Shown one piece after another: positions 1 to 47,459 of a DNA stretch of 47,459 bases (its first letter is position 1; each line of letters opens with the position of its first letter). The notes under the pieces were generated by a model. The model had not been told where the DNA came from and made no database searches. It was given only the letters and a program-made list of their open reading frames with translations. The position numbers were made by a program, and so were the translations under genes. Source of the stretch: Candidatus Parvarchaeota archaeon (GTDB lineage: Archaea > Nanobdellota > Nanobdellia > JAFCGN01); NCBI GenBank assembly GCA_017609105.1, contig JAFCEQ010000003.1, forward strand, positions 1 through 47,459, given 5' to 3'.

Positions 1-72
1 GAAGAACTTAAAGAAATTGACAGAATAAAAAAAGAAATAGAAGAAAGACTTAAAGATCTTGAGAAAAACTAA
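1..72 (+). CDS. C-terminal fragment of a coiled-coil protein (partial, runs off left edge)
   Basis: Open frame 1 from base 1 encodes EELKEIDRIKKEIEERLKDLEKN then TAA at 70-72. Confidence 0.5.
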   Translation, partial: EELKEIDRIKKEIEERLKDLEKN

Positions 73-97
73 TTAACTTCAATTGATTAAAAAAAAT

Positions 98-496
98 ATG
101 GTGAAAAAAATGCCAGGATATGATGGAACAGGTCCTAGGGGAAGAGGTCCTATGACAGGAAGAGGATTAGGTTATTGCGTAAAAGACGAAAATGGAAATG
201 CAAAACACCTTCCCTCTCCTCTTGAGAATTTAACAGAATTAAGAAAGGAATTCTCAAAGCTTGAGAATCTTATTAGAAATGAAAAAGCAAGTGAAAACCA
301 AAAAGAACTTTACAATGAAATAGAAAAGGTGTTAGAATACTTTAACAAAACAAATCCCGTCAAAGAGGATGTGCAAGAACCAAGAGTGTATGGCAGGGGT
401 TTTAGAAGAGGACATGGTTTTGGAAGACAAACAGAAACAAATCCAAGAGGTTTAAGAAGGCCAAGAGATGGTAGAGGAAACTACTATCGTAATTAA
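98..496 (+). CDS. DUF5320-like small Gly/Arg-rich protein
   Basis: MPGYDGTGPRGRGPMTGRGLGYC motif typical of DUF5320; start could be ATG 98 or ATG 110 rather than TTG 83. Confidence 0.75.
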   Translation: MVKKMPGYDGTGPRGRGPMTGRGLGYCVKDENGNAKHLPSPLENLTELRKEFSKLENLIRNEKASENQKELYNEIEKVLEYFNKTNPVKEDVQEPRVYGRGFRRGHGFGRQTETNPRGLRRPRDGRGNYYRN

Positions 497-560
497 ACCT
501 TTTTTTATTTTTTTGAAACAAATAATAAAATAATTAAATATTTTACAATTATTTTTCTTT

Positions 561-953
561 ATGAAAGGCGTTTATGTTCTTTTAATAAACTTGGATAAAA
601 ACATAAAAATTAGGATTGGCTCCCTCGGATTTTTAAATTTTAAAAAAGGTTTGTATGCTTATGTTGGAAGTGCTCAAAATAATCTTGAAAAAAGAGTGCA
701 TAGGCATTTAAAAAAAGAAAAAAACTTCTATTGGCACATTGATTATTTTTTGCAAAAAGCAAGTGTTATTAAAATTTTTTATAAAAAAGCAAGAAAGGAG
801 GAGGAATGCAAAACTGCAGAAAAACTAAAAAAATGTTATAAACACATTCCCAAGTTTGGGTGCAGTGATTGTAAGTGCAAAAGCCACTTATTTATTGTAA
901 ATAAAGAAATAGACAAAATCCTTAATAATTGGCATATTATTTCAGATTTTTAA
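561..953 (+). CDS. DUF123 / GIY-YIG-like nuclease domain protein
   Basis: GVYVLLINL...GLYAYVGSAQNNLEKRVHRHL...HIDYFL and C-terminal Cys cluster match the archaeal DUF123 pattern. Confidence 0.8.
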   Translation: MKGVYVLLINLDKNIKIRIGSLGFLNFKKGLYAYVGSAQNNLEKRVHRHLKKEKNFYWHIDYFLQKASVIKIFYKKARKEEECKTAEKLKKCYKHIPKFGCSDCKCKSHLFIVNKEIDKILNNWHIISDF

Positions 954-1697
954 AAAATTTTTAATATATTTTCCCCAAATGTTTCTTGCTTGTTCTCTTG
1001 AATAATCAATGCTCACACCCGCATCTGGATAAAAAATCTTTGTTCCTTTTTCTTCAAACAATTTTCTTAATCTTTTTGATTCAAAAAGCGGTTTTAATTT
1101 TAATTGGAATTCATAGTTCTCAAATATTGCATTATCTTTTTTATCTCTATTATTTAATCTTTCCATGATTTCCTCAATATTTTTTATTGTAGGTATGATT
1201 AAAAAAGTAGGCGGATTATTCAAAGCTTTTTTATTGCCAGGAAGGTTTTTAACATAATTAAAAGTTATTTTTTTCTCTTTATTCAATTTTGCTTGCAATG
1301 GTTGGTATGTTAAAGAACTTACCACACTCCTGCTTTGCAAGACGTGTATCCCTTCTTTTCTTGCAGGAAGAATTATTTTTTCATAAAGAATAGACCTATT
1401 TAATGCGTAAGCATGCGCGATTTCCTCAGCAAGGTATTTTCCTTTATTTTTTTTGGATATGAGTTCATCTCTTATAATACTTCCTGATGGTTCATAAAAA
1501 GTCGGCTCGCTTAAGTAAATCACATTATAATCAAGCAATTCCTCTAATCCCGGGTGTTCTCTGTGTTTCTTCCAATAAGGGTGGATGTCCAAAAGTTTAA
1601 GTCCTGCTTTTCTTATTTCTTCAATTATTGTTTCTGCAAAAACGCCTTTACCCACCCCATCTAAACCATCAATAATTGTTTGCGTTCCATAACTCAT
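942..1697 (-). CDS. Thymidylate kinase-like P-loop kinase
   Basis: N-terminal IIDGLDGVGKGVFAE P-loop, LSEPTFYEPSG and NRDKKDNAIFEN lid-like segment. Confidence 0.7.
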   Translation of the reverse strand: MSYGTQTIIDGLDGVGKGVFAETIIEEIRKAGLKLLDIHPYWKKHREHPGLEELLDYNVIYLSEPTFYEPSGSIIRDELISKKNKGKYLAEEIAHAYALNRSILYEKIILPARKEGIHVLQSRSVVSSLTYQPLQAKLNKEKKITFNYVKNLPGNKKALNNPPTFLIIPTIKNIEEIMERLNNRDKKDNAIFENYEFQLKLKPLFESKRLRKLFEEKGTKIFYPDAGVSIDYSREQARNIWGKYIKNFLKI

Positions 1698-1833
1698 AAA
1701 ATCTTTAAAGAACTATTCTGCTTAATAAAGAATTAGATTATTTAAAATAAATAATTTAAAACAAGTTTTTATTAATTAATCGTTCTCAACAAAATACAAA
1801 CATTTTTTTAATCTTGTTTTATTATTCTTATGC

Positions 1834-2322
1834 ATGAAGTATATATTAATTGAAAGTTTTATGAATTCAAAAAAAAATTTGAAGGAATTATTTAATGATA
1901 ATCTTCTTGATTTAAAAAATCTTGAAAACAAAATTACGAATTCTTGGAGCAAGGAAACAAGCGTTTATAAGGATTATAACTCAAAAATTAAGAAGGGGTT
2001 TCCAAAATCTTATGGGCAATCTGAAGCAACTTCTTTAGTTTTAAATGAAGCACTTAATGAAAGGGGTTATGCTTCAAGAATTGTATGGATGAAATTAAAT
2101 GAACTGCCTCATTTCTTTAATGAAGTTATAATAGATTCTAAAAAAACTCAAATAGATTTAACAAGGGACGTGCTTTACTTTTTTTTGCCAAACGCTTCTT
2201 TACCTCCTGGAATTGAAAAAAAAGAATGTTTTGAAAACACAAAAGAATATTTGTTGTCCTTGCCAAGAGTTAGAAAAAAATATTTCAGATTAAAAAAAGC
2301 AATTAATAGTGAGCATTTCTAA
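1834..2322 (+). CDS. YunG-like hypothetical protein
   Basis: GQSEATSLVLNEAL...LPHFFNEVIIDSKKTQIDLTRDVL resembles the YunG GQCxxT...HxxN...IDLTR pattern. Confidence 0.45.
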   Translation: MKYILIESFMNSKKNLKELFNDNLLDLKNLENKITNSWSKETSVYKDYNSKIKKGFPKSYGQSEATSLVLNEALNERGYASRIVWMKLNELPHFFNEVIIDSKKTQIDLTRDVLYFFLPNASLPPGIEKKECFENTKEYLLSLPRVRKKYFRLKKAINSEHF

Positions 2323-2417
2323 AACTTTTTTTTATTAATTCATTGAATGCTTTCTAAACATCTTAAATAAAAACTAAAAAAAATAATTACTAAAAAAAAA
2401 CTAATTTGCTCCTTGCA

Positions 2418-3170
2418 TTAATCATTTTCTACGCGTGGAGCTAAAATAAATTTTAAATCAAGCTTGTCAAGTGTTTTGAATTCTACTTGCAAAGGATAAT
2501 CTGTATTAAACTTTATTAAAACCTTGTCTGTTAGTTTGCTTGCTTTATTGAATTTATCTAAATATTCTATAGCATACTTTGCTTTAGCACTCACACTATG
2601 ATCAATGCTTATAAGTGCTGGAGAATCTGTTGTTAATTCTAATTTTGTTTCACTTACATCTCCTTTACCAATCATTTTAAAAACATTATCTTCAACATTA
2701 AAAACAACGCAATCACTTACCATGCTCGCATCTTTAATCCCATCCTTGAACGTGTTTGTTTCAATTTCTAATTTAACAGGGAATTCAAGGTCTGGAATCT
2801 TTTTTGGTGTTGAAACATCATTAAGTAATGGAACAACAAATTTTCTTGTGCTCGTGCTTTTCATTATTATTTCAAGAGCATTTTTATCCGGGTTTAACTC
2901 CAGGAACACTTGGTCTGTTACACCAGCTCTCTTAAGTATTTGAACTAAGTAATCAAGATTTAATGTAATCTGTTTTTCTCCTTCAATCTTGTAATCAACA
3001 AAAGCAGTGCTTAAAAGATTAAAAACAGCCATGCTCACGCTTGCTGGGTCCATAGCAACTAATTGCAAGCCATTACTATTTATTGTGAAAGTGCCTTCTG
3101 TCGCGAGAGAACTAATAGCATCTAAACTATCTCTTAATAAAGAAACATCTCCTAATATTGCTTTAAACAT
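2418..3170 (-). CDS. pcn: DNA polymerase sliding clamp (PCNA)
   Basis: 250 aa; LVAMDPASVSMAVFNLLSTAF, C-terminal PLQVEFKTLDKLDLKFILAPRVEND. Confidence 0.93.
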   Translation of the reverse strand: MFKAILGDVSLLRDSLDAISSLATEGTFTINSNGLQLVAMDPASVSMAVFNLLSTAFVDYKIEGEKQITLNLDYLVQILKRAGVTDQVFLELNPDKNALEIIMKSTSTRKFVVPLLNDVSTPKKIPDLEFPVKLEIETNTFKDGIKDASMVSDCVVFNVEDNVFKMIGKGDVSETKLELTTDSPALISIDHSVSAKAKYAIEYLDKFNKASKLTDKVLIKFNTDYPLQVEFKTLDKLDLKFILAPRVEND

Positions 3171-3333
3171 GAGAGTAAAAAGCTAACATCTTATTTTAAG
3201 CTTTTATATAATAAAAAAGAATAATTAAAATATAAAAAACAATAATTAAAAAAACACGAACAATAAGCATTTCTTGCTTCAAGTTTTTCCAAAAAAGCTG
3301 ATTCTTTTTTTATTTGTTCTTTTCTTTCTATGC

Positions 3334-3567
3334 TTATGCTCCTCTCATATCTCTTGGTTTCTTTAAAGTAACTAATCCAACCCATAATGCAAAAAAAGTT
3401 CCGAGAATAATGTTTGCAAAAACTGTTATGCTATCAGGAAGTGTAAATCCAATATCTACAAAATTATAAGAAGAATTCACAAAATAAAACCCGAATGCTC
3501 CTCCAACCAATCCTAACACAGGCACTAAAAATCTTAAAGTATCATCTAAATCTGCTTTTTTATTCAT
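3334..3567 (-). CDS. Small two-TM protein, paralogue of the upstream neighbour
   Basis: MNKKADLDDTLRFLVPVLGLVGGAFGFYF, two hydrophobic segments; N-terminus similar to 3578..3811. Confidence 0.65.
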   Translation of the reverse strand: MNKKADLDDTLRFLVPVLGLVGGAFGFYFVNSSYNFVDIGFTLPDSITVFANIILGTFFALWVGLVTLKKPRDMRGA

Positions 3568-3577
3568 TTTTTCACCT

Positions 3578-3811
3578 TTAACTAAAAGTGTCTAATTCAT
3601 TGTAATTTATTAAACAATGCAAAGCATTTATTATAAGTATGACTCCCCATATTAAAGTAATTGAAGGAATTTCAGGAACATCAATTGTTTTAATTCCTAA
3701 TACAAGAAGATTTGTTATAACCTCATATCCTCCAACAAGTATTAAAGACAAGCCAAACAATCTATAAAACATTGCCATTATATCATCAAAATCTGCTTTC
3801 TTGTTAAGCAT
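3578..3811 (-). CDS. Small two-TM protein, tandem paralogue
   Basis: MLNKKADFDDIMAMFYRLFGLSLILVGGYEVITNLLV. Confidence 0.65.
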   Translation of the reverse strand: MLNKKADFDDIMAMFYRLFGLSLILVGGYEVITNLLVLGIKTIDVPEIPSITLIWGVILIINALHCLINYNELDTFS

Positions 3812-3880
3812 GAATATACAATATCTTTCTAAAATTTTAAATCTTTTGTTTTTTTAGAAGCATTAAATCTTTATTAAAAA

Positions 3881-4201
3881 TTAATGAATTAAACTTAAGT
3901 ATTTTTCATATAAACTTTCATCTAAGTTCTCCATTTCACTTGCGTTTTCTACTTTTATTTCAAACCCGTTTTCAAAAGGCATAACCACTCCATAAAAAAG
4001 GTATTTCTTGTTCGGAAAAAGTTTTGAAACAACACTTTTTTTTGAAATTATTATTACAATTTCTTCATCACCATCTTTTATTGTGCCTATGCCTGATTCA
4101 GAATCCAAATCAATTAAGTTTGCAACAACACTAACATACTTATCTTCTTTAGTTATGTCTTTTAAACGCTTCTCAACATGAGGTAATAATTTATATTTCA
4201 T
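3881..4201 (-). CDS. Predicted OB-fold nucleic-acid-binding protein
   Basis: Beta-rich 106 aa: YVSVVANLIDLDSESGIGTIKDGDEEIVIIISKK...YLFYGVVMPFENGFEIKVE. Confidence 0.45.
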   Translation of the reverse strand: MKYKLLPHVEKRLKDITKEDKYVSVVANLIDLDSESGIGTIKDGDEEIVIIISKKSVVSKLFPNKKYLFYGVVMPFENGFEIKVENASEMENLDESLYEKYLSLIH

Positions 4202-4334
4202 TAATTATTAGTATGAATTAAACCCTTTTTAAGAATTATTAATTAGTTTAAATTAAACTCAAAAAGAATAAAAAGAGTTGCATAAGCAATTATTCTATGC
4301 AAAAGAACTTAACTAAGCGTTATTAATAAAAAAA

Positions 4335-4661
4335 TTAACCGTAATCCCTCCACCTATTACCGCATTTAGTGCATTTCAAGAATTTTGTTGGTGCTTCATC
4401 AGCAGCTCTTGTTTGAACAACCCAATAATAAGCTTTATTATTATTGCATTTTGAGCATTTTGTTGTTGTTATTGGAAGTTTTTCTTCTGCATCACTTACA
4501 ATGATTATCCTGTCCTTTTTTTCTCCTGAAACCTCAGTTATTTTTCCTTCTTCATGATAAAATCTTTTATCACATTTTTGACAATAAAGATAACGCTTCC
4601 CGCTCTTCCCTTTTTTAGGAACAAGAATGCTTGAACATTTAGGACAAAACATGTTAATCAA
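4335..4661 (-). CDS. tfs: Transcription factor S (TFIIS-like)
   Basis: MFCPKCSSILVPKK N-ribbon and KCSKCNNNKAYYWVVQTRAADEAPTKFLKCTKCGNRWRDYG C-ribbon. Confidence 0.92.
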   Translation of the reverse strand: MINMFCPKCSSILVPKKGKSGKRYLYCQKCDKRFYHEEGKITEVSGEKKDRIIIVSDAEEKLPITTTKCSKCNNNKAYYWVVQTRAADEAPTKFLKCTKCGNRWRDYG

Positions 4662-4718
4662 CCATTTTTTTTAAAAAAATGCCTTTTAAATATTTTTCCA
4701 ATTATTAAATTAAAAAAA

Positions 4719-5294
4719 TTATAATCCGAAAACATTTTTTAATAACATTCTTGGAATGCCAATTAAAGGTATTTTTGCCACTGCTTTTCCAACAAGTTTA
4801 TCATAAGAAACATTCTGCTCAACTGAAAGCAAGCCAGGATTATTATCGCCGTGTGTTGTAAAAGTATTATTATCTAATTTAATAATTCTATGAATTATTG
4901 GTTCATCAAGGCCTGCGTTGAAAACAACAACATCCCCTACTTTTAATTCTGAAATATTTTTAATTGGTTTTATAATAACAGCATCACCAATATTAAGCCC
5001 TTTTTGAAAAGGCCAGGAATTAATTTCTTCAAGCGTGAAACCATTTTCTAAATACCATTGAGTGAAATCCCCTTTGTGAAGCATTGAACCGCTGAGAACG
5101 CTTGTTATATCTTTCAAACCAAAAACCCATAAAAAACCTGGAAAAAGAACGAACTTATAAATGAGATAAGTAAAAACTATGAAAAAAATATAACTCTGCA
5201 AAGTATTGTCTTCCCAATAAAATTTCCAAAATTTGCGGAAAAACTTTTTAAAAACTTCTTTAAACCTTATGATTAATTCAATACTTCTTGCCAT
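4719..5294 (-). CDS. Signal peptidase I (archaeal type)
   Basis: SVLSGSM catalytic Ser, HRIIKLDNNTFTTHGDNN motif, N-terminal TM. Confidence 0.9.
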   Translation of the reverse strand: MARSIELIIRFKEVFKKFFRKFWKFYWEDNTLQSYIFFIVFTYLIYKFVLFPGFLWVFGLKDITSVLSGSMLHKGDFTQWYLENGFTLEEINSWPFQKGLNIGDAVIIKPIKNISELKVGDVVVFNAGLDEPIIHRIIKLDNNTFTTHGDNNPGLLSVEQNVSYDKLVGKAVAKIPLIGIPRMLLKNVFGL

Positions 5295-5352
5295 TTTTTA
5301 AGTAAAAATTAATTTGAATTAATAAAGTTGTTCATAAAAAATTCTTAATTTT

Positions 5353-5610
5353 TTACTCAAGTTTTATTGAACTAAACTCTTTAATTAAGGATTCTATGGT
5401 TTTTTTTAAAACAGTAACTGGTTTTCCTTTGTTTGTTTTTATTGTTAAAGTATAATTTTCAATTAAAGGATGCTCTTTTTCATATCCCGCGAATTCAACA
5501 CTCTTATCTTCAAGAAGTTTTGAAACAAGAAGATTAAGGATTGTCTCCTTTTTTCCTTTAATTAAGATAACTAATTCATTAGTTTCAGATGAAATAACTT
5601 CTAATTCCAT
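5353..5610 (-). CDS. rpoL: RNA polymerase subunit L (Rpo11)
   Basis: 85 aa, NLLVSKLLEDKSVEFAGYEKEHPLIENYTLTIKT. Confidence 0.85.
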   Translation of the reverse strand: MELEVISSETNELVILIKGKKETILNLLVSKLLEDKSVEFAGYEKEHPLIENYTLTIKTNKGKPVTVLKKTIESLIKEFSSIKLE

Positions 5611-5723
5611 AAAGAAGAATTACAAAAAAATTAATTTAAAAAGTTTGTGATTTAATTATTAATTTATTAATTAATAATTTTAATTACAAAAACTTAAAAA
5701 CTTGTTTTTTGATTATTATTTTT

Positions 5724-6596
5724 ATGTTGAAATCAATTTACGGAGAATTTGAGAAAAGTTTGAGAAAAAAATATTCTCAAAAAGAAGCTTTTGAAGAACT
5801 TAAAGAATATTCTACTTCAGAAAACATTGTTAGCAAATTAATAAAAAACAAAATAGTAAAAGATGAGAAAACATACTTAAAAGACCTTCATTCTTTTTTA
5901 ATTAAATACACTAAACACCAATTAAAAAATGAGTATTCTTCTGATAAAATTATCGCGCATTTAATTCAGGGTTTAGAAGATAGTGAAAAAATCGCTAATT
6001 TAATGTATGAAAGAGTAAGCGAACTCTTCAGCACTTATGATCCTGAAAAAGAAAAAGAATTAGAAAATATGAAAAAATTATCAGAGTACATAGTTAAAAA
6101 TGTTAAGCCAGGGAAGAACAAAAATGAGATGGGATGGGATTTAAACAAAGAAGAAATAATTATACTAAGAAAATTTGCTTCTGAATTACTTAATTATTTA
6201 AAATTTAAAGAAGAACTTGAGAAGTATATTGAAAGTTTAATGAAAAAATTTGCTCCGAATTTAACAATTGTTGCTGGCCCAATATTAGGAGCGAGATTAA
6301 TAAGCAATGCAGGAAGTCTTGAGAAATTAAGCAAGTTTCCGAGCAGCACGATTCAAGTTTTGGGTGCGGAAAAAGCGCTTTTCAGGCATTTGAAGAGCGG
6401 AGCAAAACCACCTAAACATGGTTTAGTTCTGCAACATCCTTTAGTTCTTTCAGCTGGTAAGAAAAAAGGAAAGGTTGCGAGAATGCTTGCAAGCAAGATA
6501 ATGATTGCTTGCAGAACAGATTATTTTAGTAAAGGGAAAAAAAAGATTGGAGAAAAATTATTGAATGAATTAAAAAATAAAATAAAAAACATTTAA
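5724..6596 (+). CDS. Nop5 / NOP56-58 family C/D RNP protein
   Basis: APNLTIVAGPILGARLISNAGSLEKLSKFPSSTIQVLGAEKALFRHLKSGAKPPKHGLVLQHP; start taken at ATG 5724. Confidence 0.95.
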   Translation: MLKSIYGEFEKSLRKKYSQKEAFEELKEYSTSENIVSKLIKNKIVKDEKTYLKDLHSFLIKYTKHQLKNEYSSDKIIAHLIQGLEDSEKIANLMYERVSELFSTYDPEKEKELENMKKLSEYIVKNVKPGKNKNEMGWDLNKEEIIILRKFASELLNYLKFKEELEKYIESLMKKFAPNLTIVAGPILGARLISNAGSLEKLSKFPSSTIQVLGAEKALFRHLKSGAKPPKHGLVLQHPLVLSAGKKKGKVARMLASKIMIACRTDYFSKGKKKIGEKLLNELKNKIKNI

Positions 6597-6610
6597 AAGG
6601 GATTAATGAA

Positions 6611-7282
6611 ATGAAAAAAAAATCAAAAAAGAATAAAGTAAGAATAAAAGAAGTTGAGTTCATTAAAGGCAGGATATACACTCATAATCTTGTTAAAGGG
6701 AATAGGGTTTATGGAGAAAAATTATTGAATAACGGGAAATTAAGAGAGTGGATTCCAAGAAGAAGTAAAATTGCTGCTGCAATAATGAAGGGAATTCAAA
6801 ATTTAGGAATAAAGAAAGGAAGCAAGGTTTTATATCTTGGTGCGGCAAGCGGGACTACTGCAAGTCATGTAAGCGATATTGTCGGAAAGGAAGGCGCTGT
6901 TTTCTGCATTGACATTGCTTACAGAGTTATCAGGGATTTAGTGCTTGTTTGCGAGAAAAGAAATAACATGTATCCTTTATTAGCAGATGCGAGCAATCCT
7001 GAAAAATATAGGGTTTTCTTCCCGAACGTGGATGTTGTTTATGAAGATGTTGCTTCAAAGAATCAAGCAGAGATTTTAATTAAAAATTGCGACTTGTTTT
7101 TAAAACCAGGTGGTTGGGCGGTTATTGCAGTTAAAGCAAGAAGCATTGATGTAACAAAGAAACCACAACAAATTTTTAATGAAATAGAAAAAAAGTTCAG
7201 AAAACATTTTACAATTATTGAAAAAACAAAATTAGAGCCTTATGAGAAAGACCACATGTTCTATGTGATGAAAAAAAAGTAA
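6611..7282 (+). CDS. flpA: Fibrillarin-like rRNA/tRNA 2'-O-methyltransferase
   Basis: VLYLGAASGTTASHVSDIVGKEGAVFCIDIAYRVIRDL...KPGGWAVIAVKARSIDVTKKP. Confidence 0.95.
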   Translation: MKKKSKKNKVRIKEVEFIKGRIYTHNLVKGNRVYGEKLLNNGKLREWIPRRSKIAAAIMKGIQNLGIKKGSKVLYLGAASGTTASHVSDIVGKEGAVFCIDIAYRVIRDLVLVCEKRNNMYPLLADASNPEKYRVFFPNVDVVYEDVASKNQAEILIKNCDLFLKPGGWAVIAVKARSIDVTKKPQQIFNEIEKKFRKHFTIIEKTKLEPYEKDHMFYVMKKK

Positions 7283-7330
7283 GAATAAATTAAAAAATTG
7301 ATTAATCAATAATTAATAAGCACTCCTTGC

Positions 7331-9235
7331 TTACTCATTAATTCTTTTCTCAATCTTTTCTTTCATTTCTTTGATTAATTCATTTAATTTAACGCCGAAC
7401 TTGACTTTACCATCTCTTGTCCTCACTGCAAGAGTTTTATTCTTAACTTCTTTATCACCAATAACTATCATTAAAGGCACTTTCATTAACTGAGCTTTTC
7501 TTATGCGATACTCCACTGTTTCTTGAGAATCATCTAAAACGCAGTGCATTCCTTTTTTTCTTAATTCTTCAAAAATTTTTTTCGCATAATCCTTATGCCT
7601 GTCAGAAATAGGAATTATTCTTGTTTTCTCAGGCGCAAGCCATAAAGGAAAAGCACCTGCATAATTCTCAACAAGAATTGCCATAAACCTTTCAATAGCG
7701 CCTAAAACAACTCTGTGAATCATTACAGGCCTGTGCTTCTTATTATCATCGCCAATATAAGTTAAATCAAAGTTCTCAGGCAAAGCAAAATCCAATTGTA
7801 TTGTTCCGCACTGCCATGTTCTGCCAATAGCGTCCTTAAGATGAAAATCAATTTTAGGCCCGTAAAACGCGCCGTCCCCTTCATTTATTGTGTACTCCAT
7901 TCCAAGCTCGTTTAAAGCTTTAATTAAAGAAGTAGTTGCAATCTCCCATTGCTCATCAGTGCCAATGCTTTTCTCAGGTCTTGTGCTAATCTCAACATGA
8001 TCAAGAGGAACACCAAAAGTCTTATACATTCTAATAATTAAGTTAACAGTTTCTTTAATAACAGGCACGATTTGTTCCTCAGTCATAAAAATGTGCGCAT
8101 CGTCTTGCGTGAACCTTCGTACTCTAAAAAGCCCGCTTAAAACACCGCTTAATTCATGCCTGTGCACAACACCTATTTCAGCAACTTTTAAAGGAAACTC
8201 TTTATAAGAATGACTGTCCTCTTTATACACGAGCATTCCTCCAGGACAATTCATTGGTTTAACAGCATACTCTTTATCATCTATTTCCAAATAATACATG
8301 TTTTCTTTATAATGCTTGGAATGACCGCTGCGCACCCATAAATCAGCGCTTAATATTTGAGGAGTCATAATTATTCTGTAATTTAATTTATCATGCTCTT
8401 CCTGCCAATACTTCATTATATTATTCATTAAGAGCACACCATTATTCCTGAAAAAAGGCATGCCCGGTGCTTCAGGGTGAAAAGAGTAAAGCTTCAATTG
8501 CTTGCCTAACTTAATATGATTTCTTTTCTCTACTTCTTCAAGAAATTTCAAGTATTCATCAAGCATTTTCTTTTTTGGAAAACTAATGCCATAAATTCTC
8601 ATTAAAACTTTTCCATCACTCCTGCCTTTCCAATAAGCGCTTGAAGTTGAAAGCAGTTTAACTGCTTTCACATACCCTGTGTGCGGAACATGCGGGCCCC
8701 TGCACAAGTCCACAAATTTATTGTTATAATATAAGCTTGGCTTTACTTTTAATTCTTTAATTAATTCAAGTTTGAATTCATTATTCTTAAATAATTCTTG
8801 CGCTTTTTTCTTTGAAACCTCTTTTCTTTCAAAAGGTATTTTTTGTTTGATTATTTCTTTCATTTCTCCTTCAATCTTTTTTAAATCCTCTTTAGTGAAA
8901 GGCTTGTTAACAAGAAAATCATAATAAAAACCGTTTTCTATAGCAGGTCCTATCGCCATTTTAGCTTTAGGAAATAATTTAGTTACAGCCATTGCTAAGA
9001 TGTGAGCGCTTGAATGCCAAAAAACTTTTTTTCCTTCTTCATCTTTAAAAGTAAGAAACTTTAATTCACTATCAGAAGTTATAATTGTATTCAAATCTTT
9101 TAATTGATTATTTATGACACAAGCTAAAGCTTCTTTTGCAAATCTTGGATTAATTTTTTTTGCTATTTCATAACAACTCATGCCTGAATCAAATTTTCTT
9201 TCAGAATCATCAGGCAGTTTTATTTTAATTTTCAT
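7331..9235 (-). CDS. thrS: Threonyl-tRNA synthetase, bacterial-type with TGS and N2 editing domains
   Basis: N-terminal TGS, HSSAHILAMAVTKLFPKAKMAIGPAIENGFYYDF, MNCPGGMLVYK, RVVLGAIERFMAILVENYAGAFPLWLAP. Confidence 0.95.
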   Translation of the reverse strand: MKIKIKLPDDSERKFDSGMSCYEIAKKINPRFAKEALACVINNQLKDLNTIITSDSELKFLTFKDEEGKKVFWHSSAHILAMAVTKLFPKAKMAIGPAIENGFYYDFLVNKPFTKEDLKKIEGEMKEIIKQKIPFERKEVSKKKAQELFKNNEFKLELIKELKVKPSLYYNNKFVDLCRGPHVPHTGYVKAVKLLSTSSAYWKGRSDGKVLMRIYGISFPKKKMLDEYLKFLEEVEKRNHIKLGKQLKLYSFHPEAPGMPFFRNNGVLLMNNIMKYWQEEHDKLNYRIIMTPQILSADLWVRSGHSKHYKENMYYLEIDDKEYAVKPMNCPGGMLVYKEDSHSYKEFPLKVAEIGVVHRHELSGVLSGLFRVRRFTQDDAHIFMTEEQIVPVIKETVNLIIRMYKTFGVPLDHVEISTRPEKSIGTDEQWEIATTSLIKALNELGMEYTINEGDGAFYGPKIDFHLKDAIGRTWQCGTIQLDFALPENFDLTYIGDDNKKHRPVMIHRVVLGAIERFMAILVENYAGAFPLWLAPEKTRIIPISDRHKDYAKKIFEELRKKGMHCVLDDSQETVEYRIRKAQLMKVPLMIVIGDKEVKNKTLAVRTRDGKVKFGVKLNELIKEMKEKIEKRINE

Positions 9236-9523
9236 AAAAACGCACCTCCAATAAAAAGAATTATTTTGCTTAAAAACATTTTCTGATTATTTTTTAAAAA
9301 CAAGAAAAAATCATTAACACTAATTTTATTGCTAATTGGTCGGATAATTCCTTAAATTCATAAAAGAATATTAATTCAAAAACTCTTATAAATTTTTTGA
9401 TAAAAAAAATAAAGATTTTAGAATCACATAATAGTAATCTTTTTAATGAAGTATTAATTGTTTTAAATACAAATATTGACGTAATTTTTTAAAAAAATTG
9501 GGAAATTGTGAGGTGTTTTAAAA

Positions 9524-11143
9524 ATGAATAATCAACAACCTATTTTTATCTTACCTGAAAGTGCTTTAAGAACTCAAGGAAAGGATGCGCAAAAATCAAA
9601 CATTGCTGCTGCAAGAGCAATAGCAGAAACAATTAGAACAACATTAGGTCCAAAAGGAATGGATAAAATGCTTGTGGATTCAATGGGAGATGTAGTAATA
9701 ACTAATGATGGAGTAACAATTCTTGAAGAAATGGAGATAGAGCACCCAGCAGCAAAAATGATGGTTGAAGTTGCAAAAACTCAGGAAGAAGAAATAGGTG
9801 ATGGAACAACAACTGCTGTTGTCATTGCAGGAGAACTTCTTAAACAAGCAGAAGAATTGCTTGAGCAAAATATTCATCCAAGCGTTCTTGCAAAAGGATA
9901 CAGATTAGCAGGAATTAAATCAAAAGAAGTTCTTGAACAATTAGGTAAGAAAATAGATAAAGAAAATAAAGAAATTCTTGAAAAAATTGCAATCACTGCA
10001 ATGACAGGTAAAAGTGCTGAAGCATCAAGACAACACCTTGCTAAACTAATAGTTGAAGCAATACAACAAGTTATAGAAGAAAAAAAAGACAAGATAATTG
10101 TTGATTTAAACAATATTAAAGTTGAGAAAAGAACAGGAGGAAGCATTGATGACAGTGAATTAGTGCATGGTGTTGTAATAGATAAAGAAAAAGTTCATTC
10201 AAACATGCCTACAAGCATTCCAATGGCAAAAATACTTTTATTAGATTCAGCACTTGAAGTAAAAGAAACAGAAAGTGAGGCGCAAATAAGAATAAACAGT
10301 CCTGAACAATTAAAGAATTTCATTCAACAAGAAGAAGCAATGCTTAAAGAAATGGCAGATGAAATAAAAAAACTTGGGGCAACAGTTGTTTTCTGTCAAA
10401 AAGGCATTGATGACATTGTTCAACACTATTTAGCAAAGCACGGAATACTTGCTGCAAGAAGAGTTAAAAAAAGTGATATGGAACAATTAAGTAAAGCAAC
10501 AGGTGCAAGAATAATCAGTAAATTAAAAGATGCAACAACAGAGGATTTAGGAAATGCAGGATTAGTTGAGGAAAGAAAAATAGCAGGAGAATCAATGATT
10601 TTCATAAGTGAGTGCAAAAATCCGAAAGCAGTAACAATACTAATAAGAGGAAGCACAGAACATGTTATAGATGAAGTTGAAAGAGCTGTTAAAGATGCTT
10701 TAGGAGATTTAAGTGCTGTAATTGAAAGCGGGATGGTCGTGGCAGGAGGCGGAGCTCCTGAAATGGAATTAGCAAAAGAGCTTAACTTATACGCTGAAGG
10801 CATAAGCGGAAGAGAACAATTAGCAGTAAAAGCATTTGCTAAAGCATTGGAAATAATACCAAGAACTCTTGCAGAAAACGCTGGAATTGATCCTTTAAAC
10901 ACGATTGTTGAATTAAAATCAAAACATGATAAAGGAGATAAATGGGCTGGAATAGAAGTAAATAAAGGAAAAACAACAAACATGTGGGAAGAAGGAGTTC
11001 TTGAACCCTTAAAAGTTAAACAACAAGCAATAACAAGTGCTACAGAAGTTGCAATAATGATACTAAGAATTGATGATGTAATAGCAAGCAGGAAAGAAAC
11101 TCCAGTTCAAGGACCTCAAATGCCACCACAAGGAATGTACTAA
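9524..11143 (+). CDS. thsA: Thermosome subunit (group II chaperonin)
   Basis: [54 protein letters not shown] upstream. Confidence 0.97.
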
Positions 11144-11260
11144 AAACAATGCATCAATTAATTTTTTTAAATTTCCTTAATTATTTTTTTAATTATTTTT
11201 TTAATTAAAATCATAAAAGATTAGGAATTATTATAAATCTTTAATTCTTTATAATAAAAC

Positions 11261-11623
11261 ATGGCAAAGAATGGCATTGATTTAAGAAATTTAGAAGATA
11301 ATATAAGAAGATTAGATTCTCAAATAGAAGACATTAACAATCAAATGGAAAAAATGATTAGTGTAAACTTAACGCTTCAATCAAAAATCACAGAACTCAT
11401 GATAAAACAAATTGATTTAATAGAAAATTTGAAAAAAATGGTAGACCTCTTAGAAGAAGCAGGACAAGAAGAAGAGGAAAAAACAGATTTTATTACTCCT
11501 TTAAAAGAAACAATGGAAACTCTTGTATCAAAGCAAGATGAAATACTTACTGCATTACAAACAATTGATAAACACATTACAAGAGAGTACACAAGAGAAA
11601 TGCTTACAAAAGCCTTAAAATAG
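11261..11623 (+). CDS. Small coiled-coil protein at the upstream edge of the pilus locus
   Basis: 120 aa heptad-rich: LEDNIRRLDSQIEDINNQMEKMISVNLTLQSKITELM. Confidence 0.7.
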   Translation: MAKNGIDLRNLEDNIRRLDSQIEDINNQMEKMISVNLTLQSKITELMIKQIDLIENLKKMVDLLEEAGQEEEEKTDFITPLKETMETLVSKQDEILTALQTIDKHITREYTREMLTKALK

Positions 11624-11701
11624 AATAAAATAACAAATTTCAGAACTAATACTCAGAAATTATTTAAATCACAAAATAATATAAAAATTAGGTGAATTTT
11701 T

Positions 11702-11944
11702 TTGAAAAAAAAGTCAAACAAGCCAAACATTAATCAAAAAATGAGTCTAGCAATTCTGTTGTTAATAACAATAGGAGGTTTTTTATTGTTCTCAAATGCA
11801 CAGTCATTCAGTCAAAGCACTTTAGAAATCGGCGTGTACAACCCGTGGACAACAATACAATCAATAATGACATGGATATCCTTAATTACATTAGTCATAA
11901 TATTAATAGAATTACAGGAAATCAGAAAAATAATGAAAAGGTGA
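11702..11944 (+). CDS. Small membrane protein of the pilus locus (TTG start)
   Basis: GGTGA Shine-Dalgarno just upstream of TTG 11702; two hydrophobic segments. Confidence 0.65.
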   Translation: MKKKSNKPNINQKMSLAILLLITIGGFLLFSNAQSFSQSTLEIGVYNPWTTIQSIMTWISLITLVIILIELQEIRKIMKR

Positions 11945-11948
11945 AAGC

Positions 11949-12425
11949 ATGATGAAAAAAATTAATAAAAAAGGTATCACTCCTGTTATAGCAGTTGTCT
12001 TATTAATGATGATGACTGTTGCTGCTGCAGGTGCTGCTTACTTTTGGATAGTTGGTGTTCAAAGCAGCATACAAAGTGATACAGAAAATTTTATTGGAGA
12101 AGTTCTTGAAAGCCAGGAATTTGAAATAATTGACACTGTATGTGATTATAATGCAACCGATGTAACAAATGGTTCAGTAAGAGTAGTGATTTATAATTCA
12201 GGAAAAACTGCTTATGAAGAAGCGGACACAAGAATCTTTTTATTAAATAGTACAACAGGAACAACAAACCAAAGCATACAAGTTGATCCAACAAGTGTTG
12301 AAAAACAAAAAACATTAGAAATTATTGGTTATGGACTTACAATACCTGCTTCAAGCGAGTGGACTGTGAAACTTTCTATTGGCGGAACAACAAAAGAGAA
12401 ATCATGTGTTGCTGATAACACTTAA
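11949..12425 (+). CDS. Archaeal type IV pilin-like protein
   Basis: KINKKGITPVIAVVLLMMMTVAAAGAAYFW class III signal/pilin N-terminus. Confidence 0.85.
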   Translation: MMKKINKKGITPVIAVVLLMMMTVAAAGAAYFWIVGVQSSIQSDTENFIGEVLESQEFEIIDTVCDYNATDVTNGSVRVVIYNSGKTAYEEADTRIFLLNSTTGTTNQSIQVDPTSVEKQKTLEIIGYGLTIPASSEWTVKLSIGGTTKEKSCVADNT

Positions 12426-12483
12426 GATTTTTCTTTAATTTTTTTCTTTAATTTTTTTGTTAAATAAAATTTTTGTTAAGTAA

Positions 12484-13512
12484 TTGTTCAAGAATTTCTT
12501 ATATTCTTTTAGAAATCCTTATAATTCTGTGAAAGATTTATTTAAATTAATGAGTAAAAATAATTTCTTTAAATCAAAAAAAATTATTAATAAAAAATGC
12601 CAAACTCAGATAGTTAGCACTGTTTTAATAACAGGGCTTCTTCTTTCAGTAGTTAGTGTGACTTATATTTGGGGCAAACCACTTATTCAAAAAGTAAGTG
12701 ATAATGCAAAAATAGAATCAAGAATAAATAAATTAAATGAAATTGATAAAGCAATAAAAGATGTTGCAGACACTGGTTCGCCAAATACTATAGAAATAAC
12801 TTTAGAAAATGATGAATCTATTTCAATTAATGATGAAGGAGAACTTGTTTACACTACAATAACAGCTGTTCCATTAGTTACAACTTATGATTGGGGTCCC
12901 ATTAATTTTGTTGAAAGCCCTTATACTAATGAGAAATACTCTGTTGACACCACTACTGCAATGTCAAGCGGGTATAAGCAATGCAAACCCACTAATGTTT
13001 ACAAAGGAGAAGTGAATTTAACATATAATTCTGAAGAAACAGAAGAATATAATGTGCTTGTTTTTAATGGAGAGAAAACACCATATTATGATTATGTGTG
13101 TTTAACAAAAGACTTAAATGATTTTGACTGCAACCAAAATTGCGGGTATGTTGATGAACCCATAATTTTAGGAAACACGTCTTTTCAAATATTTTATGTG
13201 AATGAAACAGGAAAAAGAGTGAATATTATTGGAAGAGAAATATTAAAAACAGGCGAGCTTGGAACTGATGACCCAGAAGGCATAATTGTTGGCAGAGCAA
13301 TTTTGAGCAATGAAAAATATTTTGTCACTTTCAAACTCGTTTATAGGCCTTTAAAAGACCCTAACACTGGTAATACGCACCAAATAATTCTTAATTGTGA
13401 AAAAGATTGTTTTGTTGGTCCAGGAGAGCATAATATTTATCTTTCCTTAATAGAAAAACCTCAAGGAACTTTAAGCACCAACGAATATAATATAAATATT
13501 AGAGTCATATAA
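12484..13512 (+). CDS. Pilin-like secreted/membrane protein, Cys-containing ectodomain
   Basis: INKKCQTQIVSTVLITGLLLSVVSVTYIWGKPLIQK pilin-like hydrophobic N-terminus; start uncertain (TTG 12484, GTG 12529 or ATG 12550). Confidence 0.7.
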   Translation: MFKNFLYSFRNPYNSVKDLFKLMSKNNFFKSKKIINKKCQTQIVSTVLITGLLLSVVSVTYIWGKPLIQKVSDNAKIESRINKLNEIDKAIKDVADTGSPNTIEITLENDESISINDEGELVYTTITAVPLVTTYDWGPINFVESPYTNEKYSVDTTTAMSSGYKQCKPTNVYKGEVNLTYNSEETEEYNVLVFNGEKTPYYDYVCLTKDLNDFDCNQNCGYVDEPIILGNTSFQIFYVNETGKRVNIIGREILKTGELGTDDPEGIIVGRAILSNEKYFVTFKLVYRPLKDPNTGNTHQIILNCEKDCFVGPGEHNIYLSLIEKPQGTLSTNEYNINIRVI

Positions 13513-13518
13513 TTTAGT

Positions 13519-15270
13519 ATGGGTTTTAAATTAAAAAATGTTGGAAGAAAATTAGCTATTAACAAAAAAAAGAGGTATTCTAAAGAAAAAATTAAAAACT
13601 TAAAAGAAATTGAAGAAGAAAAAATTGAAAAACCTCAAAAAACATTTGAATCAAAAGAAAAATCAAGAATTCAGGAGAGAGGAGAAATCACTAAAGAATC
13701 TGAATCTGATTTAAAAACAATAGGCATAAGCGTTAATGAAAAAAAATTCACACCCACAACACTTACTCCTGAAAAAATTAAACAGCTTGAAAAAATTAAT
13801 GAAGTCATACCTCTTGTAACAATTGATTATAAAGGAACTCAACAAACACTTGTATACGCTAACATAAGATGGGATCCAACAATTTCTTCTTTAAGATATG
13901 ATTTAAAAGAACCTCCTTTAAGCAAACAAGAAGAACAAATCCTGAAAGAAACAAAAGTCCTTCTTCAAGAAAAATTAAATATTGATTTCAGCAAGATAAG
14001 GCTTGAAAAAGCATTCAAGTTTTTGATTGAAAAATTCTATCAAATTATTGATGAGCTTGGATACAAATTAACAGAAGACCAAAAAATCAGAATGCAATAC
14101 TATATTTACAGAGATTTTATGGGATTAGGGAAAATAGAACCCTTAATGCATGATGATAATATAGAAGATATAAGTTGTGATGGAGTAAATATTCCTATTT
14201 TTGTTTATCACAGAAATCCTTTATACGGGCAAATGAGAACTAACATAATATTTAGAAGCAAAGAGGAGTTAGATTCATTTGTTTTAAGGCTCTCTCAAAA
14301 AGCAGGTAAGGCTTTGACAATAGCAGACCCTTTATTAGAAGGTTCTCTTCCTGACGGTTCTCGTATACAAGCAACCTTAGGAACTGATATTGCGAGAAGA
14401 GGGAGTAATTTCACTATTCGTAAATTCACTAAAAAACCTATGACACCAACAGATTTACTGAACTATAATACGGGTTCTCCTGAAATGTTTGCGTACTTAT
14501 GGATGGCATTAGAAAATAGATTGTCAATTCTGGTTAGCGGAGGAACTGCAACTGGTAAAACAACATTCCTTAATGCATTAAGTTTATTCATTAAACCAGA
14601 ATTTAAGATAATTAGCATAGAAGACACTCCAGAATTAAGATTGCCTCACCCAAATTGGGTGCCTGTTGTCGCAAGAAGAGGGTATGGAAAAGAAGAATAT
14701 GGAGAAGTAAGCATGTTTAATCTTCTTAAAAGCTCATTAAGACAAAGACCTGATTACATTATAGTTGGTGAAGTGCGTGGAGAAGAAGCTTATGTCTTAT
14801 TTCAAGGAATGGCTACAGGACATTCAGGGTTAGGCACGCTTCACGCGGATAGCATTGAAGCTGTTATTGATAGACTTATAACAAAACCAATAAACTTGCC
14901 TAAAGCAATGATTGATAATTTAGACATTATTGTTTTTCTTGAATTAATTAGGAGAGAAGGAAGTTATGTTAGAAGGGTTGCTGAAATTCTTGAAATTGTA
15001 GGTTATGATTATAAAACACAAAAACTTAAAACAAATGTTGCTTTTGTTTGGGATCCAATAACAGATAAGTATATTTCAAAAAATTCTGTTCTTCTTGAAA
15101 AAATAAGAGTTAGAATGTCATATACTGAAGATAAAATAAAACAAGATATGCATAATAGAGTGAGATTATTGAATTGGTTAAAAGAAAATAATGTCAATGA
15201 TTACAAAGAAGTCACAAAATATATTTCAGCATATTATATCAATCCAGAATTAGTAATGAGTCAAATATAA
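13519..15270 (+). CDS. Type II/IV secretion system ATPase (GspE/TadA/ArlI superfamily)
   Basis: Walker A GGTATGKTT, IISIEDTPELRLPHPNWV, LRQRPDYIIVGEVRGEEA, GHSGLGTLHAD. Confidence 0.95.
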   Translation: MGFKLKNVGRKLAINKKKRYSKEKIKNLKEIEEEKIEKPQKTFESKEKSRIQERGEITKESESDLKTIGISVNEKKFTPTTLTPEKIKQLEKINEVIPLVTIDYKGTQQTLVYANIRWDPTISSLRYDLKEPPLSKQEEQILKETKVLLQEKLNIDFSKIRLEKAFKFLIEKFYQIIDELGYKLTEDQKIRMQYYIYRDFMGLGKIEPLMHDDNIEDISCDGVNIPIFVYHRNPLYGQMRTNIIFRSKEELDSFVLRLSQKAGKALTIADPLLEGSLPDGSRIQATLGTDIARRGSNFTIRKFTKKPMTPTDLLNYNTGSPEMFAYLWMALENRLSILVSGGTATGKTTFLNALSLFIKPEFKIISIEDTPELRLPHPNWVPVVARRGYGKEEYGEVSMFNLLKSSLRQRPDYIIVGEVRGEEAYVLFQGMATGHSGLGTLHADSIEAVIDRLITKPINLPKAMIDNLDIIVFLELIRREGSYVRRVAEILEIVGYDYKTQKLKTNVAFVWDPITDKYISKNSVLLEKIRVRMSYTEDKIKQDMHNRVRLLNWLKENNVNDYKEVTKYISAYYINPELVMSQI

Positions 15271-15279
15271 GGTGAAAAA

Positions 15280-16146
15280 ATGGGTTATGCAGAAACAAGT
15301 TACAGGTTATTAAAAAAAGTTTCAAACAAGTACGCTTACTTAATAGAGGACTTGAAAGAAGATTTGAAACAAGCAAACCTGAATTATACTATAGAAGAAT
15401 ATTTTTCAATGATGGTGTTCACAACCTTGGTATTATTAATAAGTGTTTTTTGCATTGGTGGCTTCATATTTTTCTTTGTAATGAGAAGCATAATAATTGC
15501 TTTTATTGGAGGTTTTCTTCTTTCCTTATTTATTACAATAATAACTATTGTAGCTTTCATTATATATCCTTCTCAATTAATGGACACAAGAAGAAAAAAA
15601 ATAGAAAATAATTTGTATTTTGCAGCAAATTACATGTCTACAATAAGCAGTAGTGGGTTGCCTGCTCAAAAAATATTTAAAGTAATGGGAAATTTTAGCG
15701 AATTTGGAGAAATTGCAAAAATATGCAGGAGAATTACAAGAGACATAGAAGTCTTTGGAATGAACGTAAATGAAGCTATTGAAAAAGTTGTTCAATTAAG
15801 TCCTTCAAAAAAATTAAACGAATTGCTTTGGGGAATGAGAGGTATCATCTTAGGAGGCGGGGATTTAAGCACTTATTTAAAAGAGAAATCTAAAAGTTTA
15901 TTAAATGATTATAGAAGGCTTTTAGAAGAATTTACTAGAAGCATTTCCCTTTATTTAGAAATTTATATTACACTTATCATGGTTGGAACTGTTTTTACAT
16001 TAGTTCTTACAACAATCATGAGCTTGCTTGGAGGGTATGTTAAACAACTCCAATTAGTTCAAATGATAATAGTAACAATAGGACTTCCGTTCATATCTGC
16101 CGTGTTTGTCCTCATGCTTAAAACAATAAATCCAACAGAAGCGTAA
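15280..16146 (+). CDS. Pilus platform membrane protein, TadC/GspF family
   Basis: NNLYFAANYMSTISSSGLPAQKIFKVM...GMNVNEAIEKV...LLWGMRGIILGGGDLSTYLKEKS; multiple TM segments. Confidence 0.85.
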   Translation: MGYAETSYRLLKKVSNKYAYLIEDLKEDLKQANLNYTIEEYFSMMVFTTLVLLISVFCIGGFIFFFVMRSIIIAFIGGFLLSLFITIITIVAFIIYPSQLMDTRRKKIENNLYFAANYMSTISSSGLPAQKIFKVMGNFSEFGEIAKICRRITRDIEVFGMNVNEAIEKVVQLSPSKKLNELLWGMRGIILGGGDLSTYLKEKSKSLLNDYRRLLEEFTRSISLYLEIYITLIMVGTVFTLVLTTIMSLLGGYVKQLQLVQMIIVTIGLPFISAVFVLMLKTINPTEA

Positions 16147-16157
16147 GGTGATTAAAA

Positions 16158-17267
16158 ATAGAAAAAAAGAAAGTAATCATAATTTCAGTTATTACAGGAA
16201 TTATTGTATTTTTTTTAAGTTATGCTCTTTCAAGATTTACTTTGTCCGGCCTTCTTTATGGCATAGTATTCGGGTTAATAACAACTACTTTTCCTTACCT
16301 TATATTAGATTATCTTAGAGCAAAAAAAATAAGAGCATTAGAATTACAGTTTCCTGAATTCTTAAGAAATTTAGCAGAAAGCGTTAAAGCAGGAATGACT
16401 TTAACAAAAGCTATAGAAAACGCTGCAAAAACAGATTTTGGAGAACTAACACCGCACGTAAAAAAACTTCATAATCTGCTAAGTTGGGGCACGCCATTAC
16501 CTGAAGCAATAAATGTATTTAAAAAAGAAACAAAAGAATCAAAACACATACAAAGAGGGCTTTTAATAATTATGGAAGCATATTATTTCGGAGGGAATGT
16601 AGCGGAAATAATGGGTTCTGTTGCTGAAAGCACAAACAAAATAATCAATGTTGAAAAAGATAGAAAATCAATAATGGCTCAACAAACAAGTGTAATGTAT
16701 ATTGTTCAATTCATTTTTGTTGCAATCTTAATCGGGCTTTTTGTAGTATTAATTCCATTAGTTACTACTGAATATGGTGAAGAAGGAATTTCAGGGTTTT
16801 TAAGCAGAGAAAACTTGCCTTCTGTTAATTATTTTAGAACCTTGTTTTTCTTAACAATAGTCATACAATCAATAGCAAATGGAATCGTAGCAGGAGAAAC
16901 ACAAGAAGGAAGACTCAGTGCAGGCATTAAACACTCAGGGATTATGCTTACCATTGGATTACTCGCATACCTTATTTTCATTTACCCAATTAATTATTCA
17001 CTGAATGTAAGTCTTTCAAAAAACATTGTTTATCCTTCTGAAACCCTGGAGTTAATAGGACATTTTGAGAAAGAAGGAACAAAAGTTCAAGGAGTTATTG
17101 TGAATATAACTCTTAATGGAAAAAGCATTCAAAGCATAACAGATTCTAAAGGGGATTTCAGAGTAGATTTAAAAGCTCCTTCAAGAATTGGAGATTATAA
17201 TGTTTTGGTGGAGATTAAATATGAAAACAAGAAAATTATTCAAGAAGCAACACTCCAAGTCAGATAA
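16158..17267 (+). CDS. Second TadC/GspF-family platform protein with C-terminal beta-sandwich-like domain; probable AUA start
   Basis: FPEFLRNLAESVKAGMTLTKAIENAA; frame is open upstream of TTG 16242 and encodes IEKKKVIIISVITGIIVFFLSYALSRF; GGTGA at 16147-16151, 6-nt spacer, ATA at 16158. Confidence 0.8.
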   Translation: MEKKKVIIISVITGIIVFFLSYALSRFTLSGLLYGIVFGLITTTFPYLILDYLRAKKIRALELQFPEFLRNLAESVKAGMTLTKAIENAAKTDFGELTPHVKKLHNLLSWGTPLPEAINVFKKETKESKHIQRGLLIIMEAYYFGGNVAEIMGSVAESTNKIINVEKDRKSIMAQQTSVMYIVQFIFVAILIGLFVVLIPLVTTEYGEEGISGFLSRENLPSVNYFRTLFFLTIVIQSIANGIVAGETQEGRLSAGIKHSGIMLTIGLLAYLIFIYPINYSLNVSLSKNIVYPSETLELIGHFEKEGTKVQGVIVNITLNGKSIQSITDSKGDFRVDLKAPSRIGDYNVLVEIKYENKKIIQEATLQVR

Positions 17268-18021
17268 AGCACAATTAGATATTGATTTATTATTAGCTTA
17301 TATTGTCTTTATTGCATTTATTGTATTCATAATTCGGTTTTCAATAAATCTTTTAACACCATACACTAATACTATTGATTTTTCAATACATCAAAGAAAT
17401 GCTTTAAAAGTTTATCACAATAGTATTCCTTCAGTGTTTGATTATAATGATTTATACAAATTATGTAATGTTAATGCAACTGAATTAAATGGTGTTAAAG
17501 TTATTTATAACATAAAAGGGGTTAAACTCCCTGCATGGGATGATTTAATTGAATACCCTAATAACACTGATGGAAAAATAATAATTTTAAGAAAAAATGA
17601 GAATCTTGAAATATTATTCGGAAGCAACTCAACAGAATACAATACAACATTAATAATGGTTTTCCCGCAATACTCTAATGTTTTTATTGAAAATGATTCA
17701 TTAGAAACTCAGGACTTAATATCCTTAGAAAAAGATTCATTTCAAAATGATGTTATTACAATAAATAGTAATGTTAAATCAAATGATTTAGACAAAGTTA
17801 TGATAAAAACAGATTCTAAAACAAGCCCTTTTTTTGTGTTTATTAGTGGAATATATGGGATTAATCATAATAGGGTTTTTGTTGGAAGCGCGAGCATTAA
17901 TGGTTCTTGCAGTTCAGGAGGAAGCGGGTATAAACAAGAATTATATGGTAATGCGTTAATGAATGTGAATGGAAGCGATACTATTGTGGAATTAACTCAA
18001 AAAACATGGTGGATTTCATGA
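17221..18021 (+). CDS. Pilin-like protein
   Basis: SKSDKAQLDIDLLLAYIVFIAFIVFIIRF; ATG 17221 preferred over TTG 17188. Confidence 0.7.
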   Translation: MKTRKLFKKQHSKSDKAQLDIDLLLAYIVFIAFIVFIIRFSINLLTPYTNTIDFSIHQRNALKVYHNSIPSVFDYNDLYKLCNVNATELNGVKVIYNIKGVKLPAWDDLIEYPNNTDGKIIILRKNENLEILFGSNSTEYNTTLIMVFPQYSNVFIENDSLETQDLISLEKDSFQNDVITINSNVKSNDLDKVMIKTDSKTSPFFVFISGIYGINHNRVFVGSASINGSCSSGGSGYKQELYGNALMNVNGSDTIVELTQKTWWIS

Positions 18022-19103
18022 AAGAAAAAATAAAGAATAAAAAAGGATTCATAAGATTGTTAGAAGTGGTTGTAGCCTCAATGCTGCTTTTAGGATTGCT
18101 TAATTGGATGTCAGAAGAAGTGTATACTCCAAGTTTTGAATTAAAAACAAATCCTATTTACAAAGGGATTTCAATAATTGATTTAATGCATAATAGCAGG
18201 GTTTTAGAAACCTTATTAGAAAATTATGACTTACAAAGCATTGACTCTGAAATAACTTATCTTCTTCCAGTAAGAACTCCTCATAAAATTGAGGTAACAT
18301 ATGCTTCAGAATTTAAAATAAAAGAATTAAATGGAGAAAACTTAGAGAAAAACTATGGTATAACTTATAATTTTCCTACAAGCGTAGATAAAAATTCTAT
18401 TTTTTTAAGTGAAGAAACAAAACCCTTAGAAAGAAATGTTTTGTGGAATTCTTATGAAATAATTTTTTCAATAAGAAATAATAGAACAAGTAATTTAGTT
18501 AAAGAAAACATAACATTACTAAATATTCCAATAATAATTGATAATGGAAACATTCTTAGCAATGATAGTTTCGCGTTTTTCATAAAAAATGAGGAAGTGC
18601 CAATGAGTGTTGATAATCTAAAATCTTTAAACGGTAAATGGAATAATGTAAGTGCAAACATAACTTTTCAAATCCCGTTCTTAAAAGCAGGAGAATCAGT
18701 ATTATCTTACTTGTTTTATTCAGATAATACAACAATTTTCAATAATTCACAAAATTATCAAGAATTAACAAATAAGAAAAATGAAAATTATGTAAAAATA
18801 TTGAAGTTAACAAGCAAAAAAAGTTCAAGAGGAGATGTTTTATTTAAAACTAAATTAAATTCTTATGAAGAAAAGAAAATACTTCTTCAATACTCTTTGA
18901 ATACAAAAAAAAGCAATACTTACAGTAATATAATAACAATTAATAATACTGGAGTGAGAATAAATTTAACAGAAAACAATGTTAAAGAAGGAACACTCCC
19001 TCTTTACACTTCTTTGCCTACAACAACAACGTATAGTATTTCAAGAATAATTCCTTTAAAACAAAATTTAGCTGAAATAAAAATTTATTTGTGGTATATA
19101 TGA
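18018..19103 (+). CDS. Pilin-like protein with large ectodomain
   Basis: IKNKKGFIRLLEVVVASMLLLGLLNW; ATGA overlap with upstream stop; many N-X-S/T sequons. Confidence 0.75.
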   Translation: MKEKIKNKKGFIRLLEVVVASMLLLGLLNWMSEEVYTPSFELKTNPIYKGISIIDLMHNSRVLETLLENYDLQSIDSEITYLLPVRTPHKIEVTYASEFKIKELNGENLEKNYGITYNFPTSVDKNSIFLSEETKPLERNVLWNSYEIIFSIRNNRTSNLVKENITLLNIPIIIDNGNILSNDSFAFFIKNEEVPMSVDNLKSLNGKWNNVSANITFQIPFLKAGESVLSYLFYSDNTTIFNNSQNYQELTNKKNENYVKILKLTSKKSSRGDVLFKTKLNSYEEKKILLQYSLNTKKSNTYSNIITINNTGVRINLTENNVKEGTLPLYTSLPTTTTYSISRIIPLKQNLAEIKIYLWYI

Positions 19104-22100
19104 AAAATATTTTTTATAAAAACAAAATCAAAAAAATAAACAAGAAATCGCAATTTTTTATTATCTCCGCGGTTTTTATAGCATTAGCTCTCACAACTAT
19201 AATAACCTATCTTTCCATGCCAAATGAACTTAGTTTTCAATCTTTTAACAGCGAACAAAGTTTAATGAGTAGAACACAAGCACTTGGGGATTCCATAATC
19301 AGTGTAATGGACAACATATATGATTCTTGGTGGGATCCTCTTTTAACTCAAAGAATAAAAATTGTTTTAAAAGAAGAGAATAACATAGAATTCAATTCTT
19401 TTACTCAAAGAATAATAACTAATTTTCCAGAAGATACTGATGAAGAATCAATAAGAGTTATTGAGGATAATAAAGAAATCCCTTTTAGTTTGATTTGGTT
19501 AGATTTAAGGAATAAAATTGCTGAAATAAGTTTTCAAACAAGCATAAGCAGAGGAGGGAAAAAAGAAATTTTTGTTTATTTTAGTAAGAAAACAGATTCA
19601 AAACATATTGAAAGCCCTTCTTATGATTCTAAAATAAATGTGATTGAAAACAGCACAGACATAATTATTAATACAAACCATTATGAAGCAAAACTTAATA
19701 AAACAAGAGGAGGAATGCTTTATTATCTTTCTCCAAAAAATTATGATAATAATCTCATAATAAATAATGAAGATTACGGGGTTCAAAGCATTTTTGAATG
19801 TAACAACACTGAATACAAGCAATCAAGTGAATCCAATCCTACAATAAACATATTTAATAACGGGCCTGTTATGGTAAACATACGGGTGAGCGGGGAACAC
19901 GGAATTGCTCCTGGAAGAGAATTTTATACTCAGGATTATTATTTTTATCCAGATACAATAAGGATTAAAACAAATGTGCGTTGGGCAGAAAACATTAATT
20001 GCGAAGCGAGTGAAGATAATTTTATTTTTGATAGAATAAGTTTTAATGGAAGCACTTTGCTTGGAGGACAATTGTATTACAAGGATAATAACACAAACTT
20101 ATTTGAGAATTATGATTATGTTGAAGACAGGCCTGGAGATTGGATTGATTATTATCATGAAAAACAAGGAGTAGGCATTATTTTAATGAATAAAACAGGT
20201 TATTTTTCTTTTTACAGGAACTCCACGAGTTCTGTGAAATTCTCTGACTTAATAGGAATGAATAACACTAAATTCTCTCCTTCAAGCATAGAATATGAAT
20301 ATGTTTTATACCCTCATAGAGGACAATGGGAGAAAACAAGGGATTACAACATTCTTTATAATAAATCACAGATAATAGAAAACGAGAGTTTCGTTGATTT
20401 CTTTAAGAGTAAGGAGAACATGATTAAAAACTCTTTCAGTCAAAAAGGTTTTTCCACATACTTAAGCACGAGCATAAGCGAGGTTGAACAAAGCTTTAAT
20501 CATGATATTACTTGGTATAAAGGGGATTTCACGCCAAACAGTAGGAAGGTCTTCAAAGTTTATTCAAAGCATCAAGTGCAAAATTTTCCAATAAAAATAA
20601 GCAGTAATCTTCCTAAAGGTTTTGATGCTAACAGCTTGCTTTTAAGTGATAAAAGCGGAAAAAAAATAACAACACAAATAATAACAGATGGTATTATTGC
20701 AAATTATTCTGAATTCAATGTTTACTGTCAAAACCCTGATAGCATAGATTACAATAATTACACTTATTACTTATTTAATCATGATGGAAGAAATTTCACT
20801 ATTGGAATTGATTTAGAAGAGACCTCTGACTTTAATGTATCAATATACTACCCAAATAAAAGCACAATAATAAATAAAGACAATATTAATACTGACAAGA
20901 TTTATGAAATTCAAAGCCAAAATTATAAAGGATTTTATAAAGTAGTGATAAGCAAAAAAAATGATAATAAATATTTTAGAATAAACTCTTCTCTTCCTTA
21001 TTTAATCCTTTATAATAATAGGATAAGATGCAAATCAGGGGATAGCGTAAAAAAAATATTCTTTCATGTTCCTGAAAACATAAAAAACATAAAAATTAAT
21101 GTGAGTGCTTATGATAGCGGAGCAAGAATTAAAATAAAAGATTTAGATGGAAATATTCTTGCTGAAAATAATACTATTTACGCTAATACAAAATATTCTT
21201 TTGAAATTCCAATAAAAGAATATGCTTACGGAAAAACATATTATTTAGAATTTGAAACAAGCGGAAGCGTTGAAATAATATTTGATGATTCAATGCATTC
21301 TTCAAAAAGCACGAATAAGGATTATTATATTGATTATGACAAGCCAAAAATAAATTTACTCTTCTTTGATTCCTTAATTGGAAGCAAGAAATACGGGATT
21401 TATTATAATGTGAATACTTCAGAGGAAGAGCATGAAATCATGGAACCAATAAGTTTTGAAAGTGATTTAGTTGTTAATGAAACAAAGAAGATAGTTAATA
21501 ATAGTTATTTTTCATGGGATTTGAAAAATAATGTTTTCACTTATAGGAATAGCACTAATTTTTTTCAAACAACGGATAAATGGCTTACAGATTTTGGGAA
21601 TTCATCATGGATTGAGAGCGCGGCATCAACAAGTTTAAACAATATTGAATTCATTGAAAAAGGACCTGTAAGAGTAAGAATAAAAGCAACTTCAAGCACA
21701 ACGCCAAAAGTAATTTATTATTTTGATATTTATGCTCATCAAAAATTCATAAAAACAACTATTATTCCAGAAACTCTTTCTGAAAATGATTTAACAATAG
21801 GGCCTTTCTGGAATTTAAATAATACTGAAACAAGGATTTACACTAATTATGATAATGGAGTAGAAACTTTTTCTTCAGAAAATCTTACTGATAAGAGTTT
21901 TCTTGCAGGAAAAACATTTAATTGGTTTGGGAAAAGAAGCAATAATATTTTAGCATCAATAATTGCTCAAAGCTCAAGCATTTATCCAAGCAATAAAAGT
22001 TTTTACGCAAACAATAATTTATTAACAATTGCTCTTCCTGCAAACCAAAATAATACTATTTATTTTTTCATAGATGATTATAGTAATACAACTCAATGGG

Positions 22101-22219
22101 ATAATGTAAAGTATTTAAGAAATGTTTTAATAAGCCCTCCAAAAACAAGCACTTTCTTATTTAAAACAATGATAAATGGGGATAGTAAGAACATTAAATT
22201 CAAATCAGAGTATTATTAA
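19100..22219 (+). CDS. Giant pilin-like/surface protein with duplicated beta-rich ectodomain
   Basis: INKKSQFFIISAVFIALALTTIITYL N-terminus then ~1000 aa ectodomain; ATGA overlap with upstream stop; repeated NGPVMVNIRVSG / KGPVRVRIKATS segments. Confidence 0.8.
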   Translation: MKNIFYKNKIKKINKKSQFFIISAVFIALALTTIITYLSMPNELSFQSFNSEQSLMSRTQALGDSIISVMDNIYDSWWDPLLTQRIKIVLKEENNIEFNSFTQRIITNFPEDTDEESIRVIEDNKEIPFSLIWLDLRNKIAEISFQTSISRGGKKEIFVYFSKKTDSKHIESPSYDSKINVIENSTDIIINTNHYEAKLNKTRGGMLYYLSPKNYDNNLIINNEDYGVQSIFECNNTEYKQSSESNPTINIFNNGPVMVNIRVSGEHGIAPGREFYTQDYYFYPDTIRIKTNVRWAENINCEASEDNFIFDRISFNGSTLLGGQLYYKDNNTNLFENYDYVEDRPGDWIDYYHEKQGVGIILMNKTGYFSFYRNSTSSVKFSDLIGMNNTKFSPSSIEYEYVLYPHRGQWEKTRDYNILYNKSQIIENESFVDFFKSKENMIKNSFSQKGFSTYLSTSISEVEQSFNHDITWYKGDFTPNSRKVFKVYSKHQVQNFPIKISSNLPKGFDANSLLLSDKSGKKITTQIITDGIIANYSEFNVYCQNPDSIDYNNYTYYLFNHDGRNFTIGIDLEETSDFNVSIYYPNKSTIINKDNINTDKIYEIQSQNYKGFYKVVISKKNDNKYFRINSSLPYLILYNNRIRCKSGDSVKKIFFHVPENIKNIKINVSAYDSGARIKIKDLDGNILAENNTIYANTKYSFEIPIKEYAYGKTYYLEFETSGSVEIIFDDSMHSSKSTNKDYYIDYDKPKINLLFFDSLIGSKKYGIYYNVNTSEEEHEIMEPISFESDLVVNETKKIVNNSYFSWDLKNNVFTYRNSTNFFQTTDKWLTDFGNSSWIESAASTSLNNIEFIEKGPVRVRIKATSSTTPKVIYYFDIYAHQKFIKTTIIPETLSENDLTIGPFWNLNNTETRIYTNYDNGVETFSSENLTDKSFLAGKTFNWFGKRSNNILASIIAQSSSIYPSNKSFYANNNLLTIALPANQNNTIYFFIDDYSNTTQWDNVKYLRNVLISPPKTSTFLFKTMINGDSKNIKFKSEYY

Positions 22220-22381
22220 ATTAAGTTAATACTTTCATGAATTAATTAAAAAGTTAATTATTTAAATTAATCATTATTTTTTTTATTTTATGCAAAATAA
22301 TTTATTATTATTGCTCCTTTAATTATACCTACTAAATAGTGGGTTTCAACAAATTAATCAATTAAATGAGAGTGTAAAAAA

Positions 22382-25033
22382 ATGGATTTCCATGCGATTG
22401 AAAAAAAATGGCAGAAAAAATGGGAGGAAAACAAGGTTTTTGAAGTTAAAGAAAACCAAAAAAAGAAAAAAATTTATGTTCTTGAAATGTTTCCTTACCC
22501 TTCAGGTTCTGGCTTGCACATGGGTCATGCTTTTAATTATACAATAGGAGATATTTATGCTAGGTTTAAAAGAATGCAAGGATTCAATGTTTTATACCCT
22601 ATGGGGTATGATAGTTTTGGCTTGCCTGCAGAAAACGCAGCAATAAAAGCAGGAATTCATCCTAAAAAATATACTAATACTTCAATTAATAATTTTATTA
22701 AACAACAAAAATCTCTTGGTTTAAGTTATGATTGGAGTAGAATGATTTCAACATGCACGCCTGAATATTATAAATGGAATCAATTTTTCTTTCTTAAATT
22801 CATGGAAAAAGGATTAGTTTACAGGAAAAAAGCAAGCGTTAATTGGTGTCCGAAATGCAAAACGGTTTTAGCAAACGAGCAAGTGCATAATGGGAAGTGT
22901 TGGAGGCATAAAAGCACGGAAGTTGAGCAAAAAGAATTAGAACAATGGTTTATTAAAACAACAGAATATGCAGAAGAATTGCTTAAGGACTTGGATAAAA
23001 TTGATTGGCCTGAAAGAATTAAAATAATGCAAAGAAATTGGATTGGAAGAAGTGAAGGAGTTATCCTGAATTTTGATGTAGTGAATGAAGAAGGAGATAA
23101 AATAGATAATATAAGCACTTTCACTACGAGAGCTGATACTGTTTATGGAATAACTTATCTTGTTCTTGCTGTTGAACACCCAAAAGTCATGGAATGGGTT
23201 AAAGGAACAAAATATGAGAAAGAAGTGAAAGAATTCATTAAAAAAGTAAAGAAAAAGAGTATAATAGAAAGAACTGCAGAAGGTAAAGAGAAGAACGGGG
23301 TTTTTCTTGGAAAATACTTTATTAATCCTTTCACTGGGGATAAGTGTCCTTTATGGGTTGCTGATTATGTTCTTTACGAATACGGTACTGGTGCTGTAAT
23401 GGCAGTTCCAACGCATGATGAAAGAGATTTTCAATTCGCAAAAAAATACAATCTTCCAATGAAAGTAGTAATAACACCAAAAAATAAGAAATTAAAAGTT
23501 GAAGAAATGAAAAACGCTTATGTTGAAAATGGTGTTATGATTAATTCAGGAAAATTTAATGGTTTATCAAATGTTGTAGCAAAAAATAAAATAATTGAGT
23601 TAGCTGAAAAAAAAGGTTGGGGTAAGAAAACAATAGTGTATAAATTAAAGGATTGGCTTATTTCAAGGCAAAGGTATTGGGGCACTCCAATCCCTATTAT
23701 TAAATGTCCTAAATGCGATGCGGTTCCAGTGCCTTACAAGGACTTGCCTGTCATACTCCCTCATAATGTTAAATTTGGAGAAGGAAATCCTCTTTTAACA
23801 AACAAGAAATTTGTTGAAACAACTTGCCCTAAGTGCGGTGGAAAAGCAAAACGAGAAACTGATACAATGGACACTTTCTTTGATAGTAGTTGGTATTATT
23901 TAAGATATGCTGATAATAAGAATGATAAAGAACCATTTAATAAGAAGAAAGTAAAATATTGGCTTCCTGTAGACCAATACATTGGTGGAGCAGAGCATGC
24001 TTGCATGCACTTAATTTATGCAAGGTTTTTCACAAAAGTATTAAGAGATTTAGGTTTTCTTGATTTTGATGAACCTTTTAAGAAGTTATTTAATCAAGGA
24101 ATGCTTCACGGAGATGATGGAGCAGTAATGTCTAAATCAAGAGGAAATGTTGTGCTTCCTGAAACAATTTCCAAAAAATATGGTATTGATACTGCAAGAT
24201 TCTTTCTTATTTCCTTAGCATCTCCTGATAAGGATTTAAGATGGAGTGATGAAGGAATAGAAGGAAGTTATAGGTTTATTAAAAAAATAATAAATTATTT
24301 CAAAAAAGTAAAGATTGGTAAATCAAATAAGAAAACAGAAAGTAAATTAAATAAAACAATCAAGCTCGTCACAGAATACATTGAAGGATTTAAGTATAAT
24401 TTAGCAAGCATACAATTAAGAGAGTTTTTTGAATCTCTTGGAGAAGAAGAAAGCAAGAGCACGCTTGAAAAATTCTTAAAATTATTGCATCCTTTCTGCC
24501 CTCACATTACAGAAGAATTATGGGAGAAATTAGGGAATGAATCATTTATTTCTCTTCACTCCTGGCCAGAATATGATGAAAGCAAGATTGATGAGAAAGC
24601 AGAAGCAAGCGAAGAATTTGTTGAAAAAGTAAGAAAAGACATTCACTCTGTTAAAAACTTGATTAAATTAGAAAAAATAGAAGAAATAAAAATAATTATA
24701 GCACCAAAATGGAAGTATGATTTCTTTAATAAAGTTAAGAAAATCTTAGAAAAAACAAGAAGTCCTAAAGAAGTAATAAAAGAATTAATGAAAACAAATT
24801 TGAGAAATCATGGCAAAGAAATTTCAAAAATTGTTCCAATAATAATAAAGGATAATAGTAAGATACCAAAAACAGTTTTAAATCAAAAAACAGAATTAAA
24901 CGCATTAATAGAGAACAAGAAATTAATTGAGAAAGAATTTAATGCTAAAATAATAATTGAGAAAGCAGAAGAGAGCAAAGAAAACAAGGCAAGACAAGCA
25001 AATCCTAACAAGCCCTCAATAATTTTAAGATAA
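22382..25033 (+). CDS. leuS: Leucyl-tRNA synthetase, bacterial-type architecture
   Basis: FPYPSGSGLHMGHAFNYTIGDIYARFKRMQGFNVLYPMGYDSFGLPAENAAIK; KMSKS-like VMSKSRGN. Confidence 0.96.
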   Translation: MDFHAIEKKWQKKWEENKVFEVKENQKKKKIYVLEMFPYPSGSGLHMGHAFNYTIGDIYARFKRMQGFNVLYPMGYDSFGLPAENAAIKAGIHPKKYTNTSINNFIKQQKSLGLSYDWSRMISTCTPEYYKWNQFFFLKFMEKGLVYRKKASVNWCPKCKTVLANEQVHNGKCWRHKSTEVEQKELEQWFIKTTEYAEELLKDLDKIDWPERIKIMQRNWIGRSEGVILNFDVVNEEGDKIDNISTFTTRADTVYGITYLVLAVEHPKVMEWVKGTKYEKEVKEFIKKVKKKSIIERTAEGKEKNGVFLGKYFINPFTGDKCPLWVADYVLYEYGTGAVMAVPTHDERDFQFAKKYNLPMKVVITPKNKKLKVEEMKNAYVENGVMINSGKFNGLSNVVAKNKIIELAEKKGWGKKTIVYKLKDWLISRQRYWGTPIPIIKCPKCDAVPVPYKDLPVILPHNVKFGEGNPLLTNKKFVETTCPKCGGKAKRETDTMDTFFDSSWYYLRYADNKNDKEPFNKKKVKYWLPVDQYIGGAEHACMHLIYARFFTKVLRDLGFLDFDEPFKKLFNQGMLHGDDGAVMSKSRGNVVLPETISKKYGIDTARFFLISLASPDKDLRWSDEGIEGSYRFIKKIINYFKKVKIGKSNKKTESKLNKTIKLVTEYIEGFKYNLASIQLREFFESLGEEESKSTLEKFLKLLHPFCPHITEELWEKLGNESFISLHSWPEYDESKIDEKAEASEEFVEKVRKDIHSVKNLIKLEKIEEIKIIIAPKWKYDFFNKVKKILEKTRSPKEVIKELMKTNLRNHGKEISKIVPIIIKDNSKIPKTVLNQKTELNALIENKKLIEKEFNAKIIIEKAEESKENKARQANPNKPSIILR

Positions 25034-25073
25034 ATAGAAAAATTAAGATAAATGAAACATTATTAAAAATAAT

Positions 25074-25952
25074 TTAATCTTCAACTTCTTTTTCAAGATT
25101 TATTCTCACAGCATTTTTTTTAATACCATACACTCTTGTAAGAATGCTATTAAAATTTCTTAAATTAGTAGGAAGAAGAATTACTGAATAAACAAGACAA
25201 ACAAATAAGATAGGAGGATAAAAAATAATTGCTAAGCCAAGCAATTGTTTTAAGACAACAATAATGCTTTGTTCAAGAAACATTTTTGTAATAATATTTA
25301 TTGAAACAATAAGTTTCAAAAAATTGTTTATAATCCTATTATACCATCTACCAAGGCGTTGAATATACTGATTTCTTTCATCAACAAATCTTAACCCGCT
25401 TTTATCAAGCACGATTGAAGCAGTGAATAAAACAAAAATTATAGGAAATAATACCGGTCCCATTAAACTGCCAGGTGTTAAACTAAAAATGGAATTGCTT
25501 GTGAGCTTGCTTTGTTGAACATAAATACTAATCATTAAAAGCATTGGATAAACGCTTAAATAAAAAAAATCTACTATCCTCATTTTTGAAGAAGCGCTGA
25601 ACCTATAATAATTGTTTGAAGGTCTTAAAAAAATAAAATTTTCTTCTTTAACAGGCGTTGGTATTCCTCCCCTGTGAATAACTAAAGCAGCTATTGCTAT
25701 CTTATAACTTATGTAATAACTAAGATATAAAGGCATGAAAACAAGTAAGAATATTTGAAAAGAAATCACATTAAAAGAAGAAGCAATGAATAAAAAAAGC
25801 GCGAGAAAATTGATTTTAGTTCTTATACTTAAATTAGAAAAAAGTTTTTTCACTGATTCCTTTAATTGTTTAAGGAAATTTTTCAAATTTTTTTTTGTCA
25901 CTTCAATCACTTTATGGTATAAGGAGGATTCTCTTTTAGAATACTTAAGCAT
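25074..25952 (-). CDS. Multi-TM membrane protein of unknown function
   Basis: Several hydrophobic segments; overlaps the AMP phosphorylase 3' end by 46 nt on the same strand. Confidence 0.6.
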   Translation of the reverse strand: MLKYSKRESSLYHKVIEVTKKNLKNFLKQLKESVKKLFSNLSIRTKINFLALFLFIASSFNVISFQIFLLVFMPLYLSYYISYKIAIAALVIHRGGIPTPVKEENFIFLRPSNNYYRFSASSKMRIVDFFYLSVYPMLLMISIYVQQSKLTSNSIFSLTPGSLMGPVLFPIIFVLFTASIVLDKSGLRFVDERNQYIQRLGRWYNRIINNFLKLIVSINIITKMFLEQSIIVVLKQLLGLAIIFYPPILFVCLVYSVILLPTNLRNFNSILTRVYGIKKNAVRINLEKEVED

Positions 25953-27409
25953 TTTTTAAGTTTTTCATTGCTTTTATAATAAATAGTCATTAAAGTTTCT
26001 CCTTTCTTCACTTCATCTCCTTTTATTTTATGCAAATAAACGCCTGCATCCATAACAGAAGGAGCACCTGCAGCAAGAGCAATTCTTGCTATGCTTTTAT
26101 TACTTATTTTTTTAATAACACCACTTTTCTCAGATTTAATATTATAGGAAAGAGTTCTAGGTTCTAAATCCTCTATTTTAATGTTTGGATTTCCTTTTTG
26201 AGCCTTAATTATTTCTTTCATTTTCTGCCATGCCCTCCCACTCTTAAGCAATTCCTCAGCAATTTTCTCTCCTTGTCCTCTTTTAACTTTATCACTGAAT
26301 TCAATAATGATTCCTGCAAGCTCTAAACATTTTTTCTCTAAATCCAAAGGTCTTTTCTCATGTTGTTGTAAAACCATTAAAACATCTCTTGCTTCTAATA
26401 AAGGACCAATACCTCTTCCAATCGGAAAATTCCCATCAGTTATGATGTACTCTACTTTCATATTTAATTTCTCACCAACTCTTTCAAAAAGAGTTCCTAA
26501 AAGCTCTGCTTCATCAAATGTCTTAACTTTTGCCTCTTCACCAATAGGTATGTCAATTAAAACATGCGTGCTGCCCACTGCTTTTTTCTTTGCCATAATG
26601 GATGCAAGCATTAAACCCACTGGATCTAAATGAAGCGGGTGCCTTACTTTTATAAGTTTATCATCTGCAGCAGCGAGGTTCACTGTTCCACCAAAAGCAA
26701 TGCAAGCACCAATTCTTCTTACTATCTTCTCAAGTTCTTTTGCAGAGAATTCTACTTCTGTAAGCACTTCCATTGTGTCAGCAGTGCCTGCAGGACTTGT
26801 TATTGAACGCGAACTTGTCTTCGGCATTGTTAATCCAAAAGCTGCGATAATAGGAACTACTACCATCGTAGTTCTATTTCCTGCAACACCTCCAAGACAA
26901 TGCTTATCTACAATAAGCTTCTTTTTTAAATGAAGCGTGTCACCAGTGTTCACTACTGCTCTTGTTAAATTCACTGTTTCCTCAAAAGTAAGTCCTTCAG
27001 TATAAGTTGCTGTAACAAAAGCACTCATTTCTACATCGCTTAATTTATTATGCACGATATCATTAATAATTTCATAAATTTCATCATAAGTTAAGGTCTT
27101 GCCATTTATTTTCTTTTTAATAAATTCTAAACTCTTTGGAGATGGAACTTGTTTTATTTCTAATTTCACATTATTTTTTTTTATGCCTAACTCCATGCTC
27201 ACTTCTTCAAAAAGCCCTATTTCATCTGGAAGAATGTCCACACTGCTTAAATCAACAATAGCATTAACATGCTTTCTTCCTTTGCTTATTCTAATCCTGT
27301 CCCCAGCGCTTATACCTAATTCTATTGCTTTTAATTCATTAAGAACAGCAACCATAATATTTCCTGTTTCAACTTTTATTAACTTTGATTTGAGAAAAGT
27401 TCTTGTCAT
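25907..27409 (-). CDS. AMP phosphorylase (archaeal thymidine phosphorylase-like)
   Basis: GLTFEETVNLTRAVVNTGDTL, VDKHCLGGVAGNRTTMVVVPIIAAFGLTMPKTSSRSITSPAGTADTMEVL plus N-terminal archaeal extension. Confidence 0.92.
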   Translation of the reverse strand: MTRTFLKSKLIKVETGNIMVAVLNELKAIELGISAGDRIRISKGRKHVNAIVDLSSVDILPDEIGLFEEVSMELGIKKNNVKLEIKQVPSPKSLEFIKKKINGKTLTYDEIYEIINDIVHNKLSDVEMSAFVTATYTEGLTFEETVNLTRAVVNTGDTLHLKKKLIVDKHCLGGVAGNRTTMVVVPIIAAFGLTMPKTSSRSITSPAGTADTMEVLTEVEFSAKELEKIVRRIGACIAFGGTVNLAAADDKLIKVRHPLHLDPVGLMLASIMAKKKAVGSTHVLIDIPIGEEAKVKTFDEAELLGTLFERVGEKLNMKVEYIITDGNFPIGRGIGPLLEARDVLMVLQQHEKRPLDLEKKCLELAGIIIEFSDKVKRGQGEKIAEELLKSGRAWQKMKEIIKAQKGNPNIKIEDLEPRTLSYNIKSEKSGVIKKISNKSIARIALAAGAPSVMDAGVYLHKIKGDEVKKGETLMTIYYKSNEKLKKCLSILKENPPYTIK

Positions 27410-27526
27410 ACTATTCTTTTACAAAAAATAAGTTAATAAGATTTTTCAAATATTAAAAAACAGAAATTAAATTATAATCTTTAATTAACCATTAAGAATT
27501 TAAAAAGAAAAAATCAGGAATAAAGT

Positions 27527-28192
27527 ATGAGAAATAAAATAATTCCTCATGGGAAAGCAGAAAAATTTGAATTAAAAAAAGGAGATAAAATAAAAATCCT
27601 CATTCCTTTTGGAGGCCAAGTTTCTGACATAGTCTTTGAAGGATTTAATCAAAGCATTACAAGAGAAAAACTTACTTATTCAAGACACGTAAGTGGAACA
27701 ACAACGCCTATGGCAAAAACATTAGAACAAGGTGAATGCTTATATAATTGCGAAGGCAAGCCAATTCTTCTTCTTAAAGAAAATAATGTTTCAGAATTAA
27801 GCATTAATGATTATTTTAAAATTCTTCCTGACCATATTGATAAAAACAGGTTATTTCTTCAAGAACCCCTGATTAAGCCAACTCATGACTTGCTTTGGCC
27901 TGGATGTTCTTCTGAAATATACAAAAATGAAAAAAAAGGTTGCAGGGAATTACTTTCAGAAGTTCTTGACCTTGAATTAAAAAACCTTCCATCTGTTTGT
28001 TCATTATTCATGACACTTGGTTCAAAAAACAATATTATTCCAAGTCCTGTTCAAAAAAATGATAATGTTGTTTTTGAAGCATTAGAAGATGTGCTCTTAG
28101 GAGTAACTTCTTGCCCTGATGATTGGTTTTGCAATTTAAATCCTTCAGAAGTAAATATAATCTATTATAAGAATGGGTCCGCTGGGATTTGA
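27527..28192 (+). CDS. DUF1989 (urea carboxylase-associated) family protein
   Basis: GDKIKILIPFGGQVSDIVFE, FEALEDVLLGVTSCPDDWFCNLNPSEV. Confidence 0.7.
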   Translation: MRNKIIPHGKAEKFELKKGDKIKILIPFGGQVSDIVFEGFNQSITREKLTYSRHVSGTTTPMAKTLEQGECLYNCEGKPILLLKENNVSELSINDYFKILPDHIDKNRLFLQEPLIKPTHDLLWPGCSSEIYKNEKKGCRELLSEVLDLELKNLPSVCSLFMTLGSKNNIIPSPVQKNDNVVFEALEDVLLGVTSCPDDWFCNLNPSEVNIIYYKNGSAGI

Positions 28193-28279
28193 ACCCAGGG
28201 CCTCCGGCTCACTTAGTTGAGCCTTGTTCGGAACTCGGACATATAAGACCGGCGCTCCACCAGACTAAGCTACGGACCC
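28174..28279 (-). tRNA. tRNA-Ile(UAU) with a ~32-nt BHB intron after position 37
   Basis: Acceptor GGGTCCG/CGGACCC, T-arm CTGGG TTCAAAT CCCAG, anticodon stem CCGGT/GCCGG, loop CT-TAT-A|A; central helix CTTA/TAAG with 3-nt bulges. Confidence 0.85.
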
Positions 28280-28322
28280 AAAAAACATGTTAATAAAATA
28301 AATAATTAATTTTTAAATCTAA

Positions 28323-28736
28323 CTACTCTCCTCTTATGTGCATTACTGCTGCAGCAATTCCAATCATCACGCCTAAAATAATTAAGGGGTCTAAAAAATT
28401 TTTCCAAGTGAAAAAACTATTCTGTTCTGCATAACTTAAACCAATCACTGATAAAAAAAGAGGGCTTGTTAAAACAAAATACACTGTGATGCCAACAACA
28501 GCAGTTATGAGTGTTGTTGGAATGCTTGAACCAAACATGTAATTCACAACAACAGCAAAAATTCCTGCTAGAATTATTGGTCTTATAATATCAAGTAAAA
28601 GCATTAAAAAATGTTCATTCGCAGTGGTCACACCAATCATTTGAAAAAATTCTGGACTAGTGAATCTTTGATAAAAAACAAGCAAGAACATTAAAATTAA
28701 AAAACCAGTGATTATTTTTCCAGGTTCAAATTCCAT
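28323..28736 (-). CDS. Small multi-TM membrane protein
   Basis: 137 aa with four hydrophobic segments. Confidence 0.65.
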   Translation of the reverse strand: MEFEPGKIITGFLILMFLLVFYQRFTSPEFFQMIGVTTANEHFLMLLLDIIRPIILAGIFAVVVNYMFGSSIPTTLITAVVGITVYFVLTSPLFLSVIGLSYAEQNSFFTWKNFLDPLIILGVMIGIAAAVMHIRGE

Positions 28737-28894
28737 GAAATAAATAAAATCAAAACTATATTATTAATTTAACTAAAATTAATTATAATTAAAAAATAAA
28801 ATTAAAAAAATAAATTATGAATAATTTACAAAAAATAATTGGGTATTGCAATCCTAATTATTTTTTTTTGATTTGAAGAAATTTCAAAGTTATG

Positions 28895-29021
28895 TGCTCC
28901 CGCCGGGATTTGAACCCGGGTCGCCGGCTTTCTTTCATTGTTAAACCTTCAAGTGTGTCTGAACGCCATGAAGGTTCTGATGTCGAAAGGCCGGAATCCT
29001 TGGCCGCTAGACTACGGGAGC
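28895..29021 (-). tRNA. tRNA-Glu(UUC) with a ~54-nt BHB intron after position 37
   Basis: Acceptor GCTCCCG/CGGGAGC, anticodon stem CCGGC/GCCGG, central helix CTTT/AAAG, intron hairpin AACCTTCA/TGAAGGTT. Confidence 0.92.
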
Positions 29022-29092
29022 ATTCTTTAAAACAATTAATAATTTGCTTTTAAAAGTTTTGCTAAAAATTATTTTAATAAAAAAAAAGGTGT

Positions 29093-29320
29093 TCAATCAC
29101 TTGATTTAATAGTTTCATTTAACTCTTTTAACAATTTTTCAATATCAATTGAATATTTATTGCAAATATCTGAAAGTTTTAATAAACCAATTTCAAACAT
29201 TGCTAACGGACATGATAAGCAAGGCACATTATATTTTAATAATATCTCACTTGTTCCAGGAAAATCTAAAATCTCAGCCAAAGTCATGTTTTTTGTAATT
29301 TTTTTAATATTTTTTTTCAT
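29093..29320 (-). CDS. DUF1858 domain protein
   Basis: NMTLAEILDFPGTSEILLKYNVPCLSCPLAMFE. Confidence 0.8.
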   Translation of the reverse strand: MKKNIKKITKNMTLAEILDFPGTSEILLKYNVPCLSCPLAMFEIGLLKLSDICNKYSIDIEKLLKELNETIKSSD

Positions 29321-29347
29321 TAGTTTTCACACCCAATTTTTTTTTAA

Positions 29348-29418
29348 TGCGCTTGCCGGGATTTGAACCCGGGTCTCAAGCTTGGGAAGCTTGCATCCTG
29401 CCACTGAACGACAAGCGC
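29348..29418 (-). tRNA. tRNA-Gly(CCC)
   Basis: Acceptor GCGCTTG/CAAGCGC, anticodon stem CAAGC/GCTTG, loop TTCCCAA, no intron. Confidence 0.93.
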
Positions 29419-29520
29419 TCAAAAAAGATTAATAAATCCTTGTTTTTTTGAAAAAACTTTTATTTTTTAATAAATTTTGTTCAATAAAGTTTTTTAATTT
29501 GTTTTACTTCTTAATTCTTC

Positions 29521-29967
29521 ATGAAAAAAGATTTTTTTTTAATCTCTGCTTTTCTTTTAATGATTTTAAGTTATTTTATAATCACTTCTTTTTTCACAAA
29601 TTTTAATCCTTTCATAGAAAAAAATTTTAAATACAAAATCAATTTTTGCACTAATACTTCTTCTGATGAAAGAGGGAATTTTATTAATGTTAAAGTAGAG
29701 AATAATTCAATTATTTTTAATCAAACCTTAATTCTTTATTGTAATGCAAATAATGAAACCCTTAAATTAAGGTATGAGCATAAAAATAATGAAATTATTG
29801 TGAAAGAAGTATTTGATTCTAAGATTATTGCAAGGTGTCTTTGCCCAACAAGTATTGAAGGAAGCATAATAAATCTTGAAAACGGAGAATACGCTCTCAA
29901 GTTTTTGTTTATTAACAAGTACTTAGGTTTAGAAGAAGAGTTAGATTATTTTGAAGTTAAAATTTAG
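29521..29967 (+). CDS. Membrane-anchored hypothetical protein
   Basis: N-terminal hydrophobic segment FLLISAFLLMILSYFIITSFF, NXS/T sequons. Confidence 0.6.
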   Translation: MKKDFFLISAFLLMILSYFIITSFFTNFNPFIEKNFKYKINFCTNTSSDERGNFINVKVENNSIIFNQTLILYCNANNETLKLRYEHKNNEIIVKEVFDSKIIARCLCPTSIEGSIINLENGEYALKFLFINKYLGLEEELDYFEVKI

Positions 29968-30857
29968 AAAAACTTGTTAAAGCGTGAATTTAATTTAAAA
30001 TCTTCTGTGTAAATCCTTGTTTTAATACCTGTGTTATAAAATATTTTTTTATAAAACATGAACGCGTAATCTGCTCTTTGCCCTTGTCCTCCAAACACGT
30101 GTTCCAAGTTTTTTTTGAATTCTTCTTCAAGTTTTAATGGCAGGGTTAATGCATTAGTGTTCTTCCATAAAGCAAGGTAAAGATTCTCTTTGTATTTTTT
30201 TGAATCCCCAGTGCTTTCCTTATACTCTGATAACTCTTGATAAACTTCAAAAATTCCTATAGAAATATCGTTTTCTTTCAAAGGTTTTTTCATTTCCTTA
30301 TGGTTATTATAGTTTTTAATAATATAAGAAGTGTCTATGAATCCTATTGTCCTTGTTTTTACTGGATTTCCAAGAAAAAAAAGAAATGGTTTAAGCAATT
30401 TGAGTTCAACTTCTTCTTCATCAATACTTTTTGTTAAAAACTTTTTTTTAAATTGTTCTGCTTCACTTCTTAAATTCTTATCAATTGTTTTTAAAGTAAA
30501 AGAGTTTTCTTTCATTCGATTTAATTTTTTGTAAAAAACGTTTTCATACTTTCTTCTAATAATGTATTCTTGTTCTGCCAAGCCTTGTTGAAATGATAAA
30601 AGGATTTTGTATAAAGTATTTCCATTAAGCAAGTAAGAGCAAATGTGTTTTAAGTACTTTTGATCAGTATAAATGAATTTTGAAGGTTTTTTAAGAATGC
30701 CAAGAATTTCTTCTAAAGAATTAAACTCATTTCTTCTTGATTTTTTGATTTCATTAAATAATAATTCATAAATGTTTTTTTCTTCTATAATTTTTTCAAG
30801 AGATTCATCAAGTTTTAGTGCGCAAACAATATTTTTTATTCGTTCTCTTATTTTCAT
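29964..30857 (-). CDS. Hypothetical protein with a C-terminal PIN-like domain
   Basis: RTIGFIDTSYIIKNY ... IFEVYQELSE ... RADYAFMFYK ... TRIYTEDFKLNSRF: acidic spacing compatible with a PIN fold. Confidence 0.5.
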   Translation of the reverse strand: MKIRERIKNIVCALKLDESLEKIIEEKNIYELLFNEIKKSRRNEFNSLEEILGILKKPSKFIYTDQKYLKHICSYLLNGNTLYKILLSFQQGLAEQEYIIRRKYENVFYKKLNRMKENSFTLKTIDKNLRSEAEQFKKKFLTKSIDEEEVELKLLKPFLFFLGNPVKTRTIGFIDTSYIIKNYNNHKEMKKPLKENDISIGIFEVYQELSEYKESTGDSKKYKENLYLALWKNTNALTLPLKLEEEFKKNLEHVFGGQGQRADYAFMFYKKIFYNTGIKTRIYTEDFKLNSRFNKFF

Positions 30858-30956
30858 TATAATTTTTAAGCAAAATATTGCTTTTTTTAAATTTTTATAA
30901 AATGTTTTAAAAACGTTTTTTAAAATCTTTTAAAGGAGCATTTATTATTAAAATAT

Positions 30957-31673
30957 ATGAAAAAACATAAAGAAGAGTTTGATATTTATGCTGGAGTGTT
31001 TGATAATTACACTATTAATCTTCTTTATCAAATAATGAATAAAGGTTATTTCACAGAATTTAAAGGAATAATTAGTGAAGGCAAAGAAGCAAATGTTTTT
31101 CTTGCTAAAAATAATAAAAAATTCTTAGCTATTAAGATATTTAAAACAGAAACAAGCAGTTTTAGAAGAATAAAAGAATACATGTTAGGTGATCCAAGGT
31201 TTCCGAGAATAACAAAAAATTTTAGAAAACTTGTTTTCTTATGGACTCAAAAGGAGTATAAGAATCTTATGAGAGCATATGAAAAAGGAGTTAGTGTTCC
31301 TAAACCAATTTATAACTTAAAAAATGTTATTTTAATGGAATTAATTCATGATAAAAACTTTAATCCTTCGCCTCCCATAAATAAGTGTAAGAGTCTTAAT
31401 TATAAAAAAATGTATTCATTAGTGATTAAAGAGTATGAAAAAATTTTAGATTCAGGGCTTGTTCATGCTGATTTCTCAGAATATAATATTCTTAATAGGA
31501 ATAATAAACCAGTGATTATTGATTGGGCGCAAGCAATTCTTATTGAACACCCGAGAGTGTTGGAATTCATGGAAAGAGATTTAGTAAACATAAATAAGTG
31601 GTTTAAGAATAAAGGGGTTATTGTGAATGATGAACTCATAGATAAGTTTAAAAGAAAGATAATTGAAAAATAA
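30957..31673 (+). CDS. rio1: RIO1-type serine/threonine protein kinase
   Basis: ISEGKEANVFLAKNNKKFLAIKIFKTETSSFRR, LVHADFSEYNIL, PVIIDWAQA. Confidence 0.92.
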   Translation: MKKHKEEFDIYAGVFDNYTINLLYQIMNKGYFTEFKGIISEGKEANVFLAKNNKKFLAIKIFKTETSSFRRIKEYMLGDPRFPRITKNFRKLVFLWTQKEYKNLMRAYEKGVSVPKPIYNLKNVILMELIHDKNFNPSPPINKCKSLNYKKMYSLVIKEYEKILDSGLVHADFSEYNILNRNNKPVIIDWAQAILIEHPRVLEFMERDLVNINKWFKNKGVIVNDELIDKFKRKIIEK

Positions 31674-31674
31674 T

Positions 31675-32220
31675 TATATGTTTGAAGAAGAATTATTAAT
31701 TCCTGAGCAAAGAGTTGGTTTTTTAATAGGAAAAGAAGGAAAATCTAAAAAAAAGCTTGAGAAAGAATTAAAAGTTAAAATAAAGGTTTCAAGAAATGGA
31801 AGAGTTGAGATAAGAAGTGATGATTCTTTAACTCTATTTATTGCAAAACTTGTTATTAAAGCAATAGGAAGAGGGTTTTCAGTAAAGAATGCATTAATGT
31901 TAAAAAATGAAAATTATTCTTTTGAATTAATAGAATTAAGGGATTACGGAAGAAATAAAGAAGATATTAAAAGAATTAAATCAAGAATTATTGGGAGGGA
32001 AGGTTTAAGCAAAAAAAAAATAGAGGAGACAACTGAAAGCATGGTAATAATTTATGGCGACACTGTTGGGATTATTGGAGAAATAGAAGATGTTATGCTT
32101 GCGAAAACAGCTGTTGAAATGTTAATAAACGGTGCTAAGCATTCAAATGTTTTTACTTTTCTTGAAAAAAAAAGAAAAGAAAATAAGATGAGAAGAATGC
32201 TTGAAACTCATAAACATTAA
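31675..32220 (+). CDS. KH-domain RNA-binding protein (Dim2/Pno1-like)
   Basis: Two KH-like segments: RVGFLIGKEGKSKKKLEKEL and SRIIGREGLSKKKIEETT; located after RIO1 as is common in archaea. Confidence 0.85.
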   Translation, partial: YMFEEELLIPEQRVGFLIGKEGKSKKKLEKELKVKIKVSRNGRVEIRSDDSLTLFIAKLVIKAIGRGFSVKNALMLKNENYSFELIELRDYGRNKEDIKRIKSRIIGREGLSKKKIEETTESMVIIYGDTVGIIGEIEDVMLAKTAVEMLINGAKHSNVFTFLEKKRKENKMRRMLETHKH

Positions 32221-32303
32221 GTTCTCTCTAACAAATTATTTAAACAAGTTGTTAATTATGATTTGTGTAAGCGAAGATAACAGGAGAAAAGAGGGATTTT
32301 TTT

Positions 32304-34244
32304 ATGAATAAAGATACTATTGCACATGAATTGGCAAAAGCTCAGAAAAGTATTAGTGTAGCTGAATTTTTTGAGAAGAACAGGCATTTGCTTGGGTTTG
32401 ATTCTCCAATAAAAGCAATCCTAACATGTGTTAAAGAAGCAGTAGATAATTCTTTAGATGCGAGTGAAGAAATTATTTTTGAATTAAAAAGAAGAGCATT
32501 TAAATTATATAAAGAGTATCAAAGCTTGAAAGATAAGAATATTGAAAAAGCTAAAAAAATAAAAGAAAAATTGAATGATTTAAAAAAAGAAATAGTTCAT
32601 GTGCTGCCTGATATTGAAGTAAAAGTGAGTGAAGCACAAGAAGAATTTAGAATAATTGATAAAAGTAATACGAGAAGAGGAACTCTTGTTTTAAGAAAAA
32701 ATGGAAATAATACAATTAGAATAGATGATAAAGAATTAAAATTTGAAAGGCAAAGGGTTTCAAGTTTTAAATTAAAAAATATTGAAATGGAGGTTTCTGC
32801 TGTTAAAAATAATAAAGGGGAATACGTGATTGAGTATTCTTCTGAAAACATAAAAGAAAAATTTATTGGAAAAAAAACAAGTACTACAAGATATGTTGTG
32901 AGTGTTCAAGATAATGGTCCTGGAATTGTCCCTGAACAGATTCCGAAAATTTTCTGCAAACTACTTTATGGTTCTAAATTCCAATCATTAGGCGGTGGAA
33001 AACAAAGCAGGGGGCAGCAAGGAATTGGAATAAGCGCTGCCGTGCTTTACGGGCAATTAACTACTGGCATGCCAGCATATGTTGTTTCAAGAATAAGCCC
33101 GAAAGATCCTGCTGTTTATTATAAATTATTAATTGACACGCTTAATAATAATCCTGAAATTGTTGAGAAAGGTTTTGATGATAATTTTTCTTTAGAGCAT
33201 GGCACAAGAGTAGAGATTGAACTTGAAGGCAATTACTTAAGTAGTGGAGATAAAAGCATTTTTGAATTTCTAAGATTAACAAGTATTGCTAATCCTTATG
33301 CTAAAATAACTTTCATTGACCCTTTTGGTAAAAAAACAATTTTTCAAAGAACTACTGAGAAACCGCCTAAAGAGCCTTTAAGAGTGAAAGCTCATCCTCA
33401 TGGAATAGAAATTGGTACTTTGCAGAGAATGGCGAAAACCACTGATAAAAGAAGTCTTTTATCTTTTTTAACTCAGGATTTCAGTAGAATTGGGGCTTCC
33501 AAAGCAAAAGAAATATTGAAAAAAAGTAAACTTGACCCAAGAATGAAACCATCTGAATTAACAAGAAATCAGGTTGAAAACTTGCTCAAAAAAATTCAAA
33601 ACACAAATATTATGAAACCTCCTACAGATTGTTTAAGCCCAATAGAGCATGAAGCAATAATAAAAGAGCTTAAAGCAGAGTTTGAACCAGAATTCGTGAC
33701 TGCAATAACAAGAGAGCCAAGCGTTTATAGGGGAATGCCTTTTCAAATAGAAGTGGCAATAGCGTACGGAGGAGGTCTTAAAGAAGAAACTCGCTTAATA
33801 AGATTTGCTAATAAAGTTCCTTTAATGTATGAAAGAGGGGCTTGCGCTATTACAAAAGCAGTAAGTGATGTTGATTGGAGGAGATATGGTTTAAGTCAAA
33901 GCGGTGGAAAAGGACTTCCTCAAGGAAAAATAGCGATTCTCGTTCATATTTGCAGTGTTTGGGTGCCTTTCACAAGCGAGAGTAAAGCAGCAATTGCAAG
34001 TTATCCGATTATTTTAAAAGAAATAAAATTAGCATTACAAGAATGCGCGAGACAATTAAATAATTATTTAAGAAAGCGTCATAGGGAACAAAGAAAAAAA
34101 CAGAGAATAAACATTTTTGTTAAGTACTCAACAGAACTTGTGTCAGCATTATCAAGATTAACAGGCAAGAATGAAGAAGAAGTTGAAGTAATAATGAAAG
34201 ATTGTTTAACAAAAAGGTATGGTGATGATTATGTTAACAGATAA
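32304..34244 (+). CDS. top6B: DNA topoisomerase VI subunit B
   Basis: KEAVDNSLDASEE, QDNGPGIVPEQIPKIFCKLLYGSKF, SRGQQGIGISAAVLYGQ. Confidence 0.96.
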   Translation: MNKDTIAHELAKAQKSISVAEFFEKNRHLLGFDSPIKAILTCVKEAVDNSLDASEEIIFELKRRAFKLYKEYQSLKDKNIEKAKKIKEKLNDLKKEIVHVLPDIEVKVSEAQEEFRIIDKSNTRRGTLVLRKNGNNTIRIDDKELKFERQRVSSFKLKNIEMEVSAVKNNKGEYVIEYSSENIKEKFIGKKTSTTRYVVSVQDNGPGIVPEQIPKIFCKLLYGSKFQSLGGGKQSRGQQGIGISAAVLYGQLTTGMPAYVVSRISPKDPAVYYKLLIDTLNNNPEIVEKGFDDNFSLEHGTRVEIELEGNYLSSGDKSIFEFLRLTSIANPYAKITFIDPFGKKTIFQRTTEKPPKEPLRVKAHPHGIEIGTLQRMAKTTDKRSLLSFLTQDFSRIGASKAKEILKKSKLDPRMKPSELTRNQVENLLKKIQNTNIMKPPTDCLSPIEHEAIIKELKAEFEPEFVTAITREPSVYRGMPFQIEVAIAYGGGLKEETRLIRFANKVPLMYERGACAITKAVSDVDWRRYGLSQSGGKGLPQGKIAILVHICSVWVPFTSESKAAIASYPIILKEIKLALQECARQLNNYLRKRHREQRKKQRINIFVKYSTELVSALSRLTGKNEEEVEVIMKDCLTKRYGDDYVNR

Positions 34245-35319
34245 AGAAATTGTTGAAAGATTAGTAAAAATTGGAATTAAAGTATTAGATGATTTAAAAA
34301 AAGGTGAAAATCCTGCCTTAAACATTCCTTTAAGGAGTTTACGCAATGTTTATTATGATGAGAACACGGGATTAATAAAATTAAAAGATTCTTTTCAAGA
34401 AAGGTATTATTTCAATATTGGGCAATCAAAAAAGTTTATGCAAACAATTCTTATTGCTGATAGAATAAAATGGCTTGTAGAACAGAATAAAACATTAAGT
34501 ATTCGTCAATTATTCTATACTTTAAAACATACTATACCTGGTTTTAAAGAAAACACTTTTGATTCTCAGGATGAAAGCGATCCAATAATCGAGGATATTG
34601 AAGTATTAATTAATGTTTTAAGAGAAAACCTGAATTTGTTTGCAAGCAGTAAAGGAGTTTTAGCAGGTCCTATGACAATAATTGATAGTGGAGACGAAAT
34701 TGACATAAGCAAGTTAGGAAGCGCTGGTTATGGCGTGCCTGGAATTGTAGAACCTGATGTTATAAAATTCAAGGATTGCAGTGCAGATTATGTTCTTGTT
34801 GTGGAAAAAGATGCTGTGTGGGCAAGATTAAATGAAGATAAGTATTGGAAGAAAAATAATTGTCTTTTATTAACTGGTAAAGGACAGCCAAGCAGGGCTG
34901 AAAGAAGAATTCTCAGAAGATTGCATAATGAATTAAAATTACCTGTTTATGTGTTCACTGATATGGATCCTTGGGGGTATTACATTTACAGTGTTTACAA
35001 GCAGGGAAGCATTAACTTAGCGTATTTTTCAGAAAAAAGCGGAGTGCCTAACGCGAAATTCCTTGGATTCAAAATGAGTGATGTTAAGAATTTTGAAATG
35101 CCTCAAGATTCTTTTATTAAAATGGGTGATCAAGATTATAAAAGATTAAAGGAGTTAAGTTCTTACGCTTGGTTCCAAACAAAGGAATGGCAGAAAGAAT
35201 TAAAAGAGCTTAAGAAATTCGGGAACAAGATTGAACAAGACGCGCTTGTAATGAAAGGCATTGAATTTGCTGCGAAAGAGTATTTACCAAAAAAGATTGA
35301 AAACAAGGATTGGATTTAA
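34231..35319 (+). CDS. top6A: DNA topoisomerase VI subunit A
   Basis: TLSIRQLFYTLKH catalytic Tyr region, PVYVFTDMDPWGYYIYSVYK Toprim; start ATG 34231 overlaps top6B. Confidence 0.95.
   Translation: MLTDKEIVERLVKIGIKVLDDLKKGENPALNIPLRSLRNVYYDENTGLIKLKDSFQERYYFNIGQSKKFMQTILIADRIKWLVEQNKTLSIRQLFYTLKHTIPGFKENTFDSQDESDPIIEDIEVLINVLRENLNLFASSKGVLAGPMTIIDSGDEIDISKLGSAGYGVPGIVEPDVIKFKDCSADYVLVVEKDAVWARLNEDKYWKKNNCLLLTGKGQPSRAERRILRRLHNELKLPVYVFTDMDPWGYYIYSVYKQGSINLAYFSEKSGVPNAKFLGFKMSDVKNFEMPQDSFIKMGDQDYKRLKELSSYAWFQTKEWQKELKELKKFGNKIEQDALVMKGIEFAAKEYLPKKIENKDWI
35289..35311 (+). repeat. 23-nt direct repeat, copy 1 (3' end of top6A)
   Basis: aaaaaagattgaaaacaaggatt, identical to 37319-37341. Confidence 0.8.
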
Positions 35320-35334
35320 GTTAAAAAAATTTTT

Positions 35335-36555
35335 TTATTTGCCTTGTGTTTTTCTTCTTATGTACTCATTAACATAATCTTTTATTAATTTAGTAACGTT
35401 TTCATTAAATTTATTAAGGATTGATTCAATTTCAGTAACTTCTTTCTCATTTAAAAGAGAACTAATGCTTTCAATGTTCTCAGCATAGAACGGCCAGAAG
35501 CAATACATTGAATACAAGTAATTCAAATTCTTTTTTGTGTTTTCATCAGATATTTTCTCATCATTTTTTTTATTTGGTTCTTCTAAATAATTCTTATAAA
35601 CTCCCATAACTTTTTCAAATAATTTATTAAATTTTTTTTCATTTTTTTTAACAAAGTTTACGAAATCTTTGTAAATATCTTCTTCATTTATGCCTGCTTC
35701 TTTAATCCAAGCTTTTAGATTATTATAATCTTTATCACTTGCTTTATCAAGGATTTCTTTAATCACTTCTGAAAGCATTTTCTTCCTTTCTTTCCCAACA
35801 TCTCCTTGTTCAGGCAGTTCTTCATCTATTTTAATGTCTTTAATCTCTTTTTTTTCAATCCTGCTTACCTTCCCGCTTGTTTCAGGAATTTCTTCAAGTT
35901 CTACTATTTCTTTCTTGCTCTCCTCTAACCTTTCCTGCGTTTTTTGCTTCACTATTTTTAACATATTTATTTCTTCTTGAATTTCTTTTTTCTCTTCTTC
36001 AGGCGCTTTTCCCATTTTTTTCTCAAGTTCATCTATTCTTTTAAGAATTAAATCTAATTTTTCTTCTTCTTTCTCCTTGGCTTTTTTTTCTAAAGCTTCA
36101 ACTTCAGCTTTTAATTCACTTACTTCTTCAAGTTTTTTATGCATTCTTTTCAATAATTTTTTTAACTCAGACACTTTATCTTTTAATGAATCTAATTTAG
36201 TGTTTAAATCCTCACAAATAATTTGATAATCCATTATTGCTTTCTTCCTGTCTTTTCTTGTAGAAATGCTTTGAATAGCCATTGCTTTTTTTATTATTAA
36301 ATCATTTATTTCATAACTTAAGTTGTATAATTCTTCTAAAACACTTCTTTCTTTTTTTTCAAAACGTTTTATTTTTTTCAAATCGCTTTCAATGTCTTCA
36401 ACCGCGTTTACTTGACTTTTATTAATATCTTTAATTTTTTCTTCTTGTTTCAATTCTTTTTTTTGTTCTTTTGTTTCCTTCTCTAATTTTTTTTCCTCTT
36501 CTTCTGTTTTCTTTATTTCTTCTTTTAATACTTTTTTTTCATCAATTGTCGCCAT
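35335..36555 (-). CDS. Large coiled-coil protein of unknown function
   Basis: 406 aa, Lys/Glu-rich heptads with a more globular C-terminus. Confidence 0.75.
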   Translation of the reverse strand: MATIDEKKVLKEEIKKTEEEEKKLEKETKEQKKELKQEEKIKDINKSQVNAVEDIESDLKKIKRFEKKERSVLEELYNLSYEINDLIIKKAMAIQSISTRKDRKKAIMDYQIICEDLNTKLDSLKDKVSELKKLLKRMHKKLEEVSELKAEVEALEKKAKEKEEEKLDLILKRIDELEKKMGKAPEEEKKEIQEEINMLKIVKQKTQERLEESKKEIVELEEIPETSGKVSRIEKKEIKDIKIDEELPEQGDVGKERKKMLSEVIKEILDKASDKDYNNLKAWIKEAGINEEDIYKDFVNFVKKNEKKFNKLFEKVMGVYKNYLEEPNKKNDEKISDENTKKNLNYLYSMYCFWPFYAENIESISSLLNEKEVTEIESILNKFNENVTKLIKDYVNEYIRRKTQGK

Positions 36556-36583
36556 ATTATCACTTAATCCAATATCTTTTTTA

Positions 36584-37267
36584 TTATACTTTCATTTCAA
36601 GTTTTTTCTCTTCTTCTTGTTTTAATTCTTTTTCAATTTTTTCTTTCTCTTCTTCTGTTTTCTTTATTTCTTCTTTTGTTTGTTTAAGTTCTTCTTCTGT
36701 TTGTTTAAGTTCTTCTTCTGTTTCCTTAACATCAGTTAACATTTCTTTTTTTCTTTTCTCTAATCCTATTAAACTTGTTCTAATAAAATTCCATTTATTC
36801 GTCCATAAATCATAAAGATTTTTAGAAATATTAATAAGATTTTCAGATAATTCCTTTTGCTTTTCTTGAGATGTATAAATTTCTTCAATGTTCGGGTTTT
36901 TTTCAGAAAACAAATCTGCTTCTTCTTTATACATTTTAATTAATTGATTTGTTGTTTCAGCAAAATTTCTTCCTTCTTCAATTTCAATTAATTCAAGATC
37001 TCTTAACCCGCTTTCAATGCTTGATAAGCTTCCTTCAAAAGCTTCGCGATTTGTTTCCCTAAAATTTCTTAATCTTTTAAGCGCTCGCTTGTGAAAAAAC
37101 CCTATTCTTCCTTGCTTCTCAGCAATTTGTTCCTCATCACTAATCTCTCTTTTAATATTTTTACTAACAGAATACTTGCGTGACAAGAATTTAAAAGGAT
37201 AATAAAAAGGAGCAAATAATATTTTAAGGATTGTTATCAAAAAATTTCCTTTTTTGTTCAAAAACAT
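36584..37267 (-). CDS. Membrane-anchored coiled-coil protein with tandem KQTEEEL repeats
   Basis: Likely start ATG at 37267 giving MFLNKKGNFLITILKILFAPFYYPF; C-terminus EEELKQTEEELKQTKEEIKKTEEEKEKIEKELKQEE. Confidence 0.65.
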   Translation of the reverse strand: MFLNKKGNFLITILKILFAPFYYPFKFLSRKYSVSKNIKREISDEEQIAEKQGRIGFFHKRALKRLRNFRETNREAFEGSLSSIESGLRDLELIEIEEGRNFAETTNQLIKMYKEEADLFSEKNPNIEEIYTSQEKQKELSENLINISKNLYDLWTNKWNFIRTSLIGLEKRKKEMLTDVKETEEELKQTEEELKQTKEEIKKTEEEKEKIEKELKQEEEKKLEMKV

Positions 37268-37318
37268 GTTTTTAATAAATTTATATTTAATTAAATTATT
37301 TTTGGTAAAAAAATATTT

Positions 37319-37341
37319 AAAAAAGATTGAAAACAAGGATT
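37319..37341 (+). repeat. 23-nt direct repeat, copy 2 (intergenic)
   Basis: aaaaaagattgaaaacaaggatt, identical to 35289-35311. Confidence 0.8.
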
Positions 37342-37400
37342 ATGTGAAGAGTATTAATTTTCCAAACACTTAAAAAAAACAAAAATCATTTTTTTAATTA

Positions 37401-37976
37401 ATGGTAAAAGTGTATATTAAGAGTGTTACTCCTGTCTCATCAAAAAGGATTAAGAATGAGGATTTAAGAACAATTCCTTTTTTTATTTCTTATAAAAGAG
37501 CAAATTATTTAAGAAACATGAAGGAAAAACCTAGTTATTTAAGGTATTTAATAAAAAACCTGAATTCTAAAAAAATACTTTATCCTTTTGCAGGAGATTT
37601 AGTGAAGTATAAAAATATTATTGGAGTAGTAAAAGAGATTAAAATTAATTATTCTGATGATAATGATTTCAAAAAATATTTTTATTCAAAACACGTTCCT
37701 GATAAAAGAAAATGGATTACAGTAATTAAACCATTATTTAAGAAAGAATTAGAAGTTAACATGAACTTAATTAACATGAACTTGCTTGACATTATTAAAC
37801 CAAGAAAGATTAAGGAAAGAAGAGTTCTTGATAAATTAGTTAATTATCATGGAAGAGATTATAGGATAACAAGAGTTCATGTTAAGAAAAAATTATTTAA
37901 AAAAGAATTAAGAGCAGTAATTAAGGATTATAATAACAAGGAAACTAATGTTAGTTTAGAAGAAATAATAAAATAA
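37401..37976 (+). CDS. Hypothetical basic protein
   Basis: 191 aa open frame with conserved-looking core, no family recognised. Confidence 0.6.
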   Translation: MVKVYIKSVTPVSSKRIKNEDLRTIPFFISYKRANYLRNMKEKPSYLRYLIKNLNSKKILYPFAGDLVKYKNIIGVVKEIKINYSDDNDFKKYFYSKHVPDKRKWITVIKPLFKKELEVNMNLINMNLLDIIKPRKIKERRVLDKLVNYHGRDYRITRVHVKKKLFKKELRAVIKDYNNKETNVSLEEIIK

Positions 37977-38000
37977 AAAAAAAATAAATTTTGAAGATAA

Positions 38001-38543
38001 TTACTCTTTTTTAACAAGTGTGACTTCAAAATGCAATGTTTTTCCTGCTAATGGATTATTGAAATCCACTTCAACTTCTTCATCAGTTACTTTTGTAATA
38101 ATTCCTTGCATATTCTGATTTGTTATTAATACCATTCCTTCCTTTATAGTTGTATTATCTTCAAATTGCGCTATTAATTGTTCTTTTGGCAATTTTATTA
38201 TTAGTTCAGGGTTTGGATAACCATATGCTTGTTCAGGGGATAAAATAATTTTCTTTGTTTCTCCTGTTTTCATTCCTTTTACTCCTTCTTCAAATCCTGG
38301 AATTACTTTGTGCTCGCCAACCACAAAATCAATAGGCGCATACCCCCTGCCTTCTTGATAAGCATTATATTGTTTTGCAACAGATTCTATGCTTGTATCA
38401 AAAAGAGTTCCATCCTCAAGAGTTCCAACATAATCCACCCACACGTGGTCTCCGTCTTTAACTTCTTCCATAATAAAACCTCCTGTAATGCCAGTGCAAC
38501 CTAACAGTAGAACTGCAGGAATTATGGCTAAAAATTTTTTCAT
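38001..38543 (-). CDS. FKBP-type peptidyl-prolyl isomerase (SlyD-like), putative lipoprotein
   Basis: Signal with lipobox LLLGC; HVWVDYVGTLEDGTLFDTS, PGFEEGVKGMKTGETKKIILSPEQAYG. Confidence 0.9.
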   Translation of the reverse strand: MKKFLAIIPAVLLLGCTGITGGFIMEEVKDGDHVWVDYVGTLEDGTLFDTSIESVAKQYNAYQEGRGYAPIDFVVGEHKVIPGFEEGVKGMKTGETKKIILSPEQAYGYPNPELIIKLPKEQLIAQFEDNTTIKEGMVLITNQNMQGIITKVTDEEVEVDFNNPLAGKTLHFEVTLVKKE

Positions 38544-38640
38544 AATCCCGGTTAATCATGTATCTATTTAAAAATCTTGTTCATGTGTTTATTTTTGAAT
38601 TAAAAAAATAAATAAAGAAGAAAATCAAAGAATTATTAAG

Positions 38641-39285
38641 ATGTTAAAAGCTATTGTTTTCGATGTTGATGGAGTTTTATTAGACAGTGAAAAAGCGATT
38701 TTTTCTTTTTTCAAAGACATGCTTAAAACTTTTGGATTTCCTAAACCCTCTGAAGAAAGAATAAATGCTTCTTACGGGAAAACAACAAAGGAGTGGGTGC
38801 TTGATTTAACAGGAAAGATTAAAAAAGAAAAATTAAATGAAATGATGAAATGGGCGCATGAACATTATTTTAAAGATTATTTATTTAAAAAAGCTAAATT
38901 ATTTTCAAATACAAGAAAAGTTCTTGAAGTTCTGAGCAAAGATTATCTTCTTTTTATTCTTTCTAATAATGAAAAAAAAGTGCTTGAAGAAATATTAGAG
39001 AAGTATGGTATAAAAAAATATTTTAAAAAAGCTCTCAGCAGAGAAGATGTGAAGAAATATAAACCAAATCCAGAAGGAATAAACAAATTAATAAAAGAAT
39101 TCAAATTAAAAAAGGAAGAAATAATTTATGTTGGAGACACTGAAATAGATGTGATTACAGGAAATAAAGCAAGAATTAAAACAATAATTATTGGTAAAAG
39201 AGAAATTAATCTTAAAGGATTAAAGTTTTACAGAATCAAGAGTATAAGTGAATTATCAAGAGTATTAAGAATAATTAGTAAGTAA
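38641..39285 (+). CDS. HAD-superfamily hydrolase (phosphoglycolate phosphatase-like)
   Basis: FDVDGVLLDSE, FILSNNEKKV, IIYVGDTEIDV. Confidence 0.9.
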   Translation: MLKAIVFDVDGVLLDSEKAIFSFFKDMLKTFGFPKPSEERINASYGKTTKEWVLDLTGKIKKEKLNEMMKWAHEHYFKDYLFKKAKLFSNTRKVLEVLSKDYLLFILSNNEKKVLEEILEKYGIKKYFKKALSREDVKKYKPNPEGINKLIKEFKLKKEEIIYVGDTEIDVITGNKARIKTIIIGKREINLKGLKFYRIKSISELSRVLRIISK

Positions 39286-39350
39286 ATTCTGTTTTTTAAT
39301 TCTTTGAATTACAATAACAAATTTAAGTAAAGATTTTGTTAATTATTTTT

Positions 39351-40079
39351 ATGAATCTGTTTTCTAATAAAAAAAAGGAAATAAGTTTAGCAAGCATTGA
39401 AAATGAAGAAGAAAAAAAAATTGAGAAAAGATTTTATGATAAATTCAGAAAAGATTACGAGGATCTTAAGAAATTATTTTTTAATATTAAAAGAGTTGAA
39501 GCACAATTAAACCTGCCTTTACTAAAAAAGAACATTGATTTTAAAGCAGGAAGGAATGTTAATCCTGAGTTTGAAAAAAATTATTTACGAGAAACAGAAG
39601 AATTATTAGAAAAAACTTATGAAGAAATCATAAGAACTAATGTATTAAAAAATGTTAATAAGTTTGTTAAGGAATTGAAAAGATTAAAAAAAGAAAGAAA
39701 AAAGTATTATCAGAAGAATAACATTAAAACAAACAAAATAGAAGAGTTTTATGATGAGCAAATAAGGAGTTTGAAAAGAATTTGTAAAACAAGCAATAAG
39801 TTAATGAAGAAAATAAAACAAACAACGAATAATAATATGATTAAAGTGTTGGCTGTTCTTAATGTAATAACTCGTTTATTGTACATGACGAGCTTATGCG
39901 TTTTCTTAATGAAAGAAGGGAACATGAAGATTAATGAAGGAATCCTTAGTCTTGAAGTTGAGGCTTCCATAGCGCAAGAAGATTTTAAGAAGAGTATTGA
40001 GAAAGAAGATGTTTTAGAAGTCAATGAATTAGAAGAAGTAATGCGTTCTTGTGATAATGCGATTAGCGCGTGCGCTTAA
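39351..40079 (+). CDS. Hypothetical helical/coiled-coil protein
   Basis: MNLFSNKKKEISLASIENEEEKK...; ATG 39351 preferred over the track's 39336. Confidence 0.6.
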   Translation: MNLFSNKKKEISLASIENEEEKKIEKRFYDKFRKDYEDLKKLFFNIKRVEAQLNLPLLKKNIDFKAGRNVNPEFEKNYLRETEELLEKTYEEIIRTNVLKNVNKFVKELKRLKKERKKYYQKNNIKTNKIEEFYDEQIRSLKRICKTSNKLMKKIKQTTNNNMIKVLAVLNVITRLLYMTSLCVFLMKEGNMKINEGILSLEVEASIAQEDFKKSIEKEDVLEVNELEEVMRSCDNAISACA

Positions 40080-40142
40080 AAATTATTAATAATGTTCTTA
40101 GTAAAAAGTTTTTTAATTTAAGAAATTACTTTCTTTTTCATT

Positions 40143-41261
40143 ATGAGTGACGTGGAACGCATTAAGGAAAGAATAAAGGAATTGCAAGAGGAGATTAATA
40201 GGACTCAGAAGAATAAAGCCACTAACTTTCACATAGGAAGTCTTAAGCGTAAGATAAGCAGGTTAAAAGAAGAGTTAAGACAGAAAAGCAGTAAAGGAGG
40301 CGGGGGTAGTGGTTATACTGTTAAGAAGCAAGGTGATGCTACAGCAGTTCTTGTTGGATTCCCTAGTGTTGGTAAGAGCACGTTACTTAATGCTTTAACT
40401 AGTGCTGAATCAAAAGTAGGGGCTTATGACTTCACAACTCTTGACGCGATTCCAGGCATGATGGAGTATAAGGATGCGCGCATTCAATTGATTGACTTAC
40501 CAGGAATTATTAATGAAGCAGCTGTTGGTCGTGGCGGTGGAAAACAAATCCTTAGTGTTGTGCGTAACTCAGATTTAATACTAATAGTTCTTGATTACAA
40601 AGGGCTTGATAAGTTATCAATTATTGAGAATGAATTGTTTGATTTTAATTTAAGATTAGATACTAAACCTCCTAGAGTGAGTATTAAGAAGAAAGACAGA
40701 GGAGGCATTAATATTGAAAGTGTTCGCTTAACTAAAATCACAAGAGAAGAAATAATTAAGTTATTGAATGAGCATAAAATTCATAATGCTGATATTATAA
40801 TTTATGAGGACTTAAGCTTAGAAGAATTAAATGATGTGCTTGAAAATAATAGGCATTACGTTCCTTCAATGATAGTCATTACTAAGAGTGATCAAGCAAG
40901 TGAAGAAGAGAAGAACAAGGTTAAGGAATTCATAAGAAGGATTAGTGAACAAGGCAGGAGTGCTGTGTTCGTTAGTGCTGAAACAAAAACTAATATTGAT
41001 GATTTAAAACAATTAATTTTTGATAAATTGGGTTTTATTCGCGTGTACACTAAGCCTGTTGGCAAGAAAATGAAGAAAACAGAACCAATTATCTTAAAGA
41101 AAGGCAGTACTGTAAGGGATGTTTGCACGCGAATTCATAAGGATTTTGTTAAGAAATTCAGAGAAGCAAGGATTTGGGGCAGTAGTGTTAGGTTTGCAGG
41201 TCAAAGAGTAGGGCTTGACCATGAATTAAATGATGAAGATGTTATAAGAATAATCATATAA
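40143..41261 (+). CDS. DRG-family GTPase with TGS domain
   Basis: GFPSVGKSTLLNALTSAESKVGAYDFTTLDAIPGMM, DLPGIINEAAVGRGGGKQILSVVRNSDLIL. Confidence 0.95.
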   Translation: MSDVERIKERIKELQEEINRTQKNKATNFHIGSLKRKISRLKEELRQKSSKGGGGSGYTVKKQGDATAVLVGFPSVGKSTLLNALTSAESKVGAYDFTTLDAIPGMMEYKDARIQLIDLPGIINEAAVGRGGGKQILSVVRNSDLILIVLDYKGLDKLSIIENELFDFNLRLDTKPPRVSIKKKDRGGINIESVRLTKITREEIIKLLNEHKIHNADIIIYEDLSLEELNDVLENNRHYVPSMIVITKSDQASEEEKNKVKEFIRRISEQGRSAVFVSAETKTNIDDLKQLIFDKLGFIRVYTKPVGKKMKKTEPIILKKGSTVRDVCTRIHKDFVKKFREARIWGSSVRFAGQRVGLDHELNDEDVIRIII

Positions 41262-41299
41262 GTTAAACTTAAAAATAGTGTTTTTAATCATAAATTATT

Positions 41300-41977
41300 A
41301 TGAAGCAAGATAATAAAAGAACTTATTTGAACACTAAGCAATGGAATTACTTAACTAAAGTTAAGAAAATGGGACCTTATACTGGGTGTTATGGTATTTC
41401 TTTAGATTCTTGCAGACCAACAGAATGGTGTTTTAAACATTGTTATGTTCGTAAGAACAACAAATACGAACTCCTCAATGTAAAAACAGCTCTAGAAAGA
41501 AGAACATTAGAACTTTTGAATCCTTATTTCGCAGAAAACCTGATTATTGAAGTTAATAAGAGACCAAGTATTAAGTATATTAGATTTTTTCTTTCAGGTG
41601 ATATTCCTGAGAAACCAAAAAGTGTTTTTCCTGAAAAATTCTTTAATGACTTTCATTATATAGCAGATAATCTCCCGAACATTCCAATAAGATTCACAAC
41701 TCGAAAAACACATATTTTTCCTGATGAAATAAGAGAACTTCATTTTGGACATGCTAATATAAGTATTTCACAAAGCCTTGACCCTCAATTACCAGAACCT
41801 TATTTTAAGGACATGCCTTGGACAGCTCCTGAAGATTTGCCTTACGTTTTAGAACACATGAAGGATAAAAACGTGCATTTTTGCATAAATGATTGCCCTA
41901 CTTGCGGTTATAAGTGCTGGCCTGATCCTAAAAGCTCTGCTAAAAAAGTTTTCGGAAATTATTGGAAGATTTTATGA
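41300..41977 (+). CDS. GP88-like (phage gene product 88 type) Cys-motif protein
   Basis: SCRPTEWCFKHCYVRKNKYELLNVKTALERR, RFFLSGDIPE, NIPIRFTTRKTH, CINDCPTCGYKCWPD. Confidence 0.6.
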   Translation: MKQDNKRTYLNTKQWNYLTKVKKMGPYTGCYGISLDSCRPTEWCFKHCYVRKNNKYELLNVKTALERRTLELLNPYFAENLIIEVNKRPSIKYIRFFLSGDIPEKPKSVFPEKFFNDFHYIADNLPNIPIRFTTRKTHIFPDEIRELHFGHANISISQSLDPQLPEPYFKDMPWTAPEDLPYVLEHMKDKNVHFCINDCPTCGYKCWPDPKSSAKKVFGNYWKIL

Positions 41978-42111
41978 ACACTGATTTCATGAAGCACTTA
42001 TTAAATTAATAATACATCACACATAATTTAAATAACTCATTCTTGTTTTTAATTATAAATCAAGAGTTCAAGTCCTGAAAAAATCATTATTAATAATTCT
42101 TTTATGCTTAA

Positions 42112-43941
42112 TTAAATTTTTTTTATCTTAACATTAATTATTTTTAAATTAGGTTCTTTACTGAAAGGGTCAAGTGATAATGGGATTAATTTATTCACAA
42201 AAGCATTATTAAAATGGTATGGCACAACAATAACTCCTTTTCTCACCTTATTATTCTCTTCTACTGGAACTCTTATTCTTCCTTTTCTTGAAAAAATTTC
42301 AATTTCATCTCCATCAACTAAATTCTCTTTTTTTAAATCAAAAGGATTCATATATGCTTTTGCTTTATTAATTATTTTTTTAAGAGAATTACAATTCAAA
42401 GTTAATTCAGAAGTTGTGAAGTGATAAGGCAGTCTTTTTGTTGTAAGCAAATATGGAAATTCCTTATTAACCTCGTGTTCAACAGCAGTGTATTCAACAG
42501 GAACAAGTTTTTTCCATTTTCTTTTTTTTTCAGCAAAAAATCCTTCAATCTTGAATAAATCTTTAAAATTAATTTTTTTATAAGCAGGAATTGTACTTAT
42601 TATTTCCTTAGTTATTTCTTCAACATTTTTATAATCTTTACCGCCAAACTCTTTAAATAATTCAGCAATTATTCTCCATTTCTCCTTTCCATACAATGGA
42701 TTAAGAACTTTATTAAAAATTCTCACTCTTCTTTCTGCATTAGTCATTGTTCCTTCTTCCTCAAAATGCGTTGCGCAAGGAAGAACAACATCAGCGAATT
42801 TAAGCATCCTTGACTTATGAGAACCAATATAAATAAGAAATATTTCTTTTAGTTTTTTATGAACAGTATTTAATTCAGGCAAGGATTTCGCAATATTTGA
42901 TTCTAAAACAATAATTGTTCTTAATTCATCTTCAAAAAGCATTTCAAGAAAAGTTTTGTTTCTTGGAAGAACTCCTACGTCCCCGCATCCTTGAATATTA
43001 TTTTTTCCTCTCATAGGAATTAAAAAACCATTTTTTAATATTGAAAGATTACTCACTCCTAAAGCATTTTTTGTTCCAAGAGTGTGTTGAACTAAAGCCA
43101 TACCAAAAAGAAAAGAAGGTTTTTTTGATTCACATAATATTTCTGAAATTTTTTTTAATTTCTTCTTATCAGCTCTGCAATTCTTTGATACAATGTTTAA
43201 TTCATAATTTTTTAATGAAAGAACATATTTTCTAAAATCCTTATTTTTTTCTAATTTTTTATCAAACTTTTTTGATTTAATAATCTCTTTCGCTAAATAA
43301 TTAAGTATTGGTAAGAACTCGCCTACATCAATAGAGAGGCATTCATCAACAAAATCTGAAGTAAAATTAAAACTATCATAAATTAAAACAATTTTCGCAC
43401 CTTTCTCTTTTGCTTTAATTATTCTTTCAAAAAAAGTTGGGTAATCTGATTTTGTGTCAGAACCAAAAATGAATATTGCGTCTGATTTTTCAATATCCCC
43501 TATTCTTGATTCCATTGCTTCAATCCCGTACGCTATTTTCATTGCTTTAACACTGCTCGCATGGCATAAAGAAGCGCTTGAATCCTTTTCTGATTTTAAC
43601 ATCTCCGCTAACTTAACTAATAAATAGTTCGCTTCATTGCTTGCACTTCCAGAACCATAAAAACACAGATTTTCTGAAGAAGTTTCTTTTATTCTTTCAA
43701 TAATAATAGAATATGCTTTCCCCCAAGTTGTTGGAACTAATTTACCTTTTTTTCTTATAAGAGGTGTTTTTATTCTATTTTTTGATAAAAACTCATAAGC
43801 TTTTAAACCCTTAATGCATGGCTTGCCTTTGCTCACTGGATCTTCTTTTATGGGAGAAGCACTAATTATTTTGTTATTTTTTACAAAAAAATTTAATTTG
43901 CAACCGCAACCGCAGAAAGGACAAATAGTCGTTCTTCTCAT
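42112..43941 (-). CDS. Molybdopterin oxidoreductase, formate dehydrogenase alpha subunit-like
   Basis: CPFCGCGCKLNFFV...GKPCIKGLKAYEFL 4Fe-4S motif, SASLCHASSV Cys-His motif, NIQGCGDVGVLPR, C-terminal NPFDLKKENLVDGDEIEIFSRKGRIRVPV. Confidence 0.88.
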   Translation of the reverse strand: MRRTTICPFCGCGCKLNFFVKNNKIISASPIKEDPVSKGKPCIKGLKAYEFLSKNRIKTPLIRKKGKLVPTTWGKAYSIIIERIKETSSENLCFYGSGSASNEANYLLVKLAEMLKSEKDSSASLCHASSVKAMKIAYGIEAMESRIGDIEKSDAIFIFGSDTKSDYPTFFERIIKAKEKGAKIVLIYDSFNFTSDFVDECLSIDVGEFLPILNYLAKEIIKSKKFDKKLEKNKDFRKYVLSLKNYELNIVSKNCRADKKKLKKISEILCESKKPSFLFGMALVQHTLGTKNALGVSNLSILKNGFLIPMRGKNNIQGCGDVGVLPRNKTFLEMLFEDELRTIIVLESNIAKSLPELNTVHKKLKEIFLIYIGSHKSRMLKFADVVLPCATHFEEEGTMTNAERRVRIFNKVLNPLYGKEKWRIIAELFKEFGGKDYKNVEEITKEIISTIPAYKKINFKDLFKIEGFFAEKKRKWKKLVPVEYTAVEHEVNKEFPYLLTTKRLPYHFTTSELTLNCNSLKKIINKAKAYMNPFDLKKENLVDGDEIEIFSRKGRIRVPVEENNKVRKGVIVVPYHFNNAFVNKLIPLSLDPFSKEPNLKIINVKIKKI

Positions 43942-43977
43942 AATAATTATAATTAAGGATTTCAGGATTAAAAGTGT

Positions 43978-44502
43978 TTAGAAAATAAGGGTTAAAAAAA
44001 TTAAGAAAAGATTAATAAAAAAACCAATAACAGCATATTTTTTTATATTAGGCTTCCACATCCTAACTATGATTGGGCCTGCAATAACATAAGGAAGTAA
44101 TAATTCTCTTATAATAAAACGTATTAAAATTGATAAATTAAAGAAAGACAAGAAAGTAAAATCAGTTAATGAATAAATTAATACTTGTGTGCAGTCATAA
44201 AAACTGTCAAAAACCCAAGCGTAAGCGAAGAAACGTAATTTATTAAATAATAAGAACAATGTAGTGAATAAAAACGAAAATAATATTTCTTCTAATAATC
44301 CTAAAAACATCGCATTAAGATTATACATTTGTTTTGTCTCATAACTTATTATGAAATCAAAACCTCCTGTTTTTAAACCACCAACATAATAAGCTAAGTG
44401 CCTGAGCCAATTAGGAAGTAATAATAGTATGAAAATAATTAAGAATTCTTTTTTATTAATTTTTTTAACTTTATTTAACGCCTTACTTAAACAATTCTTC
44501 AT
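43978..44502 (-). CDS. Multi-TM membrane protein
   Basis: Several hydrophobic helices, INKKEFLIIFILLLLPNWLRHLAYY. Confidence 0.65.
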   Translation of the reverse strand: MKNCLSKALNKVKKINKKEFLIIFILLLLPNWLRHLAYYVGGLKTGGFDFIISYETKQMYNLNAMFLGLLEEILFSFLFTTLFLLFNKLRFFAYAWVFDSFYDCTQVLIYSLTDFTFLSFFNLSILIRFIIRELLLPYVIAGPIIVRMWKPNIKKYAVIGFFINLFLIFLTLIF

Positions 44503-44558
44503 TGATTATAGTAATAAGAGAAAGATTTTTAAAAGCATTTATGTGTTTATAAAGGATA

Positions 44559-44669
44559 ATGAAAAGAAGTTCACGTCATTGGAAAATGAAAATAACAAAG
44601 TATAGATGGAAGACTAAAAAGAAGAAGATGCGTGAAATGAAGAAAAGAAGATTAAGAAGAAAAAGATAA
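44559..44669 (+). CDS. rpl41e: Ribosomal protein eL41 (36 aa, not in ORF track)
   Basis: MKRSSRHWKMKITKYRWKTKKKKMREMKKRRLRRKR*, very basic, matches the L41e pattern (MKRxxRxWK...RWK..KK..R..K..R). Coordinates anchored on the stop codon. Confidence 0.75.
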   Translation: MKRSSRHWKMKITKYRWKTKKKKMREMKKRRLRRKR

Positions 44670-44691
44670 AAAAAATAAAAAATTTTTTAGT

Positions 44692-44934
44692 TTATTCTTT
44701 AAAAACCTCATCACCAGGTCTAACAACATCTTTTACTTTTAAGCCGATTTCCTGTCCTTTTGTTGCAACCATTATTGGTTCCCTATTTATTTGCATTGAA
44801 TCAACTGTTTGTTCAAAATTTGTTGTAGCTCCTTTAATAAGGATTTTATCACCTATTTTCAGTTCATCCATTAGTTTAACTACTGCAACATTAATGCCTG
44901 AAAAGTAATGAGTTATTTCACCAACTTTAACCAT
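44692..44934 (-). CDS. EF-Tu domain 2-like small beta-barrel protein
   Basis: VGEITHYFSGINVAVVKLMDELKIGDKILIKGATTNFEQTVDSMQINREPI. Confidence 0.75.
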   Translation of the reverse strand: MVKVGEITHYFSGINVAVVKLMDELKIGDKILIKGATTNFEQTVDSMQINREPIMVATKGQEIGLKVKDVVRPGDEVFKE

Positions 44935-45056
44935 ATATTATATTTAAATTTAGTGTATATAAATTATTTTTGATTAAGAATTTTTTTTTAAATTTCAATA
45001 AAAAAAAACATTGTCTCGAAAATTATTTAAGCAAAACATGAGAACATTTTTTTTAA

Positions 45057-45140
45057 GCAGGGGTGCCGGAGCGGTCAAACGGGGTAGGCTAAGGACCTAC
45101 TGGCTTAGTGCCTGCGCGAGTTCGAATCTCGTCCCCTGCA
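45057..45140 (+). tRNA. tRNA-Leu with AAG anticodon
   Basis: Acceptor GCAGGGG/CCCCTGC, anticodon stem GTAGG/CCTAC, loop CT-AAG-GA, long variable arm TGGC..GCC, T-arm GCGAG TTCGAAT CTCGT. Confidence 0.9.
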
Positions 45141-45199
45141 TTTCTTAGAAACTAAATATTATTAAAATTATATTTCTTAAAATATTTAGGTGATTTTTT

Positions 45200-45766
45200 A
45201 TGATAAGCATAAAAGATAATATAATTAAAATGAAAAACATGAGTGAATTAACTTTAGACCTTGCTTATTCCGCAGCTTTCTTAAAAGATATTAAATTAGC
45301 AAAACAAGTGGAAGAATTAAACAATGAAATAAAAAAAATTGAAAAAGATGTTTTAAAACTTTTATTCAAAATAAAAGAAAATGATGAGAAAAGACTATTA
45401 ATAATTGAATTAATTGACAGCATAAAAGATATTTCAAATTCTGCATTAAATATTTCAAAAATTGCAAGAGGAAACAATTATCCAGAAATCATTAAAAACA
45501 TTCTTTCAGAAACACAAGAGAGAATAATAACTTGTGAAATAAAAAAGAATTCGCATTTAATAAATAAAAGTTTAAACGAAACAAAATTCAGAACTTTCAC
45601 AAAAACACAAATACTTGCAATAAAAAGAAAAAATGAATGGATTTTTAATGTTAATAAAAACACTATCTTAAAAGAAAATGATTTCTTAATAGGAAAAGGG
45701 TATGAGGGTTCTTCAAAATTAGTAAAAGATTTTGTAAAACAAAAAGAGAATAAATTAATAGTTTAA
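45200..45766 (+). CDS. PhoU / TrkA-C domain regulatory protein
   Basis: PhoU-like helical half and C-terminal TrkA_C-like KTQILAIKRKNEWIFNVNKNTILKENDFLIGKGYEGSSK; SD GGTGA 6 nt before ATG. Confidence 0.8.
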   Translation: MISIKDNIIKMKNMSELTLDLAYSAAFLKDIKLAKQVEELNNEIKKIEKDVLKLLFKIKENDEKRLLIIELIDSIKDISNSALNISKIARGNNYPEIIKNILSETQERIITCEIKKNSHLINKSLNETKFRTFTKTQILAIKRKNEWIFNVNKNTILKENDFLIGKGYEGSSKLVKDFVKQKENKLIV

Positions 45767-45789
45767 AAAAAAATAAAGAGGGCTTTACT

Positions 45790-46320
45790 GTGAAAAGATT
45801 TAATCAAATAATGTTAGCAGAATCCTTAAGCATTTTTGGAGGAAGTTTAGCAGGTTTTCTTCTTACAGGACTCGCACACAAACTTGAAATCATTCCAGGA
45901 GTATTAATACTCCTACCAGGATTCCTTGAAATGAGAGGGAACATTGGAGGTTCTGTTTCTGCAAGAATAAGCTCTGCCCTTCATATTGGAACACAAAAAG
46001 CAGAATTCAAAATAAACAAAAGAATAACAAAAAATTTCTTAGTTGGAATGACTTTATCAATTTTAGTGAGCTTAATTTTAGGACTCCTTGCCATACTTGT
46101 AGAATATATTTTAATAAAAAAAATAGTTCACACTCTTATGTTCATTTCTATTATTGCAGCAGTTATTAGTAACCTTATTTCATTGCCACTTGTCATTTTT
46201 TTAACTATTTATTTATATAAAAAAAATTTAGACCCTGATAATTTTATGGGAGCAATAATCACAACCCTTGGGGACATCATTAGCATAATCTCTCTTTACA
46301 TTGCTTTAATAATTGTCTAA
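45790..46320 (+). CDS. MgtE-type divalent cation transporter half-protein 1
   Basis: LLPGFLEMRGNIGGSVSARISSALHIGT, IITTLGDIISIISLY. Confidence 0.85.
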   Translation: MKRFNQIMLAESLSIFGGSLAGFLLTGLAHKLEIIPGVLILLPGFLEMRGNIGGSVSARISSALHIGTQKAEFKINKRITKNFLVGMTLSILVSLILGLLAILVEYILIKKIVHTLMFISIIAAVISNLISLPLVIFLTIYLYKKNLDPDNFMGAIITTLGDIISIISLYIALIIV

Positions 46321-46331
46321 CGGTGATTTAA

Positions 46332-46892
46332 ATAAAAAACACTTATTTTGAAATAATAAAGGAAAGCATAAGAATCTTAGTAATTAGTTCAATAATAAGC
46401 ACAATCGGAGGAATATGCTTAGAAAATATTAAACAAAACTTTCTTTATATTACTCCAATCATTATTTTAATACCTGCCTTGAATGATGCAAGCGGTGATT
46501 TAGGTTCAATAATCTCTTTTAAATTCACGACATTATTATTTTTAGGAAAAATTGGAAAAAAGAAATTATGGGATAAAGACTTAATGAACTTATTTAAAGA
46601 AGTATTTCTTCTGAGCATTTTTATTTCATTAATCATAAGCATTTTATCAAATTTATTAGGAATACTCATTGGATTCAATTTTAATTACAATGTTTTTCTA
46701 AAAATAACATTAATATCTTTCACAATTATTGTTTTAACAACGATTGTCTTATTTTTTGTTTCAATAATTATTGGTTTAATACTCTTTAAAAAAAACCAAA
46801 ATCCAGACAATTACTTAATTCCTATAACAACAGCTTTAGCTGATTTAACAAGCATGATAATATTGTATTTTTCAGTAAAATTATTCTTCTAA
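46332..46892 (+). CDS. MgtE-type divalent cation transporter half-protein 2, apparent AUA start
   Basis: Open frame begins at ATA 46332 directly after in-frame TAA; GGTGA at 46322-46326; encodes (I)KNTYFEIIKESIRILVISSIISTIGG...LIPALNDASGDLGSIISFKFTTLLFLG. Confidence 0.82.
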   Translation: MKNTYFEIIKESIRILVISSIISTIGGICLENIKQNFLYITPIIILIPALNDASGDLGSIISFKFTTLLFLGKIGKKKLWDKDLMNLFKEVFLLSIFISLIISILSNLLGILIGFNFNYNVFLKITLISFTIIVLTTIVLFFVSIIIGLILFKKNQNPDNYLIPITTALADLTSMIILYFSVKLFF

Positions 46893-46947
46893 AAATTTTT
46901 ATACAAATTAGAATAGTTAAATATTTAAATACAACAACAATAAATTG

Positions 46948-47053
46948 TGAATACCTTTGAAACACAATACCGGCTGTGTTTTGAGGAAAAGAAAGGGTTA
47001 CACTAATCTAATTTCTTTCCAATGAGAAACACGAAGTGTTATCTCAAAGGCAC
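46948..47053 (+). ncRNA. Structured RNA element in the 16S leader region (possible leader domain or separate RNA)
   Basis: Closing stem GTG-CCTTTGA/TCAAAGG-CAC around three hairpins at 46960-46981, 46985-47020 and 47024-47045. Confidence 0.5.
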
Positions 47054-47065
47054 ATAAAAAATGAG

Positions 47066-47091
47066 ATAATTAATGAAAAAACATTAATTAT
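47066..47091 (+). other. Perfect 10-bp hairpin in the 16S leader
   Basis: ATAATTAATG-AAAAAA-CATTAATTAT. Confidence 0.6.
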
Positions 47092-47141
47092 TGATGTTTT
47101 GGTGATACTTGAATTAGAGTAAACGCTAATTCCTTCCCCAT

Positions 47142-47459
47142 AACTCCAGTTTATCCTGCTGGAGGTCACCGCTATCTGGTTGGGGATTAGACATGCAAGG
47201 CAAAAGGGTCGGGCTTGCCTGACTTCTTGCCGAACGGCTCAGTAACACGTAGACAACCTGCCCTATGGTAAGGGATAACCTCGGGAAACTGAGGATAATA
47301 CCTTATAGAGAGGAGAGTCTGGAATGTTCTCCTTTCAAAAGATTTTTTATCGCCATAGGATGGGTCTGCGGCAGATTAGGCTGTTGGTGGTGTAACGGAC
47401 CACCAAACCTATGATCTGTACGGGCTCTGAGAGGAGTGGCCCGGAGAAGGGCACTGAGA
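47142..47459 (+). rRNA. 16S rRNA, 5' partial (runs off right edge)
   Basis: ACTCCAGTTTATCCTGCTGGAGGTCAC...ACGGCTCAGTAACACGT...TACGGGCTCTGAGAGGAGTGGCCCGGAGA. Confidence 0.95.

Follow-up and report, generated by a model that had tools for sequence, protein, structure and literature searches.

What is a protein of about 1,040 residues doing at the end of an archaeal type IV pilus operon? The window analyzed here, contig C12 in its full 47.5-kb length, comes from a 688-kb Candidatus Parvarchaeota genome (G000, 92% complete), that of a tiny DPANN archaeon which probably depends on a host. The window holds an operon in the order thermosome, coiled-coil-like protein, pilin, minor pilin, FlaI/CpaF-like ATPase, two TadC-like proteins, two pilin-like proteins and, as the last gene, the giant (Table 1). 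Like a type IV pilin, the giant is encoded alongside a pilus ATPase and a TadC-like platform, and the same operon order recurs in about a dozen genomes from several families. We read the giant as a modular minor pilin that would be displayed at the pilus tip, where it would act as an adhesin for a putative ligand; we put the probability of this reading at roughly two in three.

Table 1. Features of the pilus operon and of the giant pilin-like protein, in window coordinates.
Feature	Position	Strand	Basis or detail
Thermosome subunit, operon flank, conserved neighbor	9524–11143	+	Family search, neighborhood comparison
Short coiled-coil-like protein, positional counterpart of the Locus 1 coiled-coil protein	11261–11623	+	Locus 1 as given in the available part of its description
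Pilin	11949–12425	+	TIGR02537 archaellin/pilin N-terminal domain, above cut-off
Minor pilin-like protein	12484–13512	+	N terminus KKCQTQIVST, conserved operon position
FlaI/CpaF-like pilus ATPase	13519–15270	+	T2SSE 3.5e-36; archaellum motor model 7e-127, below its cut-off
TadC/FlaJ-like membrane protein 1	15280–16146	+	T2SSF 5e-14
TadC/FlaJ-like membrane protein 2	16242–17267	+	T2SSF 2.1e-17
g277, pilin-like (KA/QLDID)	17221–18021	+	Weak DUF7287 similarity
g365, pilin-like (KKG/FIRLLE), D-module similarity	18018–19103	+	hhalign
Giant pilin-like CDS	19100–22219	+	1039 aa from ATG 19100; 1042 aa from GTG 19091
Leader, KKS/QFF motif (Gln21 at 19151), hydrophobic helix with invariant Pro44 (19220–19222), second helical half	19100–19327	+	Motif and spacing, model, small pilins
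D1, DUF2341-like beta module (residues 86–165)	19346–19585	+	Model pLDDT ~80; hhalign to small pilins, g365 and DUF2341
First supersandwich-like region (residues 183–412)	19637–20326	+	Model, fold search, conservation
Repeat segment 1 of the preliminary description (residues 256–298)	19856–19984	+	Profile comparison
Predicted helical linker (residues 414–478), low confidence	20330–20524	+	Structure model
Middle beta region (residues 495–745)	20573–21325	+	Profile comparison, model; 655–745 low confidence
Second supersandwich-like region (residues 790–1015)	21458–22135	+	Separate model of 742–1042 and its fold search
Repeat segment 2 of the preliminary description (residues 856–894)	21656–21772	+	Profile comparison
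C-terminal strands like the last strand of the small pilins	22151–22216	+	hhalign P = 0.001

The reading frame of the giant runs from 19091 to 22219 on the forward strand, and re-reading it returned the same gene coordinates as the preliminary description had given. Its ATG shares the tetranucleotide ATGA with the TGA stop of the upstream gene (19101–19103), and the ATG of g365 at 18018 overlaps the g277 stop in the same way, which points to apparent translational coupling of these last genes. By gene content alone, the operon resembles DPANN Locus 1, for which the available part of the description lists GroEL, a coiled-coil protein, FlaF, PilA, CpaF and TadC (PMC11291902): thermosome/GroEL, coiled-coil protein, pilins, CpaF-like ATPase and TadC are found in both, whereas that part of the description mentions no giant terminal gene.

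Other features of the pilus genes deserve mention. At its C terminus, the second TadC-like protein (16242–17267) is extended by ~70 residues that weakly resemble beta-sandwich domains (CarboxypepD_reg, Ca_tandemer). Two more FlaI paralogues are encoded in G000, on contigs C32 and C49. Elsewhere, FlaI/CpaF frames extend to ~990 to 1210 aa (G010, L088:11551-14526; G022:C49; G048:C112; G031:C12; G004:C2); similarity within them stops near query residue 370 or 433 and, in the G010 frame, picks up again ~440 residues on. These frames look as inteins in conserved motifs would look.

The giant had been described as pilin anchored. Its N terminus reads KKSQFF followed by a hydrophobic, predicted-helical stretch, and the structure model places helices, at low confidence, at residues 3 to 42 and 49 to 79. 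All 15 of 15 homologues share [KR]-[GSA]-Q-F-[FY] at the N terminus with a Pro exactly 23 residues past the Gln. The KSQF of the giant does not fit the published FlaFind motif for class III signals, [KRDE][GA][ALIFQMVED][ILMVTAS]; the KGQI of a small homologue in G010 does. The leaders of some homologues are only 2 to 5 residues long; cleavage of leaders of 3 and 4 residues has been reported for PibD (PMC4307647). A search of G000 for a prepilin peptidase (PF01478) found none. Its congener G001, the closest relative in the genome set, has one, as do 51 of the 53 relatives searched, suggesting that the missing gene reflects an assembly gap.

Homologues of the giant were found in 16 of the 378 genomes of the class; in a sample of the phylum they were present in 12 of 371 genomes, every one from this same class. 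The codon pattern of the N-terminal motif matched the genome collection at 19 places, of which 8 proved to be true homologues, and a scan of the genome contigs with the giant as a single protein gave no matches. The ATPase tree took in 13 giant-bearing operons (the G117 ATPase was left out) and placed all 13 giants on one side of a branch supported at 100/99 and the small forms on the other; whether the giant form was gained or lost on this branch depends on the root. In the sister ATPase lineage, a pilin of normal size (113 to 242 aa) with a KKxQFF-type start lies at or near the same operon end in 5 of 5 operons (G046, G030, G038, G010 and G020, the last with one gene between the small pilin and the operon end), and G117 has a similar protein of 273 aa. 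The small forms of G020 and G038 consist of the helix and a short C-terminal domain, nothing more; those of G046, G010 and G117 carry an additional beta module. Neither a giant nor a small form is present near the ATPase in G007, G019, G036 and G044, members of another lineage of the tree.

The small pilins match the giant at both ends. In hhalign comparisons, their profile aligned with the helix and first beta module (D1) of the giant at P = 6e-10 and their last strand with its C terminus at P = 0.001 over 19 columns, reaching both C termini, although P-values of single profile comparisons, here and below, are approximate. Thus, the giant has the appearance of a pilin that took up further domains between the helix and the final strand, that is, a pilin module with extra modules. 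Its position in the operon, the conserved N-terminal motif and the pilin-sized homologues encoded at or near this end of the operon all support pilin anchoring.

Pfam, NCBIfam and PDB sequence searches with the giant and its family returned nothing meaningful; UNC-93 and similar weak matches were taken as chance. The Pfam model of DUF2341 (PF10102) has no match in the giant, in its family or in the whole genome. Compared with a five-row DUF2341 set, the D module gave P = 0.003 for the giant, 1.6e-4 for the small pilins and 2.1e-4 for g365, which also has this module in common with the giant (hhalign P = 4e-5 and 8e-4). For the DUF2341-like N-terminal module that had been proposed, this amounts to a weak, end-to-end profile similarity below Pfam detection. 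In the middle beta region, a weak D-module-like stretch precedes a beta-sandwich best defined at residues 557 to 650. The ectodomain of ~960 residues is mostly beta, as described, but "almost entirely" was slightly too strong: helices are predicted at about residues 414 to 478 and at 1004 to 1014. Cys237 and Cys304 of the first supersandwich region are conserved in the window's clade and could form a disulfide.

We compared the profiles of residues 60 to 480 and 700 to 1042. They yielded a single colinear match of 142 columns (score, 32.6; P = 0.002) that pairs exactly the two segments from which an internal duplication had been deduced, residues 256 to 298 and 856 to 894. None of 120 column shuffles and none of 120 block shuffles reached this score, and the reversed control scored 18.4. 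Structure was predicted from shallow alignments (9 and 4 rows). The full-length AlphaFold model (mean pLDDT, 58; pTM, 0.34) is confident only in pieces; that of the C-terminal piece, residues 742 to 1042, has a mean pLDDT of 60 and a pTM of 0.66. With the full model, Foldseek retrieved GH38 beta domains (E = 1.7e-7), PL26, GalM (TM 0.49 by target) and YidC; with the C-terminal piece alone, it retrieved GH38 (7e-5), YidC and mutarotases. The TM-scores of these fold matches are at or below about 0.5, and the Foldseek output comes without query ranges. Because the full model gives GalM and YidC better scores than the C-terminal piece does, the first half is probably a supersandwich as well. Together with the profile comparison, the fold search of these moderate-quality models supports the duplicated beta-sandwich of mutarotase/polysaccharide-lyase supersandwich type that had been suggested. 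The giant would thus resemble the beta-supersandwich superfamily (GH38 beta domain, galactose mutarotase, PL26, YidC periplasmic domain) in fold, whereas it lacks sequence similarity to any PDB chain. Against viral models, the fold search turned up beta-rich proteins, in long matches of low TM-score.

Some relatives are arranged differently. In G006 (L020:1-7512 [-] and L030:17421-18461 [-]), the homologue is shorter, at 793 aa. An ORF of >2,500 aa comes after it, overlapping it by ~16 bases; this ORF opens with a signal-like sequence of its own and contains DUF2341, LamG and repeats. The end of another contig carries the same repeat sequence together with a C-terminal stretch that resembles the second supersandwich. 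In this genome, the giant may be split over two genes. In G008 (L025:1-2893 [-]), the frame of the homologue ends after ~544 aa, at a second D-like module; the new ORF that follows opens with a signal-like sequence of its own and runs off the contig. The congener G001 encodes a second large surface ORF (L047, G001:C17:11411-11791; frame, 1507 aa). This ORF contains an F5/8 type C domain and, over a short stretch, matches the giant profile close to where the second supersandwich begins.

The composition of the giant was also as first described, rich in Asn and in N-X-S/T sequons. Asn makes up 10.8% of its residues versus 3 to 6% in cytosolic neighbors, and it has 28 sequons versus 18.7 in shuffles (P = 0.010), an enrichment that is real but modest. 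The genome encodes STT3, and together these features are consistent with a glycosylated surface protein.

How might such a protein work? The helix, cleaved by prepilin peptidase, would dock the giant on the pilus as in an ordinary pilin. Between this helix and the last pilin strand, evolution would have inserted a series of beta domains: first a DUF2341-like module, next a supersandwich, then further beta domains and finally another supersandwich. Because the shaft could hardly accommodate an ectodomain of ~960 residues, the giant would be placed at the tip, where it would bind a host-cell or surface ligand, perhaps a glycan, and the pilus would in this way attach the cell. The combination of a pilin helix with so large an ectodomain, and the analogy to PilB and to DUF2341 adhesins, make a tip-displayed adhesin the best reading and, by that analogy, the most likely role. 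Bacterial modular pilins, among them the adhesin PilB of S. sanguinis, join a small pilin module to a bulky extra module that points outward, probably at the tip (PMC8179133). The giant would share this plan but is archaeal, has no detectable sequence relation to them and, at ~1040 aa, exceeds the extreme case of that survey, 860 residues (PMC8179133); its supersandwich and DUF2341-like modules also differ and seem to be inserted between helix and last strand. PilY1-like tip adhesins have also been proposed in archaea, namely the DUF2341 proteins encoded in pilus loci (PMC4858521). The giant, too, is a large surface protein in a pilus locus, and its D1 module and g365 are weakly DUF2341-like. 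Unlike those proteins, it has its chain of domains fused to a pilin helix, and its other domains differ.

A glycan-binding or glycan-cleaving role had been raised for the giant, and the best fold matches are indeed domains of carbohydrate-active enzymes, as a pilus-displayed surface enzyme acting on glycans, lyase or glycosidase-like, would have. The check for catalytic residues gave no support to cleavage: within the supersandwich regions, not a single acidic residue or His is conserved family-wide, and the conserved positions there are mostly Tyr, Lys and Gly, with Trp and Cys added within the window's clade. This pattern favors binding or spacing over catalysis. In GH38 enzymes, moreover, the catalytic site sits in another domain, and YidC, which is not an enzyme, scores equally. 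We therefore rejected the surface-enzyme reading, which we consider highly improbable.

Somewhat less improbable, though still very unlikely, is a pilus protein that captures DNA in natural transformation instead of attaching the cell. A screen for transformation defects recovered transposon insertions in MMJJ_08210, a DUF2341 gene in the pilus operon of M. maripaludis; that defect may reflect nothing but loss of the pilus, and no DNA-binding feature came to notice in the giant. We give more weight, while still judging it unlikely, to a helix that stays uncleaved as a membrane anchor, which would make the giant an accessory of the pilus base or envelope and no filament subunit. The departure from the FlaFind motif, the very large size of the protein and the failure to find a prepilin peptidase in G000 would all suit such an anchor. 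An invariant Gln after [KR][GSA], the fixed spacing of the Pro and clear kinship with pilin-sized proteins from at or near the same operon end argue instead for a pilin, and we retain the tip-displayed modular pilin as the preferred reading.

One might speculate further, and only tentatively, that one DPANN lineage, through changes on a single branch, remodeled its terminal minor pilin into a giant organ for recognizing hosts, and that in some members, such as G006, the second half came to reside on a separate secreted protein of >2,500 residues, making a two-chain tip.

Little is known of how DPANN archaea recognize and grip their hosts, with pilus loci as leading candidates. The giant offers a specific candidate adhesin with defined domains. 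It would extend the modular-pilin idea to archaea, at a size above that in the bacterial survey, and the small and giant forms in sister lineages are available for comparison.
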